A stretch of DNA of 64,000 nucleotides from Candidatus Latescibacterota bacterium (lineage in GTDB: Bacteria; Latescibacterota; UBA2968), in assembly GCA_022823725.1 (NCBI GenBank), contig JAJEHL010000026.1, positions 248,001 to 312,000 of the forward strand. Direction: 5' to 3'. A program made the translations under genes and the position numbers. The notes beneath the pieces are model-generated. The model was not told the DNA's origin and ran no database searches. It was given only the letters and a program-made list of their open reading frames with translations. Positions 1-64,000 of the stretch are shown here, in pieces. The first letter of the stretch is position 1, and each line of letters begins with the position of its first letter.

Positions 1-2
1 AC

Positions 3-281
3 CGCGAAAAGCACTTCCCGCAACAACTATCCGGCGGTCAGCAACAGCGCGTAGCCGTAGCCAGAGCCGTCATAGCAAACCCCAACATCATCCTGGCAGA
101 CGAGCCAACGGGTAATCTGGACTCGGCAAACGGCAACGAGGTCATGGATCTGTTGACCGAACTGAACAAAAACGGCACCACAATCGTCATGGTGACGCAC
201 AACTCGCACGACGCGGGATACGCGCATCGCATCATCCATTTGTTCGACGGTCATGTCGTCACAGAGAACATCAGGGAATAG
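3..281 (+). CDS. ABC transporter ATP-binding protein, C-terminal fragment (MacB/LolD type)
   Basis: This is the last 92 residues of an ATPase whose start lies outside the window. It opens with the ABC signature LSGGQQQR, then the Walker B strand [13 protein letters not shown] and the H-loop histidine in VMVTHNSHD, in the order expected of the lipoprotein/macrolide exporter family. The protein would energise a membrane permease from the cytoplasm; the permease starting 12 bases downstream is the obvious partner. Unlike the second ATPase of this operon, it has the standard arginine after the signature and the standard aspartate in the D-loop. Confidence 0.93.
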
Positions 282-292
282 CGGAAAACCGC

Positions 293-2728
293 ATGCTCAA
301 AAACTATCTCAAAATCGCCCTGCGAAATTTGATGCGAAACAAATTGTACGCATCAATCAACATCATCGGACTCGCGATTGGAATGGCGTGTTGTGTGCTG
401 ATTTTTTCGACGGTGCATCAACAATGGTCTTTTGATCGGTTTCACAAAAACAGAGATGTGATCTTTCGAGTATTAACGCGGGAAATCACCAAAGAGGGAG
501 AAGTCGCATTTACAGTATTACAACCGAAGGAACTCGCAGGCATATTGAAGGACGCATTTCCAGAAATCGTTCACACAACGCGATTTGCCAGTTCGTATGT
601 GATTGCCGGGCGTGAGGACAAGCTGTTTCAAGAACGCATTGCACTAATAGATCCCGCGTATCTGCAGATCTTCACCTATCCGCTATTAGCCGGAGATGCA
701 AATACAGCACTTGACGATTTGCACAGCGTGGTCATCAGCGAGCGCGTGGCGAGAAAATACTTTGGTGAGACAAAAAATTACGCCCATGTGATAGGCCAAT
801 CGCTGCGTGTTAAAGGCGCTCGAGAACCGCAAGATTTTGTGGTGACTGGCATTATGAAAGCCTTGCCGTTGACCTCGAGTATGCGTGGAAATGATATTCT
901 AATACCCTTTGAGAATGCATATCGAGATGACACATGGTATTTTAGAACGTCGCAGTCCCGGAGTGGGAATATTGTATCGACTTATGTTCAAATCCAGGAC
1001 GCGAGTCAGGCGACAGCATTAAATGAAAAACTCGCTTCTTTTACCAGCGAACTTCTGGACAAGCAGCGAAGCAGAAGGATCAAAAGCGGGCGTATTCAAG
1101 ATCGCGCTGATGCGTTTCAATTACAGTTGCAAGCACTCGTAGATATTCACTTTCAAAATGAAATGCGCGGAGGATACGAGCAAAAGATCAGCCCGATATT
1201 TGCTTATGTCCTATCAGCCATTGGTATGGTGGTGTTGCTGATCGCATGTATCAATTTCACAACCCTGTCTCTGGGACACTCGACGCAGCGGTCGCTGGAA
1301 GTGGGCATGCGCAAAGTACTGGGCGCACATCGCGGTAACTTGATGCGGCAGTTTTGGGGTGAAACTCTGCTGATGAGTTTGCTGGCTCTGCTGTTGGGAT
1401 TGGCACTTGTCGAGTTATTTTTACCGGTATTTAACGACATGATGGGCGGGGCAGTGGCGATTGTGCCGAGTTGGGAATTGGTCGTTGCGCTGATGGGTAT
1501 TCTCGTATTTGTAGGGCTTGTCGCAGGCAGTTATCCAGCACTCATACTGTCAAAATTTCAACCCATATCCGTATTTAAAGGCGACGCGCGGACAAGACGG
1601 CGCAAACCCTTTACACGCGCCCTCGTCGTGGTGCAATACGCCTTGTCGATTGTTTTGATGATCGGCACGGGCATTATGGCGCAACAATTGGATTATTTGC
1701 AGTCGAAAAGTTTGGGATATACCAGCGAACAGGTGGTGGTCCTGGACAAGGCGACGCCGGAAACGCCCCAACGCTTGCGCGATGCCTTACGCGGTCATAA
1801 TCGCATCGTAAATATTGCTGGCGGTGGCTATTCATTTGTAAATAGTCAAGAACAAAGAGGCCATAGATTGCCCGATGGCAAGTCAATCAATATCTGGACC
1901 ATGTGGATTGATGAAGCCTATTTAGAAACACTGGGTATTGGTCTGAAGACGGGGCGAAACTTTTCCACAGATTTTCCGAGCGATCCTCAGCGGGCTGTAA
2001 TTGTAAATGAAACACTCGTAGATATTTTTGGATGGGATAACCCCATTGGACAGCCATTTCCCGTACTCAACAAAAAAGAGCCGCACCAGGTGATTGGGGT
2101 GGCGAAAAATTTTCATTTTCAATCACTTCACAACGAAATCGAACCGATTGCATTTTATAACTCAATAGGCGACTCGCCAGGCGATCGCGGCCCAAGCGTA
2201 ATTCTCGTGCGTATTCGTCCAGAAGATGTGAACGGCAGCATAGCGTTGCTGCGAGAAACCTGGAAAAAAATTGAACCTGATCGTCCATTTTCACTCGCAT
2301 TCCTGGATCAACAGGTCAACGAGCAATACCACGCAGAACAGCAATGGCTCCAAATCGTCTGGTACGCATCGGGATTTGGCATCTTAATCGCGTGTCTGGG
2401 TTTATTTGGTCTCGCATCCCTATCTGTTTCGCAGCGCACCAAAGAAATTGGCATCCGCAAAGTTTTGGGTGCATCGATAAGCGGGATTGTCGCTCTGCTG
2501 TCGCGGGAATTTGTACTCCTCCTCACCATCGCCAATCTCATAGCCTGGCCCATAGCCTACTGGGCAATGGGGCAGTGGCTCAACGGCTTTGCATATCGCA
2601 TTGAACCCGGTATAAAAACATATATTTTGTGTAGCCTTTTAGCCGTTGTCATCGCCCTGTGTACCATAAGCCTTCACGCCATCCGCGCTGCGCGATCCAA
2701 TCCCGTTGACGCCCTGCGGTATGAGTAG
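293..2728 (+). CDS. FtsX/MacB-type ABC transporter permease, 811 aa
   Basis: A large inner-membrane permease with the duplicated MacB_PCD-FtsX layout. A first membrane helix lies at about residues 21-40 (INIIGLAIGMACCVLI), followed by a periplasmic domain to about 300. Then come helices near 302-325, 360-380 and 395-420, a helix opening the second half near 441-462, a second periplasmic domain, and three C-terminal helices from about 690 to 800. The cytoplasmic coupling motif EVGMRKVLGA after the first helix bundle recurs as EIGIRKVLGA near the C-terminus. It follows an ATPase closely and is paralogous to the permeases at 3722 and 28849. This family exports or extracts lipids, lipoproteins or toxic compounds; the substrate cannot be read from the sequence. 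Confidence 0.93.
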   Translation: MLKNYLKIALRNLMRNKLYASINIIGLAIGMACCVLIFSTVHQQWSFDRFHKNRDVIFRVLTREITKEGEVAFTVLQPKELAGILKDAFPEIVHTTRFASSYVIAGREDKLFQERIALIDPAYLQIFTYPLLAGDANTALDDLHSVVISERVARKYFGETKNYAHVIGQSLRVKGAREPQDFVVTGIMKALPLTSSMRGNDILIPFENAYRDDTWYFRTSQSRSGNIVSTYVQIQDASQATALNEKLASFTSELLDKQRSRRIKSGRIQDRADAFQLQLQALVDIHFQNEMRGGYEQKISPIFAYVLSAIGMVVLLIACINFTTLSLGHSTQRSLEVGMRKVLGAHRGNLMRQFWGETLLMSLLALLLGLALVELFLPVFNDMMGGAVAIVPSWELVVALMGILVFVGLVAGSYPALILSKFQPISVFKGDARTRRRKPFTRALVVVQYALSIVLMIGTGIMAQQLDYLQSKSLGYTSEQVVVLDKATPETPQRLRDALRGHNRIVNIAGGGYSFVNSQEQRGHRLPDGKSINIWTMWIDEAYLETLGIGLKTGRNFSTDFPSDPQRAVIVNETLVDIFGWDNPIGQPFPVLNKKEPHQVIGVAKNFHFQSLHNEIEPIAFYNSIGDSPGDRGPSVILVRIRPEDVNGSIALLRETWKKIEPDRPFSLAFLDQQVNEQYHAEQQWLQIVWYASGFGILIACLGLFGLASLSVSQRTKEIGIRKVLGASISGIVALLSREFVLLLTIANLIAWPIAYWAMGQWLNGFAYRIEPGIKTYILCSLLAVVIALCTISLHAIRAARSNPVDALRYE

Positions 2729-2755
2729 CGTTGATTACGACTCCGGAGAATCACC

Positions 2756-3013
2756 ATGCCCAAAATCTCGATCAAATTGCCGCCTTTAGACGCCGAAGAC
2801 ACCGTGGAAGTAACCGTGGTGGTAAACGGCAAAAGCAGGAAATACGATTACCGCATGGAACTCTTCGCATGGGAGGAACACGCCGAACCCCACGAACAGA
2901 GAGTCACGTGTTTGAAACGGATTGTGGAAAACTACGACGAAGACTGGTCCCTCGTAGAAATTGGCGAGCCATCCGAACACGAGGTATCCATCTTATTCGA
3001 ACGGCGTGCATAA
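2756..3013 (+). CDS. small conserved-looking protein of unknown function in ABC operon, 85 aa
   Basis: A short acidic protein (begins MPKISIKLPPLDAED) with no signal peptide or membrane segment. It is probably mostly beta at the N-terminus (VEVTVVVNGKSRKYDYR) with a helical C-terminal half. A good ribosome site (ccggagaa) precedes the ATG. It lies 27 bases after the permease and 14 before the next ATPase, so it is co-transcribed with the transporter and may be an accessory subunit. I do not recognise the family. Sizeable competing frames overlap it, but spacing and ribosome site support this one. Confidence 0.65.
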   Translation: MPKISIKLPPLDAEDTVEVTVVVNGKSRKYDYRMELFAWEEHAEPHEQRVTCLKRIVENYDEDWSLVEIGEPSEHEVSILFERRA

Positions 3014-3027
3014 ACAAGGAGATAGGC

Positions 3028-3702
3028 ATGATCGAACTAAAAAACATCGAAAAATACTACGAAAACGGCATCGTAAAAACATTCGTTCTCCGGCGAATAG
3101 ACCTGGAAATCCGCGAAGGAGAATTTGTATCCATCATGGGACCCTCTGGAGCCGGCAAATCAACCCTGTTGCACATCCTGGGCATGCTGGACACCGCCTC
3201 GAATGGAGAATACCATTTTTACAACCGCGCAGTTCACAAACTGGACGAACGCGCATTGACCGAACTGCACCGCGACCACATCGGATTTGTATTTCAAAGC
3301 TACCATCTAATCGATGAACTAACCGTCTCCGAAAATTTGGAAACACCCCTCTTATATCAAAAAGTAAAGGGATCCGAACGCAAAGGCCGCATCGCCGAAA
3401 TGCTGGACCGCTTCAACATCGTGGCAAAAAAGCGATTATTCCCCAACCAGTTATCCGGCGGACAACAGCAACTGGTGGGCATAGCCCGGGCATTGATCAC
3501 ACAGCCAAAAATGATCCTGGCAGACGAACCAACCGGCAACTTAAACTCGGCAGAAGGCGAGCGGATCATGACCCTCTTCAAACACCTGAATGCCGAAGGC
3601 GTAACCATCGTCCAATGCACGCACTCAGAGAAAAACGCCGCTTACGGAGACCGCATCGTACATCTATCAGACGGATGGTTGGACCGGGATGAGCAACTAT
3701 AA
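3028..3702 (+). CDS. ABC transporter ATP-binding protein (MacB/LolD type), 224 aa
   Basis: Complete ATPase of the lipoprotein/macrolide exporter family. Walker A is GPSGAGKS at 38-45, the Q-loop FVFQ ends at 90, the signature LSGGQQQ spans 142-148, Walker B MILADEP spans 162-168 and the H-loop histidine is 199. Two residues are unusual: leucine 149 replaces the arginine that usually follows LSGGQQQ, and the D-loop reads NLNS where NLDS is typical (Asn173 for Asp). The start was taken at the ATG preceded by aaggagat; the open frame runs further upstream, but that part overlaps the 85-residue gene and has no ABC homology. The partner is most likely the permease that follows. Confidence 0.93.
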   Translation: MIELKNIEKYYENGIVKTFVLRRIDLEIREGEFVSIMGPSGAGKSTLLHILGMLDTASNGEYHFYNRAVHKLDERALTELHRDHIGFVFQSYHLIDELTVSENLETPLLYQKVKGSERKGRIAEMLDRFNIVAKKRLFPNQLSGGQQQLVGIARALITQPKMILADEPTGNLNSAEGERIMTLFKHLNAEGVTIVQCTHSEKNAAYGDRIVHLSDGWLDRDEQL

Positions 3703-3721
3703 CCCCGTTTTGTAAAAAATC

Positions 3722-6124
3722 ATGCTCCAAAACTATCTGAAAATCGCCCTGCGCAATTTGATGCGCCACAAAGGATACTCGCTGATCAATGTACTGGGAT
3801 TATCGGTAGGCGTGGCTTGTTGTGTCCTCATCGGATTATTTATTCACGATGAATTTCGCGTGAATCGGTTTCACACAAAGAGCGACCGGATTTACAAATT
3901 GCTCCGCGAGATGCGCAACGACGACGGCACCCGGGACATGGGTTTTGGCACATCGGGCGCAGCGGGTCCCGCGCTAAAAAAAGATTATTCAGAAATCGAA
4001 ACAGTCGTGCGATATCTGTCGTGGGGCTATATCTGGACCACGTATAAAGACCGCAAATTCAATCAGCGATTCTGTTTGACGGATCCCGACTTTTTGGAAG
4101 TCTTCGATTTTGAACTGGTGAAGGGAGACCGCGCGACAGTACTCAAAGAACCGCTTTCCATCCTGGTGACAGAGGCGACCGCGCAGCGATTTTTTGGGGA
4201 TGACGACCCAATAGGAAAAGTACTCACCGTCGATGATCGGTATATGGGTGGGGTATATACGATTACCGGGGTACTGAAAAACATGCCTCGATATTCAACC
4301 ATGCAATTTGACATTGTATGTGCAACGGTAAATACCCGTTGGACGCGGAACGTATTTGAAAACTGGGCGGTGGATTCAACCTGGCGACCAGCACACAATT
4401 ACATCTTATTGCGAGAAGGCGCAGATCCGAAAGCACTCGAAGCAAAATTGCCCGAATTTATGGCGCGATACATGGGCGATGAAATCGTCAAAAAGAGCAC
4501 CTATTTTTTGCAGCCTTTCGAGAGGATTTATCTGTATTCCAAAGTGGATTATGGCATTTCATCTCACAGCGACATCACGTATGTGTACCTGTTTGCAATC
4601 ATCGGACTTTTCATTTTACTGATTGCGTGCATCAATTTTATGAACCTATCAACCGCGCGCTCTGCGCGACGGGCACGCGAAGTTGGGTTGCGAAAAGTAG
4701 TGGGAGCCTATCGCGCCCAATTGATCCGACAATTTCTGGGAGAGACATTTTTAACCGCACTGCTGGCCGGGCTATTATCGCTAATTATTGTAAAATTTTC
4801 ACTACCCCTCCTGAATAACTTTGCCAGAAAAACAATTGCGCTTGAAGGACAGACCCTGTGGTATGCGATTGCCGGACTATTTGTTTTAACCGTGCTGGTA
4901 AGCCTGCTCTCCGGAGGATATCCCGCGCTATTTTTGTCCAGTTTTCGGCCCGTAACAGTGCTGAAAGGCACGCTTGTCTCGAGTGCCAGAAGCGGCCGAT
5001 TGCGACAGATCCTCGTGGTATTTCAATTTGCGATCTCGACATTTTTAATTGCGGGCACATACACGGTATATCAGCAATTGAATTACGTGCAAAATAAGAA
5101 CCTCGGATTTGATAAAGATCTCATGGTCATGACCTATCTATTTTCTACAGACCGGCGATTGACGGATAATTATTTGAATATCAAAAATGAATATCTAAAG
5201 CACCCAAACATCTTGAAAGCATCGGCATCGCATTCTTCGATGGGATACGGGGGACAATTGGACAGGGTATTTCCCGAGGGCAGAGGAGGGGAAGACTGGC
5301 GGATGCGCGTATTGGGAGTGGATGAAGCTTTTTTAGACACCTATAATCTGGAACTCACAGCAGGTCGCAATTTTTCACTGGCCGTGACAACCGATACATC
5401 TCAGGCATTTATCCTGAACGAAACTGCCGTGAAGCGATTGGGATGGACCGAGCCGCTTGGAAAGGAGTTTGGATGGGCTGCACACAATCGAGAGAAGGGC
5501 GTGGTAATCGGCGTTGTGAAAGATTTTCACAACCGGTCACTTCACGAAGTCATCCGGCCCGTGGCGATTGCGATGTGGCAACCCAAGTTTAACGTACTAT
5601 CACTAAAAATTCGCAGTCAGGATATTGACGAAACGCTTAAATATATCGGTGAAATATGGCGAAAATATATCCCCGAAAAACCGTTTGAATATCGCTTTTT
5701 AGACGAAAATTTGGCGAGTTTTTATCTGGCTGAACAACGGATCGGAACACTTATAACCGTATTTGCCGGACTGGCGATTATAATCGCGTGCCTGGGCCTG
5801 TTTGGCCTGGCGGCATTTACAGCAGAGCAGCGCACCAAAGAAATTGGCATCCGCAAAACCCTGGGCGCATCCGTATCCAATATCGTACGCCTGCTCTCGC
5901 GGGAAGTTGTGATCCTGGTACTGCTGGCCAATCTAATCGCATTTCCACTGGCCTATTGGATCATGAACGAATGGTTGGCGGGATTTGCGTATCGCATAGA
6001 TCTGGGTGCGCTGGTATTTGTATCGAGCGGATTGCTGACAATGGCAATCGCGATCATGACCGTGAGCACGCAGGCCATTCGCGCAGCCTTGACCGATCCA
6101 GCCACAGCGTTGAGATATGAATGA
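3722..6124 (+). CDS. FtsX/MacB-type ABC transporter permease, 800 aa
   Basis: Paralogue of the permease at 293 with the same opening (MLQNYLKIALRNLMRHKGYS), one N-terminal helix, a long periplasmic domain, a middle helix bundle (LFAIIGLFILLIACINFMNLS), a second periplasmic domain and three C-terminal helices. Coupling motifs EVGLRKVVGA and EIGIRKTLGA mark the two FtsX halves. It sits 19 bases after its ATPase and closes the operon; the next gene is convergent and starts 4 bases beyond the stop. The tandem ATPase-permease pairs suggest duplication of one exporter module. Confidence 0.93.
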   Translation: MLQNYLKIALRNLMRHKGYSLINVLGLSVGVACCVLIGLFIHDEFRVNRFHTKSDRIYKLLREMRNDDGTRDMGFGTSGAAGPALKKDYSEIETVVRYLSWGYIWTTYKDRKFNQRFCLTDPDFLEVFDFELVKGDRATVLKEPLSILVTEATAQRFFGDDDPIGKVLTVDDRYMGGVYTITGVLKNMPRYSTMQFDIVCATVNTRWTRNVFENWAVDSTWRPAHNYILLREGADPKALEAKLPEFMARYMGDEIVKKSTYFLQPFERIYLYSKVDYGISSHSDITYVYLFAIIGLFILLIACINFMNLSTARSARRAREVGLRKVVGAYRAQLIRQFLGETFLTALLAGLLSLIIVKFSLPLLNNFARKTIALEGQTLWYAIAGLFVLTVLVSLLSGGYPALFLSSFRPVTVLKGTLVSSARSGRLRQILVVFQFAISTFLIAGTYTVYQQLNYVQNKNLGFDKDLMVMTYLFSTDRRLTDNYLNIKNEYLKHPNILKASASHSSMGYGGQLDRVFPEGRGGEDWRMRVLGVDEAFLDTYNLELTAGRNFSLAVTTDTSQAFILNETAVKRLGWTEPLGKEFGWAAHNREKGVVIGVVKDFHNRSLHEVIRPVAIAMWQPKFNVLSLKIRSQDIDETLKYIGEIWRKYIPEKPFEYRFLDENLASFYLAEQRIGTLITVFAGLAIIIACLGLFGLAAFTAEQRTKEIGIRKTLGASVSNIVRLLSREVVILVLLANLIAFPLAYWIMNEWLAGFAYRIDLGALVFVSSGLLTMAIAIMTVSTQAIRAALTDPATALRYE

Positions 6125-6128
6125 CCCC

Positions 6129-7847
6129 TCACACACCACGCGACATAGACAGCCCCTCTTGCTCCCGCCACAAATACAACACATGGCGCGACTTCCGCAA
6201 ATGGCGTTCATACGCCTTGCTAAAATCCCGACGCTTGCCACTGGGCGTCCTGCCATTGGGGCGCGCATTGCACTTCCCGCGCGCCTGCGTAATGCTTCGG
6301 CTGCCATTTTGCACTGCAATCGTCATCACCCGATGCGTCTCATCCTCCGGCGTTGTAACCTGCATCGTCCAGATTGACGACCTCCCGGTTTTGCAATTAT
6401 TCGCATAAGATCCCACGCAGTGGTGCATCTTGCGTCCCTCGAGGGACAACTCTTTGGCCGACAGCAACTCCGTAATCGTCCACCGCTCCTTTTCATTCCC
6501 ATAATTATCCGTCGCCGTCCAATCCAACTCATTGAGTCCCGAAGGCGCCCACACCTTTGCGGGCAAGCGATTCTGCCTCGCCAACTGCCGGTGCCACGTC
6601 TCGACCTGCCGAAGCAACTTGACCATACTGCGCCCCTTAATCGAAAAATTCGGCTGCTCAGGAGGCAACTGCACGACCTCGCCATCAACGGTCTCTTCTC
6701 GAGGTATGTATTTCTGATTGTGAATATAATCCACAATCGGTCCCACCTCATCGGGATCGAGCATTGGATTATTTACAAAAAAATGCACCGCCTTATGCCA
6801 GAAATCTTCGCAATCAAAAGACGACCCCAACCGCGTACCATTCACCGCGCGCACCAGCGGCTCTTCCCCGCCAAGCCCCAGAATTTGACCGCGCCGAAAC
6901 GCCTCGTAAATCGTGTAATCGTGCGGCGACTCCAAAAACAAATGCGCCATCTTCTTCGTCAGCGTCAGCGGAACATCTGCCTTGCGAATATTCCCACCCG
7001 TTCCCACGTGCACAAACCATCCCTGCTGCTGCCGCGCCTCGTCTTCCAAACCGAGAAACCACGCGATATCCATAAACGCAGGCACATCGTATTTCGCGAG
7101 CAAATGTCGCGCAAGCGAACCAAACTGCTTGCGCCCATTGTGCGAATCTGGCCGCCAATCCGCAGGATCGCGCAACCACCGCTTGTGCCAACTCGCCAGC
7201 GCGCCCAACCCCTCGATAAATGTATTCCCATCACATGGACCCAGACGCACAATCGCGGGCTTGACGTCAAAAAAATCGCTCCGCTTTTCCACATGAAGCA
7301 ACAACTGCAACAGCGCGCGTCGCCCCTTGCGGTCTCTCCCCAACCCATCAAAAGCCCGCTGAATTTTTTGCAGATGGGGACGATTCAACTCCGCCTCCGA
7401 CAGCTTGCCCTCATAAATGGCCTGAATCGTCTCCTGTGGCCGCCGCGTGTGATTCTTCATCTTCGCCAAAACCGCATCGCTCTTTAACCGCTCTGCCAAA
7501 TCGCACTCTTTCTTGCGCTGTGCAGCACTCTTATGCGTCCCCGTGCTCAGCCCATTTGCAGTACACCACGCGGTATAATCCGCAACCGTCTTCAACCCCA
7601 GCGCACTGATATGGCGCACAAATTCCTGTTCGGCCAACTCCTCATCAATCGCCCGATCGGCAACCTTGCGCTCGTGCCGTCGCTCCTGCCAACTCTTATT
7701 CAGCGCCCCATTAAATCCATGGTCCCGACACCATGCCTGGTATTGCCCCACACTCGTCAACCCCAGCGACCGAATATGCGCCGTCAAATCCGCATTCGCC
7801 TTGCCAGCAGCCCCTCTGTGACGTCTCTTTTTTCGTTTTGTTGCCAT
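6129..7847 (-). CDS. PcfJ-like domain protein with N-terminal tandem repeat, 572 aa
   Basis: A soluble, basic protein. Near residues 470-500 it has the PcfJ-type signature EGRKMHHCVGSYANNC followed by a beta hairpin, a domain first named from conjugative plasmid proteins and of uncertain biochemistry. The N-terminus (MATKRKKRRHRG) is very basic. It is followed by two diverged copies of a roughly 40-residue unit at about 22-60 and 77-116, each with LGL, a V-x2-Y-x-AWC core and a basic K-S/R-E tail. The start was set at the ATG with aggag seven bases upstream; an in-frame ATG 11 codons earlier lacks one. It is convergent with the ABC operon and shares direction with the thiamine-diphosphate enzyme upstream of it. 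Function unknown. Confidence 0.8.
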   Translation of the reverse strand: MATKRKKRRHRGAAGKANADLTAHIRSLGLTSVGQYQAWCRDHGFNGALNKSWQERRHERKVADRAIDEELAEQEFVRHISALGLKTVADYTAWCTANGLSTGTHKSAAQRKKECDLAERLKSDAVLAKMKNHTRRPQETIQAIYEGKLSEAELNRPHLQKIQRAFDGLGRDRKGRRALLQLLLHVEKRSDFFDVKPAIVRLGPCDGNTFIEGLGALASWHKRWLRDPADWRPDSHNGRKQFGSLARHLLAKYDVPAFMDIAWFLGLEDEARQQQGWFVHVGTGGNIRKADVPLTLTKKMAHLFLESPHDYTIYEAFRRGQILGLGGEEPLVRAVNGTRLGSSFDCEDFWHKAVHFFVNNPMLDPDEVGPIVDYIHNQKYIPREETVDGEVVQLPPEQPNFSIKGRSMVKLLRQVETWHRQLARQNRLPAKVWAPSGLNELDWTATDNYGNEKERWTITELLSAKELSLEGRKMHHCVGSYANNCKTGRSSIWTMQVTTPEDETHRVMTIAVQNGSRSITQARGKCNARPNGRTPSGKRRDFSKAYERHLRKSRHVLYLWREQEGLSMSRGV

Positions 7848-7897
7848 AACATTCTCCTGTGTCCTATTCCCATCTAACACTTATAAGGATGCACTTA

Positions 7898-9463
7898 TCA
7901 GGCATACTCCGGCACAAAAACCTCAATCACCGTCGGTCCCTCGGCCTGCAACGCCTCTTCGAGAGCCTCGCCAAACCCCTGTCCACTGGTCACGCGAACG
8001 CCTCTCACGCCAAAACTCTGAGCAAACATCACAAAATCGGGATTCGCCAACTCCACGGCAATATTCCGCCCATCACATTCCCGATCCTGTGCTCGTTTAA
8101 TCGCGTCATAAGTATTGTCATTACACAAAACAACCGGCAGAGATATGCCCTGTTGAACCGCGGTTGAAAGCTCTGTCGCCGTGTACATAAACCCGCCGTC
8201 GCCACACAGCGACACCACCTGCTTATCTGGACACGCGATCTTGGCACCCACAGCCGCTGGCATGGAAAAACCCAGTGTTCCGTAAACCGTCGGCGACAAA
8301 AACGTGCGCGGCTGATAAACCGGAAAATGGCGACGTGCCTGATAGCTAATCATCGTCATATCGTTCACAACCACCGCATCCCGATCCAGAACATCCCGCA
8401 AAATCCCCAGCAACTCTGGAAAAGGTTTCTCCTCCCACTGGCCGGACACCTGTGCCTGCGACACAGAATCACTGACATCCCAAGTGGTCTTTACCCCATC
8501 CAAACGCGCGCACAATCCCCTCAATCCCGCCCCCGCATCGCCAATCAGCGCAACATCTGGTTCAAACGACCGTCCAATCACTTCCGGATCGATATCCAGA
8601 TGAATGAGCTTCTCCGGTACCCCTTTCCACATCTGCTCAAACCGAAAACCCAAACGCGTACCCACAGCGATCACCACATCCGCCTCATTCAAACATTTAT
8701 TCATCGCTTCACCGCGCACCAGCAAAGGGTGATCCGCCGGAACAGCCCCCTGACCATTCGCAGTAACAGCCACCGGCGATCCGATTTTCTCGATCAAACT
8801 GATCACATCATCGCTTGCATCTTGCGTCCCCCCACCCGCGATCAACACCGGCTTACGCGCAGACTGAATCATCTCCGCTGCTGCATCCAGCGCAGCCTCC
8901 TCAGGCTTATGAGGCGGACGGTGCGCAGGCTCGTCAATTATTACCTCTGCCTCTTCCTTGAACACATCCAGCGGAACTTCCAAAATGTATGGCCGAGGAC
9001 GCCCGTACTTCATCGCCTCAAAACCCTCTGATAGCGCATCCGGGATCTCCTCCACACGCGACACGCGCTGCCCGCGCCCCGTCACAGAAAACAACGTGCC
9101 AAACTGGTCCCGCATATCGTGTAACACCCCCGCATCTGTGCCATTCGTTTCATCCGTTGGACCACTGCAGATCAGCAACACGGGCGACGACTCCGCGTGC
9201 GCTTCCCCAATCGGCGTCAACGCATTCACCGCCGCCGGTCCCGTCGTCGTCAACGCCACGCCCACGCGCCCAGAAGCCCGCGCATACCCATCCGCCATAA
9301 AACCCGCTCCCTGCTCGTGCCGCGTTGTCACATGCCGAATCCGCGGATGATCGTAAAGCGCATCGTAAAGCGCGAGCGTATGAACCCCCGGAATGCCAAA
9401 CACCACATCCACCCCCCATGCATCCAACGTCTCAACCACAGCCTGACCGCCAGTCATCAACAT
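7898..9463 (-). CDS. thiamine-diphosphate-dependent enzyme, acetolactate synthase family, 521 aa
   Basis: The three-domain layout of the IlvB family is visible: an N-terminal pyrimidine-binding domain with the catalytic glutamate in TRHEQGAGFMADG (about residue 50), a central domain around PVLIAGGG, and a C-terminal cofactor-binding domain with GDGGFMYTATELS running to LCNDN (the GDG-x-N magnesium and diphosphate site). The protein is shorter than true acetolactate synthases, and no regulatory subunit is nearby. The opening FGIPGVHTLALYDAL resembles AruI-type 2-oxo-acid decarboxylases, so a decarboxylase is as likely as acetolactate synthesis. A gaaagga ribosome site precedes the ATG. Confidence 0.88.
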   Translation of the reverse strand: MLMTGGQAVVETLDAWGVDVVFGIPGVHTLALYDALYDHPRIRHVTTRHEQGAGFMADGYARASGRVGVALTTTGPAAVNALTPIGEAHAESSPVLLICSGPTDETNGTDAGVLHDMRDQFGTLFSVTGRGQRVSRVEEIPDALSEGFEAMKYGRPRPYILEVPLDVFKEEAEVIIDEPAHRPPHKPEEAALDAAAEMIQSARKPVLIAGGGTQDASDDVISLIEKIGSPVAVTANGQGAVPADHPLLVRGEAMNKCLNEADVVIAVGTRLGFRFEQMWKGVPEKLIHLDIDPEVIGRSFEPDVALIGDAGAGLRGLCARLDGVKTTWDVSDSVSQAQVSGQWEEKPFPELLGILRDVLDRDAVVVNDMTMISYQARRHFPVYQPRTFLSPTVYGTLGFSMPAAVGAKIACPDKQVVSLCGDGGFMYTATELSTAVQQGISLPVVLCNDNTYDAIKRAQDRECDGRNIAVELANPDFVMFAQSFGVRGVRVTSGQGFGEALEEALQAEGPTVIEVFVPEYA

Positions 9464-9617
9464 AATCCCATCCTTTCAAGCCAATAATAAAAACACACCT
9501 CGTCAATATACAACCAAAATCCCCCATCGTCAGACCAAATTTAACGGGCTTGCAAATCCTTTATCAACGCGCTATTTTGAAGCATAAATTTGTAACTTTT
9601 CTTATTTGATAGCCTGG

Positions 9618-9670
9618 ATCGCAGTTCAAGCATGCCCTTGCGCGATTTAAGCAGGGGACCATGCCGCGAT
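9618..9670 (+). repeat. interspersed hairpin repeat, copy 1
   Basis: A 46-base core (from position 9628) matches the copy at 28753 at 39 of 46 positions with no gaps. It can fold into an inner stem CCCTTG/CAGGGG and an outer stem ATCGC/GCGAT. In the other copy both stems persist with different bases (CCCCTG/CAGGGG and TTGCGGC/GCCGCAA). It lies about 70 bases upstream of a plus-strand gene, as copy 2 does. Confidence 0.75.
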
Positions 9671-9683
9671 GACAAACTTTTTT

Positions 9684-9713
9684 ATCTGCGTCCATCTGCG
9701 TCCATCTGCGGAT
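9684..9713 (+). repeat. 10-bp tandem repeat (ATCTGCGTCC, 2.7 copies)
   Basis: Two perfect copies of ATCTGCGTCC are followed by a third, ATCTGCGGAT, that diverges in its last three bases. The tract lies between the hairpin repeat and the start of the flavoprotein gene. Short tandem tracts of this kind occur between genes in many bacterial genomes; no function is evident. Confidence 0.8.
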
Positions 9714-9739
9714 ACTTTTGTTTTTTGGAATACCATATC

Positions 9740-10825
9740 ATGAACACCATCGTTATCGGCGGTGGACAAGCCGGCATAACACTGAGTTATTTCTTGCAAC
9801 AACGCGGGGTCGAGCACCTCGTATTGGAACGCGACCGGGCATTCTCTGCGTGGCACAACTGCTGGGACAGCTTTCGGATGAACACCGCCAATTGGATGAA
9901 CACCTTGCCCGGCATGCAAAAATCGTTCGCACCGCACAAAGCCTGGTACGACACTGCCACGCGCGAAGAAGCACTCGACTATTTTTGCGCGTATCGCCAG
10001 ATGGTCAATCCCCCATTGAAAGAAGGCGTCACCGTCACGCAAGTCGCCGAAGGAGAAAATACCTGGAACGTCCATACAGACACCAAAACCTATCAAACGA
10101 CCAACGTCGCCATCTGCACCGGGCATGCGGCCCAACCCTTTGTCCCAGACGCCGCAAAAAAATTGCCGCAATCAACCCCTCAGCTACACTCATCGGCCTA
10201 TCGAAACCCCGACCAGATCGCAACGGCAAACGTCCTCATCGTCGGCAGCGGCAGCAGCGGCGTCCAAATCTGCCTGGACCTGGCGCAATCGGATCGTTTT
10301 GAGAACCTCTCATTTGCACTCAGCGGCAACGGCGTCGTCCCCTGGTCAATACTGGGCATCCCCATCGGCGTCTTCTCGCGCATGCTCCCAATATTTGAAA
10401 TCCAGCGACAAACGCCAATCGGACGGCGTATTATGCACCAATGGCAGGGAGGCGACCCCGCCATGGCCCCATCGCCGCGCTGGCTTTCAAAACACCACGG
10501 CGTACAACGGGTCGGTCGCGTAACAGATGCCGACCATCGCGGAATCGTCTGTGCCGACGGCGAAATTGTCAGCCTGAAAAACCTGACCGTCTTATGGTGT
10601 ACAGGCTTTAGACCCGACTACAAATTTATCCGCGTACAGCAACCCGAATCCGCATTTGACAAAAACGGCCCCATTCACAAACGCGGCGTCTGCATCCCCG
10701 GCCTGTTCTTCGTCGGATTGAAATTTCAACACACCGTCGGATCACATCTCCTGCGCGGCGTGGGACGCGACGCGGAATACATCGCACAGAAAATCGCAGA
10801 AAGGAACGGTCGCAATGCTTCGTGA
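9740..10825 (+). CDS. FAD/NAD(P)-dependent oxidoreductase, flavin monooxygenase-like, 361 aa
   Basis: A cytoplasmic flavoprotein of the FMO/YHS-like group (often annotated as putative flavoprotein involved in K+ transport). The FAD Rossmann motif GGGQAG lies at residues 8-13 and the NAD(P) motif GSGSSG near 172. The link CTGHAAQPFVP and the C-terminal GLFFVGLKFQHTVGSHLLRG complete the fold. It probably hydroxylates or oxidises a small organic substrate. The start was placed at the ATG beginning MNTIVIGGGQAG; 36 further upstream codons are open but overlap the repeats. The ribosome site is weak (ttggaa). The gene overlaps the next by 11 bases, so it probably belongs to the same operon. Confidence 0.88.
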   Translation: MNTIVIGGGQAGITLSYFLQQRGVEHLVLERDRAFSAWHNCWDSFRMNTANWMNTLPGMQKSFAPHKAWYDTATREEALDYFCAYRQMVNPPLKEGVTVTQVAEGENTWNVHTDTKTYQTTNVAICTGHAAQPFVPDAAKKLPQSTPQLHSSAYRNPDQIATANVLIVGSGSSGVQICLDLAQSDRFENLSFALSGNGVVPWSILGIPIGVFSRMLPIFEIQRQTPIGRRIMHQWQGGDPAMAPSPRWLSKHHGVQRVGRVTDADHRGIVCADGEIVSLKNLTVLWCTGFRPDYKFIRVQQPESAFDKNGPIHKRGVCIPGLFFVGLKFQHTVGSHLLRGVGRDAEYIAQKIAERNGRNAS

Positions 10826-11867
10826 ACAAAACATCCGCCTGGGCCTGATCGGCTGCGGCGGCATCGTCCAGAAATCCCACCTCCAGGGCCTGCTCGCCAT
10901 ACCCGACCTCGTAACCATCTCGGCAATTGCCGACCCCATCCCCGAAAACAGAAACCGCGTTGGCACAGCCGCAGACATCATTTCAGAACAACGCTACGAA
11001 GACCATCGCCACATGCTCGCCCGCGCCGAACTCGACGCCGTCATCATCGCAACCCCCCATCACCTGCACGCCGAACACGTCATCGAAGCCGCGCAAGCGG
11101 GCGTCGCCATCATTTCGGAAAAACCCATGGCAACATCCCTCGAAGAGGCCGACCAACTCCTCGACGCCGTAAAAAAACACAATGTTCCCTACGCCATCGT
11201 ACACAACTTTCTCTACACACCCGGCACCGCAGAAGCCCTCAGACTATTGCGCCGAGAAAACACAGGCATCCCCCAAACGGGCCGTGCCCTCTCCCTCTTT
11301 GGCAAAACAGAAGATCAGGCCGACCCCAACAACGTCTGGCGCGCATCAAAAGCAGCCGGCGGTGGTTGCATCGGCGACAGCGCCTACCACGAAATTTACC
11401 TCATCGAAACCATGATCGGCTCACCCGTGCGCTACGTCGAAGCCCGCGTACAGACCAAATTCTTCGACTTTGATGTCGATGACGTCGCCTTCCTCCTCTT
11501 TGAACACGAAAACGGCGCAATCTCCACCGTCTCTACGTCCTGGGGCATGCCCGGCAGCGGCGACCACAATATATGCGAAGTCTATACCCGCACGCACGGC
11601 ATCCGCATTGTCGGACGCGGGCGCGAACTCCGCTACCTCGACAAAGCCGACCGCAGATGGCAACCCGTTGACCTCGACCACGGCCTCGACAATGACGCCC
11701 TATCCCGCGCTGGACACGCCAACTATTTTGCCGCCACTTTCAAAGCACTCGCAGAAGGCAAACCGCCCCCAATCACCGCCGAACACGCCCGGCACAACCT
11801 CTCCCTCATCCACGCCGCGCATCAGGCAACCACACAGCGCAGGGCTATCGATGTGACCGAACTATAA
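10815..11867 (+). CDS. Gfo/Idh/MocA family NAD(P)-dependent oxidoreductase, 350 aa
   Basis: N-terminal Rossmann fold with LGLIGCGGIVQKSH at about residues 9-22, the AIADP turn and the catalytic lysine motif EKPMA near residue 107, followed by the alpha/beta C-terminal dimerisation domain (GGGCIGDSAYHEIYL). These enzymes oxidise or reduce sugars, inositols and related polyols using NAD(P). The start codon overlaps the end of the flavoprotein, with aaaggaa upstream. It heads the run of sulfatases and dioxygenases, so it probably handles a sugar or polyol released by them. Confidence 0.92.
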   Translation: MLREQNIRLGLIGCGGIVQKSHLQGLLAIPDLVTISAIADPIPENRNRVGTAADIISEQRYEDHRHMLARAELDAVIIATPHHLHAEHVIEAAQAGVAIISEKPMATSLEEADQLLDAVKKHNVPYAIVHNFLYTPGTAEALRLLRRENTGIPQTGRALSLFGKTEDQADPNNVWRASKAAGGGCIGDSAYHEIYLIETMIGSPVRYVEARVQTKFFDFDVDDVAFLLFEHENGAISTVSTSWGMPGSGDHNICEVYTRTHGIRIVGRGRELRYLDKADRRWQPVDLDHGLDNDALSRAGHANYFAATFKALAEGKPPPITAEHARHNLSLIHAAHQATTQRRAIDVTEL

Positions 11868-11878
11868 AAGGAATTTCC

Positions 11879-13369
11879 ATGTCCAATCCCAACATCATCT
11901 ACATCTACGGCGACGACCTCGGCCGCGGCATGCTCTCTTGCTACGGCCAGAAACACTTTCAAACCCCCAATATCGACCGCCTCGCCCGCGAAGGCCTGCA
12001 ATTCACCCGCGCCTACGGCTGCATCTTTTGCGCCCCGGCGCGCGCCAGCCTCATGACCGGCTATCACGACGCACACGCGGGCCGATGGACCTTCACCAGA
12101 GGCGGTCTCTACCGTCCCATGGCCGAAGGCACCGCGACCTTTGAACACATTGCCGAACTCATCAACAACACTGGCCTTCAAGAACGCCCCGACGAAGTCT
12201 TTCTCGCGCAAATCGCGCAACGCGCTGGCTATATCACGGGACAAATTGGCAAACTCGAATGGGGCTTTGCCACAACACCAGAACGCATTCGCAGGCACGG
12301 CTGGGATTACCACTACGGCTACTACGACCATCAACTCTGCCACGGCTTCTATCCGCCATTCCTCTTTGAAAATGGCGACATCGTCGAAATACCCGTCAAC
12401 ACCCATCCCGACTGCGGCAACCACCCCGGTTCAGAATCTCCGGAAAACGCGGCCATCCGCCACGACATGACCGGGAAAGTCACCTATTCTCAAGACCTCT
12501 TCAACGACAAAATCGTCGATTTCCTCCGCAAACATCGCAACCAGCCCTTCCTCCTCTTCCACCCCTCACAACTGCCCCACGGTCCCATCTCCGTTCCCGA
12601 AATTCACCCGGGCGTAAAAGACGCGCCAGAACTCACCGGCTTTGAAAAAGAATACGCATCCATGATTCTTCGCCTCGACGACACCGTCGGCATCATCCTC
12701 GACGAACTCGACGCGCTCGGCATTGCCGACAACACCATCGTCTTCTTCAGCTCTGACAACGGCCACGAAATCTACGCCGCACAACAAGGCCGCACCGTCA
12801 AAAGACAAAGCCTCGACGGCATCCGCTATGACGACATCACCACCCGACACACAACAGAACAAAGCGGCGACATCTTCAATGGCAACGACGGCATGGCCGG
12901 CCTCAAATGGACGAGTTGGGAAGGCGGCACCCGACTGCCCTACATCGCGCGCTGGCCCGGTCGCATCTCCCCCGGCACAACCGATCACATGATCGCCAAT
13001 TACGATTTTATGCCCACACTATCCGATCTCACAGGCGAAGAAACACCCGACTGGAAAGATGGCGAATCCTTCTTGCCCATCCTCATGGGCAAAGAGCAAC
13101 GCCCCCACGCACCCGTCGTCTTTTCCTCGCGCCTCGGTCCCGCGCTCACCACAGCCGAAGGCTGGAAATTGCGCCACATCAACAAAACCAATGGCTTCCA
13201 ACTCTACAACGTCCTGGACGACTACCGGGAAGAAAACGACCTCGCCGCCGAATATCCCGACAAAGTCGATCAACTCGCACGCCAACTCCTCAGAGCCTGC
13301 GACGGCAATTTTGCCCACGGCAATCCCGATATGCATCTGGCGCACATCTATTTGGAGGAGACCCCATGA
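11879..13369 (+). CDS. formylglycine-type sulfatase, 496 aa
   Basis: Alkaline-phosphatase-fold sulfatase. The calcium-binding aspartates are in YGDDLGRG near residue 11-12, the formylglycine cysteine is Cys51 in CAPARASLMTG, and the later metal site is FFSSDNGHE near residue 295. Serine, common at the fourth position of the C-x-P-S-R motif, is alanine here. The length is typical. No signal peptide: the first beta strand starts at residue 5, so the enzyme appears cytoplasmic. An aaaggaa ribosome site lies 11 bases after the oxidoreductase, and the stop overlaps the next start (ATGA). It should cleave a sulfate ester; the substrate is unknown. Confidence 0.95.
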   Translation: MSNPNIIYIYGDDLGRGMLSCYGQKHFQTPNIDRLAREGLQFTRAYGCIFCAPARASLMTGYHDAHAGRWTFTRGGLYRPMAEGTATFEHIAELINNTGLQERPDEVFLAQIAQRAGYITGQIGKLEWGFATTPERIRRHGWDYHYGYYDHQLCHGFYPPFLFENGDIVEIPVNTHPDCGNHPGSESPENAAIRHDMTGKVTYSQDLFNDKIVDFLRKHRNQPFLLFHPSQLPHGPISVPEIHPGVKDAPELTGFEKEYASMILRLDDTVGIILDELDALGIADNTIVFFSSDNGHEIYAAQQGRTVKRQSLDGIRYDDITTRHTTEQSGDIFNGNDGMAGLKWTSWEGGTRLPYIARWPGRISPGTTDHMIANYDFMPTLSDLTGEETPDWKDGESFLPILMGKEQRPHAPVVFSSRLGPALTTAEGWKLRHINKTNGFQLYNVLDDYREENDLAAEYPDKVDQLARQLLRACDGNFAHGNPDMHLAHIYLEETP

Positions 13370-14148
13370 ACCACCTCACACCCGACGACATCGCCCAATT
13401 CGACGAAGAGGGATACCTCGTATTCGAAGGCCTCTTCGACCACGACCTCAACGAGCGCATCAAAGCCGACGTCGATCAACTCATGAGCGACCGCGAAAAA
13501 GGTGAACGCCCCATGCTCATGGCGTATCCAGAACTCGGCCTGCTCACATCTGAACCCGGTGTTGTAGATCGCGTAGCCGATCTGATGAAAGGCAAAAAAT
13601 TCGTCCATCACCACATCCACGCCCGTTGGCAACTCCCCGGAGAACGCGGGGTAGCGTGGCATCAAGATTATGCACAACTCCCGCACACAAATCGCTCGCA
13701 CCTGATGGTCCATGTATTCATGTACATGGACGGTCTGAATGGCGAAGTGGGCGACCTCCTCGTCATGCCCGGCACCCAGAAAAAAGTCATGGCCAACGAC
13801 GCCTTTCGACAATTTCAATTCGAAGATCTGCCCGGCTCGCGCACCATCGACAACCTGGCTCCCGGTTCCATCATCATCGTCCACTCTGCCCTGCAACACG
13901 CCCGCCGACCCAAACCCGGCGGCGGCATTTACAAACGCTACTTCATCGACACCTCCTACTGCGAAGAAGGCATCCTCTGGCCCTCCTATCCCAACATCGC
14001 CGAAATCAACCGCGTCGCCCTCGAAACTGGCTGTGACAGGAACGGCAAATACGCCTTTCTCTACGACACCAGCCAGTTCTTTGAACGCAAGGATTACATG
14101 GACACGCTCAATGAGAAAAATCAGGGCAGTATCATATTGCAATTATAG
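13366..14148 (+). CDS. phytanoyl-CoA dioxygenase (PhyH) family protein, 260 aa
   Basis: A 2-oxoglutarate/Fe(II) oxygenase of the PhyH family. The iron ligands are visible as His and Asp in WHQDY near residue 101-103 and the distal histidine in HSALQHARRP near residue 180. The opening EEGYLVFEGLFD is the usual N-terminal strand. Family members hydroxylate varied small molecules, not only phytanoyl-CoA, and are frequent in sulfatase-rich genomes. The start codon overlaps the sulfatase stop by four bases with ggaggag upstream, so the two are translationally coupled. The open frame extends far upstream, but only through the sulfatase gene in a shadow frame. Confidence 0.92.
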   Translation: MNHLTPDDIAQFDEEGYLVFEGLFDHDLNERIKADVDQLMSDREKGERPMLMAYPELGLLTSEPGVVDRVADLMKGKKFVHHHIHARWQLPGERGVAWHQDYAQLPHTNRSHLMVHVFMYMDGLNGEVGDLLVMPGTQKKVMANDAFRQFQFEDLPGSRTIDNLAPGSIIIVHSALQHARRPKPGGGIYKRYFIDTSYCEEGILWPSYPNIAEINRVALETGCDRNGKYAFLYDTSQFFERKDYMDTLNEKNQGSIILQL

Positions 14149-14241
14149 CGTGCGATCAGAAATAAAATGTGCTTGATTAAATAGAGGTATTATGAAATAT
14201 TTATATACCCAACCACCCATAACACCAGAAAGGAACCCAAC

Positions 14242-15651
14242 ATGGCAGACAAACCCGTCTTATTGACCGACGCGCAAATGCAGCAATTCATCCGCGACGG
14301 ATATTTGATCCTCCACCCCGACTTCCCGGAGGGATTTCACGAAAAAGTCTATAAACGCATCGACGACGCCTTTGAAAAAAACAGCGGCAGAAATCCCGGC
14401 AACAACCTCCTCCCCGCCGTACCAGAACTGCAAGACGTATGGGATCACCCCATCGTTCACGGCGCATTCTCCAGCATCCTCGGACCCGATTATTATCTGC
14501 ACCTGCACCGCCACGTTCACGAAAGCCGCCCCGGCAGCGATGCGCGCACCATGCACAAAGACAGCTTGCACAACAGCCGGTTCTGCGCCGACCAAAACCG
14601 CCGCCACCACCACTGCCGCTGGATGATGGCGATGTATTACCCCCAGGATACACCCCGCGAAACGGGACCGACCAGCGTAACCCCCAGATCGCAATACATC
14701 ACCGCCCGCGACCAGGAAGGAGAACACCTCTTCACAGCGGGACCCGCGGGAACTGTCGCACTCATCCACTACGACATTCTGCACAAAAAAGAAGCCAACT
14801 TCACAGACATCACGCGCCACATGGTCAAATTCCTGTTCACGCGCATGACCGAGCCTACCGAACCCACATGGGATCACAGCGATGAAACCTGGGTCGCATC
14901 CGACGATCCACAAGAACCGACATGGCAGGCCATGTGGAACTGGCACCTGGGCAAAGCACCCGAACACGCGAGCAACGGGGCATCAATCGAAACCCTGAGC
15001 GAGCAACTCACCAATCCCGATGAAGCCGCCGCGCTGAATGCGTCCTACACCCTCGGATTACAGGGCGAAAAAGCGATTCCCGCCATGATCGGCGCACTCA
15101 AAGACACGGAAGATGAGAACCCGCCTCGAAACGCGGGATATGGATTTACAAACGTCGGCGAAGTCGCCGTACCCGCACTGCTCGAACTCACCAAAAATCC
15201 GGACCCAAAAATCCGCAGGCGCGCAGTCGATGTACTCGGCGACCTGGGCTTGCGAGCAAAATCAGCCACACCCGACCTCATCGCCCTGTTGCAGGACACC
15301 GACGAAGACACACGCGCACATGCCGCAGAATCCCTGGGTACCACGAGCCAGAACACCACGGAAGCCGTGCGCCCGCTCGCCGACATCCTATCCACCGATG
15401 AAAGCGACTTTGTGCGACGCAACGCCGCCCTCTCCCTCGCGCGATTGGGCATCCATGCCGAAGAAGCCATTCCCGAATTGGCAGATGCCATGCGCGACGG
15501 CAACCACTACGTCCGCGGATTCGCGGTACACGGCCTCTATCGCATCGGCACGCCCGAAGCTCTCAGAGCCGCCATGCATCGCCTCCAGGCACTGCGCTGG
15601 GACAGCGAGCCCAGAGGTCAGACACAAAGAAGACCCAAAAAGGTAGCTTGA
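14242..15651 (+). CDS. PhyH-family dioxygenase fused to HEAT repeats, 469 aa
   Basis: The first 230 or so residues are a PhyH-type 2-oxoglutarate oxygenase: DGYLILHPDFPEGFHEKV at the start, iron ligands in MHKDSLH near residue 111-113, and a distal histidine in LIHYDILHKKEANF. From about residue 250 to the end there are HEAT or PBS-lyase-like helical repeats with recurring signatures (IPAMIGALKD, VPALLELTKNPDPKIRRRA, TPDLIALLQD, RRNAALSLARLG, YVRGFAVHGLYRIG). The repeats are probably a protein-binding scaffold. The ribosome site is gaaagga. A 93-base gap separates it from the previous gene, so an internal promoter is possible. The combination is unusual. Confidence 0.9.
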   Translation: MADKPVLLTDAQMQQFIRDGYLILHPDFPEGFHEKVYKRIDDAFEKNSGRNPGNNLLPAVPELQDVWDHPIVHGAFSSILGPDYYLHLHRHVHESRPGSDARTMHKDSLHNSRFCADQNRRHHHCRWMMAMYYPQDTPRETGPTSVTPRSQYITARDQEGEHLFTAGPAGTVALIHYDILHKKEANFTDITRHMVKFLFTRMTEPTEPTWDHSDETWVASDDPQEPTWQAMWNWHLGKAPEHASNGASIETLSEQLTNPDEAAALNASYTLGLQGEKAIPAMIGALKDTEDENPPRNAGYGFTNVGEVAVPALLELTKNPDPKIRRRAVDVLGDLGLRAKSATPDLIALLQDTDEDTRAHAAESLGTTSQNTTEAVRPLADILSTDESDFVRRNAALSLARLGIHAEEAIPELADAMRDGNHYVRGFAVHGLYRIGTPEALRAAMHRLQALRWDSEPRGQTQRRPKKVA

Positions 15652-15654
15652 GAG

Positions 15655-17247
15655 ATGGCCTGGAACCCCGTGACCAAACACATCTCAACGCAACCCAACA
15701 TCATCATATTCCTCGTCGATGACATGGGCACCGGCGACACCAGTGCATACCAGGACTGGACCGGCAATCGCGACGACGAACAACTCCACACGCCCAGCCT
15801 GGAACGCCTCGCGCGCCTGGGCGTGCGCTTTACCGATGCACACACGCCATCAACCGTATGCACCCCCACGCGCTACGCCCTCCTCACCGGACGCTATTGC
15901 TGGCGCACACAACTCAAACACAAAGTCGCCTTTGGTCCCCACTATCCGCCCCTCATCGAAAAAGAACGCCCCACACTCGCCACCATCCTCAAAGAAGCCG
16001 GATATCGCACGGGCATATCGGGAAAATGGCACGTGGGCCTGACCTACACAAAAACCGACGGCTCACCCGCCGAGGGATGGGACGACGCAGACGTGCGCCA
16101 CCCCCTGACCGATTGCCCCGAAGAACACGGCTTTACCTACCACTTCATCACCAACCGAAGCCATGGAACCTCTGGCAATGCGGGCTGGATCGAAAACCGC
16201 CACTGCATCGGCGCAACCGGCAAAAGCCCTCACGACATCGCGGGTTACGACCTGTACAAAACCGGACCCATGAACTTCCAGCACGCCGTCGGCTTTCTCG
16301 ACACCCATCTCGCAGAAGACACAAAAGAGCAACCTTTCTTCCTCTACTACGCCGCCAATTCCAATCACACACCCCACACACCCTGTGACGCCCTCAACGG
16401 CGTACCCGTCGCGGGACAGGCGCACTTCAAAAACGGCAAACGCGAACTCTCGCGCCCACACGCAACCACCAACGATCCCAATGGCTGGGAAAGCACCGAA
16501 TGGGGCAAACAGCGCGACCAGGTCGGCGGATGTGAGCACAACACGCCCGAACGCCTCGACTTCATATACGAAAACGACGTCGCAGTCGGCCAATTGCTCA
16601 ACTACCTCGAAACCCACGACGACCCGCGCAACTCGGGCCACAAACTCATCGACAACACCCTCTTCATCTTTTCCAGCGACAACGGCGCAGAAAACGCGGG
16701 CAAAGAATCCAGCGGCTACTACCGCGGTCGCAAAGCCCACATCCACGAAGGCGGCCATCGCGTACCCACCATCGCCTTCTGGAAACAGGGCAACATCGGC
16801 GACGGCAACGACGCGACACCCGGGCGCACCAGCCACATCACGTATGGACTCAACGACCTCATCTTATCCATCGCAGACCTCGTCGGCATCGAAACGTCCT
16901 CACGCGCGGGATTTGCCGAAGACAGCACCAGCATCGCGCCCTTTCTCACCGGCCTGAAAGACGATGAATTTGAACCCCATCCCCTCGTCCTCCACGACGA
17001 CTACATCATGGGACCCATGCTCTCGCTGCGAGATGGCGATTGGAAATTGATCGTCGGGCAAGAACTCATTCTGGAAGGGAAATTAAAACACCACGCCCTC
17101 TTCAACTTAAAAGACAACCCCACAGAAGACGAACGCCAGAACCTCATCGCATCGGAACAACACCGCCACCTCGTCGAAGCCCTATCCGAAAAACTACTGG
17201 ACATTTATCATCAGAGGAACGCCCATGCAATCCCCCTTCCCCGCTAA
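15655..17247 (+). CDS. formylglycine-type sulfatase, 530 aa
   Basis: Sulfatase with calcium ligands in FLVDDMGTGD, formylglycine site Cys69 in CTPTRYALLTGRY (canonical C-x-P-T-R), the GKWHVG motif near residue 123 and the SSDNGAEN metal site near 342. It is closely related in style to the sulfatase at 19531, sharing GRYCWRT after the active site. No signal peptide is present; about 12 extra residues precede the first strand. It begins three bases after the HEAT-repeat gene with only a weak ribosome site, suggesting coupled translation, and it overlaps the following hydrolase gene by 23 bases. Confidence 0.95.
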   Translation: MAWNPVTKHISTQPNIIIFLVDDMGTGDTSAYQDWTGNRDDEQLHTPSLERLARLGVRFTDAHTPSTVCTPTRYALLTGRYCWRTQLKHKVAFGPHYPPLIEKERPTLATILKEAGYRTGISGKWHVGLTYTKTDGSPAEGWDDADVRHPLTDCPEEHGFTYHFITNRSHGTSGNAGWIENRHCIGATGKSPHDIAGYDLYKTGPMNFQHAVGFLDTHLAEDTKEQPFFLYYAANSNHTPHTPCDALNGVPVAGQAHFKNGKRELSRPHATTNDPNGWESTEWGKQRDQVGGCEHNTPERLDFIYENDVAVGQLLNYLETHDDPRNSGHKLIDNTLFIFSSDNGAENAGKESSGYYRGRKAHIHEGGHRVPTIAFWKQGNIGDGNDATPGRTSHITYGLNDLILSIADLVGIETSSRAGFAEDSTSIAPFLTGLKDDEFEPHPLVLHDDYIMGPMLSLRDGDWKLIVGQELILEGKLKHHALFNLKDNPTEDERQNLIASEQHRHLVEALSEKLLDIYHQRNAHAIPLPR

Positions 17248-18439
17248 ACTGCCACATGAAAAACCGGACCGCGAACTCAGCGCCTCGATGGAACGCATGT
17301 ACGATATATGGAATCCCCATGAAGACCGCGGCAATGAATTCTTCAGCAACTTCAAATACTCACCCCTCGAAGGCTTCTCACGAGAACCCAACGTCTCCCG
17401 CCGCGACCCATCCAAAGTCCTCCGCATCGACGGTACTTATTACGTCTGGTACACATGCCGCCGCACAAAAAGCCCGCCCGTCGGACACGAAAACGCCACC
17501 GACCACATCCCCTCTGTCGATTGGGACCTCGCAGACATCTGGTATGCCACAAGCGAAGACGGCTTTCACTGGGAAGAACAGGGACCAGCCGCTACGCGCC
17601 CACCAAAAGGCGAATTTGGCTGGCGCTCAAACTGCACCCCCGACATCCTCGTCTGGAAAGACAAATACTATCTCTACCACCAAGCATACAGCGAAGTCAT
17701 TCAGGGCGGCGACTCGTGCCCCGTCACCATCGCCACCGCCGATTCTCCCCATGGACCCTGGACGCGACTGGGTAGGCCCATTGTGGAACCCGGCGGTCCT
17801 GACGACTGGGACTGCAACTGCATCCACGATCCCTTTCCCCTCATCTACAAAGGCAAAATCCACATGTATTACAAAGGCTCGCCCGGTCAAAAACGCGGTG
17901 GCGCAAACATCATCCGCGCCCAGGGCGTTGCCATCGCCGACCATCCGGAAGGACCATACAAAAAATCACCGCTAAACCCCGTCCTCAACTCCGGTCACGA
18001 AACCTGCCTCTGGCCCTACAAAGAAGGCATCGCCGCAATCGTCAGCCTGGACGGACCCGAAAAAAACACCGTGCAATACGCGCCAGACGGCCTCCATTTT
18101 GAAATGAAATCTCTGCTCCAGGTACCCCCTGTCGCGCCCGGACCCTTTGTGCCCGACGCATTTGCCGACAACGGCGACGGCCGCGGCATCACATGGGGAC
18201 TGTGCCACATCAACCCGGACGGTGGAGGCAGCATGAGCGAATCCATCCTCGCCCGATTCGACTGCGACCTCAGCCGCGACACAGACCGTCCCCTCTTCAA
18301 AAACAACAACCTGCGCTTTGACGAACCCACCTACTTCCAGCGCGTCCTCAAACTGCCCGAATACCTCCAAAAGCAAATCCTCAAAGAACAGAATGATACC
18401 GACCAAAACACCATTGGAACCTTCAAGGAGCCATCATGA
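17225..18439 (+). CDS. GH43/GH117-like beta-propeller glycoside hydrolase, 404 aa
   Basis: A cytoplasmic protein with the repeated strand pattern of five-bladed propeller glycosidases: RDPSKVLRIDGTYYVWYTC, DIWYATSEDGFHWEEQG, CTPDILVWKDKYYLYHQAYS, HDPFPLIYKGKIHMYYKG and VAIADHPEGPYKKSPLNPV. The RDPSKV and TPDILV blocks resemble GH117 (neoagaro-oligosaccharide hydrolases) more than ordinary GH43. The start has gagga upstream and lies inside the end of the sulfatase gene; the stop overlaps the next start (ATGA). With neighbouring sulfatases this fits breakdown of a sulfated oligosaccharide. The exact linkage cleaved cannot be inferred. Confidence 0.82.
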   Translation: MQSPFPAKLPHEKPDRELSASMERMYDIWNPHEDRGNEFFSNFKYSPLEGFSREPNVSRRDPSKVLRIDGTYYVWYTCRRTKSPPVGHENATDHIPSVDWDLADIWYATSEDGFHWEEQGPAATRPPKGEFGWRSNCTPDILVWKDKYYLYHQAYSEVIQGGDSCPVTIATADSPHGPWTRLGRPIVEPGGPDDWDCNCIHDPFPLIYKGKIHMYYKGSPGQKRGGANIIRAQGVAIADHPEGPYKKSPLNPVLNSGHETCLWPYKEGIAAIVSLDGPEKNTVQYAPDGLHFEMKSLLQVPPVAPGPFVPDAFADNGDGRGITWGLCHINPDGGGSMSESILARFDCDLSRDTDRPLFKNNNLRFDEPTYFQRVLKLPEYLQKQILKEQNDTDQNTIGTFKEPS

Positions 18440-19512
18440 AAACGATCTACCGTTCAACACTCGTGCAAGGGATATGCTGTTTCCTGCTCATCGGCGGACT
18501 CCTCGCCCCAGCCGCAGAAGCAGTTAAATTTCGCACCGAAGAAGGTCAACTCCAGCAATCAAAATTCGTCATCGCCGTACCGGAGTCCTGGAACGGGAAA
18601 CTCCTGCTGCTGGCGCACGGATATCGCCCCGAAAATGCGACCCTGAGCGCCGATTTTCGCACAGAGTCACCTATGTACCAGCATTTGCTTGCCGATGGCT
18701 GGATGATCGCATCTACCAGCTACCGCCGCAACGGAGCGATCGTCGTCGATGCGGCAGCGGACATCGAACTGCTGCGCCAGCACATTGTCCAAACCTATGG
18801 CGCGCCTGAACGTGTGCTTGTGCAGGGCAGCTCAATGGGCGGTGCGATCGTGACCCTGATCGCCGAAACCGCTCCCGAAGGTTATGACGGCTTGCTCGCG
18901 TTGGGGGCGGCACTGCAAGTGCGAGATGCAGAGCAACCCCACGAATGGAATTATACGCCACGCCTCCCATTGCTCTTCGTCAGTAACCAGAGTGAAGTGG
19001 AGGGACCCCAGGCGTATATCCAGAAAGCGGTCAAGGCACCGATTGTGCCAGTGTTCTGGTCTGTGGCACGCGACGGACACGTGAACCTCAGAGAGATCGA
19101 ACGGGAAACCGCGTTGCGTGCGCTCAACGCCTATCTGGAGACCGGCACGATTGAACGAGACAAAGATGCGACCATCGCTCCAGATCATGTGTCGTCTGCG
19201 GAATTTGTGGAAGGTGGGGCTTACACAAAGATAGAGAGTCTCTCCTCGACCTACGGCAACATCAACACCGAATTTATCGAGGGCGACCTGCAGCAACTTG
19301 GCATCTCTCCCAAAACCCGTTTTCAGGTCCGCTATGGGGATCAGATGTTCACAATGTTGCTTGCCACCACCTATGGAGACGTGCCACGGGGAGAGTGGGT
19401 TGCATTCCTGACAGCGGAAGGTCGCTTGAGGATTGCTCGCAACTACGAAAACGCCTCAAAGACACTTGGGTGTAAGGAGGGCGACAAAATCTTCATCGCG
19501 CCCGCCAAATAA
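18436..19512 (+). CDS. exported alpha/beta hydrolase fused to SAM hydroxide adenosyltransferase C-terminal domain, 358 aa
   Basis: The first 29 residues are a signal peptide (hydrophobic core CCFLLIGGLLAPAAEA, cleavage likely after AEA). Residues 40-230 or so form an alpha/beta hydrolase: LLLLAHGY for the oxyanion strand, nucleophile Ser133 in GSSMGG, and a candidate histidine in ARDGHVNL. The last 100 residues (YGNINTEFIEG, then TTYGDVPRGEW, AEGRLRIARNYENAS and CKEGDKIFI) look like the C-terminal beta domain of DUF62/SAM hydroxide adenosyltransferases, without the N-terminal catalytic part. Codon use is less C-rich than in adjacent genes. It is the only clearly exported protein of this cluster and is translationally coupled to the upstream hydrolase. 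Confidence 0.82.
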   Translation: MKTIYRSTLVQGICCFLLIGGLLAPAAEAVKFRTEEGQLQQSKFVIAVPESWNGKLLLLAHGYRPENATLSADFRTESPMYQHLLADGWMIASTSYRRNGAIVVDAAADIELLRQHIVQTYGAPERVLVQGSSMGGAIVTLIAETAPEGYDGLLALGAALQVRDAEQPHEWNYTPRLPLLFVSNQSEVEGPQAYIQKAVKAPIVPVFWSVARDGHVNLREIERETALRALNAYLETGTIERDKDATIAPDHVSSAEFVEGGAYTKIESLSSTYGNINTEFIEGDLQQLGISPKTRFQVRYGDQMFTMLLATTYGDVPRGEWVAFLTAEGRLRIARNYENASKTLGCKEGDKIFIAPAK

Positions 19513-19530
19513 ACCTTATAGGAGACTCAA

Positions 19531-20937
19531 ATGTCCAACCCCAACATCGTCTATATCTTCTTTGACGACCTCGGTTACGGAGACATCAGCTACCTCAATC
19601 CCGAATCCAAAATCCAAACCCCAAATATGGATTGCCTATCCGCTGAAGGCATGTGCTTCACCGATGTCCACTCCTGCTCCGCCGTGTGCTCCCCTTCGCG
19701 CTACGGCGTCTTAACCGGACGCTACTGCTGGCGCACCCGACTGCAAAATGGCGTCCTCAACGGATACTCAGAACCCCTCATCGAACCCGACCGCTTGACC
19801 GTCGCATCCATGCTCAAACAACACGGATATCACACCGCTTGCATCGGCAAATGGCATGTGGGATTAAACTGGACGCTAAAAAAAGGCGTTCAGCGCCTCG
19901 AAGGTTACAGACTCGGATGGGATCGTGGTGAAGCCATAGACTTCACCCAACCATTTACCGGAGGACCATGCGATCTCGGATTCGACTATTTTTACGGCAT
20001 CTCCGCATCCCTGGACATGCCGCCTTATGTCTATCTCGAAAACAACCGCACAATCTGCGAGCCAACAGCCCGTGCTCCCAGAGGCCTCTTTGGCCGCGAG
20101 GGACACGCTGCCCCGGGCCTCAAACCCGAACACGTCATACCAGACCTCACAAAAAAAGCGGTCTCCTTCATAGAAGAAACCGCAGCTGACAAACACCCCT
20201 TTTTCCTCTACTATCCCGTAACCGGTCCACACACACCCATCGCGCCAAACAAAGCATTTACAGGCAAAAGCCAGGCCGGCAAATACGGCGACTTCGTCGT
20301 CGAATGCGACTGGGCAGTCGGGCAGATCATGGACGCTGTTGAAAAAGCCGGCACCACCGATAACACCCTCTTTATCGTCACCAGCGACAACGGTCCCGAA
20401 CGCTTTATGCACGCGCGAAAAGAAGAATACAACCACTACAGCGCCTATCACTTCCGCGGCTGCAAACGCGACAACTGGGAAGGCGGACATCGCATCCCCT
20501 TCATCGCCCGCTGGCCCGAAAAAGTCGCAGCCAGATCCTTTAGCGACGAAATCATCTGTCTCACAGACCTCATCGCAACAGCCGCCGATATAGTTGGCCA
20601 TACCCTTCCCGAAAATGCCGGCGAAGACAGTTGCAGCATCCTACCCGCCCTCACGGGCCAGAACGCGACATCCATCCGAGAAGCCACCGTGCATCACTCT
20701 TCCAAAGGCGAATTTGCCATCCGCTATGGCAAATGGAAATTGCTCCTCCATCAAAGCTCCGGCGGAAATGATTATCCCGACGATCCGTCAGATGATGCCC
20801 CCGGCCAACTCTACGACATGGAAACCGGCTACCGAGAACGCGAAAACCTCTACGCGCAACACCCCGAAATCGTATCGCAATTGACCGACTTGCTCAACCA
20901 GTACAAAACGAGGGGCCGCAGTGTCCCCATTCCATAA
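19531..20937 (+). CDS. formylglycine-type sulfatase, 468 aa
   Basis: Canonical sulfatase: IFFDDLGYGDIS calcium ligands, formylglycine site Cys53 in CSPSRYGVLTGRYCW, GKWHVG near residue 111 and TSDNGPE for the second half of the metal site. The C-terminal region has the usual YGKWKLLLH strand and the GQLYDMETGYRERENL tail. No signal peptide: PNIVYIF begins at residue 3. An aggagac ribosome site lies 18 bases after the exported hydrolase. It resembles the arylsulfatase and N-acetylgalactosamine-6-sulfatase branch; substrate unknown. Confidence 0.95.
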   Translation: MSNPNIVYIFFDDLGYGDISYLNPESKIQTPNMDCLSAEGMCFTDVHSCSAVCSPSRYGVLTGRYCWRTRLQNGVLNGYSEPLIEPDRLTVASMLKQHGYHTACIGKWHVGLNWTLKKGVQRLEGYRLGWDRGEAIDFTQPFTGGPCDLGFDYFYGISASLDMPPYVYLENNRTICEPTARAPRGLFGREGHAAPGLKPEHVIPDLTKKAVSFIEETAADKHPFFLYYPVTGPHTPIAPNKAFTGKSQAGKYGDFVVECDWAVGQIMDAVEKAGTTDNTLFIVTSDNGPERFMHARKEEYNHYSAYHFRGCKRDNWEGGHRIPFIARWPEKVAARSFSDEIICLTDLIATAADIVGHTLPENAGEDSCSILPALTGQNATSIREATVHHSSKGEFAIRYGKWKLLLHQSSGGNDYPDDPSDDAPGQLYDMETGYRERENLYAQHPEIVSQLTDLLNQYKTRGRSVPIP

Positions 20938-20952
20938 TAAACGGAGAAAGCG

Positions 20953-22608
20953 ATGAACGCTTCGGACCTATTTGTCAAAGCACTGGAAAATGAAGGCGTG
21001 GGATATATCTACGGCGTGCCCGGAGAAGAAAACCTCGCCTTTCTGGAAGCCCTTCGCAAATCGAGCATCAAACTCATCTTGACGCGCCACGAACAGGGCG
21101 CTGCGTTCATGGCTGCGACTTATGGACGGCTCACGGGCAAAGCCGGCGTCTGCCTCGCCACGCTCGGTCCCGGCGCGACCAATTTTGTGACGGGTGCCGC
21201 GTATGCCCAACTGGGCGGCATGCCCCTGCTCATGATCACGGGCCAAAAGCCCATTAAAAAGAGCAAACAGGGCCAATTTCAGATCATCGACGTCGTGAGC
21301 ATGATGGAACCCCTCACAAAATACACCCGACAAATTGTCAACGTAGATATGATCCCCTCCATGGTGCGGGAGGCATTTCGCCTCGCACAAGAAGAGCGCC
21401 CCGGCGCCGTACATCTGGAATTGCCGGAAGACGTTGCCGAAGAACCCGTTGATGAACACACCACGCCGGTCTTTAACATCAGCACATGCAGGCGCGGCGA
21501 CGCCAATGAGCGCGCCATTGACGACGCGGTAAAAATGATCAAAGAAGCCACGCGGCCCTTGCTCCTCCTGGGCGCGGGCACCAACCGCAAGCGCATCTGG
21601 GAATCCGTGGCGCACTTCCTCGACAAAACAGGCATTCCCTTTTTCAATACCCAACTGGGCAAAGGCGTTGTTGGCGGTCTCCATCCCCTATTTTTGGGCA
21701 CCGCAGCACTATCCGATGGCGACTATCTCCACTGCGCCATTGAACGCGCCGATCTGATCATAAACGTCGGGCACGATGTCGTGGAAAAACCGCCATTTTT
21801 CATGTCACACGACGAGGGAGCAACCCGGGTCATCCACATCAACTTCCAATCGGCAGTTGTGGATAATGTCTATTTTCCACAACTGGAAGTCGTAGGCGAC
21901 ATTGCAAATACAATCCGACACCTCGCCGACAAAACAGGCAAAACAGCCTCGCACGACTTTGACTATTACATGCGCATCCGCGATCAGATCCAGGAACACA
22001 TCCGTCTGGGAGAAAACGACAACAGCTTCCCCGTAAAACCACAGCGCATCGTCTGGGACGTCCGCAAAGTCCTGCCCGAAGACGGCATTATCGCGCTGGA
22101 TAACGGCGTGTACAAAATCTGGTTTGCGCGCAACTACCCAACCACGCAACCCAACACCGTATTGCTGGACAACGCCCTTGCCACCATGGGCGCGGGCCTG
22201 CCCTCGGCAATGGAAGCCGCGCGGTTTTATCCCAATCGGCGGGTCATGGCGATTTGCGGTGACGGTGGTTTTATGATGAACAGCCAGGAATTGGAAACAG
22301 CCGTAAGACTCAACCTCAATCTCGTCGTCTTGATCTTAAGAGATGATGCCTACGGCATGATCCGCTGGAAGCAATACGGGATGGGGCTTCCCGATTTTGG
22401 ACTGGAATTTGACAACCCGGATTTTGTCATGTACGCCAACAGCTACGGCGCGCATGGGCACCGCGTGAAATCCACAGAAATGACCGTACCCCTGCTGGAG
22501 CAATGTTATACCAAAGGCGGCGTACACCTCGTCGAAATACCCGTAGATTATTCGGAAAACCAGAAAGTGCTCGTAGATGAACTGCAAGCAAAGACTTGTT
22601 TATTATGA
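20953..22608 (+). CDS. acetolactate synthase large-subunit-like thiamine-diphosphate enzyme, 551 aa
   Basis: Full-length IlvB/AlsS-like protein: catalytic glutamate in LTRHEQGAAFMAATYGR (about residue 48), the GPGATNFVTG and GQKPIKKSKQGQFQ loops, a central domain (LLLLGAGTNRKRI), and the C-terminal cofactor site GDGGFMMNSQELETA to LRDDAYG. The QGQFQ loop is like catabolic acetolactate synthases (AlsS) and related enzymes; no small regulatory subunit follows. A ggagaaa ribosome site starts it 15 bases after the sulfatase, so it closes the catabolic operon. It could condense or decarboxylate a 2-oxo acid produced by the pathway. Confidence 0.9.
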   Translation: MNASDLFVKALENEGVGYIYGVPGEENLAFLEALRKSSIKLILTRHEQGAAFMAATYGRLTGKAGVCLATLGPGATNFVTGAAYAQLGGMPLLMITGQKPIKKSKQGQFQIIDVVSMMEPLTKYTRQIVNVDMIPSMVREAFRLAQEERPGAVHLELPEDVAEEPVDEHTTPVFNISTCRRGDANERAIDDAVKMIKEATRPLLLLGAGTNRKRIWESVAHFLDKTGIPFFNTQLGKGVVGGLHPLFLGTAALSDGDYLHCAIERADLIINVGHDVVEKPPFFMSHDEGATRVIHINFQSAVVDNVYFPQLEVVGDIANTIRHLADKTGKTASHDFDYYMRIRDQIQEHIRLGENDNSFPVKPQRIVWDVRKVLPEDGIIALDNGVYKIWFARNYPTTQPNTVLLDNALATMGAGLPSAMEAARFYPNRRVMAICGDGGFMMNSQELETAVRLNLNLVVLILRDDAYGMIRWKQYGMGLPDFGLEFDNPDFVMYANSYGAHGHRVKSTEMTVPLLEQCYTKGGVHLVEIPVDYSENQKVLVDELQAKTCLL

Positions 22609-22810
22609 TGTTAGTGCTTTCTCATTGTTTTTTGCTACTATTTTTCAACAAAATGGTTGATAAATATTTACCAGTAGTGCAATAAATAACTTGCACCAGT
22701 ACCGCATTTGGTTTTGCCTGTCAGCAAACCATTGACCTTTTTGGGGCTTTTTAATTTTATTCCATGTTCAGGATTATCTTCACTTGTAATGACAAAATAG
22801 GAGACGTGGA
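22609..22810. other. AT-rich intergenic region with weak hairpins
   Basis: About 200 AT-rich bases separate the catabolic operon from the accessory zone. Two small inverted repeats are visible: GTGCAA/TTGCAC with an 8-base loop at 22677-22696, and GGTTTTGC/GCAAACC at 22710-22730 followed eight bases later by a run of five T. The second could act as a weak terminator for the upstream operon. No tRNA or clear promoter was seen. Confidence 0.4.
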
Positions 22811-23074
22811 ATGCCACAGCGGATTCTCGCGCGGGCAAAAGACAAGATCAAGACCATCAACGAGGACATGCTTAATTCCAAAGGATTAACCGAGGCAGAG
22901 GCCAGCGTGGCTGCTAAAGTAGGTCTCATTGATTCAGAGCAAAAGTACTGGTGGCTGGAGTCATGGCAGAAAGGCGAGCGGGAAGCTGAGCAAGACGAGC
23001 GGGAGGACCGATCTTCCAGTGCATTTGAAACGACAGAGAGCCTACTTGCCCACCTCCATAAGCAGTGTGCATGA
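22811..23074 (+). CDS. antitoxin-like small protein, 87 aa
   Basis: A short charged protein whose middle (EASVAAKVGLIDSEQKYWWLESWQ, then KGEREAEQDERE) resembles the conserved tail of small antitoxins that precede RelE/YafQ-type toxin genes. The ribosome site ggagacg is good. Its stop overlaps the next start by four bases (ATGA), the usual antitoxin-toxin junction, but the following toxin frame closes after 13 codons. No DNA-binding domain could be recognised with certainty at the N-terminus. It may therefore be an orphaned antitoxin. Confidence 0.7.
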   Translation: MPQRILARAKDKIKTINEDMLNSKGLTEAEASVAAKVGLIDSEQKYWWLESWQKGEREAEQDEREDRSSSAFETTESLLAHLHKQCA

Positions 23075-23112
23075 AAATCGTTATTGAAAAATCATTTGAC
23101 CGCGACTATTAA
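23071..23112 (+). pseudogene. truncated toxin gene (RelE/YafQ-like start only)
   Basis: The frame begins at the ATG overlapping the antitoxin stop and reads MKIVIEKSFDRDY, then TAA. This is the typical first strand and helix start of RelE/YafQ-family mRNA-interferase toxins (M-K-I-x-I-E-K-S-F-x-R-D). Nothing toxin-like follows, because a minus-strand gene ends five bases further on. It is most likely the remnant of a toxin whose body was lost by deletion or replacement. Confidence 0.7.
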
Positions 23113-23117
23113 CGCCC

Positions 23118-23474
23118 TCATAACTGACGAGCTATCCCTACCCGTTCCTGTTCCAGTCTTTGGGCAAGCGTCTCTAACTGTTTATGATAGCTGAAATCAA
23201 CTTTACCACTAAGCAGACACTCACCAAGTTCCTTCAGACCAGCCAAAGGCTCGCCGGTGCCTGACCGGAGGAAGCTATCCAGAGTCAACGCCTCAAGGGA
23301 TTGTGATTCGAGGCCCTGATCACTGGCATCGATGAGAAGTTGTCCGAGCTTCTTCTGATCTGGATCGGACGAACCGATCTCACCTCGCCCTAACCGTTCA
23401 ATTACCCTATCTATCAGAACGGCATACGCCTCGATATCGGCGTAAACACCGGTCAGTAAACTCAAATCACTCAT
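23118..23474 (-). CDS. hypothetical helical protein, 118 aa
   Basis: A predominantly helical, acidic cytoplasmic protein (MSDLSLLTGVYADIEAYAVL at the start, QLETLAQRLEQERVG near the end) with no recognisable domain. It has a very strong ribosome site (caggaggagg) before its ATG, so it is likely expressed. Its 3' end abuts the remnant toxin gene. It sits in a string of toxin-antitoxin genes, but nothing in its own sequence supports that role. Confidence 0.6.
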   Translation of the reverse strand: MSDLSLLTGVYADIEAYAVLIDRVIERLGRGEIGSSDPDQKKLGQLLIDASDQGLESQSLEALTLDSFLRSGTGEPLAGLKELGECLLSGKVDFSYHKQLETLAQRLEQERVGIARQL

Positions 23475-23502
23475 GTTGCCACCTCCTCCTGAAGATAGGG
23501 AA

Positions 23503-23533
23503 AGCCCAACGGTTTGAAATAGTCCGTTGGGCT
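23503..23533 (-). terminator. perfect 10-bp hairpin, possible terminator of the toxin-antitoxin operon
   Basis: AGCCCAACGG and its exact complement CCGTTGGGCT flank an 11-base loop. In the minus-strand direction it lies downstream of the RelE-like toxin and is followed only by a short T run (TTTCCC), so it would be a weak rho-independent terminator. In the plus direction it is followed by seven A, not T. It could instead be a protein-binding inverted repeat ahead of the 118-residue gene. Confidence 0.45.
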
Positions 23534-23572
23534 AAAAAAACAAGGTTCAATACACCTTTCGCCGCACTTCAA

Positions 23573-23842
23573 TTACAGACGCTTGAGTAACTGATTATAG
23601 GCTGCATGCGATCCTATCCAAAACCAGACAATATGATCTCTGTCTCGCAAACCCAACGCTCGATACCCCATCCCAATGCGAACAGCAAAGATCGGTTGAC
23701 GCGGACTGACACGCTTGAATTGGAGACTGGAGTGATAGGGATCGGAGCGCCACAATTGGTAAGCCTGAGCAGCTTGCCTTTGAGCCTGGGAAGAAAGCCG
23801 GTTGAGTCGCCTTCGAAACTCTCTCGTAATACTGGATGTCAT
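23573..23842 (-). CDS. RelE/ParE-superfamily toxin, 89 aa
   Basis: A basic small protein with the toxin-fold pattern: two N-terminal helices (ITREFRRRLNRLSSQAQRQA), a DPYHSSLQFK turn, and three strands ending VRIGMGYRALG and IVWFWIGSHAAYNQLL. The W-x-W-I-G-x-H-x-x-Y motif marks a HigB/ParE-like family of ribonuclease or gyrase-targeting toxins. Its ATG overlaps the stop of the upstream antitoxin by four bases, so translation is coupled. The molecular target is not predictable from sequence. Confidence 0.82.
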   Translation of the reverse strand: MTSSITREFRRRLNRLSSQAQRQAAQAYQLWRSDPYHSSLQFKRVSPRQPIFAVRIGMGYRALGLRDRDHIVWFWIGSHAAYNQLLKRL

Positions 23843-24078
23843 TGCTGAGACTGATTAACAGGAAAAACATCATCAAGTGGCACTGTATCACCCGCAGCAA
23901 TTTCCTTTCGCGCTGCTTCAGCCAAACGATCCCACTGCTCATCGGTTGTGGCCTCAAAACGTTCTGTCCAGGCCTGATCATCTTTCAGGTCCGTTAGAAT
24001 ACGTGCGGCAATGGCATCCCGCTGGTCTGCTGGCAGTTTTTGAATCTCTGCGACTACCTGTTCAAGTAAATCAGCCAT
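23839..24078 (-). CDS. antitoxin of the RelE/ParE-like module, 79 aa
   Basis: An acidic helical protein: MADLLEQVVAEIQKLPADQR, then IAARILTDLKDDQAWTERFE and a C-terminal segment DTVPLDDVFP. The LP-x-x-QR-D-x-IA-x-xIL pattern is common in antitoxins preceding this toxin type. An aaggag ribosome site lies upstream of the ATG. It is the first gene of the two-gene operon, and as usual for antitoxins it would bind the toxin and probably repress its own promoter, which should lie within the 90 bases upstream. Confidence 0.8.
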   Translation of the reverse strand: MADLLEQVVAEIQKLPADQRDAIAARILTDLKDDQAWTERFEATTDEQWDRLAEAARKEIAAGDTVPLDDVFPVNQSQQ

Positions 24079-24172
24079 TCCTATAGCTCCTTTTATAAAT
24101 ATGCTCTGCTGACTTAAAATATAACTTCAAATGGCAATATTAACCAGATAGATTTCTTGCCAAGCGCCGCCC

Positions 24173-25489
24173 TTAATCCATCAACCTGACATTGTATTGT
24201 CGCGCAGAGGATTGGTATCCCTGATACAGACTCTCATCCAGGGGATGTGGGGTGTAAATATAGATCGCGGTATCCCACGGATTGTACAGAACCAGTTCTT
24301 CCCGTTCATCTCCGCACACATCCGCCGGAATGCAGTGATACCAGGCCATGCGACCAACGGGTCTGGGATCCGGAAGACCCGGCAGTGAGATAGAAGTCCC
24401 CTCAAGAGGCAACCACAGCATCCCACCATTGTACAGAAGCGCAGGCGCGTCCGCTCCATTCCAGTACACGACCTCCATACCCGTATTATTGGGCGAAGGA
24501 TTGAGGCGGAAATCGTTGAGACAGTTCCCCTTTGTATCCACCACCATGACATCCGTATTGTGCCCCTGATATCGAATCACCATCTGGGGAGACGGATCGC
24601 ACGCGCTAAACCGCGCCACCCTCACCTCCTGACCATGAGGAACCTTCTCCTCGCCGAGCCGCAGAACCACATTCCCGCAATCGTCCATCACATGCCCAAA
24701 TCCGGAACAGATGGCGCGCACCTGCCCGTTATCCCACTCCGCGATAGACACCGAATCCATATTCCATCCAAGTTGCTCTTCCCAGAGCACCGTCCCATCA
24801 GAATCTAACAGAAAATATCCACCATTCACCTCATCCCTGCCGTCGCCATCAATATCTCCAACCGAGGGAATGTACGCCGGACATCGACTATACTCTGTCC
24901 ACTCGGTTTCGTATGTCCAGAGAACCTGAAGATCCTCATCAAAAGCAATAACTCTGCCCCCCAGTTTGATCACAAAATCTCGAGGCGTATCGGTCCCCCG
25001 AAAATTGGCAATCATAATCCGCTGATGTACCCAATTCGCTCCCCGTCCCCGACACATCCGCAACTCAACGGGACTTGCCTGCTTCTTGAGACCGCCATTC
25101 GCCCCATCCCGAATCTGAACAACCACATTTTCCATCGAATCGGGATCGGCCTCAACCGCAGGATCGAGAAAAAAGCTGATAATTTCCTCAGCACCATCCC
25201 CATCAATATAGCAAATAGCGACAGGACCAGGTCGGCTGGGCTGGACGCCACCCTCTCCCACCTGCCATAGAATCTCACCATCCACGTTGAAAGCACCGAG
25301 AAAACACGGCTTCATGCCCCCGCCATCATGGGCATCGTCAATCGACCGGTACACCAGAAAATCCGCTTGCCCATTTCCCTCGAGATCGCCCATCCGAATA
25401 TCCCCGCCATAAGTACCCTCCTCTGCCGTGACGCAGAACTCAGGCGGAATCTCCACGCGCTTATACAAAATTGGGCTGCCATATTCCAT
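24173..25489 (-). CDS. FG-GAP/VCBS-like beta-propeller protein, possible polysaccharide lyase relative, 438 aa
   Basis: Repeated calcium-loop segments typical of FG-GAP propellers are visible: GDLEGNGQADFLVY, CYIDGDGAEEIISFF, GDIDGDGRDEVNGG and DVCGDEREELVLYNP, spread over the whole length. Each is followed by a strand such as VLWEEQLG or IYIYTPHPL. The layout is like PL11 and related rhamnogalacturonan lyases, but I do not see enough to assign catalysis. There is no signal peptide, unlike secreted lyases. A gggag ribosome site precedes the ATG. It stands alone on the minus strand next to the accessory genes. Confidence 0.72.
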   Translation of the reverse strand: MEYGSPILYKRVEIPPEFCVTAEEGTYGGDIRMGDLEGNGQADFLVYRSIDDAHDGGGMKPCFLGAFNVDGEILWQVGEGGVQPSRPGPVAICYIDGDGAEEIISFFLDPAVEADPDSMENVVVQIRDGANGGLKKQASPVELRMCRGRGANWVHQRIMIANFRGTDTPRDFVIKLGGRVIAFDEDLQVLWTYETEWTEYSRCPAYIPSVGDIDGDGRDEVNGGYFLLDSDGTVLWEEQLGWNMDSVSIAEWDNGQVRAICSGFGHVMDDCGNVVLRLGEEKVPHGQEVRVARFSACDPSPQMVIRYQGHNTDVMVVDTKGNCLNDFRLNPSPNNTGMEVVYWNGADAPALLYNGGMLWLPLEGTSISLPGLPDPRPVGRMAWYHCIPADVCGDEREELVLYNPWDTAIYIYTPHPLDESLYQGYQSSARQYNVRLMD

Positions 25490-25518
25490 CGGGTTGCTCC
25501 CTTCGTCCTTATGTAGTT

Positions 25519-25566
25519 ACGAAAAAACTCTTGAAGAAATATAAAACTCTGCGTATGATGAAAAAG
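25519..25566 (+). repeat. 48-bp promoter-bearing repeat, copy 1
   Basis: Gap-free match, 40 of 48 positions, to the sequence at 28648-28695. It contains the sigma70-type promoter listed separately and a preceding A-rich block (acgaaaaaac) that is identical in both copies. Confidence 0.75.
25531..25559 (+). promoter_or_regulatory. sigma70-type promoter for the AT-rich gene at 25660
   Basis: A -35 TTGAAG and a -10 TATGAT are separated by exactly 17 bases. The promoter lies about 100 bases upstream of the following plus-strand gene. An A-rich block just upstream may act as an UP element. Confidence 0.65.
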
Positions 25567-25659
25567 GAAATTATATACAAAACTCCGGTTTGTCGGGGTA
25601 CGATGGAAAGTGTGGAAAGTAGATAGGATTTGATGTTTGCTACATATTGAGGATCTCAC

Positions 25660-26334
25660 ATGAGCATAAAAAAATTTTCTTTTCCAGGTTCAAACTTTGA
25701 ATCTGGTGTGTATGGATTAAGAGATAATACGACGGGTAAATATTTAGGACATGTCGAAAAAGAACCTGAAAAACTTGGTTTTTATCCTGTGGTTGACGGA
25801 TTGTTGCCTGAAAGATGGCTGGTAGATATAGAGGGTCTTTGGGGTAAAAAAGAAGCATTGGATATTTTGTCCGAACATATGAGGATACACAGAAAAAATT
25901 TAGAATTGGTACAGCATAATGAAAATTTTCCTGTATTATCATTTTATCCTGCTGTGAGGACAAAAAAGATGTCCAGACAACGCTTTTGTGCCGCAGTTGA
26001 AAAAATTTACAAAGAACCAAATTATTGGTTTAAAGGACCGGAAGAATTGGAAATGGTAAGTTTATCCGATGTGTTTTTAGTTTGTGATAAGTGCGGAGAA
26101 GTATCAAATACACGAGTACTATTTCATTATGGTACATTTGGAGAAGCTATTACATGTACTTATACATCCGTGAGTAAAGGAAAATGGGCTGAGTACATTA
26201 CTGAAGGAGATGTTATACATTTTTCTGCACGGTACGGCCAACGAGGGGGTGAGCCAGAAGAATGGACGTTAAAAAATATCACAAAGGTTGAAGTGCGTCG
26301 TCGTAAAGTTATTCGTATGAATACAGTTAATTAA
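25660..26334 (+). CDS. hypothetical AT-rich accessory protein, 224 aa
   Basis: No family recognised. The gene is clearly more AT-rich than the catabolic and replication genes around it, suggesting recent acquisition. The protein is soluble, rich in aromatic and charged residues, and contains one CDKCG pair near residue 143-146 (not enough for a zinc site by itself) followed by a strand-rich region (TRVLFHYGTFGEAITCTYTS). The ribosome site (gaggat) is modest. It is convergent with the ATPase/nuclease operon, which ends 38 bases beyond. It may be part of the same accessory island. Confidence 0.7.
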   Translation: MSIKKFSFPGSNFESGVYGLRDNTTGKYLGHVEKEPEKLGFYPVVDGLLPERWLVDIEGLWGKKEALDILSEHMRIHRKNLELVQHNENFPVLSFYPAVRTKKMSRQRFCAAVEKIYKEPNYWFKGPEELEMVSLSDVFLVCDKCGEVSNTRVLFHYGTFGEAITCTYTSVSKGKWAEYITEGDVIHFSARYGQRGGEPEEWTLKNITKVEVRRRKVIRMNTVN

Positions 26335-26372
26335 TTCGTGCGGCGATTGGGGAAAGTTTGGGTGTCGTGCAA

Positions 26373-26939
26373 TCAGGATGACTCATCAATTAAGTTGCGA
26401 AAAGAGAGATCCGAACTCCCGAAAATTTGCAGAAAAACATCAGGACGGCTATGTAATTCTCCCTGGGACTGAATATTGGGAGTAGAATGCGTCGGTTGTT
26501 TTGGAACGTTAATGTACGCTATGCCCACAAATCGGTATTCATAGCCTTCGAGAAATCCTTTTGCTGTCCAGAATTCCGTTCCTATAGATTTGCAATAATC
26601 CATAACACACCGTGCGCCTCGCAATTGTGCAACAACTTCTCTTTTTTGGATGTTGCCTTTTTTAGTTTCAATACAGATAATCCACTTTTTCGTATCTTCA
26701 TGGGATACAATCACATAATCAGCCCGCCTGCGTTCGTCCTTTGAACCGGCAAAAAAAGCACGTCTGAGTTCAAAAACGTCCGTTTTGATAACAATTGAGT
26801 CCTGAGGTAGTTCTTTTATGACAACAGTTGTTTTGGCTTGCGTGTCGGTTAGTTCGACAGAGATCCTATCCTGCACCTGTTGCAATGGAACCTGCGCCTG
26901 AGAGATGAGCATCTCCTGTAATATTTCTATATCATTCAC
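26373..26939 (-). CDS. putative PD-(D/E)XK-type nuclease-like protein, 188 aa
   Basis: The middle of the protein reads RRADYVIVS, then a short turn, then WIICIETKKGN. This spacing matches the aspartate strand and E-x-K strand of PD-(D/E)XK nucleases, and AQLRGARCVMDY follows where RecB-type enzymes carry a glutamine helix. The N-terminus is helical (EILQEMLISQAQVPLQQVQ). I chose the GTG start four bases after the ATPase stop because ggag lies seven bases before it; an upstream TTG would overlap the ATPase and has no ribosome site. The gene is AT-rich. The fold assignment is inference from a short motif. Confidence 0.65.
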   Translation of the reverse strand: MNDIEILQEMLISQAQVPLQQVQDRISVELTDTQAKTTVVIKELPQDSIVIKTDVFELRRAFFAGSKDERRRADYVIVSHEDTKKWIICIETKKGNIQKREVVAQLRGARCVMDYCKSIGTEFWTAKGFLEGYEYRFVGIAYINVPKQPTHSTPNIQSQGELHSRPDVFLQIFGSSDLSFRNLIDESS

Positions 26940-26943
26940 GACC

Positions 26944-28374
26944 TTACTCCGCACCCCACACAATATCCCGCTGAACCCTGTTCATTTCCTCAATAGTCTC
27001 GTCAAAACTGGGAGCTTCAATGCCAAGTTCTGGATCAATATCAGCCTCCACAAGCGTATGACCTCTTCTGCGTCTCTTTTGCCCTTCTTCTAATGGCACC
27101 AATGCCTCTTGCGCCATATATACTTTAACATGATCTGAACGGATCATTTCATCATCCCGATAACCGTTTTCTTCGGCAATTATTTTCAAGTGTGGCTTAT
27201 CGTGATTAAGCATGATAAGCGTATTTAGCTCTTTGACGATGTAGTCGCTATGGGTCGTTACAAAAACTTTAATCCCTAAATTCACCAAACGCGCAAAAAG
27301 TCTGACAATGCGGCGTTGGTTTTTTGGATGAAGGTTTAACTCCGGCTCATCTACCATAAGCAAGTCCCCCTTATGAGCGATACAACGAAGATAAAAACCC
27401 ATATCCAGCAGCGAACGCACAGCACTTGAGCTTTGATCCATCGTCAACTTGGTCCCTGTCCCTTTTGGGATATAGTAGAGTTGGTCATTTTGTGTTATGG
27501 TGTAATCGCCACCGACAATATCCGCAAATTCTTCCAATACATCAGGATGTTCTTTAGTGATAAAGCTTTTTCTTTTTGAAATGTATTCAAGCTGACCTGT
27601 AAATTCTACATTGGCTTCTATTGGCGAAGGATAATTTTGGTACCCTTTGGACAGCAAGTCCCGAGAATCAGCCACTTTGTTTGCCTGCGCTATCTCGTCA
27701 AGCAGGCGGTTGCGAGCGAAATTTAGATCTCTCCGAAAAATAGCTCCACCCGTGCGCTCGGTTGAAGTGATAAAGGGAAAAGGGAGAATGGGAAAAGGAG
27801 GAGATTCACAAAAAATAATATCGCTGATCCTATTATGAATAAATCTGTTTGCAGTATGGTAAAGCATTTCTCTTCTCAGCCTTTTGTTTTTTGCCAGCAA
27901 AGTGAATATTACCTCTTCAGTCCCTTTTTTCTTTATACAACCAAAGTGCCATTCACCATCAGGCTCCCAATTATCACTATGAGTGGACATCATTTCGCGT
28001 TCATATTTCATATTGAGTATATCGGGAATTTCTATCTCAATGTGAAATTCACTGTTGCGAAACTGACCTTCTGTTGCCGCAAAAACTTCATCCAGCTTAT
28101 CCCTATATTTCTTACATGCCTCCGCAAGAATTTGATTTGCTGTTTTCACATATTGTGATAAGTCGATATTGAGAACATCATCTGTAAGCAACCTTTGTAT
28201 CTGAGCTTCACTAATCGAAAAATCCACAAGTTCGCGCCAGGACCGCAAGAAACCGTACAGTGCATAAGCCATATATGTTTTGCCGGTATTATTTTCACCG
28301 CAGATAATGGTCAAAGCACCCGGCGAAAATTCCGCATGCTTTAAGATGCCAAGATTTTTTAATCGTATTCTCAT
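26944..28374 (-). CDS. AAA/ABC-type ATPase of the OLD/RecF-like group, 476 aa
   Basis: The N-terminus MRIRLKNLGILKHAEF leads into Walker A GENNTGKT near residues 25-32. A signature-like QSSSAVRSLLDMG, Walker B LLMVDEPELNLHP and the H-motif VFVTTHSDYIVKEL follow near residues 300-400, the order of AAA_15/AAA_21 ATPases. No TOPRIM domain follows, unlike OLD nucleases; instead a separate nuclease-like gene lies four bases downstream. The start is the ATG with ggagg upstream; the frame is open 28 codons further. ATPases of this type commonly serve anti-phage systems as sensors. Confidence 0.85.
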   Translation of the reverse strand: MRIRLKNLGILKHAEFSPGALTIICGENNTGKTYMAYALYGFLRSWRELVDFSISEAQIQRLLTDDVLNIDLSQYVKTANQILAEACKKYRDKLDEVFAATEGQFRNSEFHIEIEIPDILNMKYEREMMSTHSDNWEPDGEWHFGCIKKKGTEEVIFTLLAKNKRLRREMLYHTANRFIHNRISDIIFCESPPFPILPFPFITSTERTGGAIFRRDLNFARNRLLDEIAQANKVADSRDLLSKGYQNYPSPIEANVEFTGQLEYISKRKSFITKEHPDVLEEFADIVGGDYTITQNDQLYYIPKGTGTKLTMDQSSSAVRSLLDMGFYLRCIAHKGDLLMVDEPELNLHPKNQRRIVRLFARLVNLGIKVFVTTHSDYIVKELNTLIMLNHDKPHLKIIAEENGYRDDEMIRSDHVKVYMAQEALVPLEEGQKRRRRGHTLVEADIDPELGIEAPSFDETIEEMNRVQRDIVWGAE

Positions 28375-28400
28375 ACCGATACCTCCACCACATGTAGCGA

Positions 28401-28622
28401 TCAGTTTTTCTGGTGTTGTTCTCCGAGTATAACTCCCACCCATTCGTCCCAGTGCCAAAGCGTTGCATGGCTTGTTTTACTGACCGCTGATCGCTTGTAA
28501 AGTTTAACGACAACAGCCGCAGGAATCGTGAAAAGAATAACGTAAACCACAATCTGTCGCAACTCAAAACCCTGTACAATGATCCGTATGGGGTCTGAAG
28601 CGGTGTGTGAAGGCGGGTCATT
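28401..28622 (-). CDS. possible small single-helix membrane protein, 73 aa
   Basis: A frame starting MNDPPSHTASDPIR with one hydrophobic helix (IVVYVILFTIPAAVVVKLY) and a short charged tail. It ends 26 bases before the ATPase start and points the same way, so it could be the first gene of the same operon. No clear ribosome site is visible, and a longer form starting at a TTG upstream is open but would run through the promoter repeat on the opposite strand. Not recognised; it may not be real. Confidence 0.4.
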   Translation of the reverse strand, partial: NDPPSHTASDPIRIIVQGFELRQIVVYVILFTIPAAVVVKLYKRSAVSKTSHATLWHWDEWVGVILGEQHQKN

Positions 28623-28647
28623 CATACATAGCTGTGTCAGCAGTTCA

Positions 28648-28695
28648 ACGAAAAAACCCTTGAAAGAAAGAAAAACTCTAAGTATGATGAAAAAG
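28648..28695 (+). repeat. 48-bp promoter-bearing repeat, copy 2
   Basis: Same length as copy 1 at 25519, differing at eight positions, with no gaps. The differences fall outside the -10 element, which is identical; the -35 differs only in its last base. Confidence 0.75.
28660..28688 (+). promoter_or_regulatory. sigma70-type promoter upstream of the third large permease
   Basis: A -35 TTGAAA and a -10 TATGAT are separated by 17 bases. It points toward the permease at 28849. The transcript would include hairpin repeat copy 2 in its leader of about 155 bases. Confidence 0.6.
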
Positions 28696-28744
28696 AACTG
28701 GATTAATGCGTTGTGCTGCGCGGGATAACTCAAAACCTTCTGGG

Positions 28745-28794
28745 TTGCGGCTAAGCATGCCCCTGTATGCTTTAAGCAGGGGACCCTGCCGCAA
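28745..28794 (+). repeat. interspersed hairpin repeat, copy 2
   Basis: The outer stem TTGCGGC/GCCGCAA is perfect. The inner stem CCCCTG/CAGGGG is perfect, with an 11-base loop. The 46-base core matches copy 1 at 9628 at 39 positions. Bases that differ in the stems keep pairing in both copies, which suggests selection on structure or a recent common mobile origin. Confidence 0.78.
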
Positions 28795-28848
28795 TGACGG
28801 GTCGGGAAAAGGATTTCCCTCCTACTTCACATCTCATACCTATATTTC

Positions 28849-31311
28849 ATGCGACAAACCCTCCACCTCAGTAAAAACTATCTCACCATCGCCATCCGCA
28901 ACCTGCTGAGACATCCGGGCTATTCATTGATCAACCTGTCCGGACTCGCGCTCGGGATGGCGTGTGCGGTATTGCTCGCCATCTACATCGCCTATGAACT
29001 GAGCTACGATCGATTTCGTCCAGAAGTCGCGCGCACCTACCGCGTCATGAAACAAACCCGCCATGCAAACGGGCGAATCGCGTGGAACACGGGGCAGCAG
29101 GGACCACTGGCAACCGTGCTGCCCAAAGAATTTCCACAAATAGAAGATGCCACACGCTTTTGGGCTGGCCTCAGATGGATAACCACCGGAGAAAATTCAT
29201 TTCAACAGATGTTCTGGTTAAGTGATCCCAACGTATTCGCATTCTTCGGCATCGACATATTGGCAGGTGATTCTAAAACCGTATTACAGAACCCATTTTC
29301 AGTAGTTATAACAGAACCCATCGCACGGAAATTTTTTGGATCTACCGATCCAATCGGCAAAACAATCACAGTCGATCACAGCCTGTTTGGCGGCACATAT
29401 CAAATCACGGGCGTCATTCGACAAGCCCCCCAAAACTCGCGGTTCCAGTATGACTTCATCACCGCCACCATGCCACAGGGCGTTCGCCAGCGCAGATCGT
29501 GGGACCACTGGTTATCGCCCTCGTACTCGCGCCCGGCAAACACATATCTGCGCCTGAAACCCGGAGCCAATCCCGAAGACATCGCCTCCAAATTGGCAGA
29601 TATGGTCGAACGCTACGCGGAAATCGCAGAAGACGAAAGCGAAACCGTGCGCTATTACCTGCATCCCGTCTCGCGCATGCACCTGTATTCCAAAATCGAT
29701 ATGCCCGGATTTACGGGCGACGCGGGAAGACCCTACAAAGACATACAGCAAATTTATCTACTGGGACTCGTGGGATTCTTTATCCTCACAATAGCCTGCA
29801 TCAACTTCATGAACCTCTCCACAGCCCGATCCGTTAGTCGCGCAAAAGAAGTGGGACTCCGAAAAGTCGTGGGCGCATATCGCTCGCATCTCATAAAGCA
29901 ATTTTTAGGCGAATCCCTCCTATTATCCGCCCTATCCGCATGTATAGCCCTCGGCCTGATATATCTCGCACTGCCCCCATTCAGCGCATTTGTGCAGGAA
30001 AACCTGACCATGAACAGCGGATTGTCCCTCTGGATTCTCGGAATCACCCTGTTCGTCGGGCTATTATCGGGAAGCTATCCCGCACTCTACCTCTCCGCAT
30101 TCGAACCCGCAACCGTATTGAAAGGCGGAGCAATCAAAGCTGGCTCGGCCCAGGCTCGCATACGAAAAGGACTCGTCGTATTGCAATTTGCCATCTCGAT
30201 CGTATTAATCATCGGAACCATCATCGTAGCCGATCAGATGCGCTTGATAAGGGAAAAAGACCTGGGATTTAACAAAGATGAAGTAGTAGTCGCCTCAATC
30301 TTCCGACAAGACCGATATCAAAGTGATGGCGGACAGTTACAAAAGCGGTATCTTCAGATAAAAGACGCATTCGCACAACACCCGAACATCACAACCGTAT
30401 CGGCAACATCGCATTTGCCGGGAAATAGCTGGCCCAACCGCGAGTGGTTCTTCCCCGAAGGCGACCCAGACCGGGGCGTTGAAGTGCGGGTATTTGGCGC
30501 AGACGAGGCATTTATAGACTGCTATGATATTACCCTGCGATTCGGACGAAATTACGACCGCACTTATGCAGAGCGCGCGTGGGAAAGACGCGGCAAACCC
30601 GGCGAATTATTCGTCATAAACGAAACCGCAGCAAAGGTATTTGGCTGGACAGACCCCATAGGAAAAGTGTTAAACTCACACGTCCGAAAAGGACATGTAA
30701 TCGGCGTCGTCAAAGACTTTCACTATCGGCCCCTCTACGAAACCATCGAGCCACTGGTCATCACAGCCGCGTGGTATCGCCTCAGCCACCTCTCCATGCG
30801 GATTCGACCCGCACCTGAAACAATGGCATTTCTACAACGCACCTGGACGGAATTTCTTCCCAATCGCGCTCCTGTCATTGCCTTTGCGGCCGACGAATTG
30901 GAACGCTGGTATCGGGACGACCAGCGCACGGGACAAATATTCAGCACGGCATTTGTCATCGCGATCTTTGTAGCATCTCTGGGTTTATTGGGATTGGCAG
31001 CCTTCACCGCGGAACAGCGCACAAAAGAAATAGGCATACGCAAAGCAATGGGCGCATCCGTCTGGAATCTCGTGATTCTCCTGTGCAGAGAATTTGTCAT
31101 ACTCGTCGGCATAGCAAATCTGATCGCATGGCCGATTATTTATCTGGCAATGGACCGGTGGTTGCAGCATTTTGCCTATCGGATCGAACTCAGCGCAACC
31201 CCATTTGTCCTCGGAAGCCTTCTGACATTGGGAATCGCGCTATTAACCGTAAGCACGCAGGCATGGAAAGCCGCCCGAACAAATCCTGTAGAGACATTGC
31301 GATATGAGTAA
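28849..31311 (+). CDS. FtsX/MacB-type ABC transporter permease, 820 aa
   Basis: Third member of the large-permease family in the window, with the same architecture: one N-terminal helix (INLSGLALGMACAVLLAIYIAY), periplasmic domain, central helices (LLGLVGFFILTIACINFMNLS), second periplasmic domain, and three C-terminal helices ending in TVSTQAWKAARTNPVETLRYE. Coupling motifs EVGLRKVVGA and EIGIRKAMGA are present. Unlike the pair at 293-6124 it has no adjacent ATPase, so it must share one encoded elsewhere. It opens with MRQTLHLSKNYLTIAIRNLL; a start closer to KNYLT is possible because the ribosome site is poor. AddB follows 11 bases after its stop. Confidence 0.92.
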   Translation: MRQTLHLSKNYLTIAIRNLLRHPGYSLINLSGLALGMACAVLLAIYIAYELSYDRFRPEVARTYRVMKQTRHANGRIAWNTGQQGPLATVLPKEFPQIEDATRFWAGLRWITTGENSFQQMFWLSDPNVFAFFGIDILAGDSKTVLQNPFSVVITEPIARKFFGSTDPIGKTITVDHSLFGGTYQITGVIRQAPQNSRFQYDFITATMPQGVRQRRSWDHWLSPSYSRPANTYLRLKPGANPEDIASKLADMVERYAEIAEDESETVRYYLHPVSRMHLYSKIDMPGFTGDAGRPYKDIQQIYLLGLVGFFILTIACINFMNLSTARSVSRAKEVGLRKVVGAYRSHLIKQFLGESLLLSALSACIALGLIYLALPPFSAFVQENLTMNSGLSLWILGITLFVGLLSGSYPALYLSAFEPATVLKGGAIKAGSAQARIRKGLVVLQFAISIVLIIGTIIVADQMRLIREKDLGFNKDEVVVASIFRQDRYQSDGGQLQKRYLQIKDAFAQHPNITTVSATSHLPGNSWPNREWFFPEGDPDRGVEVRVFGADEAFIDCYDITLRFGRNYDRTYAERAWERRGKPGELFVINETAAKVFGWTDPIGKVLNSHVRKGHVIGVVKDFHYRPLYETIEPLVITAAWYRLSHLSMRIRPAPETMAFLQRTWTEFLPNRAPVIAFAADELERWYRDDQRTGQIFSTAFVIAIFVASLGLLGLAAFTAEQRTKEIGIRKAMGASVWNLVILLCREFVILVGIANLIAWPIIYLAMDRWLQHFAYRIELSATPFVLGSLLTLGIALLTVSTQAWKAARTNPVETLRYE

Positions 31312-31322
31312 GGAATAGTCCC

Positions 31323-34289
31323 ATGCAATACCACCTCGCAGAAATAAAAGCATTTTGTGACGCGCATCCAATCGACGCAAAAGTCCTGATCGTCCCCACC
31401 ATGACAGTGGGACACGACCTGGCACTCGCACTTGCGGCAACGGGTTATTCTTGGCTGAACTTGCAAATCGAAACCCCACGCAGCCTCGCGGAAAAAGACG
31501 CGAGTGCCCTGCTCATCGCGGAAGGGCATGCGCGCATGGCGCAAGACGCGGACTTATTCTGGCTGGACGAAATGATTCCCCAGGCTGTAAGCGAAGTCAA
31601 CGACGATTACTTCGCACAACAGGCCACCGCACTCACGCGCCCATTTCTGCGCACATTGCGCGTCCTGCGTACAGCGGGACTGAAGCCCGACGAACTTTCT
31701 ATGAAAGATCAGCGACATCAACTATTGCAGCGCCTTTATCAGACATATTGCGCGGCGTTTGAAAGAGACAGCCTCTACGACAACGCCGTCTTGTATCAAC
31801 GCGCATTGAAACATCTAAAATCACCCTCACAAAACACGCACTATGCCATCCTCGACGAAACCCCATTACCCAGACTGGCATTCTCTTATCTCCAAGAAAA
31901 AACAAAGGGATATATCTGGCGTATCGGGGGAAAAGATATGGGCATATCGCCTCCGCCGCACAGCGCAGCAAAACGCTTTCCCAAAGCACCCTATCCCGCC
32001 GCCACGGGCAAAATCGGAGTGGGCAAAAACATATTCACAACCGGACTGACCCCCAGAGATCATTCTCAAATTCAACTGTGCGAAACCCTGGGCACAGAAA
32101 CAGAAATCAGCGCCGTATTGCGCGACATAAAATCGGGCTCCATACCCCTGGACACCGTCGAAATCGCATACACCTCGAAAATGCCTTATGTGAGCCTGTT
32201 GTGCGATGCGGTTCAGCGATATGGACTACCCGCCACATTTGCCGAAGGCATACCCATATCGACAACCCGAACCGGTCACGCACTGGTGAACTTCTACCGG
32301 TGGATAGGCGCGGGATATCCCCCTGACGAACTGATAATGATGTGCCGCGCGGGCTTGATCGCCTCTGAAAGCGCACCTGCAATCGCAACCATCCTCCAAC
32401 AAACGCACATTGGCAAAGGCGAAGGTCCCCGGCACTATTTTATTGCCCTGAACCAGATAAAAGCCGACCTGCGCGATAGAGAAGCCGAAAACTCGGAAAG
32501 CGGTTATCGCGGATTGACCCTTGAAGAGATCGAAACCGTTGAAGAAGAACTGACGCGCTTATTCGACCTGATCCCCCAAAGCCCCAGTGTATCGCTCGGT
32601 GCATTGGTCAATGCTGGCTTGCAATTTCTCGAACACTTTACAAACGCCGAAGAAGAGGTCCTCACCGAGATCCAGGATCGTCTGCACCACATAGCTCAAT
32701 CCGTGCGTCGCAAAGCACCTGTGCGCCGACTGGCAAGCCGTCTAACAGAACTGATCGCCAACCTTTCTTTTAAAGCCGAAGCAGCCAAACCCGGACATCT
32801 ATCAATTGCCCCACTTCCGCGCGCTGGATACACCAATCGCGCACATATTTACGTCACGGGCATGGATGAAGCCACCTTCCCCGGCGGAGCAACAGAAGAT
32901 CCCATATTATTAGATGGCGAGCGCTCTGGCGTATCCGGTGAACTGGAACTGCGCCGCACGCGACCCGCCGAGCAAGTGTGGCATCTCATTCGCATATTGA
33001 GTATGGCATCTAACAAAGTGACATTATTATCGTGCCATCAAAGCCTATCCGGCAGCCGGGAACGTTATCCCGCCGCGATCTTTCAACAAGCTGCCGAACA
33101 GATGGACTGTGATCCTGTACTTACACACGCCTTGCCCGAAAATCCTGTACAGGCACTGGACGATGCAGAGACATTGATGGCACACCATTCCTCTACCGAC
33201 TACGAATCCGTTGTGAAACAAACATACCCCTATCTGGTTGCTGGACAAACGGCGCGCCAAAATCGCGAATGGGATGGACTGACGACCTATGATGGATGGC
33301 TCGGTAAATCTACACCCGAATTGGCGATTATCCCACAACACGGCATATTTTCACCCTCAAGACTGGAAATGCTCGCCCGATGTCCCTACCGGTATTTTTT
33401 GAACCATGTACTCGACATTCAGCCCATAGAAAAATCCGAACCCGACCCCACGCGATGGCTCGATCCCCTATCTTTTGGTGCTCTGTTACACAGCCTATTT
33501 CACAAATTTATGCAAACCCTGAAAGCGCGAGGCGAACGCCCGGATCGCGAACGACACGGCACACTCATCCAGGAACTCCTGCAAAAAGAAATAGAAGCGA
33601 AAAAAGAAACCCACCCCGTTGAACACGAAGCGGCGTATCGCGCCGACGTCAAACGCCTATCGCAAGCCGCGCAGGTATTTTTGGCCGTCGAGTCCGACCA
33701 AAAAAACGCCGACCCCATCGGATTTGAAGTGAGCTTCGGATTTGGCGAATCGGGCGGACTTAATTGCGCAACCCCCATAACACTCGAACTCGCAGAAGAT
33801 GTCTCATTTCGCATCCGCGGGCGCATTGACCGCGTGGATCGCGTCGAAAACAACCTCGTAATTTGGGATTACAAAACCGGATCAATGGCGCAATACGACG
33901 AACGGGACCTGCTCAAACGCGGCACGCATCTGCAATGGGCACTGTACGCTTATGCCCTGAATTCGATCTTAAAACAACAGAAACCTGACCGCGTACAATT
34001 ATCCGGCTACGTCTTTCCCGGCGACAGAGAACACGGCCGTCGGCTTTCAGAAACGCCACCCGCGCCCGAAACGCTCGCCAATGTGTTGCGCCCTCTGCTC
34101 GAACTGGTAGAGAAGGGTGGCTTTTTTCACATTCAAAAATCCCAGGAATGCGACTACTGCATCTACAACCGCGTCTGCAGCAAAGAGCGCCTGGACGCCA
34201 ACGCCCTCGCCGACGCGCGCGAAACAATGGACGACGATCCCGACTTCGCGCCCTTGCTGGACAGCCTGAATCGCTGGATGGGAATATGA
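31323..34289 (+). CDS. addB: AddB-like helicase-nuclease subunit with Fe-S cluster cysteines, 988 aa
   Basis: Subunit of a RecBCD-like DNA double-strand break repair complex. The C-terminal PD-(D/E)XK nuclease is clear: FGALLHSLFHKF near residue 720, then RGRIDRVD and VIWDYKTGS. The four iron-sulfur ligands of AddB are present: Cys687 in ARCPYRYF, and Cys943, Cys946 and Cys952 in CDYCIYNRVC. The N-terminal half is the inactivated helicase-like scaffold; I see no Walker A at its start, unlike Bacillus AddB but as in RexB-type proteins. The start codon follows aaggaa, and the stop overlaps the AddA start by four bases. Confidence 0.9.
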   Translation: MQYHLAEIKAFCDAHPIDAKVLIVPTMTVGHDLALALAATGYSWLNLQIETPRSLAEKDASALLIAEGHARMAQDADLFWLDEMIPQAVSEVNDDYFAQQATALTRPFLRTLRVLRTAGLKPDELSMKDQRHQLLQRLYQTYCAAFERDSLYDNAVLYQRALKHLKSPSQNTHYAILDETPLPRLAFSYLQEKTKGYIWRIGGKDMGISPPPHSAAKRFPKAPYPAATGKIGVGKNIFTTGLTPRDHSQIQLCETLGTETEISAVLRDIKSGSIPLDTVEIAYTSKMPYVSLLCDAVQRYGLPATFAEGIPISTTRTGHALVNFYRWIGAGYPPDELIMMCRAGLIASESAPAIATILQQTHIGKGEGPRHYFIALNQIKADLRDREAENSESGYRGLTLEEIETVEEELTRLFDLIPQSPSVSLGALVNAGLQFLEHFTNAEEEVLTEIQDRLHHIAQSVRRKAPVRRLASRLTELIANLSFKAEAAKPGHLSIAPLPRAGYTNRAHIYVTGMDEATFPGGATEDPILLDGERSGVSGELELRRTRPAEQVWHLIRILSMASNKVTLLSCHQSLSGSRERYPAAIFQQAAEQMDCDPVLTHALPENPVQALDDAETLMAHHSSTDYESVVKQTYPYLVAGQTARQNREWDGLTTYDGWLGKSTPELAIIPQHGIFSPSRLEMLARCPYRYFLNHVLDIQPIEKSEPDPTRWLDPLSFGALLHSLFHKFMQTLKARGERPDRERHGTLIQELLQKEIEAKKETHPVEHEAAYRADVKRLSQAAQVFLAVESDQKNADPIGFEVSFGFGESGGLNCATPITLELAEDVSFRIRGRIDRVDRVENNLVIWDYKTGSMAQYDERDLLKRGTHLQWALYAYALNSILKQQKPDRVQLSGYVFPGDREHGRRLSETPPAPETLANVLRPLLELVEKGGFFHIQKSQECDYCIYNRVCSKERLDANALADARETMDDDPDFAPLLDSLNRWMGI

Positions 34290-37200
34290 ACCTTCGAGAT
34301 CAACAAGCACGCGATAAAATAGCTAACGCACTGGATCGCAATATGATGGTGCTCGCAGGAGCGGGCGCGGGAAAAACCTATGCGCTGGTGCAGCGGATGG
34401 CGAACGCGGTACAAACAGGTGTCGTAACCGTAGATCAACTATCCGCCATCACCTTCACGCGCAAAGCAGCAGGTGAAATGCGCGGGCGATTTTTCAGTGA
34501 ATTAAAATCGCGTGCTAAAAAAGCAGATGGTGACGATCTGAATCGCATTCAAAACGCACTCGAAAAAGTAGATCAATGCTTTATTGGCACCATACACTCA
34601 TTCTGCGGCCAGTTATTGCGCGAACGCCCCGTTGAAGCGGGCCTGCCGCCCGACTTTTCAGAAGTCGAAGAGCGCGAAGAAGCCGTCATGCGCCGCGAAG
34701 CATGGGATCAATTTGTCCAAAAGAGTTTTCTATCCGAAGACCCGCAACTCGCCCAATTTGAAGAACTGGGCCTCCGCCCGGAAGATCTGTATGGATTTTT
34801 TCAAAGACGCTACCAGTTCAGCGATGTACCGCTCATACGCGAACGAGTCCCAAAACCCGATTTATCGACCGCAGTTTCACAACTCGAAGCCTTTCTACAA
34901 CACACAGAAGCCTTTATCCCCGATCCACTACCCGGCAGACGCGATGCCCTCCAGACAGCCTTGACGCGCGCGCGATCATTCTTGTCGAACCGGGGGATAC
35001 ACTCCGATGCGGATCGCATCGCCCTCTTGCAAATACTCACCGGCAACCTCGGTGTCACCCTGAAAAGCTGGACGCCCAATCAGGATTTTGCAAAGCACTT
35101 GCGAGATAGCTTATTCCCCGAATTTCAAACCGAAACACTCAACCCCACCCTCACCAGATGGCGGCAATACATCTACCAATTTGCCGCACCCTATGTCGAT
35201 GATGCTGTTGAAGAATACGCCAGAACCCGCCGCGAAACCGGTCGCCTTACCTTTCAAGACCTGCTCGAACTGGCCGTGCGATTATTGCGCAATCACCCCG
35301 AAGTGCGCCGTCACTTTCAGGATCGCTATCGCTGCCTGTTCGTAGATGAATTTCAGGATACCGATCCCATTCAGGCCGAAATATTGCTGTATTTAACCGG
35401 CGAAAACCTGGAAGAAACCGATTGGCGCAAACTCACACCTCGCCCGGGCAGCTTATTTTTAGTCGGCGACAGCAAACAATCGATCTATCGCTTTCGCCGC
35501 GCGGACGTCGAAACCTTTGACCTCGTCCGCAACCGCATTGCCGATACCAATGGCGATATCGTCAACCTCAACACGAACTTTCGCTCATTGGGTCCCCTCT
35601 GTGATTGGATCAACGCGGCATTTGAACCCCTGTTCGCCGCGCATGAAAAACCCTATCAAGCCGAATTTGCTCCGCTATTCAAATACAGACCCGATGATGA
35701 AACAGATGCAGTCCGCCGAATCTCAATCGACAAAGTCTATCGCAACAGCCGAAGCCAGATCGCGGAGCAAGACGCCGAGCAAATTGCAAACTTCATCGCA
35801 ACGACCATAAATGGAGAAGACACCAGCGTATCGCCGGGCGACTTTCTCATCTTGACGCGCACCTCTGGTTATTTGTCCCATTACGCCCAGGCACTGGAAA
35901 AGTGCGGTATTCCCTTTGAAATCACGGGTGGTGATCGCCTGGGCGAAGCAGACGTATTGCACACACTCGCGGACTTTTTGGAAACAGTTTATATGCCCGA
36001 CAATCCGCTCCCACTACTCGCCTATTTGCGGGGCGATCTCGTCGGCCTGGGAGATGATATCCTCTATGAATTCAAAAAAACAGGCGGTGTTTTCAACTGG
36101 ACACGCGATCTGCCCAAGAGGATGGATCCAGAATTACACCGGACCTTCGCGCAGGCTTATGAACATCTCAAAAACGCGTCGGAATGGCTACAATCCCTAT
36201 CGCCCGATACCGCCATAGCGCGCTGTGTAGAAAAACTCGGCCTCCTGCCCTTTGTACATACCCAGCCTATGGGCGCAACACATGCCGGCAATCTCATCCG
36301 CATCTTATCTCTCGTCCGCGAATGGACAGCGCAGGGATTGCATTGGGGGCAGGTCGTGACCGAACTGCGTGCCCTCATCGACGACAGAGACTACAAAATT
36401 GAACAAATGACCCTCCCTTCCGCACAGGAAGACGTCGTGCGATTGATGAACCTGCACCAGGCTAAGGGATTACAGGGCAAAATCGTCTTCCTCGCCGACC
36501 CCTATGACACGAGTTACACGCGCTATGGTCCCGAGTTTCACGTATCCCGCACCAGCGACGAACCCTTTTTGGCATTACCCATTACAAAACCCCGCGGGCC
36601 ATATCAACGCGAGGTCGTTGCCGAGCCTGTGGATTGGGAAGACGCCGAAACCGAAGAAACGCGATTTTTACAAGGCGAAGAACTGCGATTGCTCTACGTA
36701 GCAGCAACGCGCGCAGAAAATTTGCTCGTGGTATCCACCTACGAGGAAAAACCCGACCATGGACCGTGGTCCCCGCTTTATCCCCATCTAAAAAACGTGC
36801 CCGAACTGGCGCACGGCAACCATTCACCGCATCCCATCCCGGAAACGCCATCAACCAAAACGCCGTCCGTAGAATTGGAACGAGAGCAAAGAGATCAATT
36901 CTGGCAAACTGTGAAAAAAGAATCGTTTAAGGTCGCGCAGGTGACAGATGATCGCGCAGACATCACATATTCGGACGAGGGGCGATCAGCAACGGGCAGA
37001 GGAGCTGCGTACGGCACCGTGATCCACCACATATTCGACGATGCCATCAACAGGCGATTGCCCGATGATCCCACACCTTATGTCATACATTTGCTACAGG
37101 AGGCGGGCGCAGACGCCGGGTTTCTACCACAAGCACTGAACGCATTGCAGCATTTTCGCAACTCGGAGATATGGACGGAAATACAGGCTTCAGAAACCGT

Positions 37201-37483
37201 TTATACCGAAGTTCCCTTCGCAATATCGCAAGCGGAGAACAACGTCTCACCCGACAAAATTATTCGCGGCGTCATCGATCTGGCCTATCGCCTGCCCAAA
37301 GGATGGAAAATCGTCGATTACAAAACCAATGCAGTCAAAACCGACGAAGATGTACAGGTACTATGCGAACAAACAGCCGACCAGGTGAACACCTATGCGG
37401 AACACTGGGCGAAATTCACCGGCGAACCTGTTGTTTCAAAGGGCTTGTGGCTAACGGAAAGACGTGAATTTATAATCGTTTAA
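34286..37483 (+). CDS. addA: AddA-like UvrD-family helicase-nuclease, 1065 aa
   Basis: ATP-dependent 3'-5' helicase fused to a nuclease, partner of the preceding AddB. Walker A GAGAGKT lies at about 24-30, followed by AITFTRKAAGEM, motif II VDEFQDTDPIQ, motif III VGDSKQSIYRFRRAD, the later LMNLHQAKGLQGKIVFL, and motif VI LLYVAATRAENLL. The C-terminal nuclease has IIRGVIDLAY and WKIVDYKTN. Length is close to other AddA proteins. The start was put at the ATG overlapping the addB stop; 46 upstream in-frame codons lie within addB and are not helicase-like. The pair loads RecA after resecting ends at Chi-like sites. Confidence 0.93.
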   Translation: MNLRDQQARDKIANALDRNMMVLAGAGAGKTYALVQRMANAVQTGVVTVDQLSAITFTRKAAGEMRGRFFSELKSRAKKADGDDLNRIQNALEKVDQCFIGTIHSFCGQLLRERPVEAGLPPDFSEVEEREEAVMRREAWDQFVQKSFLSEDPQLAQFEELGLRPEDLYGFFQRRYQFSDVPLIRERVPKPDLSTAVSQLEAFLQHTEAFIPDPLPGRRDALQTALTRARSFLSNRGIHSDADRIALLQILTGNLGVTLKSWTPNQDFAKHLRDSLFPEFQTETLNPTLTRWRQYIYQFAAPYVDDAVEEYARTRRETGRLTFQDLLELAVRLLRNHPEVRRHFQDRYRCLFVDEFQDTDPIQAEILLYLTGENLEETDWRKLTPRPGSLFLVGDSKQSIYRFRRADVETFDLVRNRIADTNGDIVNLNTNFRSLGPLCDWINAAFEPLFAAHEKPYQAEFAPLFKYRPDDETDAVRRISIDKVYRNSRSQIAEQDAEQIANFIATTINGEDTSVSPGDFLILTRTSGYLSHYAQALEKCGIPFEITGGDRLGEADVLHTLADFLETVYMPDNPLPLLAYLRGDLVGLGDDILYEFKKTGGVFNWTRDLPKRMDPELHRTFAQAYEHLKNASEWLQSLSPDTAIARCVEKLGLLPFVHTQPMGATHAGNLIRILSLVREWTAQGLHWGQVVTELRALIDDRDYKIEQMTLPSAQEDVVRLMNLHQAKGLQGKIVFLADPYDTSYTRYGPEFHVSRTSDEPFLALPITKPRGPYQREVVAEPVDWEDAETEETRFLQGEELRLLYVAATRAENLLVVSTYEEKPDHGPWSPLYPHLKNVPELAHGNHSPHPIPETPSTKTPSVELEREQRDQFWQTVKKESFKVAQVTDDRADITYSDEGRSATGRGAAYGTVIHHIFDDAINRRLPDDPTPYVIHLLQEAGADAGFLPQALNALQHFRNSEIWTEIQASETVYTEVPFAISQAENNVSPDKIIRGVIDLAYRLPKGWKIVDYKTNAVKTDEDVQVLCEQTADQVNTYAEHWAKFTGEPVVSKGLWLTERREFIIV

Positions 37484-37546
37484 GTTGTTGTTGTTGTTTT
37501 CTGATAATTCTTTGGGACACAGAGGGTTTTATAAGAAAAAGTAAGG

Positions 37547-37575
37547 TTGACAAAACCGTTAAAATTCAGTAAATT
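37547..37575 (+). promoter_or_regulatory. candidate dnaN promoter
   Basis: A perfect -35 TTGACA is followed after 17 bases by TAAATT (four of six matches to the -10 consensus). A better TATAGT lies slightly too far downstream. This is the only good candidate in the 207-base gap before dnaN, and it would drive the dnaN-recF-dciA-gyrB-gyrA run. Confidence 0.5.
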
Positions 37576-37690
37576 ATAGTGTTTGTATTTGAGCAAAAAA
37601 CCACTCATTTTTGAACCTGAAAAAACGCATCATTCAACACCTCAAAAAATCATTCACAAAGAGCTTCACGCGCTTGGGAGAGACGCATTC

Positions 37691-38866
37691 ATGAAAGTAT
37701 CAATAGAAAAAGATGAACTCCTCAAAGGTATCCAAGCTGTGATCGATATCGTGCCTTCTAAAACCGCATTGCCAGTATTGTCCAATATCTTGATAGATGC
37801 AAACAATGGTAGCGATGTGTGTTTGAGTGCCACAGATCTCGATATATCAATCACCTGCAAACTTTCAGCCACCATCAAAGACGCCGGGGCAACAACGGTG
37901 CCAGCGCGCAAATTCTCAGAAATTGTGCGCGAGTTGCCCGAAGAAACCCTATCCCTCACTGCAGAAGAAGGTCGTGTAACGCTGCAACGCCAAAGTGGTG
38001 CCGAAGGAACTTATGCCTTGATGTCGGTGCCAGCCGACGACTTTCCCGAACTGCCTGAGGAGATTGACGGTCCCGAGATCGCGTTTCTACCTGATGAAGA
38101 TGAGGATTCTCAGGAGTCTTCGGCTGATAGCAATGTTCTCAGCGAGATGATTTCTAAAACGATCTTTGCCGTGTCTCGCGATGAAACTCGCCCGATACTC
38201 ACAGGAGTCCTCTGGCAGGTTGGCAATGGACGCATGACCATGGTGGCAACAGATGGTCACCGCCTGGTCAAATACTCGCGGATTCAGGATGGATTACCCG
38301 AAGAAAATAAAGAGGCGATTGTTCCCCCTCGCGCTTTGAATCATGTGGTTAAACTCATGGGAGGAGGGATAGATCTTCAAAAAGCCCAACTCGGGCAAAG
38401 CCATGTGCTCTTTTCACTGGGCGACGAAGACACCATCCAGATTTTCTCTCGACTGATTGAAGGTCCTTATGTCGATTACGAACAAGTGATTCCCCAAAAC
38501 AACGGCAAGCGCCTTCGCGTTTCGAACAGCCAATTGCAGCCTGCTGTGCGGCGCGTATCCATTCTGGCAAGTGCTCAGACCCATCAATTGCGGCTCGAAC
38601 TCAAAAAGAACGAACTCGCATTATCAGCTACCAGCCAGGAAATAGGAGGCGAAGCGCGTGAATCTATGGGCGTTGAATACGATGAAGATGAAATGACCAT
38701 TGGGTATAATTCCGGCTATCTACAAGACGTGCTCCGGCGCATTAACTGTGACGAAGTGCTCTTTGAACTCGACAGCGCTGTAGCCGCGGGAATCATCAGA
38801 CCTGGAGAACAACTCGAAGGCGAAGACTATCTTTGTCTCCTCATGCCCTTGCGGCTCAATGAATGA
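37691..38866 (+). CDS. dnaN: DNA polymerase III beta subunit (sliding clamp), 391 aa
   Basis: Three-domain clamp that tethers the replicative polymerase to DNA. The start MKVSIEKDELLKGIQAV and the hallmark SKTALPVLSNILI at about residues 20-33 are typical. Later blocks include RKFSEIVRELPEE, FAVSRDETRPILTGVLW, ATDGHRLVKYSR and the C-terminal end LLMPLRLNE (the usual LxMPxRL). At the junction of domains I and II there is an acidic, serine-rich insertion of about 15 residues (DEDEDSQESSADSN) absent from most clamps. The start was taken at the ATG after gggagag; the frame is open 36 codons earlier without support. Confidence 0.97.
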   Translation: MKVSIEKDELLKGIQAVIDIVPSKTALPVLSNILIDANNGSDVCLSATDLDISITCKLSATIKDAGATTVPARKFSEIVRELPEETLSLTAEEGRVTLQRQSGAEGTYALMSVPADDFPELPEEIDGPEIAFLPDEDEDSQESSADSNVLSEMISKTIFAVSRDETRPILTGVLWQVGNGRMTMVATDGHRLVKYSRIQDGLPEENKEAIVPPRALNHVVKLMGGGIDLQKAQLGQSHVLFSLGDEDTIQIFSRLIEGPYVDYEQVIPQNNGKRLRVSNSQLQPAVRRVSILASAQTHQLRLELKKNELALSATSQEIGGEARESMGVEYDEDEMTIGYNSGYLQDVLRRINCDEVLFELDSAVAAGIIRPGEQLEGEDYLCLLMPLRLNE

Positions 38867-39951
38867 TGTATGTCTCCTCACTTAAACTCACCAATTTTCG
38901 AAACTTTGAGCATGCTGAATTTACATTTGATCAGGCAAAAACGGCAATTTGGGCAGATAATGCCCGCGGGAAATCAAATGTTTTAGAAGCGTTGTACTTT
39001 TTGGCACTGGCAAAATCGGGCCGAGGTGCCAGAGATCGGGATGTGCTCAGGTGGGGTGCTAACTATTTCGTGATCGACGCCCAGATAGAGCGCGAAGATC
39101 GTTCCTTTCCCATTCGCATTGCCTACGACCCCCTCGTTGGCAAGAAACAAGCCTCTCTTGCAGAGACATCTCTTCCCCGCCTTTCAGACCTTATTGGCGC
39201 TTTCAACGCTGTTTTATTTTCCCCCGAAGATGTAGATCTCGTATTGCGAGAACCGGCGCAGCGCCGCCGTATTTTAGATATTCTCGTTTCGCAATCAAAC
39301 GCATCCTATTTGGCTGACCTGGAAGGGTATCAGCGCGTTTTGGCGCAGCGCAATCGGTTGTTAAAAGACCGCCGTTCAGCATTATTATCACATCCCGAAC
39401 AAGTTGAACCGTGGAATGAGCAATTGTCCAATTTGGGTGCTCGCATAATATCTCATCGTCTCGAAGCACTGAATGATATACAAAATCTTCTGTCGGAATA
39501 CTATCGGGCTATCGCGCCCACACCCGAAAAAATGAAAGCGAGTTATCGCAGTCCCATATCCATGGAAACGCGCGACCAGGGCAGGGAAATACTCTTCGAA
39601 GCACTGACGACCCGATTGCCACAAGAAGTCGAATTGCGATATACACTTACGGGACCACACCGCGACAATTTGATTTTTACACTCGATGACAAAGCTGTAC
39701 ATCAATTCGCGTCCCAGGGCCAACTCAAAACCGTTCTGCTTTCCTGGAAACTGGCCGAAGCAACATTTTTAGAGCAACAAACCGGGTGGCGACCTGTTTT
39801 GCTGATGGACGATGTATTTTCAGAACTCGATCCCAATCGGGCAAAAGCCGTATTGAACCTGATCCCCGATTTTGGGCAGGTGGTCGTAACCTCAGCACGC
39901 GATCCAGATTTGGATTTTAAAGCACATGGGTTTCGGCTGTTGAAATTGTAA
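38863..39951 (+). CDS. recF: DNA replication and repair protein RecF, 362 aa
   Basis: SMC-like ATPase that loads RecA at single-strand gaps. The start MMYVSSLKLTNFRNFEHAEF, the signature region (SQGQLKTVLLSWKLAEA) and Walker B VLLMDDVFSELDPNR, followed by the QVVVTSA strand, are all present. The P-loop is unusual: residues 31-38 read ADNARGKS, so the first glycine of G-x4-GK-[ST] is alanine. The start overlaps the dnaN stop by four bases; a second ATG follows immediately and either could be used. Confidence 0.95.
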   Translation: MMYVSSLKLTNFRNFEHAEFTFDQAKTAIWADNARGKSNVLEALYFLALAKSGRGARDRDVLRWGANYFVIDAQIEREDRSFPIRIAYDPLVGKKQASLAETSLPRLSDLIGAFNAVLFSPEDVDLVLREPAQRRRILDILVSQSNASYLADLEGYQRVLAQRNRLLKDRRSALLSHPEQVEPWNEQLSNLGARIISHRLEALNDIQNLLSEYYRAIAPTPEKMKASYRSPISMETRDQGREILFEALTTRLPQEVELRYTLTGPHRDNLIFTLDDKAVHQFASQGQLKTVLLSWKLAEATFLEQQTGWRPVLLMDDVFSELDPNRAKAVLNLIPDFGQVVVTSARDPDLDFKAHGFRLLKL

Positions 39952-39959
39952 ATAACGTT

Positions 39960-40325
39960 ATGGATGCCGAGACTGACAGACGCAAAAGCGGTGTTTACAG
40001 ATATCGGAATAGTGGGGCATCTGACCCGGTTTCCGCAGGTGACGCTATTCGCCAGTTGGTAGATAGCCTGGGACTTGCGGAAAAATTGAGAGAACAGCGC
40101 GTGTTATCACTCTGGGAAAAAATTGTGGGTGAAGATATAGCTGCTGTAACGCGAGCCGAAGGCTTTCGGTGGGGGCATGGGGAATTAACTGTTTCAGCTC
40201 AAAACGCCACCCAGAGTAACTGGTTGCGCTATCAATGCGAAACAATACGTCAAAATTTGAATCGCGAGGTTGGCGGTGATGTTGTAAAAACAATTCGGTT
40301 AAAAGTTGACCCGTCTATTCGTTGA
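39960..40325 (+). CDS. dciA: DUF721 / DciA-family helicase-loading protein, 121 aa
   Basis: Small DUF721 protein: LVDSLGLAEKLREQRVLSLWEKIVGEDIAAVTRAEGFRWG then ELTVSAQNATQSNWLRYQ, the KH-like core of DciA, which loads the replicative helicase DnaB in bacteria lacking DnaC or DnaI. The recF-dciA-gyrB order is common in such genomes. The N-terminal 25 residues are basic and probably disordered. It begins eight bases after recF with a poor ribosome site, consistent with translational coupling. Confidence 0.85.
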   Translation: MDAETDRRKSGVYRYRNSGASDPVSAGDAIRQLVDSLGLAEKLREQRVLSLWEKIVGEDIAAVTRAEGFRWGHGELTVSAQNATQSNWLRYQCETIRQNLNREVGGDVVKTIRLKVDPSIR

Positions 40326-40343
40326 TCCGTCTATTCGTCTATG

Positions 40344-42333
<1,990 letters not shown>

Positions 42334-42378
42334 AAACTGGCGACTGGCGACAGATAACACCAAGGAGACGATAAGACA

Positions 42379-45021
42379 ATGATGATAGAACGATCGCGGG
42401 TGATCCCTGTTGAAATTGGTGATGAGTTGAAGAAGTCCATGCTCGATTATTCGATGAGCACACTGGTCAATCGCGCATTGCCGGATGTGCGCGATGGAAT
42501 GAAACCATCGCAAAGACGCATTCTGGTAGCGATGAATGATCTCGGCCTGGGCGCAAACCGGCAGCATCGAAAATGCGCTCATATTGCCGGTCATGCCTCG
42601 GGAAATTATCATCCGCACGGTGAAGACATTGTCTATCCAACGCTGGTGCATCTGGCGCAGGATTTTAAGTTGCGTTATCCACTCGTAGATGGGCAGGGCA
42701 ATTTTGGCTCCATCGACGGATATCCTCCGGCTGCGATGCGCTATACAGAAGCGCGTATGGCCGGACCGGGGCAGGAGATGTTGAACGATCTCGAGAAAGA
42801 GACCGTTGATTATCGCCCAAACTACGACGAGCGCCTGGAAGAACCCAAAGTATTGCCTTCTGCATTTCCAAACATGGTTTGCAACGGTGCCGTGGGAATT
42901 GCCACGACAATGGCCACGGCAATTCCGCCGCACAATTTGCAGGAGGTCGCCGATGGCCTTGTCGCATTGATCGATAACCCCGAATTGGATATCGCTGAGT
43001 TGATGGAATATATCAAAGCACCCGACTTTCCAACCGGTGGCATCATTTATGGTATAGGTGGCGTTTTAGACGCCTATCAGACGGGGCGCGGACATCTGCG
43101 GATCCGGGCAAAAGCCGATATAGAGGAAGACAAAACCGGACGAGAAACCATTATCATCACAGAAATTCCCTATATGGTGAACAAGACAACGCTATTGGAA
43201 AAAATGGCGGATCTGGTAAGCGAAAAACGCATAGAAGGGATTTCAAATATTCAGGATGAATCCGACCGCGATGGATTGCGCATCGTGGTGGAACTCAAAC
43301 GCGATGTGGTTGGGGATGTAATTTTGAACCAACTTTACAAACACACCCAGTTGGAATCGACATTTGCGGCCAATATGGTTGCTCTGGTCAACGGACGGCC
43401 GCAACAAGTGACCTTGAAGCACATGTTGCAGTGCTATATTGACCACCGCCACGATGTCGTGAAACGACGCACAGAATACGAACTGCGGGTGGCTGAAGAT
43501 CGCGCACATATCCTGGAAGGATTAATACTCGCTCAGGCCAATATTGACGAAATAATCCGTATTATCCGCGGGTCAAAAGATACCAATGAAGCGCGGCGCG
43601 CGTTGACACAACTCAAATTGTCCAGGGGACAACACCTATCGGGAGAAGAACAACGCCAATTGTCCGAACGCCAAGTACAGGCCATTCTGTCCATGACATT
43701 GCAACGATTGACCAACATGGAGCAGCAAAAGATAGCAGACGAATACTCCGACCTGACGCAAGAGATTGAACGCTTGCGCTCTATTCTGGACAACCGCGAA
43801 TTGCGCATGAATATTGTCAAAGACGAATTGGGTGTGATGCGCGAAAAATACGGCGACGAGCGGCGGTCAGAAATCGTGTTGGCGGCCTCTGAGTTCAGTA
43901 TTGAAGATTTGATCCACGAAGAAGATATGGTCATTACAATTTCTCACAATGGGTATATTAAACGCATTCCCGTATCCACTTATCGCGCACAAAACCGGGG
44001 CGGACGCGGGATCACGGGGATGAGAACAAAGGATGAAGATTTTGTAGAAAGCCTATTCGTGGCGTCCACGCACAGTTATATCCTCGTATTGACAGACCGG
44101 GGGCACTGTGTGTGGCTAAAAGTGCATGAAATTCCGCGGGGGACGCGTCAAGCCCGCGGTCGGCCCATTGTCAATGTCGTAGATATCCCCTATGGACATA
44201 AGGTCGCCGAGGTCGTGCCAGTGCGCGGAGCGGTGTCCAACTGCGCCAGCAGTTCATTTGATGAAGATCGCTATCTGCTGTCTATAACCCGAAAAGGGCT
44301 AACAAAAAAGACCGCGCTATCGGCTTATAGCCGTCCGCGCAAGGGTGGCATTATTGCGATGAATGTGCGGGAAGACGATCAGCTAATCAAAGCCGCGATT
44401 ACAGGGGGAGACGACCGGGTGATCATTGCCACAAAGCATGGGCAAGCTGTGTACTTTGACGAAAACAAAGTGCGGGCTATGGGGCGCAACTCACAGGGGG
44501 TGCGCGGCGTGTCTTTGCAAGGCGATGATGTGGTGGTGGGTATGGTGGTCGTGAAGCCTGAAAATGTAGAGCAGTCTCATTTATTGACCGTCTGTGCTAA
44601 TGGATATGGCAAGCGCTCGCCGATTTCGGAGTATCGCCTGACAAACCGGGGTGGTAAAGGCGTGATCAACATCAAGACCACAGATCGCAATGGCCCCGTG
44701 GTATCGGTGATGGGCGTGACGGAAGATAGCCGCGACGATATGGTGATTGTGACACAGAACGGCATCTTGATCCGACAAAAAGTAGCGGACGTGAGCGTGA
44801 TTGGGCGCAATACGCAGGGCGTGCGTTTAATCAATCCAGATGACGGCGATCAGGTAATCGATGTGGCACAGGTCGGCCAGGATGAGGAAGAAGAAGGCGA
44901 AGCCGCGATAGACCCGACATCTGAAGAAGTAAGTGAAAATGAAGATGAGAACACTGCTGAGGAGAACGGAACGATGAAGACGTTATGGCGCGAGGTGCAA
45001 AAGCGAACGGGATGGAAGTGA
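42379..45021 (+). CDS. gyrA: DNA gyrase subunit A, 880 aa
   Basis: DNA-breaking subunit of gyrase. The catalytic tyrosine is Tyr122 in AAMRYTEARM, numbered as in E. coli, and PDVRDGMKPSQRR and YHPHGED are present. The C-terminal pinwheel includes AQNRGGRGITGM as the GyrA box, plus NRGGKGVINIK. In the quinolone-resistance region, position 83 is aspartate and 87 proline, where sensitive enzymes usually have serine and an acidic residue. An acidic tail follows the pinwheel (DEEEEGEAAIDPTSEEVSEN). An aaggaga ribosome site precedes the ATG. Confidence 0.96.
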   Translation: MMIERSRVIPVEIGDELKKSMLDYSMSTLVNRALPDVRDGMKPSQRRILVAMNDLGLGANRQHRKCAHIAGHASGNYHPHGEDIVYPTLVHLAQDFKLRYPLVDGQGNFGSIDGYPPAAMRYTEARMAGPGQEMLNDLEKETVDYRPNYDERLEEPKVLPSAFPNMVCNGAVGIATTMATAIPPHNLQEVADGLVALIDNPELDIAELMEYIKAPDFPTGGIIYGIGGVLDAYQTGRGHLRIRAKADIEEDKTGRETIIITEIPYMVNKTTLLEKMADLVSEKRIEGISNIQDESDRDGLRIVVELKRDVVGDVILNQLYKHTQLESTFAANMVALVNGRPQQVTLKHMLQCYIDHRHDVVKRRTEYELRVAEDRAHILEGLILAQANIDEIIRIIRGSKDTNEARRALTQLKLSRGQHLSGEEQRQLSERQVQAILSMTLQRLTNMEQQKIADEYSDLTQEIERLRSILDNRELRMNIVKDELGVMREKYGDERRSEIVLAASEFSIEDLIHEEDMVITISHNGYIKRIPVSTYRAQNRGGRGITGMRTKDEDFVESLFVASTHSYILVLTDRGHCVWLKVHEIPRGTRQARGRPIVNVVDIPYGHKVAEVVPVRGAVSNCASSSFDEDRYLLSITRKGLTKKTALSAYSRPRKGGIIAMNVREDDQLIKAAITGGDDRVIIATKHGQAVYFDENKVRAMGRNSQGVRGVSLQGDDVVVGMVVVKPENVEQSHLLTVCANGYGKRSPISEYRLTNRGGKGVINIKTTDRNGPVVSVMGVTEDSRDDMVIVTQNGILIRQKVADVSVIGRNTQGVRLINPDDGDQVIDVAQVGQDEEEEGEAAIDPTSEEVSENEDENTAEENGTMKTLWREVQKRTGWK

Positions 45022-45049
45022 ACAACACACTTTTGAATTGAAATACGCA

Positions 45050-45079
45050 GCGGCAGAGAGTTTTCTCTGCCGCTTTTTT
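45050..45079 (+). terminator. rho-independent terminator after gyrA
   Basis: GCGGCAGAGA and TCTCTGCCGC form a 10-bp stem with a GTTT loop, followed by a run of six T. It lies 28 bases after the gyrA stop and ends the dnaN-gyrA transcript. In the minus direction it follows the homoserine dehydrogenase gene but lacks a T run there. Confidence 0.92.
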
Positions 45080-45093
45080 GTTTTCTCATCCTC

Positions 45094-46389
45094 TTATGGA
45101 TGCAAAATCCGAATAATCTGCGGCTTTTCTGTCACAGCGGACAAATTCCCAATGCGCGTGATGGCGCGTTGCATCGCAGCTTCGGGAGCATCGTGCGTGA
45201 TCATGATCAGGGGAACCGTGCCACCTTCTGTTTCCGAGCGCCCGTGCTGGATAACGGTTTCTATACTAATATTTTCCCCGGCAAAGAGCGCTGCGACCTG
45301 TGCCAGAACCCCAGGTTTGTCGTAAACGGTAAGCCTACAATAGCTGCCGGTCTGAATATCGCCGGTGGGAACGAGGTCCGCCTCGGGCAGTGGAGCAAGT
45401 GGTGCTCCCGCAGGACCAAGACCGGCTTTGCGCCGCTCGGCAATGGCAACCATGTCGGCGACCACCGCGCTGGCTGTGGGCAATTCACCGGCACCTTTGC
45501 CGTAAAAGACCTGGGCGTCAACCGCACTACCGACAATTTCCACAGCGTTAAATTCATTGCGAATATCGGCCAGGAGTGTATCGTGGGGCACAAATGCGGG
45601 ATGCACGCGCACTTCAATGCGGTTGCCCACCACACAGGCTATGCCGAGCAATTTGATGGTATAGCCGAGCTCGCGGGCAAAATCGATATCTAATGCGGTA
45701 ATATGAGAGATGCCCTCCTTGAGAATATCGCCGGACGAGACGCGCTGGCGGAAAGCGAGACGACAGAGAAGCGCGAGCTTTTGAGCCGCATCCGTGCCGT
45801 CAATATCCATAGTGGGATCGGCTTCGGCAAACCCTTTGTCTTGTGCTTCTTTGAGCATGGGACCAAAGTCCTCTCCCGCTTCTGTCATGCGGGTGAGGAT
45901 GTAGTTGGTCGTGCCGTTGAGGATACCGTAGAGCGATTGGATATTGTTGGCTACCAGACCCTGGCTGAGTGTCTGGATAATGGGAATGCCACCGCATACG
46001 CTGGCTTCAAAGCCGAGTCCAACATTGTTTTGAACCGCTGCCTCAAAGAGGCTGTCGCCGCGTTCGGCAAGAAGGGCTTTGTTCGCCGTAACCACATCTT
46101 TGCCATTTTGAAGCGCCGCGTGGACGAGGTCATAAGCTGCATCGACACCGCCCATCACCTCGACCACAATCTGGATTGCAGGGTCGGCGACCACATCCAT
46201 GGGATTGGTCGTGAAACGGTCAGAAGACAAGTCAATTGCGCGCGGTTTGGACAAATCGCGTACAGCAATTTTGCGAATATCGAGGTCGAGGCCCCGAACG
46301 TGTTTAAATTCATGGTCGCGGTCACTCAAAATACGTGCCACACCACCACCGACAACCCCCATGCCAATCAAGCCAATACCAATCGCCAC
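45094..46389 (-). CDS. hom: homoserine dehydrogenase, 431 aa
   Basis: Reduces aspartate semialdehyde to homoserine with NAD(P)H in threonine and methionine synthesis. The Rossmann motif is GLIGMGVVGGGVARIL. The catalytic segment ANKALLAERGD, the NGTTNYILTRM motif and the EADPTMDIDGTDAAQKLALL block are all present. A C-terminal ACT domain (CRLTVYDKPGVLAQVAALFA, then GGTVPLIMITHDA) indicates allosteric control, probably by threonine. The start is a GTG with gagg five bases upstream. It is convergent with gyrA and divergent from the alcohol dehydrogenase. Confidence 0.95.
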   Translation of the reverse strand: MAIGIGLIGMGVVGGGVARILSDRDHEFKHVRGLDLDIRKIAVRDLSKPRAIDLSSDRFTTNPMDVVADPAIQIVVEVMGGVDAAYDLVHAALQNGKDVVTANKALLAERGDSLFEAAVQNNVGLGFEASVCGGIPIIQTLSQGLVANNIQSLYGILNGTTNYILTRMTEAGEDFGPMLKEAQDKGFAEADPTMDIDGTDAAQKLALLCRLAFRQRVSSGDILKEGISHITALDIDFARELGYTIKLLGIACVVGNRIEVRVHPAFVPHDTLLADIRNEFNAVEIVGSAVDAQVFYGKGAGELPTASAVVADMVAIAERRKAGLGPAGAPLAPLPEADLVPTGDIQTGSYCRLTVYDKPGVLAQVAALFAGENISIETVIQHGRSETEGGTVPLIMITHDAPEAAMQRAITRIGNLSAVTEKPQIIRILHP

Positions 46390-46487
46390 TTTTGCCTCAT
46401 AAGGTTAGAGATGAAAATTGTTGCGTTTTTCTTTATACTGTTAAAGTGTATCCTAAGGGCTTTCTCTTGTCAAGAAAAGGATTCGAT

Positions 46488-47570
46488 ATGGGTGATTTAC
46501 CAAAAACAATGCCCGTAGTAATGTGCCGCGCGCCCGAAGATTATCGCCTGGAAGAATACGCAGTGCCCCAGATAGAGGCGGGCGAGGTCCTGATTCGCGT
46601 GCAGTCGGTCGGTATATGTGCAAGCGATTTGAAGTGCTATCTGGGCGCACCCATGTTCTGGGGCGATACCCTCCGCGAGGGCTATTGCCAGGCACCGATT
46701 ATTCCCGGGCACGAATTTGTAGGAGAGGTCGTTGCACTCGGCGACGGTGCCGGAGACAAATATGGGTTGGCGATTGGCGACCTCGCCGTATCGGAGCAAA
46801 TTGTGCCCTGTGGCACATGTCGTTATTGCTTGCGCGGGCAATACTGGATGTGCATGGTACACGATATTTACGGCTTTCGCCAGGCCACGTTTGGCGCAAT
46901 GGCCCAATATTGCAGATTGCCTGCCAAAGCCTTGAATTATCGCGTGCCAAAATCCATTCCCATCTCGCATGCAGCGTATGTAGAACCCCTCGCCTGTGCG
47001 ATTCACGCGGTCGAACGCGGCAATATCCAGTTAAATGACACCGTCGTCATTGCCGGTGCGGGACCATTGGGCCTGGGTATGGTCGCTGCGGCGCGAATGA
47101 AGAATCCCGCATTATTGATCGCATTGGATTTAGATGATAGACGGTTGGAAATAGCCAGAGCGTGTGGGGCGGATTTGGGATTAAATCCAAACGCGGTGGA
47201 TGTGATTGACGAAGTCCGTAAATTGACAGAGGGTTATGGTTGCGATGTGTACATCGAGGCAACCGGGCATCCCGCGGCAGTGGAACAGGGACTGCTTATG
47301 ATCTGCAAACTCGGCACATTTGTCGAGTTCAGTGTGATGCGCGAGCCCGTAACAACGGATTGGACGATTATTGGAGACACAAAAGAACTCAATATTCACG
47401 GCGCACATTTGAGTCCGCATTGTTATCCCATTGCCATTCGAATGCTGGAACAGGAACTCCTCCCAATGGACCAGATCGTAACCCATCAATTGCCTCTTGA
47501 GGATTTTCACAAAGGCATTGACCTCGTCGCAGATGGAACGCAGTCCGTAAAGGTGACGTTGAGACCATAG
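46488..47570 (+). CDS. zinc-dependent medium-chain alcohol/polyol dehydrogenase, 360 aa
   Basis: MDR-family enzyme of the threonine/sorbitol dehydrogenase branch. The catalytic zinc ligands are in GICASDLKCY and GHEFVGEV, and the structural zinc lobe is CGTCRYCLRGQYWMC. The NAD-binding fold is VVIAGAGPLGLGMVAA. It oxidises a secondary alcohol, probably a polyol or sugar acid. It opens a plus-strand cluster with an SDR, a cupin, sulfatases and oxidoreductases. The start was taken at the ATG after aaaagg; 51 open codons upstream overlap the promoter region shared with homoserine dehydrogenase. Confidence 0.92.
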   Translation: MGDLPKTMPVVMCRAPEDYRLEEYAVPQIEAGEVLIRVQSVGICASDLKCYLGAPMFWGDTLREGYCQAPIIPGHEFVGEVVALGDGAGDKYGLAIGDLAVSEQIVPCGTCRYCLRGQYWMCMVHDIYGFRQATFGAMAQYCRLPAKALNYRVPKSIPISHAAYVEPLACAIHAVERGNIQLNDTVVIAGAGPLGLGMVAAARMKNPALLIALDLDDRRLEIARACGADLGLNPNAVDVIDEVRKLTEGYGCDVYIEATGHPAAVEQGLLMICKLGTFVEFSVMREPVTTDWTIIGDTKELNIHGAHLSPHCYPIAIRMLEQELLPMDQIVTHQLPLEDFHKGIDLVADGTQSVKVTLRP

Positions 47571-47589
47571 ATGACCACTGGAGAACAAC

Positions 47590-48369
47590 ATGTCAGAAAT
47601 ATATGTAATGGATTTATTTCGATTGGACGGGAAGGTCGCCTTGATCACCGGAGGATCCAAAGGACTGGGCGCATCAATGGCGATGGGATTGGCGCAGGCC
47701 GGTGCAAAAACCGTCATTTGTTCGCGCACGCAGGCAGATTGTGACCGCGTGGCCGCAGAGATCGCAGAAGAAACACGGCAAGAAAGTCTCGGTATCGCGG
47801 GAGATGTAACCCGTGAAAAAGACGTGGATCGGGTATTTGATACCGTTGTCGAGAAATACGGGAAACTGGACGTGTTGATCAACAGCGCGGGGATTAATAT
47901 TCGGCATCCCGTAGAGGATTTTCCACTCGATGAGTTTAAGCAAGTGATCGATATCAATCTAACAGGTGTATGGTTGTGTTGCCGAGCGGCTGCCCGGGTA
48001 ATGAAGCCCCAGGGATCGGGTTCAGTGGTAAACATCGCGTCGGCATTAAGCGGCGTGGGATTAAGAGAGCGCTCGGCTTATTGCTCGTCAAAAGCGGGAT
48101 TAATCGGAATGACAAAAACGATGGCTCTGGAATGGGCAGAGTCCAATGTGCGCTGCAATGCGTTGTGTCCCGGACCCTTTTTGACCGAGATCAATGTACC
48201 GCTTCTAAAGACACCCGAGAAGGTGAAGTCATTGTTAGAATTGACAGCATTAAATCGCTGGGCCGAGTTGCACGAAATTCGTGGCGCAGCGCTATTCCTG
48301 GCGAGCGATGCATCCAGCTTTATGACGGGAGCATCGCTATACGTGGATGGCGGATGGAACGCCCAATAA
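47590..48369 (+). CDS. short-chain dehydrogenase/reductase (SDR), 259 aa
   Basis: Classical SDR: cofactor motif TGGSKGLGASM near residue 20, NSAG near residue 98, and the catalytic Ser and Tyr-x3-Lys in SALSGVGLRERSAYCSSK. A C-terminal CPGPFLTEIN and YVDGGWNAQ are typical. The resemblance is to gluconate 5-dehydrogenase and 2-deoxy-gluconate 3-dehydrogenase. A ggag ribosome site begins it 19 bases after the zinc dehydrogenase. Together they could oxidise the sugar acid released by the cluster's hydrolases. Confidence 0.93.
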   Translation: MSEIYVMDLFRLDGKVALITGGSKGLGASMAMGLAQAGAKTVICSRTQADCDRVAAEIAEETRQESLGIAGDVTREKDVDRVFDTVVEKYGKLDVLINSAGINIRHPVEDFPLDEFKQVIDINLTGVWLCCRAAARVMKPQGSGSVVNIASALSGVGLRERSAYCSSKAGLIGMTKTMALEWAESNVRCNALCPGPFLTEINVPLLKTPEKVKSLLELTALNRWAELHEIRGAALFLASDASSFMTGASLYVDGGWNAQ

Positions 48370-48394
48370 ATCATCAAAGTGAAGGAAAATCACA

Positions 48395-48853
48395 GTGATA
48401 GAAAAAATCAACGAATCGGAAATAGAGGAAAAAACGCGCCAATCGCGCACGGGCAAATACGGTTTGCATCGCAAGGATATTTCCGGAGCATTGGAAACCA
48501 CGGGACAACCATTTGAGGTCGAATGGGTGCGATTGTCCCCGGGAAAGATAAATTTTCCATGCCATGCACACCAGGTACAATGGGAATTTTATATCGTGCT
48601 CCACGGCCAAGGCACCGTGCGCCGCAATGATCACACATTTGAAGTCGGAGCAGGCGATGCATTTGTTCAGCCACCCGGTACCGCGCATCAGATACACAAT
48701 ACAAGTGCGACAGAAGATCTAATTTATTACGTCATAGCCGACAATCCCGTGAGCGACCCGGTCTATTATCCCGACTCGGATAAATGGGCAATTCGTCCAC
48801 CGGGGAAATTGGGACGCCTGACCGAGGCGGAATATTACGATGGGGAAGAATAG
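48395..48853 (+). CDS. cupin-domain protein, 152 aa
   Basis: Single cupin barrel: the metal-binding motif 1 is CHAHQVQWEFYIVLHGQGTV and motif 2 is GDAFVQPPGTAHQIHN, with histidines, a glutamate and a later histidine as usual ligands. Such proteins are sugar isomerases, dioxygenases or binding proteins; here an isomerase or epimerase of a sugar derivative is plausible. The start is a GTG with aaggaaa upstream. It is co-directional with the SDR and the sulfatase that follow it closely. Confidence 0.85.
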   Translation: MIEKINESEIEEKTRQSRTGKYGLHRKDISGALETTGQPFEVEWVRLSPGKINFPCHAHQVQWEFYIVLHGQGTVRRNDHTFEVGAGDAFVQPPGTAHQIHNTSATEDLIYYVIADNPVSDPVYYPDSDKWAIRPPGKLGRLTEAEYYDGEE

Positions 48854-48871
48854 GAAACAAGAAAGGACGAT

Positions 48872-50284
48872 ATGAACAGACCAAATTTTATGTTGATAAC
48901 AGCAGATGACATGAACTGGGATGCGGTGGGAGCATTTGGTTGTCCAACAGCGGGGACAACGCCGAATATTGACCGATTGGCCGCGGGGGGATTGCGATTT
49001 AACCACGGCCATGTGACGATAGCAGTATGCCAACCGAGCCGCTCGGCACTGATGACCGGGCGCTATCCGCATCTCAGCGGAGGCGAGGGCTTTTATCATT
49101 TGCGACACGAAGGCGTCCCCATACTACCCGATATTTTGCGCGGTGAAGGCTATGATGTGGGCATTTTGGGCAAAGTGACGCACTCGACGCCATACGCGGC
49201 ATTTCAATGGGACATGGCGCATGATCAAGTCGATTTGGGACAGGGACGCAATCCCGAAGTGTATTATCAGCATGCAAAAAGCTTTGTTCAGGATGCCGTA
49301 GATGCTGATCGACCATTTTTCCTCATGGCAAACTCCCACGATCCGCATCGCCCGTTTTACGGCAATGACAAACCCGAATGGTACAGCGAACTCGATCCGC
49401 CAGCGGTGCCACCCTCGCGCACATTTGACCCAGAAGAAGTGGTCATTCCCGAATTCTTGCCCGATATACCGGATGTGCGTCTGGAAATTGCCGAGTATTA
49501 CAACTCTGTTCGCCGCTGTGATGATACTGTGGGACGATTGCTCGATGTGTTGGACGAAGCGGACGTGGCAAAGAACACCCTCGTGATGTTTTTATCTGAT
49601 AACGGCATGGCATTTCCCTTCGCAAAGACAAATTGTTATCTAAACAGCACGCGCACGCCCTTTTTGGCGCGATGGCCCGCGGTCATACAAGACGGGCGCG
49701 TAGATACCGAGCATTTTATTTCTGGGGTAGATTATTTGCCTACGGTGCTGGATGCGATTGGCGTGGATATTCCGGACGGCGTCAATGGCACATCGCGTTT
49801 ACCGGTATTGCGGGGTAAAAAACAGGATGGATGCGAGCGTGTATTCACGCAATTTCACCAGACTTCGGGACGGCGTAATTACCCGATGCGATGTGTGCAA
49901 AATACGCGATTCGGCTATATCTTCAACCCCTGGTCCGATGGTGAACGAGAATTTCGAAACGAGTCCCAGAGCGGTCGGTCCTGGCAGGCGATGAAAGAAG
50001 CAGAAGCCAACGACCCGGAATTGGCTGCGCGAAACCATTTGTTTTCTTATCGCGTACTCGAAGAATTTTACGATTTTGAGAACGACCCCAATGCGCTGAA
50101 CAACCTGATTGATGACCCCAACTATGCCGATGAAATTCAGGACTTGAGAAACGCACTTGAAGAATGGATGGTAGAAACAAACGATCCGGCGCACGAAGCA
50201 TTTCGCGGTCGTGCATCCCGTCAGGCACTTGACGATTTGATGGATCACCTCGCGGACACAATTGGAAAACGTCCCAATGAGTAA
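48872..50284 (+). CDS. formylglycine-type sulfatase, 470 aa
   Basis: Sulfatase with calcium ligands in ITADDMNWD, formylglycine site Cys53 in CQPSRSALMTGRYPH, and the metal site FLSDNGMAFPFAK near residue 233. ANSHDPHRPF near residue 152 is typical of the iduronate/heparan sulfatase-like branch. No signal peptide is present (PNFMLIT starts at residue 4). A gaaagga ribosome site lies 18 bases after the cupin. A 96-residue protein follows immediately. Confidence 0.95.
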   Translation: MNRPNFMLITADDMNWDAVGAFGCPTAGTTPNIDRLAAGGLRFNHGHVTIAVCQPSRSALMTGRYPHLSGGEGFYHLRHEGVPILPDILRGEGYDVGILGKVTHSTPYAAFQWDMAHDQVDLGQGRNPEVYYQHAKSFVQDAVDADRPFFLMANSHDPHRPFYGNDKPEWYSELDPPAVPPSRTFDPEEVVIPEFLPDIPDVRLEIAEYYNSVRRCDDTVGRLLDVLDEADVAKNTLVMFLSDNGMAFPFAKTNCYLNSTRTPFLARWPAVIQDGRVDTEHFISGVDYLPTVLDAIGVDIPDGVNGTSRLPVLRGKKQDGCERVFTQFHQTSGRRNYPMRCVQNTRFGYIFNPWSDGEREFRNESQSGRSWQAMKEAEANDPELAARNHLFSYRVLEEFYDFENDPNALNNLIDDPNYADEIQDLRNALEEWMVETNDPAHEAFRGRASRQALDDLMDHLADTIGKRPNE

Positions 50285-50299
50285 GAGGAGGCTTTAGTC

Positions 50300-50590
50300 A
50301 TGCAAACTGATAAACTCGCAGAAACTGTTGTGGAGCAGGACTGGAAATACGGCGACATGCTCCGAGAATTGGGCACTTATTTTTTTCGGAATCCGAAACG
50401 GTTCAAATTTGCGTTAAACCGCATGTCCCACAGACTCGATACCCGTGAATTTGAGCAGTTGCAAAAATTGAGTCGAGAACGAAAGATCGAAAATCTCGGG
50501 ATATTTGAAGATCGGTTTGAGGAAATATGCTGGGCAAAAGACCCCTCAGAAAAACGCGAACTGGTGCGGCGAATGTTGCGGCACATGTAA
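50300..50590 (+). CDS. hypothetical small helical protein between sulfatases, 96 aa
   Basis: A basic helical protein (DWKYGDMLRELGTYFFRNP, EFEQLQKLSRERKIENLG, DPSEKRELVRRMLRHM) with no recognisable domain, signal or membrane segment. An agaggagg ribosome site and tight spacing (15 bases on each side) put it in the sulfatase operon. It may be an accessory factor for its neighbours, but nothing in the sequence shows how. Confidence 0.75.
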   Translation: MQTDKLAETVVEQDWKYGDMLRELGTYFFRNPKRFKFALNRMSHRLDTREFEQLQKLSRERKIENLGIFEDRFEEICWAKDPSEKRELVRRMLRHM

Positions 50591-50604
50591 TATAAGGAGA
50601 TGAA

Positions 50605-51882
50605 ATGGCACAGTTGCCAAATATCTTGGTAATCCTGGGCGATGATCACGGTTACGGCGATATCTCAGCGCATCAGGGACCGCATATTCAAACGCCGAAT
50701 ATCGATCGCATTGCTGAAAACGGCATTCGCATGACACAATTCTACGCAAATTCCTCGGTATGCTCCCCCAGTCGCGCAGCATTGATGACGGGACGGTATC
50801 CAGATCGGGTTGGCGTGCCTGGCGTGATTCGCACATATCCCGAGAGCAACTGGGGATATTTCAGTCGCGATGCCATAACACTGCCGTCAATGCTCAAACA
50901 AAAAGACTATCACACGTCAATTATTGGAAAATGGCACCTGGGCCTCGAACCAGAAAACCATCCGTGCAAGCGCGGATTTGATCATTTCCACGGTTTTCTG
51001 GGCGACATGATGGACGATTATTACACGCACTTGCGGCACGACCAGAATTACATGCGGAAAGACCTTGAGGTAATTGATCCGCGTGGACACGCGACGGATT
51101 TGTTTACAGAATGGGCGATAGAAGTGGTTCGAGGACACGCGCATTCGTCACAGCCGTTCTTCCTTTATCTGGCTTATAATGCGCCGCACACACCCATTCA
51201 ACCGCCTGAAGATTGGATAGAACGGGTGCGCCAGCGCGAGCCTGATGCCTCGCCCGAACGGGTAAAATACATCGCGCTGGTCGAACACATGGATGCGGGC
51301 ATAGGTCGGGTCCTGGACGCGCTCGAGAACACCGGACAACTCGCCAATACGCTCGTGATCTACACATCGGACAATGGCGGACAGTTAAATGTGGGCGCGA
51401 CCAACGGTGCGTTAAAAGGCGGAAAAGGACAGATGTATGAAGGCGGCATTCGGGTACCCGCCTGTGCAATGTGGGCAGATGGAATCGAAAAGGGCTATGT
51501 ATGTGATAACGTTGCCATGCTCATGGACCTGTTCCCCACAGCCTGCGATATAGCAGGTATATCAGTCAACCATCTGATTGAGGGCCAGTCTATTTTGCCT
51601 ACGCTGAGAGGAGAAAACCAGAATTTTTCTGATCGCGCGATGTACTGGGTTCGAAAAGACGGGGGCCACTCCTTTCTCGGACTAAACCAACACGCTGTTC
51701 GACGCGGCAACATCAAATTGCTGCACAACAGTCCTTTTGAACCACTGGAACTTTACGATCTGGGCGATGATCCTCAAGAGGCATCGGATCAGGCAAAAAC
51801 ACAAAAAGACACATTTCGGGAAATGGGCGAGTTGTTGCAGGCGGAAATGCAGCAAAATGGCAGTGTGCCCTGGCAAGCATAG
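50605..51882 (+). CDS. formylglycine-type sulfatase, 425 aa
   Basis: Compact sulfatase: ILGDDHGYGDIS calcium ligands, formylglycine site Cys53 in CSPSRAALMTGRYPDR, GKWHLG near residue 110, SDNGGQLNVGATNG near residue 255, and the C-terminal LYDLGDDPQEASDQA. The GYGD and SDNGG features fit the arylsulfatase A/GALNS group. No signal peptide. A taaggag ribosome site. The hydroxyacid dehydrogenase follows after 12 bases. Confidence 0.95.
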   Translation: MAQLPNILVILGDDHGYGDISAHQGPHIQTPNIDRIAENGIRMTQFYANSSVCSPSRAALMTGRYPDRVGVPGVIRTYPESNWGYFSRDAITLPSMLKQKDYHTSIIGKWHLGLEPENHPCKRGFDHFHGFLGDMMDDYYTHLRHDQNYMRKDLEVIDPRGHATDLFTEWAIEVVRGHAHSSQPFFLYLAYNAPHTPIQPPEDWIERVRQREPDASPERVKYIALVEHMDAGIGRVLDALENTGQLANTLVIYTSDNGGQLNVGATNGALKGGKGQMYEGGIRVPACAMWADGIEKGYVCDNVAMLMDLFPTACDIAGISVNHLIEGQSILPTLRGENQNFSDRAMYWVRKDGGHSFLGLNQHAVRRGNIKLLHNSPFEPLELYDLGDDPQEASDQAKTQKDTFREMGELLQAEMQQNGSVPWQA

Positions 51883-51894
51883 AAGGAGATCCAA

Positions 51895-52866
51895 ATGGCA
51901 ATAAAAATGGTATTGCAGCGGGCGTTGGAAGATGAATACATGCAGCAAATCCGCGACCTGGGCGTAGAAACTGTGGTCGTGAAGTCCGAAAAGGACATAC
52001 TGTCCGCGATTGAAGATGCAGATGCGTATTTTGGCGGTATGACGCCGCAGATTTTGAAGGCGGCAAAAAAACTGCGATGGGTGCAGGCGACGAGTGCCGG
52101 ACTGGATGGATATTATTTCCCCGAGCTGCGGAAAAGTGATTTAACCGTGACAAATATTCGCGGGATATACAGCGATGTGATTGCCGACCACGTCTTTTCA
52201 ATGGTCATGGCATTTGCGCGCGGATTGCACTACTATATTCGCAACCAGTCCCAGAACAAATGGGAAAAAGGCGCACCAGTCATCCATCTTGCGGGAACGA
52301 CATTGGGCGTAGTTGGATTGGGAGGCATTGGATTAGCCGTTGCCGAGCGAGGCCCGGTATTTGGCATGCGCGTGGTGGGGATGGATCCCGCACCAAAGGG
52401 AAAACCCGATTTTATCGCGCGTATTTATTCCCCAGATGAACTTGCGGATATGGTCGCGGAGTCCGATTTTGTGGTAATTTGCGTACCGCATACAGCCCAG
52501 ACCGAAGGATTATTCGGCGTGGATATGTTTCGCGCAATGAAAAACACGGGAATACTAATCAATATCGGCCGCGGCAAAGTCGTCCAATTGCACGCACTGA
52601 CCAGCGCATTGCAATCCGGGCAGATCAGTGGTGCAGGTCTCGATGTGTATGAAGAGGAACCCCTGCCGCAAGATCACGCCCTGTGGTCCATGGAAAATGT
52701 GATTTTGACGCCGCATGTGGCGGGCATTTCGCCCGAAATTGACAAGCGCAGAAAGGCATTAATCGTAGAAAATGTCCGTCGCTTCTGCGCCGGAGAGCCC
52801 CTGTTGAATGTGGTGGATAATCAAATGGGGTATGTGGTAGATGCAACGTCGATTTACACAACGTAG
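51895..52866 (+). CDS. D-2-hydroxyacid dehydrogenase family protein, 323 aa
   Basis: NAD(P)-dependent dehydrogenase of the phosphoglycerate/glyoxylate reductase family. The cofactor motif is VVGLGGIGLAVAERG near residue 143. The catalytic arginine is in INIGRGKVV, the glutamate in DVYEEEPLP, and the histidine in TPHVAG. The N-terminal domain (AYFGGMTPQILKAAKKLRWVQ) is the usual substrate part. The enzyme interconverts a 2-oxo acid and a D-2-hydroxy acid. An aaggagat ribosome site makes it part of the sulfatase operon. Confidence 0.93.
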   Translation: MAIKMVLQRALEDEYMQQIRDLGVETVVVKSEKDILSAIEDADAYFGGMTPQILKAAKKLRWVQATSAGLDGYYFPELRKSDLTVTNIRGIYSDVIADHVFSMVMAFARGLHYYIRNQSQNKWEKGAPVIHLAGTTLGVVGLGGIGLAVAERGPVFGMRVVGMDPAPKGKPDFIARIYSPDELADMVAESDFVVICVPHTAQTEGLFGVDMFRAMKNTGILINIGRGKVVQLHALTSALQSGQISGAGLDVYEEEPLPQDHALWSMENVILTPHVAGISPEIDKRRKALIVENVRRFCAGEPLLNVVDNQMGYVVDATSIYTT

Positions 52867-52901
52867 GCAGAGTTATTTTTAACGTCTATCAGGAGAGAAA
52901 A

Positions 52902-53909
52902 ATGGCGAGTTTTAAAGCTGGTGTTATTGGTTGTGGGGGGCGTGGGAAAGCGCACGCACGCGGGTGGACCGCATCAGATGATGTGGCTCTCGTAGCGTGC
53001 TCCGATCCGTTTGAGGCACCGCGTTTGGCATACATGGAAGAATTTGGTGTTGAAAATGGCTACGAAGACTACCGCGACATGCTGGAGAAAGAAGACCTGG
53101 ATTTTGTCAGCGTATGCACCTGGACCGGACTGCATCACGATATGATTGTAGATGCGGCGGGCAGTGGGATTCAGGCGATTCACGCCGAAAAGCCCATGGC
53201 ACCGACCTGGGGAGAAGCAAAATCGCTGTATCAGGCATGCGTAGATAACGACGTGGTCATTACATTTTGTCATCAGAGGCGGTTTGCCGGGCAATTCATA
53301 AAGGCAAAGGAGATTGCAAAATCTGGCGCCATTGGCGAACTGCGGCGTTTTGAGGGCAATTGCCCAAACATGTTCGATTGGGGCACGCACTGGTTCGATA
53401 TGTTTTTCTTTTACAATGACGATGAACCCGCCGAGTGGGTAATCGGGCAAATCGATGCAGAAGGTGGGCGAGAGGTATTTGGAACGCCCGTGGAAGGCAG
53501 CGGAATTTCCTGGATTCGGTATCAAAATGGGCGAGAGGGATTGTTGGCAACCGGTGGAACCGGGATGCAGAATGCCCAGAATCGGTTGGTAGGGAGCGAC
53601 GGGATCATTGAGATAGGAGGCCGCAATGCTCCCCCTCTCCGCGCTGTATCGGGCACCCGGGAGATAGATGTAGATCTCAGCGGCATGGTAAGTCAGCGCG
53701 ATGCGACAACCGTTTCCGTGCTGGACCTCGTCGATGCCATAAAAAACGGACGCGAACCCGAACTTTCAGGGCGCAAAGCACTGCAAGCAACAGAATTGAT
53801 TTTTGCAACTTATGAGTCGAGCCGTCGTCGAGGCAAGGTTGAATTACCACTAACTGTAGATGATTCGGCACTGTTGAGCATGCTGGAAGATGGCACGGTT
53901 AAATTATGA
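52902..53909 (+). CDS. Gfo/Idh/MocA family NAD(P)-dependent oxidoreductase, 335 aa
   Basis: Rossmann fold GVIGCGGRGKAHARGW at about residues 7-22, the ACSDP turn, and the catalytic lysine in AEKPMAPTW near residue 98. The C-terminal domain includes NMFDWGTHWFDMFFF, where the histidine is the usual catalytic residue. It probably oxidises a sugar or polyol intermediate. A caggaga ribosome site is present, and the stop overlaps the sialidase-like start by four bases. Confidence 0.93.
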   Translation: MASFKAGVIGCGGRGKAHARGWTASDDVALVACSDPFEAPRLAYMEEFGVENGYEDYRDMLEKEDLDFVSVCTWTGLHHDMIVDAAGSGIQAIHAEKPMAPTWGEAKSLYQACVDNDVVITFCHQRRFAGQFIKAKEIAKSGAIGELRRFEGNCPNMFDWGTHWFDMFFFYNDDEPAEWVIGQIDAEGGREVFGTPVEGSGISWIRYQNGREGLLATGGTGMQNAQNRLVGSDGIIEIGGRNAPPLRAVSGTREIDVDLSGMVSQRDATTVSVLDLVDAIKNGREPELSGRKALQATELIFATYESSRRRGKVELPLTVDDSALLSMLEDGTVKL

Positions 53910-54994
53910 AACACGTAACAGTGTACCGAGAAACGGATCGTTTTGCGGGTTGGCCCGCAAATTACGGCGTATGGTCGTGGAGCAACGAGATCGCACTGGG
54001 CTTTACAATGGGATATACAGATCTCCAGGGCGGTTTTCACGCGCGAGACAAAGAGCGTCCATTTGTGAATATGCAGGCGCGGAGCATGGATGGCGGCGAA
54101 ACCTGGGACGTGACACCCATGCCGTGCAAAACCCCGGGAAATCGCGGATTATCAGCCGACGAACACATGAATGAAGGATTGCGCGTAGGTGAAGTGCTCG
54201 ACGGTAAACACGGACCGATAGATTGTCCGGGCAATGTGAATTTTTCCCACCCCGATTTTGCATTGATGTGTGCCAGAACGGGCCTGGGCCCGGGGGTCTG
54301 TTCCTTCTGGTACTATTCACAGGACCGATGCCAGTCGTGGAAAGGGCCTTTTCGGCTCCCAATGTGGGGGCAAACCGGAATTGCTGCGCGGACGGATTAT
54401 CTGGTAGATAGCCCGGATCGATGTACGCTATTTCTAACGGCAAATAAGCGCAATGGACGCGAAGGCCGCGTATTTGCTGCGCGGTCTTATGATGGCGGGC
54501 GCAAATTTGGATTTCTATCGTGGCTGAGTGAAGAACCTGCGGGTTTTCAGATTATGCCAGCGAGTCTGCGTCTAAGTGATGGGGGTATTCTGGTTGCTGT
54601 GCGCTGCACGGAGCGCGGAGAATTTACAGCGTCGAAACATTGGATTGATACGTACTTGTCCGAAGATGACGGGCTGACCTGGACACACGTTGGTCGTCCT
54701 GTACCGGCTTCTGGCCAGGGGGGGAACCCGCCGACACTGACGCTACTGAAGGATGGGCGGATCGTTCTAACCTACGGTTATCGCGCAGAACCTTATGGTA
54801 TCCGCGCCAGGATCAGTGATACGACAGGCACCATCTGGAGCGAGGATATCGTCCTGCGAGACGACGGAGGCAATGCGGATATCGGGTATCCGCGCACTGT
54901 TTTGAGACCCGATGGATCTCTTGTAACGGCCTATTATTACAACGATACGCCAGAAGGCGAACGCTATATCGGCGCAACAGTCTGGAATCCCTGA
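53906..54994 (+). CDS. sialidase-like (BNR/Asp-box) protein, 362 aa
   Basis: Six-bladed propeller of the exo-alpha-sialidase superfamily. Asp boxes are seen as RSMDGGETWDV near residue 64, RSYDGGRKFGF near 196, and LSEDDGLTWTHV near 253. The candidate catalytic tyrosine region near the end (ADIGYPRTVLRPDGSLVTAYYY) is typical of bacterial members that act on unknown sugars. No signal peptide, as for the other enzymes of this cluster. It is translationally coupled to the oxidoreductase and convergent with the next sulfatase, whose stop is three bases away. Confidence 0.83.
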   Translation: MKHVTVYRETDRFAGWPANYGVWSWSNEIALGFTMGYTDLQGGFHARDKERPFVNMQARSMDGGETWDVTPMPCKTPGNRGLSADEHMNEGLRVGEVLDGKHGPIDCPGNVNFSHPDFALMCARTGLGPGVCSFWYYSQDRCQSWKGPFRLPMWGQTGIAARTDYLVDSPDRCTLFLTANKRNGREGRVFAARSYDGGRKFGFLSWLSEEPAGFQIMPASLRLSDGGILVAVRCTERGEFTASKHWIDTYLSEDDGLTWTHVGRPVPASGQGGNPPTLTLLKDGRIVLTYGYRAEPYGIRARISDTTGTIWSEDIVLRDDGGNADIGYPRTVLRPDGSLVTAYYYNDTPEGERYIGATVWNP

Positions 54995-54996
54995 AC

Positions 54997-56355
54997 TTAT
55001 TCCTCCCAGACGTTTACACCTTCACTGTCAAACGCCGGGAGCAGGACAAAGTGATCTTCTGTCTCAATCATGCGCTCGCAGAGCAAGCGATGGTGGTGAG
55101 CAATCAGGTCGCGATAATTGGGATCATCTACCAGATTATTCATTTCTCCAGGATCGTTTTTCAGGTCAAAAAATTGCCAGGGCCTGCCGCCCATGTTGTT
55201 TCCCTTCACGGTATATTTGTAATCCCGCGTGCGAAATCCCCGCCAAACTTCATCAAAAAATGGTGGCCGTTCTCGCAGTTCCGCAACAAATTCGAGCAAA
55301 ACGCCCTCGCGATCAAGCGCGTTGACATCCCCGTGAATGAGAGGCGTTAAGTTCGTCCCCTGCACCTTGTTTTTTGGGGTTAACCCCACCAGACCGAGTA
55401 ATGTTGGAAATAAATCTTCGGTGCATGTCGGATCTTTGATTACCGTTCCCGCGCGTTCTCTCACACGAGAATCCCATACCATGAGAGGAATCCCCACAGA
55501 TTCTTCATAGGGCCACTGCTTCGCACGCAAACCGTGTGCTCCCGCCAATTCGCCGTGGTCGGATAAAAAGACCACGATTGTATCATCCAACAATCCCTCC
55601 GCTTTGAGAAAAGCCATCATCTTTCCAACATTAGTATCCAGATTCTCAACCATGGCATTGTAACGCTTGCGATTGAGAATAAAAGTTTCGCGCTGCTGGG
55701 GATCTGCCACATCAAAATTTTCGGGTAATACAATATCTCTCGCTTCCCATGCGGATTGCACATCTTCGGGAGCCACAAAAGGATCGTGAGGCGGTTCCAC
55801 AGAAATGACCATACAGAAGGGTCGTTCGTCTGTGCGGTCTTTTATATAGTCCATACCAATTTGAAACAGACCATCGGTCTGATACCCTTCAATTTTTTTC
55901 GGCGTGGGATCGTCATCCTCAAAATAACAGGTGTCAAAGGGATCATTGCGGAGTTCAAACCCGTACCACTTTTGCCAGCGACCCTGCCGAGATCGCGGCA
56001 CCCGCGTGCGGTTGACCTGCACAGCAGATCCCAACCGCCCGTGCCCCCCATCAAGATGCCATTTGCCCACATAAACGGTCTCATACCCCGCCTCATTAAA
56101 CTCATCGGCCAGCGTGCGCTCTTCCGTGGACATTGCGTATTCAATCCCCGGAACTTTGCGGACATGTGCATATTCTCCAGTCATAAGTGTAAACCTGAAA
56201 GGCACACAGATCGGATACGTGGAACACGCATTGTCAAATCGAACACCCTGTTGTGCAAAGGCATCCAGATGCGGTGTGCGTGCATCCGGATCGCCGTGAA
56301 CTCCAAGAGCCTGCCGGCGCAATTGGTCGCTTAATAAAACGAGTAGGTTTGGCAT
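54997..56355 (-). CDS. sulfatase with atypical C-V-P-F-R active-site motif, 452 aa
   Basis: Alkaline-phosphatase-fold sulfatase on the minus strand. The metal ligand region is LLSDQLRRQALG, the formylglycine cysteine is Cys50 in CVPFRFTLMTGEY, GKWHLDGG follows, and FLSDHGELAGAHG is the second metal site. The fourth position of the C-x-P-x-R motif is phenylalanine where serine, threonine or alanine is usual, and SDQL replaces the common DD. This resembles a choline-sulfatase or phosphonate-hydrolase-like branch, so the substrate may differ from the others. The start was moved to the ATG with ggag six bases upstream, four codons inside the longest frame. Confidence 0.9.
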   Translation of the reverse strand: MPNLLVLLSDQLRRQALGVHGDPDARTPHLDAFAQQGVRFDNACSTYPICVPFRFTLMTGEYAHVRKVPGIEYAMSTEERTLADEFNEAGYETVYVGKWHLDGGHGRLGSAVQVNRTRVPRSRQGRWQKWYGFELRNDPFDTCYFEDDDPTPKKIEGYQTDGLFQIGMDYIKDRTDERPFCMVISVEPPHDPFVAPEDVQSAWEARDIVLPENFDVADPQQRETFILNRKRYNAMVENLDTNVGKMMAFLKAEGLLDDTIVVFLSDHGELAGAHGLRAKQWPYEESVGIPLMVWDSRVRERAGTVIKDPTCTEDLFPTLLGLVGLTPKNKVQGTNLTPLIHGDVNALDREGVLLEFVAELRERPPFFDEVWRGFRTRDYKYTVKGNNMGGRPWQFFDLKNDPGEMNNLVDDPNYRDLIAHHHRLLCERMIETEDHFVLLPAFDSEGVNVWEE

Positions 56356-56380
56356 AATGCACTCCATATAAATAAAGATT

Positions 56381-57013
56381 TTATCCCCACAACTCGACTG
56401 CCCGCCACATGTACCAGCTCCCCACTGACCGATAAGGTCTCCACCGCTCGCAATAGACCATCATTTCTTTTTCTGCTGGCAACTGGTCCAACCCATAAGT
56501 AAGCATAAATCCCTTGCGTACCCCCAGATCTTTTGTCGGGAGTACATCTGGCCTACCGAGATGAAACATCAGAAGCATTTGAACGGTCCACTCCCCAATG
56601 CCGCGCACCTGTGTGAGCTTTTCTACAATGTCGGCGTCCGACATTTCGCGAAGGCGTGAACCCGGGGGAATCAGGCCATCTATGGTTTTTTGCGCGAGAT
56701 CATTTGCTGCGGCTACTTTTGCCCGGGACATTCCCGCATTGCGAAGCATCTGATCATCCATGGCAAGCACTTCATCCGGGTTGATGTCTCTCCCTGAAAA
56801 CAACGCCCGAACCCGTTTGTGAATCGTGGCAGCGGCTTTCCCTGAAAGTTGTTGATAGATAATCGACCGCAAAAGCGCATCAAAAGGCTTTAATTGTTTG
56901 GGCAAATCAATGGCTATCGGCCCTGCCTGCTCAATTAATTGACCGAGTGTGCGATCACTTTTGCACAACACACGCATCGCTTTTTGAGAATCGTAACTCT
57001 GCACCTCAATCAT
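56381..57013 (-). CDS. DNA-3-methyladenine glycosylase, AlkA-like HhH-GPD, 210 aa
   Basis: Base-excision repair glycosylase that removes alkylated purines. The helix-hairpin-helix is LTQVRGIGEWTVQMLLMF and the catalytic aspartate is in DVLPTKDLGVRKG. The N-terminal part DALLRSIIYQQLSGKAAATI is the conserved helix pair of this family. Length 210 fits the MPG-II/AlkA short class. A strong caggag abuts this ATG directly, so translation may really begin at a GTG three codons downstream (position 57004). It lies between the second catabolic cluster and oriC. Confidence 0.9.
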   Translation of the reverse strand: MIEVQSYDSQKAMRVLCKSDRTLGQLIEQAGPIAIDLPKQLKPFDALLRSIIYQQLSGKAAATIHKRVRALFSGRDINPDEVLAMDDQMLRNAGMSRAKVAAANDLAQKTIDGLIPPGSRLREMSDADIVEKLTQVRGIGEWTVQMLLMFHLGRPDVLPTKDLGVRKGFMLTYGLDQLPAEKEMMVYCERWRPYRSVGSWYMWRAVELWG

Positions 57014-57133
57014 CTCCTGCGAATAATTGTTGCGATTGCCTGCCTGACGACACAGAAGAATATAAACATATTTAAAGAAAAATAGAAAGTTCTCCGTCAA
57101 CCTGATATACCGATCAACAGTAGATTTCCTCAA

Positions 57134-57500
57134 TGTGGATAACTCAATTTCCTGGCCATTGGATAAAAAAATCAAAACTCATTGATTTTTAAAGAGAAAG
57201 AGGGTCTGTGCACACACCTGTGCACAAGTTTTTGGGTGTGGAAAATAATCTGGATAAATTGTGGATTCTTTGTGTAAAAAAGATATCCACATGCTCAAGT
57301 GTGGAAAACCACACACTTTTTCCACACTTTTTGCACAGAGAAATACACAATGTCAAATTGGCAGAAACTTTCTTAGCTCTCTATTTTCCCAGAGGTTATT
57401 CTTTTTTTTTACATTTTCCACAGAATCCACAGCGTTATTATTATTGTTATATATTACAGTACATATTTTTATTCTATTAATAAAATAAAAAGAGATTGTG
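57134..57500. other. probable chromosomal replication origin (oriC)
   Basis: A cluster of DnaA-box-like nonamers lies just beyond the 3' end of dnaA. There is a perfect TGTGGATAA at 57134, and near matches at 57237, 57249, 57260, 57283, 57300, 57318, 57414 and 57423, in both orientations. A strongly AT-rich stretch from about 57432 to 57500 follows, suited to be the unwinding element. Two TGTGCA repeats near 57208 and 57220 are also present. No comparable cluster was seen upstream of dnaA or before dnaN. The rest of the 57014-57621 gap is non-coding. Confidence 0.85.
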
Positions 57501-57542
57501 AGTAAATGCCGACCTGGATATCTAAAAACAGGAATATAACCG

Positions 57543-57579
57543 AAAAAAATAAACCCCAGACGCCTATAAAGGTCTGGGG
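57543..57579 (-). terminator. rho-independent terminator of dnaA
   Basis: CCCCAGAC and GTCTGGGG form an 8-bp stem. On the minus strand it is followed by a T-rich run (tttattttttt). It lies about 43 bases past the dnaA stop and separates dnaA transcription from the origin. Confidence 0.88.
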
Positions 57580-57621
57580 CATATATTTTAGATCTATCTG
57601 CTTATGTCAACTGGGCTATTC

Positions 57622-59004
57622 TTAATTTATGATATGATCTTGTAGCTCACTGACAAGATGTTCAAATTCTGGATCCGATGATATTTTGTTCTCGACGCTT
57701 CGACAAGCGTGAATAACCGTGCTGTGATCGCGATTTCCGAATTGTACACCAATGGTTTTGAGTGGAGCACCTGTAAGAGATTTGCTCAAATACATACTCA
57801 CATGCCGGGCTGTTGCCACATCTTGCTTTCGAGTTGCACCAATCAGTTTATCTAAAGGTATTTCAAAAAAGTGAGCGGCAGCTTTTTGAATCCTCTCAAT
57901 AGTAACAGTTGGTCTGGTCTTTTGGGGCGGGGTTAGAAGAGTCTTTCGCGCTGTTTCAATCGTAAGTGGATAGCGTTGTAATTTAGTAAAGGCCACCAGG
58001 CGTTTTAATGCACCTTCAAGTTCGCGGATGTTGGTATTGATCTGTTCAGCTAAGAAACTGGCAATTTCGTGGGACAATGAAATACCCATTTCTTCTGCTT
58101 TCTGCATTAAAATTGCCACGCGCGTGGAAAGGTCCGGTGCTTCAATATTTGTAACCAGACCCCATTGAAATCGAGAAATCAACCGATCTTCAAACCCTTT
58201 GAGATGAGATGGCGGACGATCGGAACTGATGATGATCTGTTTATCTGCTTGAAACAGAGCATTAAATGTATGGATAAACTCTCTTTGGCAACCTTCGGTT
58301 TTCACATAATACTGGATGTCGTCAACCAGCAACACATCCGCCTGGCGATAGATTTGATAGAAATTAGAGATTGTTCCCCGTTCGACTCCTTCTAAATAGT
58401 CCGTGAGAAACTGTTGTGCAGTAACATAAACCACCCGTTGAGCTGTTCCCATTTCAATACAGTATGCACCAATAGCCTGTAGCAAGTGGGTTTTTCCCAA
58501 TCCAACGCCGCTATAAAGAACAAGGGGATTAAAAGCTGTTTGTCCAGGCGACTCTGCGGTGGCTTTTGCAGCGGAAAACGACACTTCATTGCTTTCGCCA
58601 ACAACAAAATTGTCAAATCGATACCGTGGATTGAGAGGAAATACGGGTTGGACAGGTCCAGGCTGAAGAGATGGCCCGACAGATCCAGGATCGAGAGATG
58701 TTTCCTGCATGAATTCGGGACCCTGTGTCACGGGAAGTGCCATTTGTTGATGAGTATCACCAACGGCAAAACTTATGCGTGGATTCCAGGTAAAAACTTC
58801 CTGGATGGTCGTTTTGATCAACCCAATATAATTTTGTTCTAACCAATCGGCATAAATTCTCTCGGGCACCACCAGAATAGCTTCTTCAGAGGTAAATTGC
58901 CGCGCCGTAATTGGAGCGAACCAGGTTTCAAAACTTTGACCCTGTATTTTTTCCTGGATGGCGTGGAGACACCGGTTCCATAAGTTAGAAGAGCGTTCAT
59001 CCAT
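57622..59004 (-). CDS. dnaA: chromosomal replication initiator protein DnaA, 460 aa
   Basis: Initiator ATPase that binds DnaA boxes and melts the origin. Domain I is at about 5-70 (SFETWFAPITARQF). A variable linker follows to about 125, then the AAA+ domain with YRFDNFVVGESN, Walker A GVGLGKTH at 166-173, Walker B VLLVDDIQY near 230 and the arginine-finger region ISRFQWGLV. Domain IV carries IGATRKQDVATARHVSMYL and the DnaA signature FGNRDHSTVIHA. Length is typical. dnaN does not follow; an origin-like region and unrelated genes do. A weak promoter candidate (TTGACA at 59305-59300, poor -10) lies upstream. Confidence 0.97.
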   Translation of the reverse strand: MDERSSNLWNRCLHAIQEKIQGQSFETWFAPITARQFTSEEAILVVPERIYADWLEQNYIGLIKTTIQEVFTWNPRISFAVGDTHQQMALPVTQGPEFMQETSLDPGSVGPSLQPGPVQPVFPLNPRYRFDNFVVGESNEVSFSAAKATAESPGQTAFNPLVLYSGVGLGKTHLLQAIGAYCIEMGTAQRVVYVTAQQFLTDYLEGVERGTISNFYQIYRQADVLLVDDIQYYVKTEGCQREFIHTFNALFQADKQIIISSDRPPSHLKGFEDRLISRFQWGLVTNIEAPDLSTRVAILMQKAEEMGISLSHEIASFLAEQINTNIRELEGALKRLVAFTKLQRYPLTIETARKTLLTPPQKTRPTVTIERIQKAAAHFFEIPLDKLIGATRKQDVATARHVSMYLSKSLTGAPLKTIGVQFGNRDHSTVIHACRSVENKISSDPEFEHLVSELQDHIIN

Positions 59005-59372
59005 AGTGCGAATATCCGTCTATGGCTGGCAAACACGCGCCAACTAAGGGAAACATCATGAGAATGCTTTAAGCATTGGAAACCGTTGTCTGAGGAATCC
59101 GAATATAAGGGAGGTTGATTTCGGTTCAGAAGCCGGAAGGCTCTCAATTGAGGGGGGGGAAATTGAAAGTATTCTGAAATTTTGAAATCGAAATATTTCG
59201 GTTATTCTTAACAGCAGACTACGGTGGGGGAATCCACTTCAAAAGTGAATTTCAAAAGATTCTGAAAGCTAATCGAAAGCTAAGCAATGAAATAAGTAGT
59301 GTCAAGAGTGTTTTGATGGAAGAGAAATAATAATAAACATTTGAAAAATAATAAAATAATAGTAAAAAGTCA

Positions 59373-59407
59373 ATATATAGTGTACAAAAAAAATGTACAC
59401 TATATAT
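59373..59407. repeat. perfect 14-bp inverted repeat with A7 loop
   Basis: ATATATAGTGTACA is followed by seven A and then its exact complement TGTACACTATATAT. The repeat sits between the dnaA and rpmH promoters, so it could be a binding site for a regulator of either, a hairpin blocking read-through, or part of origin architecture. In the minus direction the loop reads as T7, but no T run follows the stem, so it is not a classic terminator. Confidence 0.8.
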
Positions 59408-59448
59408 AGTAGTATAACCAGAGGACTCTCCTGTCAAAATGAAATCGC

Positions 59449-59477
59449 TTGACAAAGCAGATATGCACCTCTATATT
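59449..59477 (+). promoter_or_regulatory. rpmH-rnpA promoter (sigma70 consensus)
   Basis: A perfect -35 TTGACA and a -10 TATATT are separated by exactly 17 bases. The expected start of transcription is about 50 bases before the rpmH ATG. Confidence 0.85.
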
Positions 59478-59532
59478 CCAAACTCTTTGTCGATATAGAT
59501 AATTGAAATTTTTGTAGATACGGAGTAGTTTG

Positions 59533-59667
59533 ATGAAACGCACGTTTCAACCACATAATCGCAAGCGCAAAAATAAACACGGTTTTCGCGCTCGCATGAG
59601 TTCTCCCGGTGGTCGCCATGTGTTGAATCGACGGCGCCGAAAGGGTCGCAAGCAGCTATCGCACTGA
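59533..59667 (+). CDS. rpmH: 50S ribosomal protein L34, 44 aa
   Basis: Small basic ribosomal protein beginning [20 protein letters not shown] and ending GRKQLSH, with the invariant M-K-R-T-x-Q-P and GFRARM blocks. A ggag ribosome site precedes the ATG. The rpmH-rnpA order beside dnaA is conserved across bacteria. Confidence 0.97.
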
Positions 59668-59681
59668 TATGTAGGTGTGTT

Positions 59682-60011
59682 ATGGGAACACCCAACCTAC
59701 GCATCCGACGCGAAATTGCGAAAATTCGACAGCACGGTCAAATCTTTCGTGGGCGTTGGGTTCATGTTCGGATTGGTACTTCCGAGATGGATCTAACGCT
59801 CATTTCAATTCGGAAAAAATTTGGAAACGCAGTTCGGCGCAATCTCATCCGCCGACAAGTGCGAGCAATATGTTCCGAACGAATACCTTCAGGCCATCCT
59901 CATCGTCTGATGATTATCTCTATAGGAGATCACGCTTGCGGTGTCTCTTATGGCCAGCTCCGTCTTGAACTACACCTCGCATTTCAAAAACTCGGTCTTA
60001 TCGACTCCTGA
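59682..60011 (+). CDS. rnpA: ribonuclease P protein component, 109 aa
   Basis: Protein subunit that helps the RNase P RNA remove 5' leaders from tRNA precursors. It has a basic central strand-helix region with KKFGNAVRRNLIRRQVRAI, the RNR motif of the family, and the RLMIISIG strand. It starts 14 bases after rpmH and is co-transcribed with it. Sequence conservation is modest, as usual for this protein. No yidD gene follows, although one is often present between rnpA and yidC. Confidence 0.93.
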   Translation: MGTPNLRIRREIAKIRQHGQIFRGRWVHVRIGTSEMDLTLISIRKKFGNAVRRNLIRRQVRAICSERIPSGHPHRLMIISIGDHACGVSYGQLRLELHLAFQKLGLIDS

Positions 60012-60063
60012 TATTTTTTTAAATCCCTTCCATTATTATTCTCTGTTTAGAAAGACTGAATTT

Positions 60064-61761
60064 ATGGATAGACGTACGGTATTTGCCTTTGCGTTAATCG
60101 GCCTGATCTTGATACTGATGCCGTATTACATGCAATTCTTTCAAGGTGACACACCTCCTGTAGAAAAATCCGCCCCTCGCCAGAGCCAGATTGAGCCATC
60201 GCAGATTACTGACACATCTCCCGAACCTCGACCCACACAACAATCCGAAACTCAACCACCTCCTATCGAGAACAAAAGCCCAGCCTCTACATCGACGTTT
60301 CAGGCACGTGATATTGTCATAGATGCGGAACTCTACCGCGCTGTCATCTCCACGCGCGGTGGCGTGATTACCAGTTGGCAACTCAAGAGCTATTTTGATG
60401 GCAATGGCAATTGGCTGGAATTGATCCCATCCAACGGTGCTGGACTTGGTGCTACTGTTGCCAGTGAATCCCTAAATGGTCTCGAATTTACTCCCGACCG
60501 TGATCGACTTAACATTTATGGTGATACGCAAGATCTGATCGTATTTCGCGCTCAATCTCCGCGTGGCCCAGTCGAGAAACGTTTCCGATTTCAGGGCAAC
60601 CGGTATCGCATTCACATTTCCGTCATAGCTGAAAGTCTTGCTCGAGATGATAAATTAGGGATAACATGGGATGGAAGTCTCGCTGACACAGAAAATAAGC
60701 GCGGGACTTCAGAGAGTTTTTACGAAGGTGTTTACGAACAAATCGTTACCTACATGGGAGGGGAAGTTGAAACATGGGATACAGACCGCCTTCAAGATAA
60801 AGAGACGCCCCCAAGTGGTCAACTGACCTGGATTGGCGTGAGAAATAAATACTTTCTCGCCGCGGTTATCCCCGGCGAAGGTCGTTATGACCTCGACCTT
60901 TACGGCGATAATAAGATTGATCCTTATGGCTTTTCTTATCGCGACTTTGCTTTTGATATGTATGCTGATTCTGGACTTAATACTATCAATTACTCCGCGT
61001 ATATTGGCCCAATTTCTTATGACATTTTACGTGCTCAAAATCGCGATCTCGATGGACTTGAACGAGAACTGGACCTCGATGACTTTGTCGATTATGGTCC
61101 TTATTTTGTCCGCTCTATTCTCAAGCCAGTTACGATTTTAATTCTTAAAGCCTTTCTCGCCATGCACGCTCTGGTTCCCAATTATGGCGTGGTCATAATC
61201 CTTTTCTCTATCCTCGTCAAGGTCGTTGTTTTCCCACTTACGCACAAGAGTCTTGAATCTACTGCCAAGATGCAGACGCTTCAGCCCAAAATTGCCGAAC
61301 TTCGCGAGCGCTATGCCAACGACCAGAAGAAAATGAACGAGGCCATGATGAGGCTCTACCGGGAAGAGAAGATCAATCCCATCGGTGGATGCCTACCCAT
61401 GCTCTTACAGATGCCGATACTGTTTTCTCTTTTTTCACTGTTTCGCGGGACTATTGAACTCCGACAAGCCGGGTTCGCTCTCTGGATTACCGACCTTTCC
61501 CAGCCAGATACCATCCCCATTGGTGGTTTTGACCTGCACCTCTTGCCTCTTTTAATGGGGATATCGATGTTCATTCAGCAAAAGATGATGATGAAAGATC
61601 CCAAACAGGCTATTCTCGTTTATATCATGCCCATCTTTCTCACCTATATTTTTTGGAGTATGTCCTCTGGCCTCGTCTTTTATTATACACTCTACAATGT
61701 GCTGACACTCGCCCAACAGATCATCATGGAAAAAACCAAATCGATGTTGGGCACGTCCTGA
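60064..61761 (+). CDS. yidC: membrane protein insertase YidC, 565 aa
   Basis: Inner-membrane insertase and chaperone for membrane proteins. The first helix (VFAFALIGLILILMPYYM) is at about residues 6-24, followed by a proline/glutamine-rich linker and a large periplasmic beta domain (about 75-350), typical of Gram-negative YidC. The conserved C-terminal core begins with VPNYGVVIILFSILVKVVVFPLT, then the cytoplasmic hairpin and NPIGGCLPMLLQMPILFSLF, and ends with FWSMSSGLVFYYTLYNVLTL. The start was put at MDRRTV; upstream in-frame codons overlap rnpA. The periplasmic domain implies a Gram-negative envelope. Confidence 0.95.
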   Translation: MDRRTVFAFALIGLILILMPYYMQFFQGDTPPVEKSAPRQSQIEPSQITDTSPEPRPTQQSETQPPPIENKSPASTSTFQARDIVIDAELYRAVISTRGGVITSWQLKSYFDGNGNWLELIPSNGAGLGATVASESLNGLEFTPDRDRLNIYGDTQDLIVFRAQSPRGPVEKRFRFQGNRYRIHISVIAESLARDDKLGITWDGSLADTENKRGTSESFYEGVYEQIVTYMGGEVETWDTDRLQDKETPPSGQLTWIGVRNKYFLAAVIPGEGRYDLDLYGDNKIDPYGFSYRDFAFDMYADSGLNTINYSAYIGPISYDILRAQNRDLDGLERELDLDDFVDYGPYFVRSILKPVTILILKAFLAMHALVPNYGVVIILFSILVKVVVFPLTHKSLESTAKMQTLQPKIAELRERYANDQKKMNEAMMRLYREEKINPIGGCLPMLLQMPILFSLFSLFRGTIELRQAGFALWITDLSQPDTIPIGGFDLHLLPLLMGISMFIQQKMMMKDPKQAILVYIMPIFLTYIFWSMSSGLVFYYTLYNVLTLAQQIIMEKTKSMLGTS

Positions 61762-61774
61762 CAGGTTTATTTCT

Positions 61775-63121
61775 ATGTCCGACAACGATACCATCGCGGC
61801 AATCGCCACAGCTCCAGGTGAAGGTGCGATTGGCATCATCAGACTCAGCGGACCAGATGCCATCTCAATTGGAGAACGTCTCTTCAGAGGCAAAACCCCC
61901 CTCCGCAATCTTCCTTCTCGCCAACTATCTTTTGGACATCTCTACATTCAGGGTCGGGATTTTGACAAAGTCCTGGTCTCGGTCATGCGTGCTCCCAATT
62001 CCTTTACCGGCGACGATACAGTTGAATTTAACTGTCATGGAGGCCCTTTTCTCCTCAGACGGATTGTGGAAGCAGTATTTCAAGAGGGTGGTCGGCCAGC
62101 TAGTCCAGGAGAATTCACCAGGCGAGCTTTTCTCAACGGCAAGATAGATCTCTCGCAGGCAGAAGCAGTTTCTGATATGATCACCGCGAAATCTGATCTG
62201 AGCCTCCAATCTGCTTTTTTTCAACTCCGAGGTGGATTTCATCGCCGTTTCGTAAAAATGGCAGAATCTATTCGTCAGGCGGCCATGCTTCTCGAAGCTA
62301 ATTTAGACTTTTCTGAGGATGTAGAGATAGACGTCGAGATGATTAAGCCACCACTCTCTCAGGCTTTGAAGCATATTGAAGACCTCATTCTTTCCTATGA
62401 ACGCGGAAAAATTATTCGCGAAGGTGCCGTCGTCACCCTCGCTGGTCAACCCAATGTGGGAAAATCCAGTCTTCTCAACCGACTTCTCGAAGAAGATCGT
62501 GCGATTGTTACAGATATTCCCGGTACAACGCGAGACACAATTGAAGAGCAAATCGATCTCAATGGAATTGCTGTTACACTGGTTGACACAGCTGGTATTC
62601 GCGATACCGACGACCCGGTGGAAAGAGAGGGTACACGTCGGTCTCAACAATTCATAGACCGCGCAGCTATTGTTCTCTATATTGTAGATGGATCGCTTCC
62701 ACCACATTCCCAGGATCTGGACAACATCAGTGGTTATGACCGGGCGTTTCTTGTTCTCAATAAAAGCGATCTGGGTATTTACGCTGGGTGGCAAAGCGTT
62801 CAGCCTTGCTACCCCCAGATCATTCTCTCAGCCAAAACGGGCGATGGCATCACCACTCTGCGCGCTCGCCTTCGTGAGACTCTCTTGGGAAAGAGCGACC
62901 TGCCTGACGAGATCGTCACCAAAGAACGGCATGTTCTCGCACTTCAGCAAGCTTCAGCGGGACTCTCTCAGGCTCTGAAGAGCCTTGAATCCGGCAATCC
63001 GGGAGAAATTATTGCCCTGGACCTCCGCGTTGCCCTGGACGCGCTCGCCGCAATCATTGGAGAGACTACGCCCGATGATGTTCTTGATCGAATCTTCCAA
63101 ACCTTTTGCATCGGAAAATGA
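61775..63121 (+). CDS. mnmE: tRNA modification GTPase MnmE, 448 aa
   Basis: With MnmG it forms the 5-carboxymethylaminomethyl group on wobble uridine of certain tRNAs. The N-terminal folate-binding domain has TIAAIATAPGEGAIGIIRLSG and HGGPFLLRRIVEAVF. The inserted G domain has GQPNVGKSSLLN, TTRDT, VDTAGIRDT and NKSDLG. The C-terminus ends FCIGK, retaining the catalytic cysteine motif C-[IL]-GK. It starts 13 bases after yidC; rsmG follows after a 150-base gap with a parS-like site. Confidence 0.97.
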   Translation: MSDNDTIAAIATAPGEGAIGIIRLSGPDAISIGERLFRGKTPLRNLPSRQLSFGHLYIQGRDFDKVLVSVMRAPNSFTGDDTVEFNCHGGPFLLRRIVEAVFQEGGRPASPGEFTRRAFLNGKIDLSQAEAVSDMITAKSDLSLQSAFFQLRGGFHRRFVKMAESIRQAAMLLEANLDFSEDVEIDVEMIKPPLSQALKHIEDLILSYERGKIIREGAVVTLAGQPNVGKSSLLNRLLEEDRAIVTDIPGTTRDTIEEQIDLNGIAVTLVDTAGIRDTDDPVEREGTRRSQQFIDRAAIVLYIVDGSLPPHSQDLDNISGYDRAFLVLNKSDLGIYAGWQSVQPCYPQIILSAKTGDGITTLRARLRETLLGKSDLPDEIVTKERHVLALQQASAGLSQALKSLESGNPGEIIALDLRVALDALAAIIGETTPDDVLDRIFQTFCIGK

Positions 63122-63126
63122 TGTTG

Positions 63127-63196
63127 AACTGGCCCGGTCCTGTGTAGAACCCTCACGGGATGACGCGACCAGTTGTAAAACGTTCCACGTGAAACA
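63127..63196. promoter_or_regulatory. parS-like site 1 with preceding hairpin
   Basis: The sequence CGTTCCACGTGAAACA at 63181-63196 matches the ParB consensus TGTTTCACGTGAAACA at 14 of 16 positions. Upstream, AACTGGCC at 63127 and GACCAGTT at 63167 can pair at seven of eight positions. The stretch running into the site matches the gyrB leader box in 17 of 18 bases. Its place beside rsmG and dnaA is normal for parS. Confidence 0.82.
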
Positions 63197-63274
63197 TCGG
63201 TGAGATGTGAAACGCAAGAGCGGGTGGGCGACCATCTCACCTGCTTCTTACCGCGTTTTCTAAAGGTATATCCA

Positions 63275-63913
63275 ATGCAACCCGATAAAGCTATTGAGCT
63301 TGCAAAGAGGTCCTTTGATATCTCTTTTTCTCATGAACAGATCGCCAGGCTCCAGCAATATGTCGATTTGCTTACCGATTGGTCGGGTCGCGTTCGATTG
63401 ATCTCCCACAATGATCGCAATTTTATATGGGAACGTCATATTCTCGATTGTCTCTCGCTGGTACCGCATCTTCCAGGACATGGGCCTCTCCTGGATTTGG
63501 GGTCAGGTGCTGGTCTGCCGGGTATTGTGATCAAGATTATGAGGTCAGACCTCGAAGTTTATCTCCTTGAACCCACCCGTATGAAGAACCTCTTTCTCCA
63601 GGAAGCTATTACCGCACTCGGCCTTCAAAACACTTTTGCAATTAGAAGTCGCGCTGAGACCCTTGTTGGGAATTCCTCATTCTCGGGTAAATTTTTGATT
63701 GGTACAGCGCGCGCAGTTGCGCGGCTTCCCCAACTCTGGAATTGGGTTGAACCTCTTCTCGCCCCCCAGGGTGTACTTATTGCAATGAAAGGTCCAGACT
63801 CTCTCCGCGAGTTTACGAACGGTGTTCCAGACCACATTTATGCCTCTGAAACTACTTTGACCTTACCATTTACACGACGAAAGCGTTCCTTTGTTTTTAT
63901 TAAAATATGTTGA
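63275..63913 (+). CDS. rsmG: 16S rRNA (guanine527-N7)-methyltransferase RsmG, 212 aa
   Basis: SAM-dependent methyltransferase that modifies G527 of 16S rRNA; loss gives low-level streptomycin resistance in some bacteria. Motif I is LLDLGSGAGLPGIVIKI near residues 70-86, followed by LLEPTRMKNLFLQEA and GTARAVARLPQLWNWVEPLL. The N-terminal helices include LTDWSGRVRLISHND and WERHILDCLSL. The start was taken at the ATG after taaagg; the frame is open 25 codons earlier, but there it overlaps the parS region. parA and parB would be expected just past the window edge. Confidence 0.94.
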   Translation: MQPDKAIELAKRSFDISFSHEQIARLQQYVDLLTDWSGRVRLISHNDRNFIWERHILDCLSLVPHLPGHGPLLDLGSGAGLPGIVIKIMRSDLEVYLLEPTRMKNLFLQEAITALGLQNTFAIRSRAETLVGNSSFSGKFLIGTARAVARLPQLWNWVEPLLAPQGVLIAMKGPDSLREFTNGVPDHIYASETTLTLPFTRRKRSFVFIKIC

Positions 63914-63957
63914 ACTGGTCTGGGGATGGTGTACCCCGCTCACTCGTCTTCATACAC

Positions 63958-63973
63958 CGTTCCACGTGGAACA
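63958..63973. promoter_or_regulatory. parS-like site 2
   Basis: CGTTCCACGTGGAACA contains the perfect palindrome GTTCCACGTGGAAC and matches the ParB consensus at 13 of 16 positions. It lies downstream of rsmG, preceded by TGTTGAACTGG, a phrase that also opens the gap before site 1. Confidence 0.75.
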
Positions 63974-64000
63974 TTAGTTAGTAAATGGCAGATTAAATTA

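Follow-up and report, generated by a model that had tools for sequence, protein, structure and literature searches.

A paired OLD-type ABC ATPase and predicted PD-(D/E)XK nuclease of the PDC-M47 family as a candidate anti-phage module in a Latescibacterota bacterium

Two adjacent genes in a Candidatus Latescibacterota bacterium are, by their profile matches, a member of PDC-M47, a candidate anti-phage system already catalogued in PADLOC. They lie in the 64,000-nucleotide stretch of DNA that we analysed, referred to here as the window. The first, A, matches PDC-M47A at 2.7e-194 (residues 1-475 of 476 against profile positions 1-460 of 461), and the second, B, matches PDC-M47B at 2.5e-57 (residues 1-185 of 188 against positions 1-184 of 186). 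Thus, the pair has a named family, which a sequence-only reading had failed to find. We suggest, with a probability of about three in four, that the two genes form an anti-phage module of an OLD-ABC-ATPase and a restriction-fold nuclease, in which A would sense infection and B, held on the C-terminus of A, would cut nucleic acid with an abortive outcome. The layout of a sensor ATPase with a separate nuclease effector, as proposed in the sequence-only reading, is supported by the PDC-M47 match, the obligate pairing, the accessory status, the embedding in BREX and restriction-modification (R-M) operons elsewhere, and the consistent predicted folds. The defence role of the window copy itself is still something that we infer. 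In the literature that we searched, we found neither an experiment on nor a mention of PDC-M47, and no phage, trigger or target for any member.

The features are collected in Table 1. The two open reading frames, their order, strand and 4-nt gap are confirmed by the sequence. The start of A is the ATG at 28374, preceded by a GGAGG that is kept in four species in the alignment, and a GGAG lies 7 nt ahead of the GTG of B, within the 3' end of A. Both genes are AT-rich as first described, with a G+C content of 41.4% in A and 42.2% in B versus about 50% in the surroundings. We regard A and B as real genes because their dN/dS values against the relative G003 are 0.22 and 0.15, respectively. For A the range is 0.15-0.22 against sister species, and for B it is 0.31-0.40 against the more divergent copies with glutamine at position 93. 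A one-helix membrane protein had been put forward as a possible third component, and this we reject. Of the four species in which the syntenic DNA is present, just two preserve its reading frame (28401-28622); in G003 and G007 frameshifts or stops interrupt it, and we therefore consider it spurious.

Table 1. Positions of the gene pair and of the features around it in the window.
Feature	Position	Strand	Remarks
ParE-like toxin with small upstream partner	23573-24078	-	
Left 48-nt direct repeat	25519..25566	+	brackets the 224-aa gene, B and A
Convergent 224-aa gene	25660..26334	+	inside the repeat-bracketed insert; no family match in profile searches
B, small predicted PD-(D/E)XK-type nuclease (PDC-M47B family)	26373..26939	-	188 aa, GTG start
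A-B intergenic gap	26940..26943	-	4 nt; TAA-GGTC-GTG, read from sequence
A, OLD-type ABC ATPase (PDC-M47A family)	26944..28374	-	476 aa
Region upstream of A	28375..28647	-	ribosome-binding site GGAGG; four-species alignment
Right 48-nt direct repeat	28648..28695	+	brackets the 224-aa gene, B and A

A carries a complete set of ABC ATPase motifs, namely a Walker A (GENNTGKT, residues 26-33), a signature (SSSAVRS, 315-321), a Walker B (LLMVDEPELNLHP, 338-350) and an H-loop (TTHSDY, 373-378). In alignments, all four are intact and kept across phyla. Pfam assigns A to AAA_15 (7.4e-26) and AAA_21, and profile searches matched no TOPRIM or nuclease family in it. This bears out the description of A as an OLD-like ATPase without a nuclease or TOPRIM domain of its own, the arrangement found in WonAB-type ATPases. 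The AF2 model of A has a pLDDT of 83.4, and its best Foldseek match is PtuA of retron/Septu systems (E 2.2e-11), followed by Rad50 and SMC. One insert, at about residues 101-190 (27805-28074 in the window), is hypervariable, with 18-32% identity to relative G008 versus roughly 70-90% over most of the remainder of A. From this pattern of change we consider the insert a candidate sensor region that is changing rapidly.

The putative active site of B is D74...E91-T-K93, together with Q105. Across 81 homologous proteins D74, E91, Q105, G108, C111, Y115, W124 and R136 are invariant, and the conservation of the D and E exceeds chance expectation. Thus, of the D...E-x-K motif that had been read from the sequence, the two acidic residues stand in 81 of 81 homologues, but the lysine is variable: position 93 is occupied by K in 54 proteins, by Q in 26 and by H in one, a ratio that is no census since the pattern by which the loci were fetched admitted either K or Q. 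A structural model of B, built from 61 natural sequences, has a pLDDT of 88.1 (AF2) and a pTM of 0.87. It contains strands at 75-81 and 84-92, a helix at 99-123 and a strand at 134-141, the beta-beta-helix-beta order expected of a PD-(D/E)XK core. D74 lies just before the first of these strands and E91 within the second, so that B has the D and E at two core strands and a third catalytic residue, K or Q. The top Foldseek ranks go to FokI and BamHI, but their E-values of 0.04-0.13 fall short of significance. Since no E-value is under 0.04, the PD-(D/E)XK fold of B is supported by the model rather than proven. Pfam gives only a sub-threshold match to HSDR_N_2 (E 0.036), the sequence search returned no relatives of solved structure, and profile searches returned no HNH family.

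The variable lysine counts to some extent against a defence function, since about a third of the fetched B homologues are without the usual catalytic residue. Given the Gln at position 93 in 26 of 81 proteins and the existence of broken copies, the Gln-type B could be catalytically dead and the system decaying or free of cleavage where it occurs, with the Lys-type copy in the window as the active form. We consider this improbable. E-x-Q active sites occur naturally, for example in BglII. The Gln-type copies also retain D74, E91, Q105 and the partner A, and they are distributed through a supported clade that comprises many species. In the tree of B they fill most of a clade of 30 rows (Poribacteria, Caldilineaceae and 'Latescibacterota'), and the window pair and four further Lys-type rows are nested inside it. 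Because of this nesting, residue 93 appears, by our reading of the printed tree, to have changed at least three or four times.

The two genes travel together. A profile scan of GTDB genomes gave 80 B loci in about ten phyla, including Poribacteria, Chloroflexota, Cyanobacteria, Pseudomonadota and Thermodesulfobacteriota. A lies directly upstream on the same strand at 78 of them, with a spacing of -14 to +5 nt, and the remaining two are at contig ends. There is no intact orphan B among the 80 loci, and no intact A of the PDC-M47 type without B in 100 relatives of the window genome. We found no B in viral contigs; viral contigs and plasmids do contain more distant relatives of A with a small partner, as does a Vibrio P2-like phage, where they lie beside the CI repressor. 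Among the 100 relatives, matches to A occur in 11 and to B in 8, and the module is missing from four of the eleven members of the genus. The pair is therefore accessory, with a patchy distribution in the genus.

The host is a sponge-symbiont-like bacterium of an uncultured lineage. At the window site the order is an RG-lyase-like gene, the 224-aa gene, B, A, a MacB permease and an AddB-like gene. In relatives, the module is present at this site in G003 and G004. In G007 it is broken by an insertion (L008, 1501-3997) that carries a TnpB-like protein on the opposite strand and cuts A at about residue 419, and B is lost. G006 has the 224-aa gene alone there, and G002 and G009 have neither this gene nor the pair at the site. 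In G046 an in-frame internal deletion takes out the core of B with its active site (L014, 1211-1510) and A is intact. The two copies of the 48-nt repeat that bracket the insert are 83% identical, and the genome holds no third occurrence of the repeat core. In G002 the flanks of the site join at one copy of the repeat, and in G009 the deletion begins exactly at it. There is no recombinase within the repeat-bracketed insert. The 224-aa gene is conserved in G003, G004 and G006 and degenerate in G010 and G007. We rejected it as an obligate partner, because it is intact without the pair in G006 and absent at other loci of the pair.

The window is no defence island. The sequence-only reading had placed the pair among toxin-antitoxin genes; one ParE-like pair is there, but the other neighbours that we tested are housekeeping or metabolic genes (RG-lyase-like, MacB permease and AddB-like with PDDEXK_1). 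In G004 the syntenic region lacks part of the ParE-like stretch. The AddB-like protein with PDDEXK_1 is followed by a 1111-aa open reading frame that is possibly AddA-like (31323-37483 together), and these genes are near the module across the genus. The ParE-like pair nearby, the tight coupling and overlap of A and B and the lack of an intact orphan B would all suit an addiction module, in which a nuclease toxin, B, is neutralised by A and the two are retained selfishly and not for defence. We judge this quite unlikely. Addiction should hinder the losses and breaks that are seen in G002, G006, G009, G007 and G046. Also, typical antitoxins do not look like A, an ATPase of 476 aa that is under purifying selection, and WonA of the WonAB system is needed for toxicity, the opposite of what an antitoxin does.

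Elsewhere the pair is found in a defence context. In Nitrosomonas, Methylobacter, Desulfobacteraceae and KSB1 it lies beside or between BrxC and PglX, and where it is embedded in a BREX operon the order is brxC, A, B, pglX. Outside Poribacteria there are 116 immediate neighbours, in which PADLOC identified BrxB (3), PglZ, PglX, PtuA, a type I specificity protein, a type III methylase and mad3. The Poribacteria set has 68 neighbours, five of which it identified as DNA methylases; both are raw counts without a matched random-gene control. In G008 the pair adjoins a type I methylase. In G002 a pair of a second A-B type is preceded by a type IIG-like enzyme and, directly upstream, by a 767-aa TIR-domain protein with a ThsB-like N-terminus (L145, 4418-6721). 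Many copies in Poribacteria and cyanobacteria are in metabolic surroundings. Pairs of an OLD-ABC ATPase and a PD-(D/E)XK nuclease were described as BREX auxiliaries in 2026 (PMC12839542), so the BREX context is already known in general. This embedding in other phyla is one reason to regard a host DNA repair pair of the Rad50-Mre11 or RecF type as highly improbable, despite the resemblance of the A fold to Rad50 and SMC and the AddB-like repair gene close by. In addition, the best match of A is PtuA and not Rad50, the pair is missing from most relatives as well as from those four members of the genus, and we see both swaps of the module and a site that lacks it. Repair, addiction and decay thus all rank below defence.

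The window copy shows no difference from PDC-M47, and it sits in a metabolic neighbourhood near the AddB-like gene. The nearest tested relatives of the pair are PD-T4-4 and WonAB. PD-T4-4 was selected in an E. coli phage-resistance screen as an anti-T4 system (Vassallo 2022; PMC9519451), and a review assigns AAA ATPase and PD-(D/E)XK domains to it (PMC10952713). It shares the two-gene layout, and A matches PD-T4-4_A over its full length (PADLOC 4.7e-150). However, B matches PD-T4-4_B at merely E 0.015 over 50 residues in hmmscan and is not a partner of that type. Profile alignment points to a remote relation (hhalign probability 96.1 over 124 columns), and a second group of partner proteins, beside the more distant relatives of A, is equally related (profile-profile probability 96.3). 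The plasmid and phage relatives of PD-T4-4 type have a nuclease with D...D/Q-x-K. The WonAB or 'OLD-ABC ATPase + novel REase' operons likewise place a small PD-(D/E)xK nuclease after an OLD-type ABC ATPase and have no TOPRIM (PMC12137116). They differ, from the published description, in WonB (16.1 kDa, K71, versus 188 aa and K93 in B) and in the key residues of WonA (K34/E300/H333 versus K32/E343/H375 in A). Septu and retron PtuAB also combine an ATPase with a separate small nuclease, and PtuA is the best solved-fold match of A. However, PtuB is an HNH protein whereas B is PD-(D/E)XK-like, and the sequence match of A to PtuA is far weaker than to PDC-M47A. PARIS (AriA/AriB), OLD and Gabija have an AAA_15/OLD-type defence ATPase as well (A matches the AriA profile at 4.7e-28), but their effector is TOPRIM (AriB, OLD, GajA), which is found in neither A nor B.

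For the mechanism, we infer each step, from dimerisation, sensing and docking to activation, target and abortive outcome. A would most likely form an ATP-dependent dimer, sense an infection cue through the fast-evolving insert and carry B on its C-terminal extension. Activation would release B or switch it on, and B would then cleave nucleic acid. This cleavage would shut the cell down and leave the phage cycle incomplete. The precedent is WonAB, whose function depends on each of the two genes, on the ATPase motifs and on the lysine of the nuclease; WonB is toxic only with WonA present and WonB in excess, and it arrests translation and growth with chromosomal DNA intact, which points to tRNA or rRNA (PMC12137116). 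Because of this precedent, our preferred model is a sensor ATPase that switches on a nuclease docked to it and so aborts infection, and the chief competing reading is direct restriction of DNA. By analogy with WonAB, tRNA/rRNA or nucleic acid broadly would be a likelier target of B than a specific phage DNA site. Under direct restriction, a dimer of A would recognise foreign or unusual DNA and B would cut it, so that the phage is cleared without cell death. Several observations suit this. The top structural ranks of B are the DNA restriction enzymes FokI and BamHI, the invariant D74, E91 and Q105 befit a DNA-cutting PD-(D/E)XK enzyme, the pair is embedded in DNA-acting BREX and R-M operons, and A resembles the DNA-binding Rad50 and SMC. 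We nevertheless hold restriction to be unlikely, though more credible than the other alternatives. B is small and a separate DNA-recognition domain is not evident from its length or model, and WonB, the best-studied nuclease of the same layout, spares chromosomal DNA and stops translation.

A comparison between the window and the same locus in the sister species G004 suggests where B docks. Identity is 84-98% in most flanking genes and segments of A, and 96-99% in the 224-aa gene. Across the final ~70 codons of A it drops to 85-82%, and across B to 67-73%, before recovering. At the protein level, A of G004 is 93% identical to its window counterpart and B only 59%, and the G004 B is of the Gln type; B of G003 is 92% identical to window B. 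The simplest reading is that in G004 B has been replaced, along with the C-terminus of A (its last ~70 residues), by a Gln-type version. Since the two appear to have been replaced together, we regard the C-terminal ~70 residues of A as the probable dock for the nuclease. In WonAB, the nuclease has been modelled as docking on a C-terminal extension of the ATPase (PMC12137116). The coupled replacement in G004 fits such docking of B on the C-terminal extension of A.

Thus, the pair is an ordinary, well-supported member of PDC-M47, and its useful details are the coupled effector replacement and the Lys/Gln catalytic polymorphism. An unannotated pair of an uncultured lineage is thereby placed in a family for which we found no tested member in the literature searched. 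It also offers natural test material, namely a pair of species with nearly the same ATPase but different nucleases, the Lys/Gln polymorphism and, for comparison, a site that lacks the module. We tentatively raise the possibility, which we rate somewhat below even odds, that PDC-M47 is a modular sensor-effector platform. Here, recombination at one fixed locus would let a single ATPase exchange entire nucleases along with the C-terminal dock that it provides, and the catalytic centre of the effector would toggle between E-x-K and E-x-Q. If true, nuclease activity would thereby be tuned naturally in an abortive system, either standalone or plugged into BREX or R-M operons.
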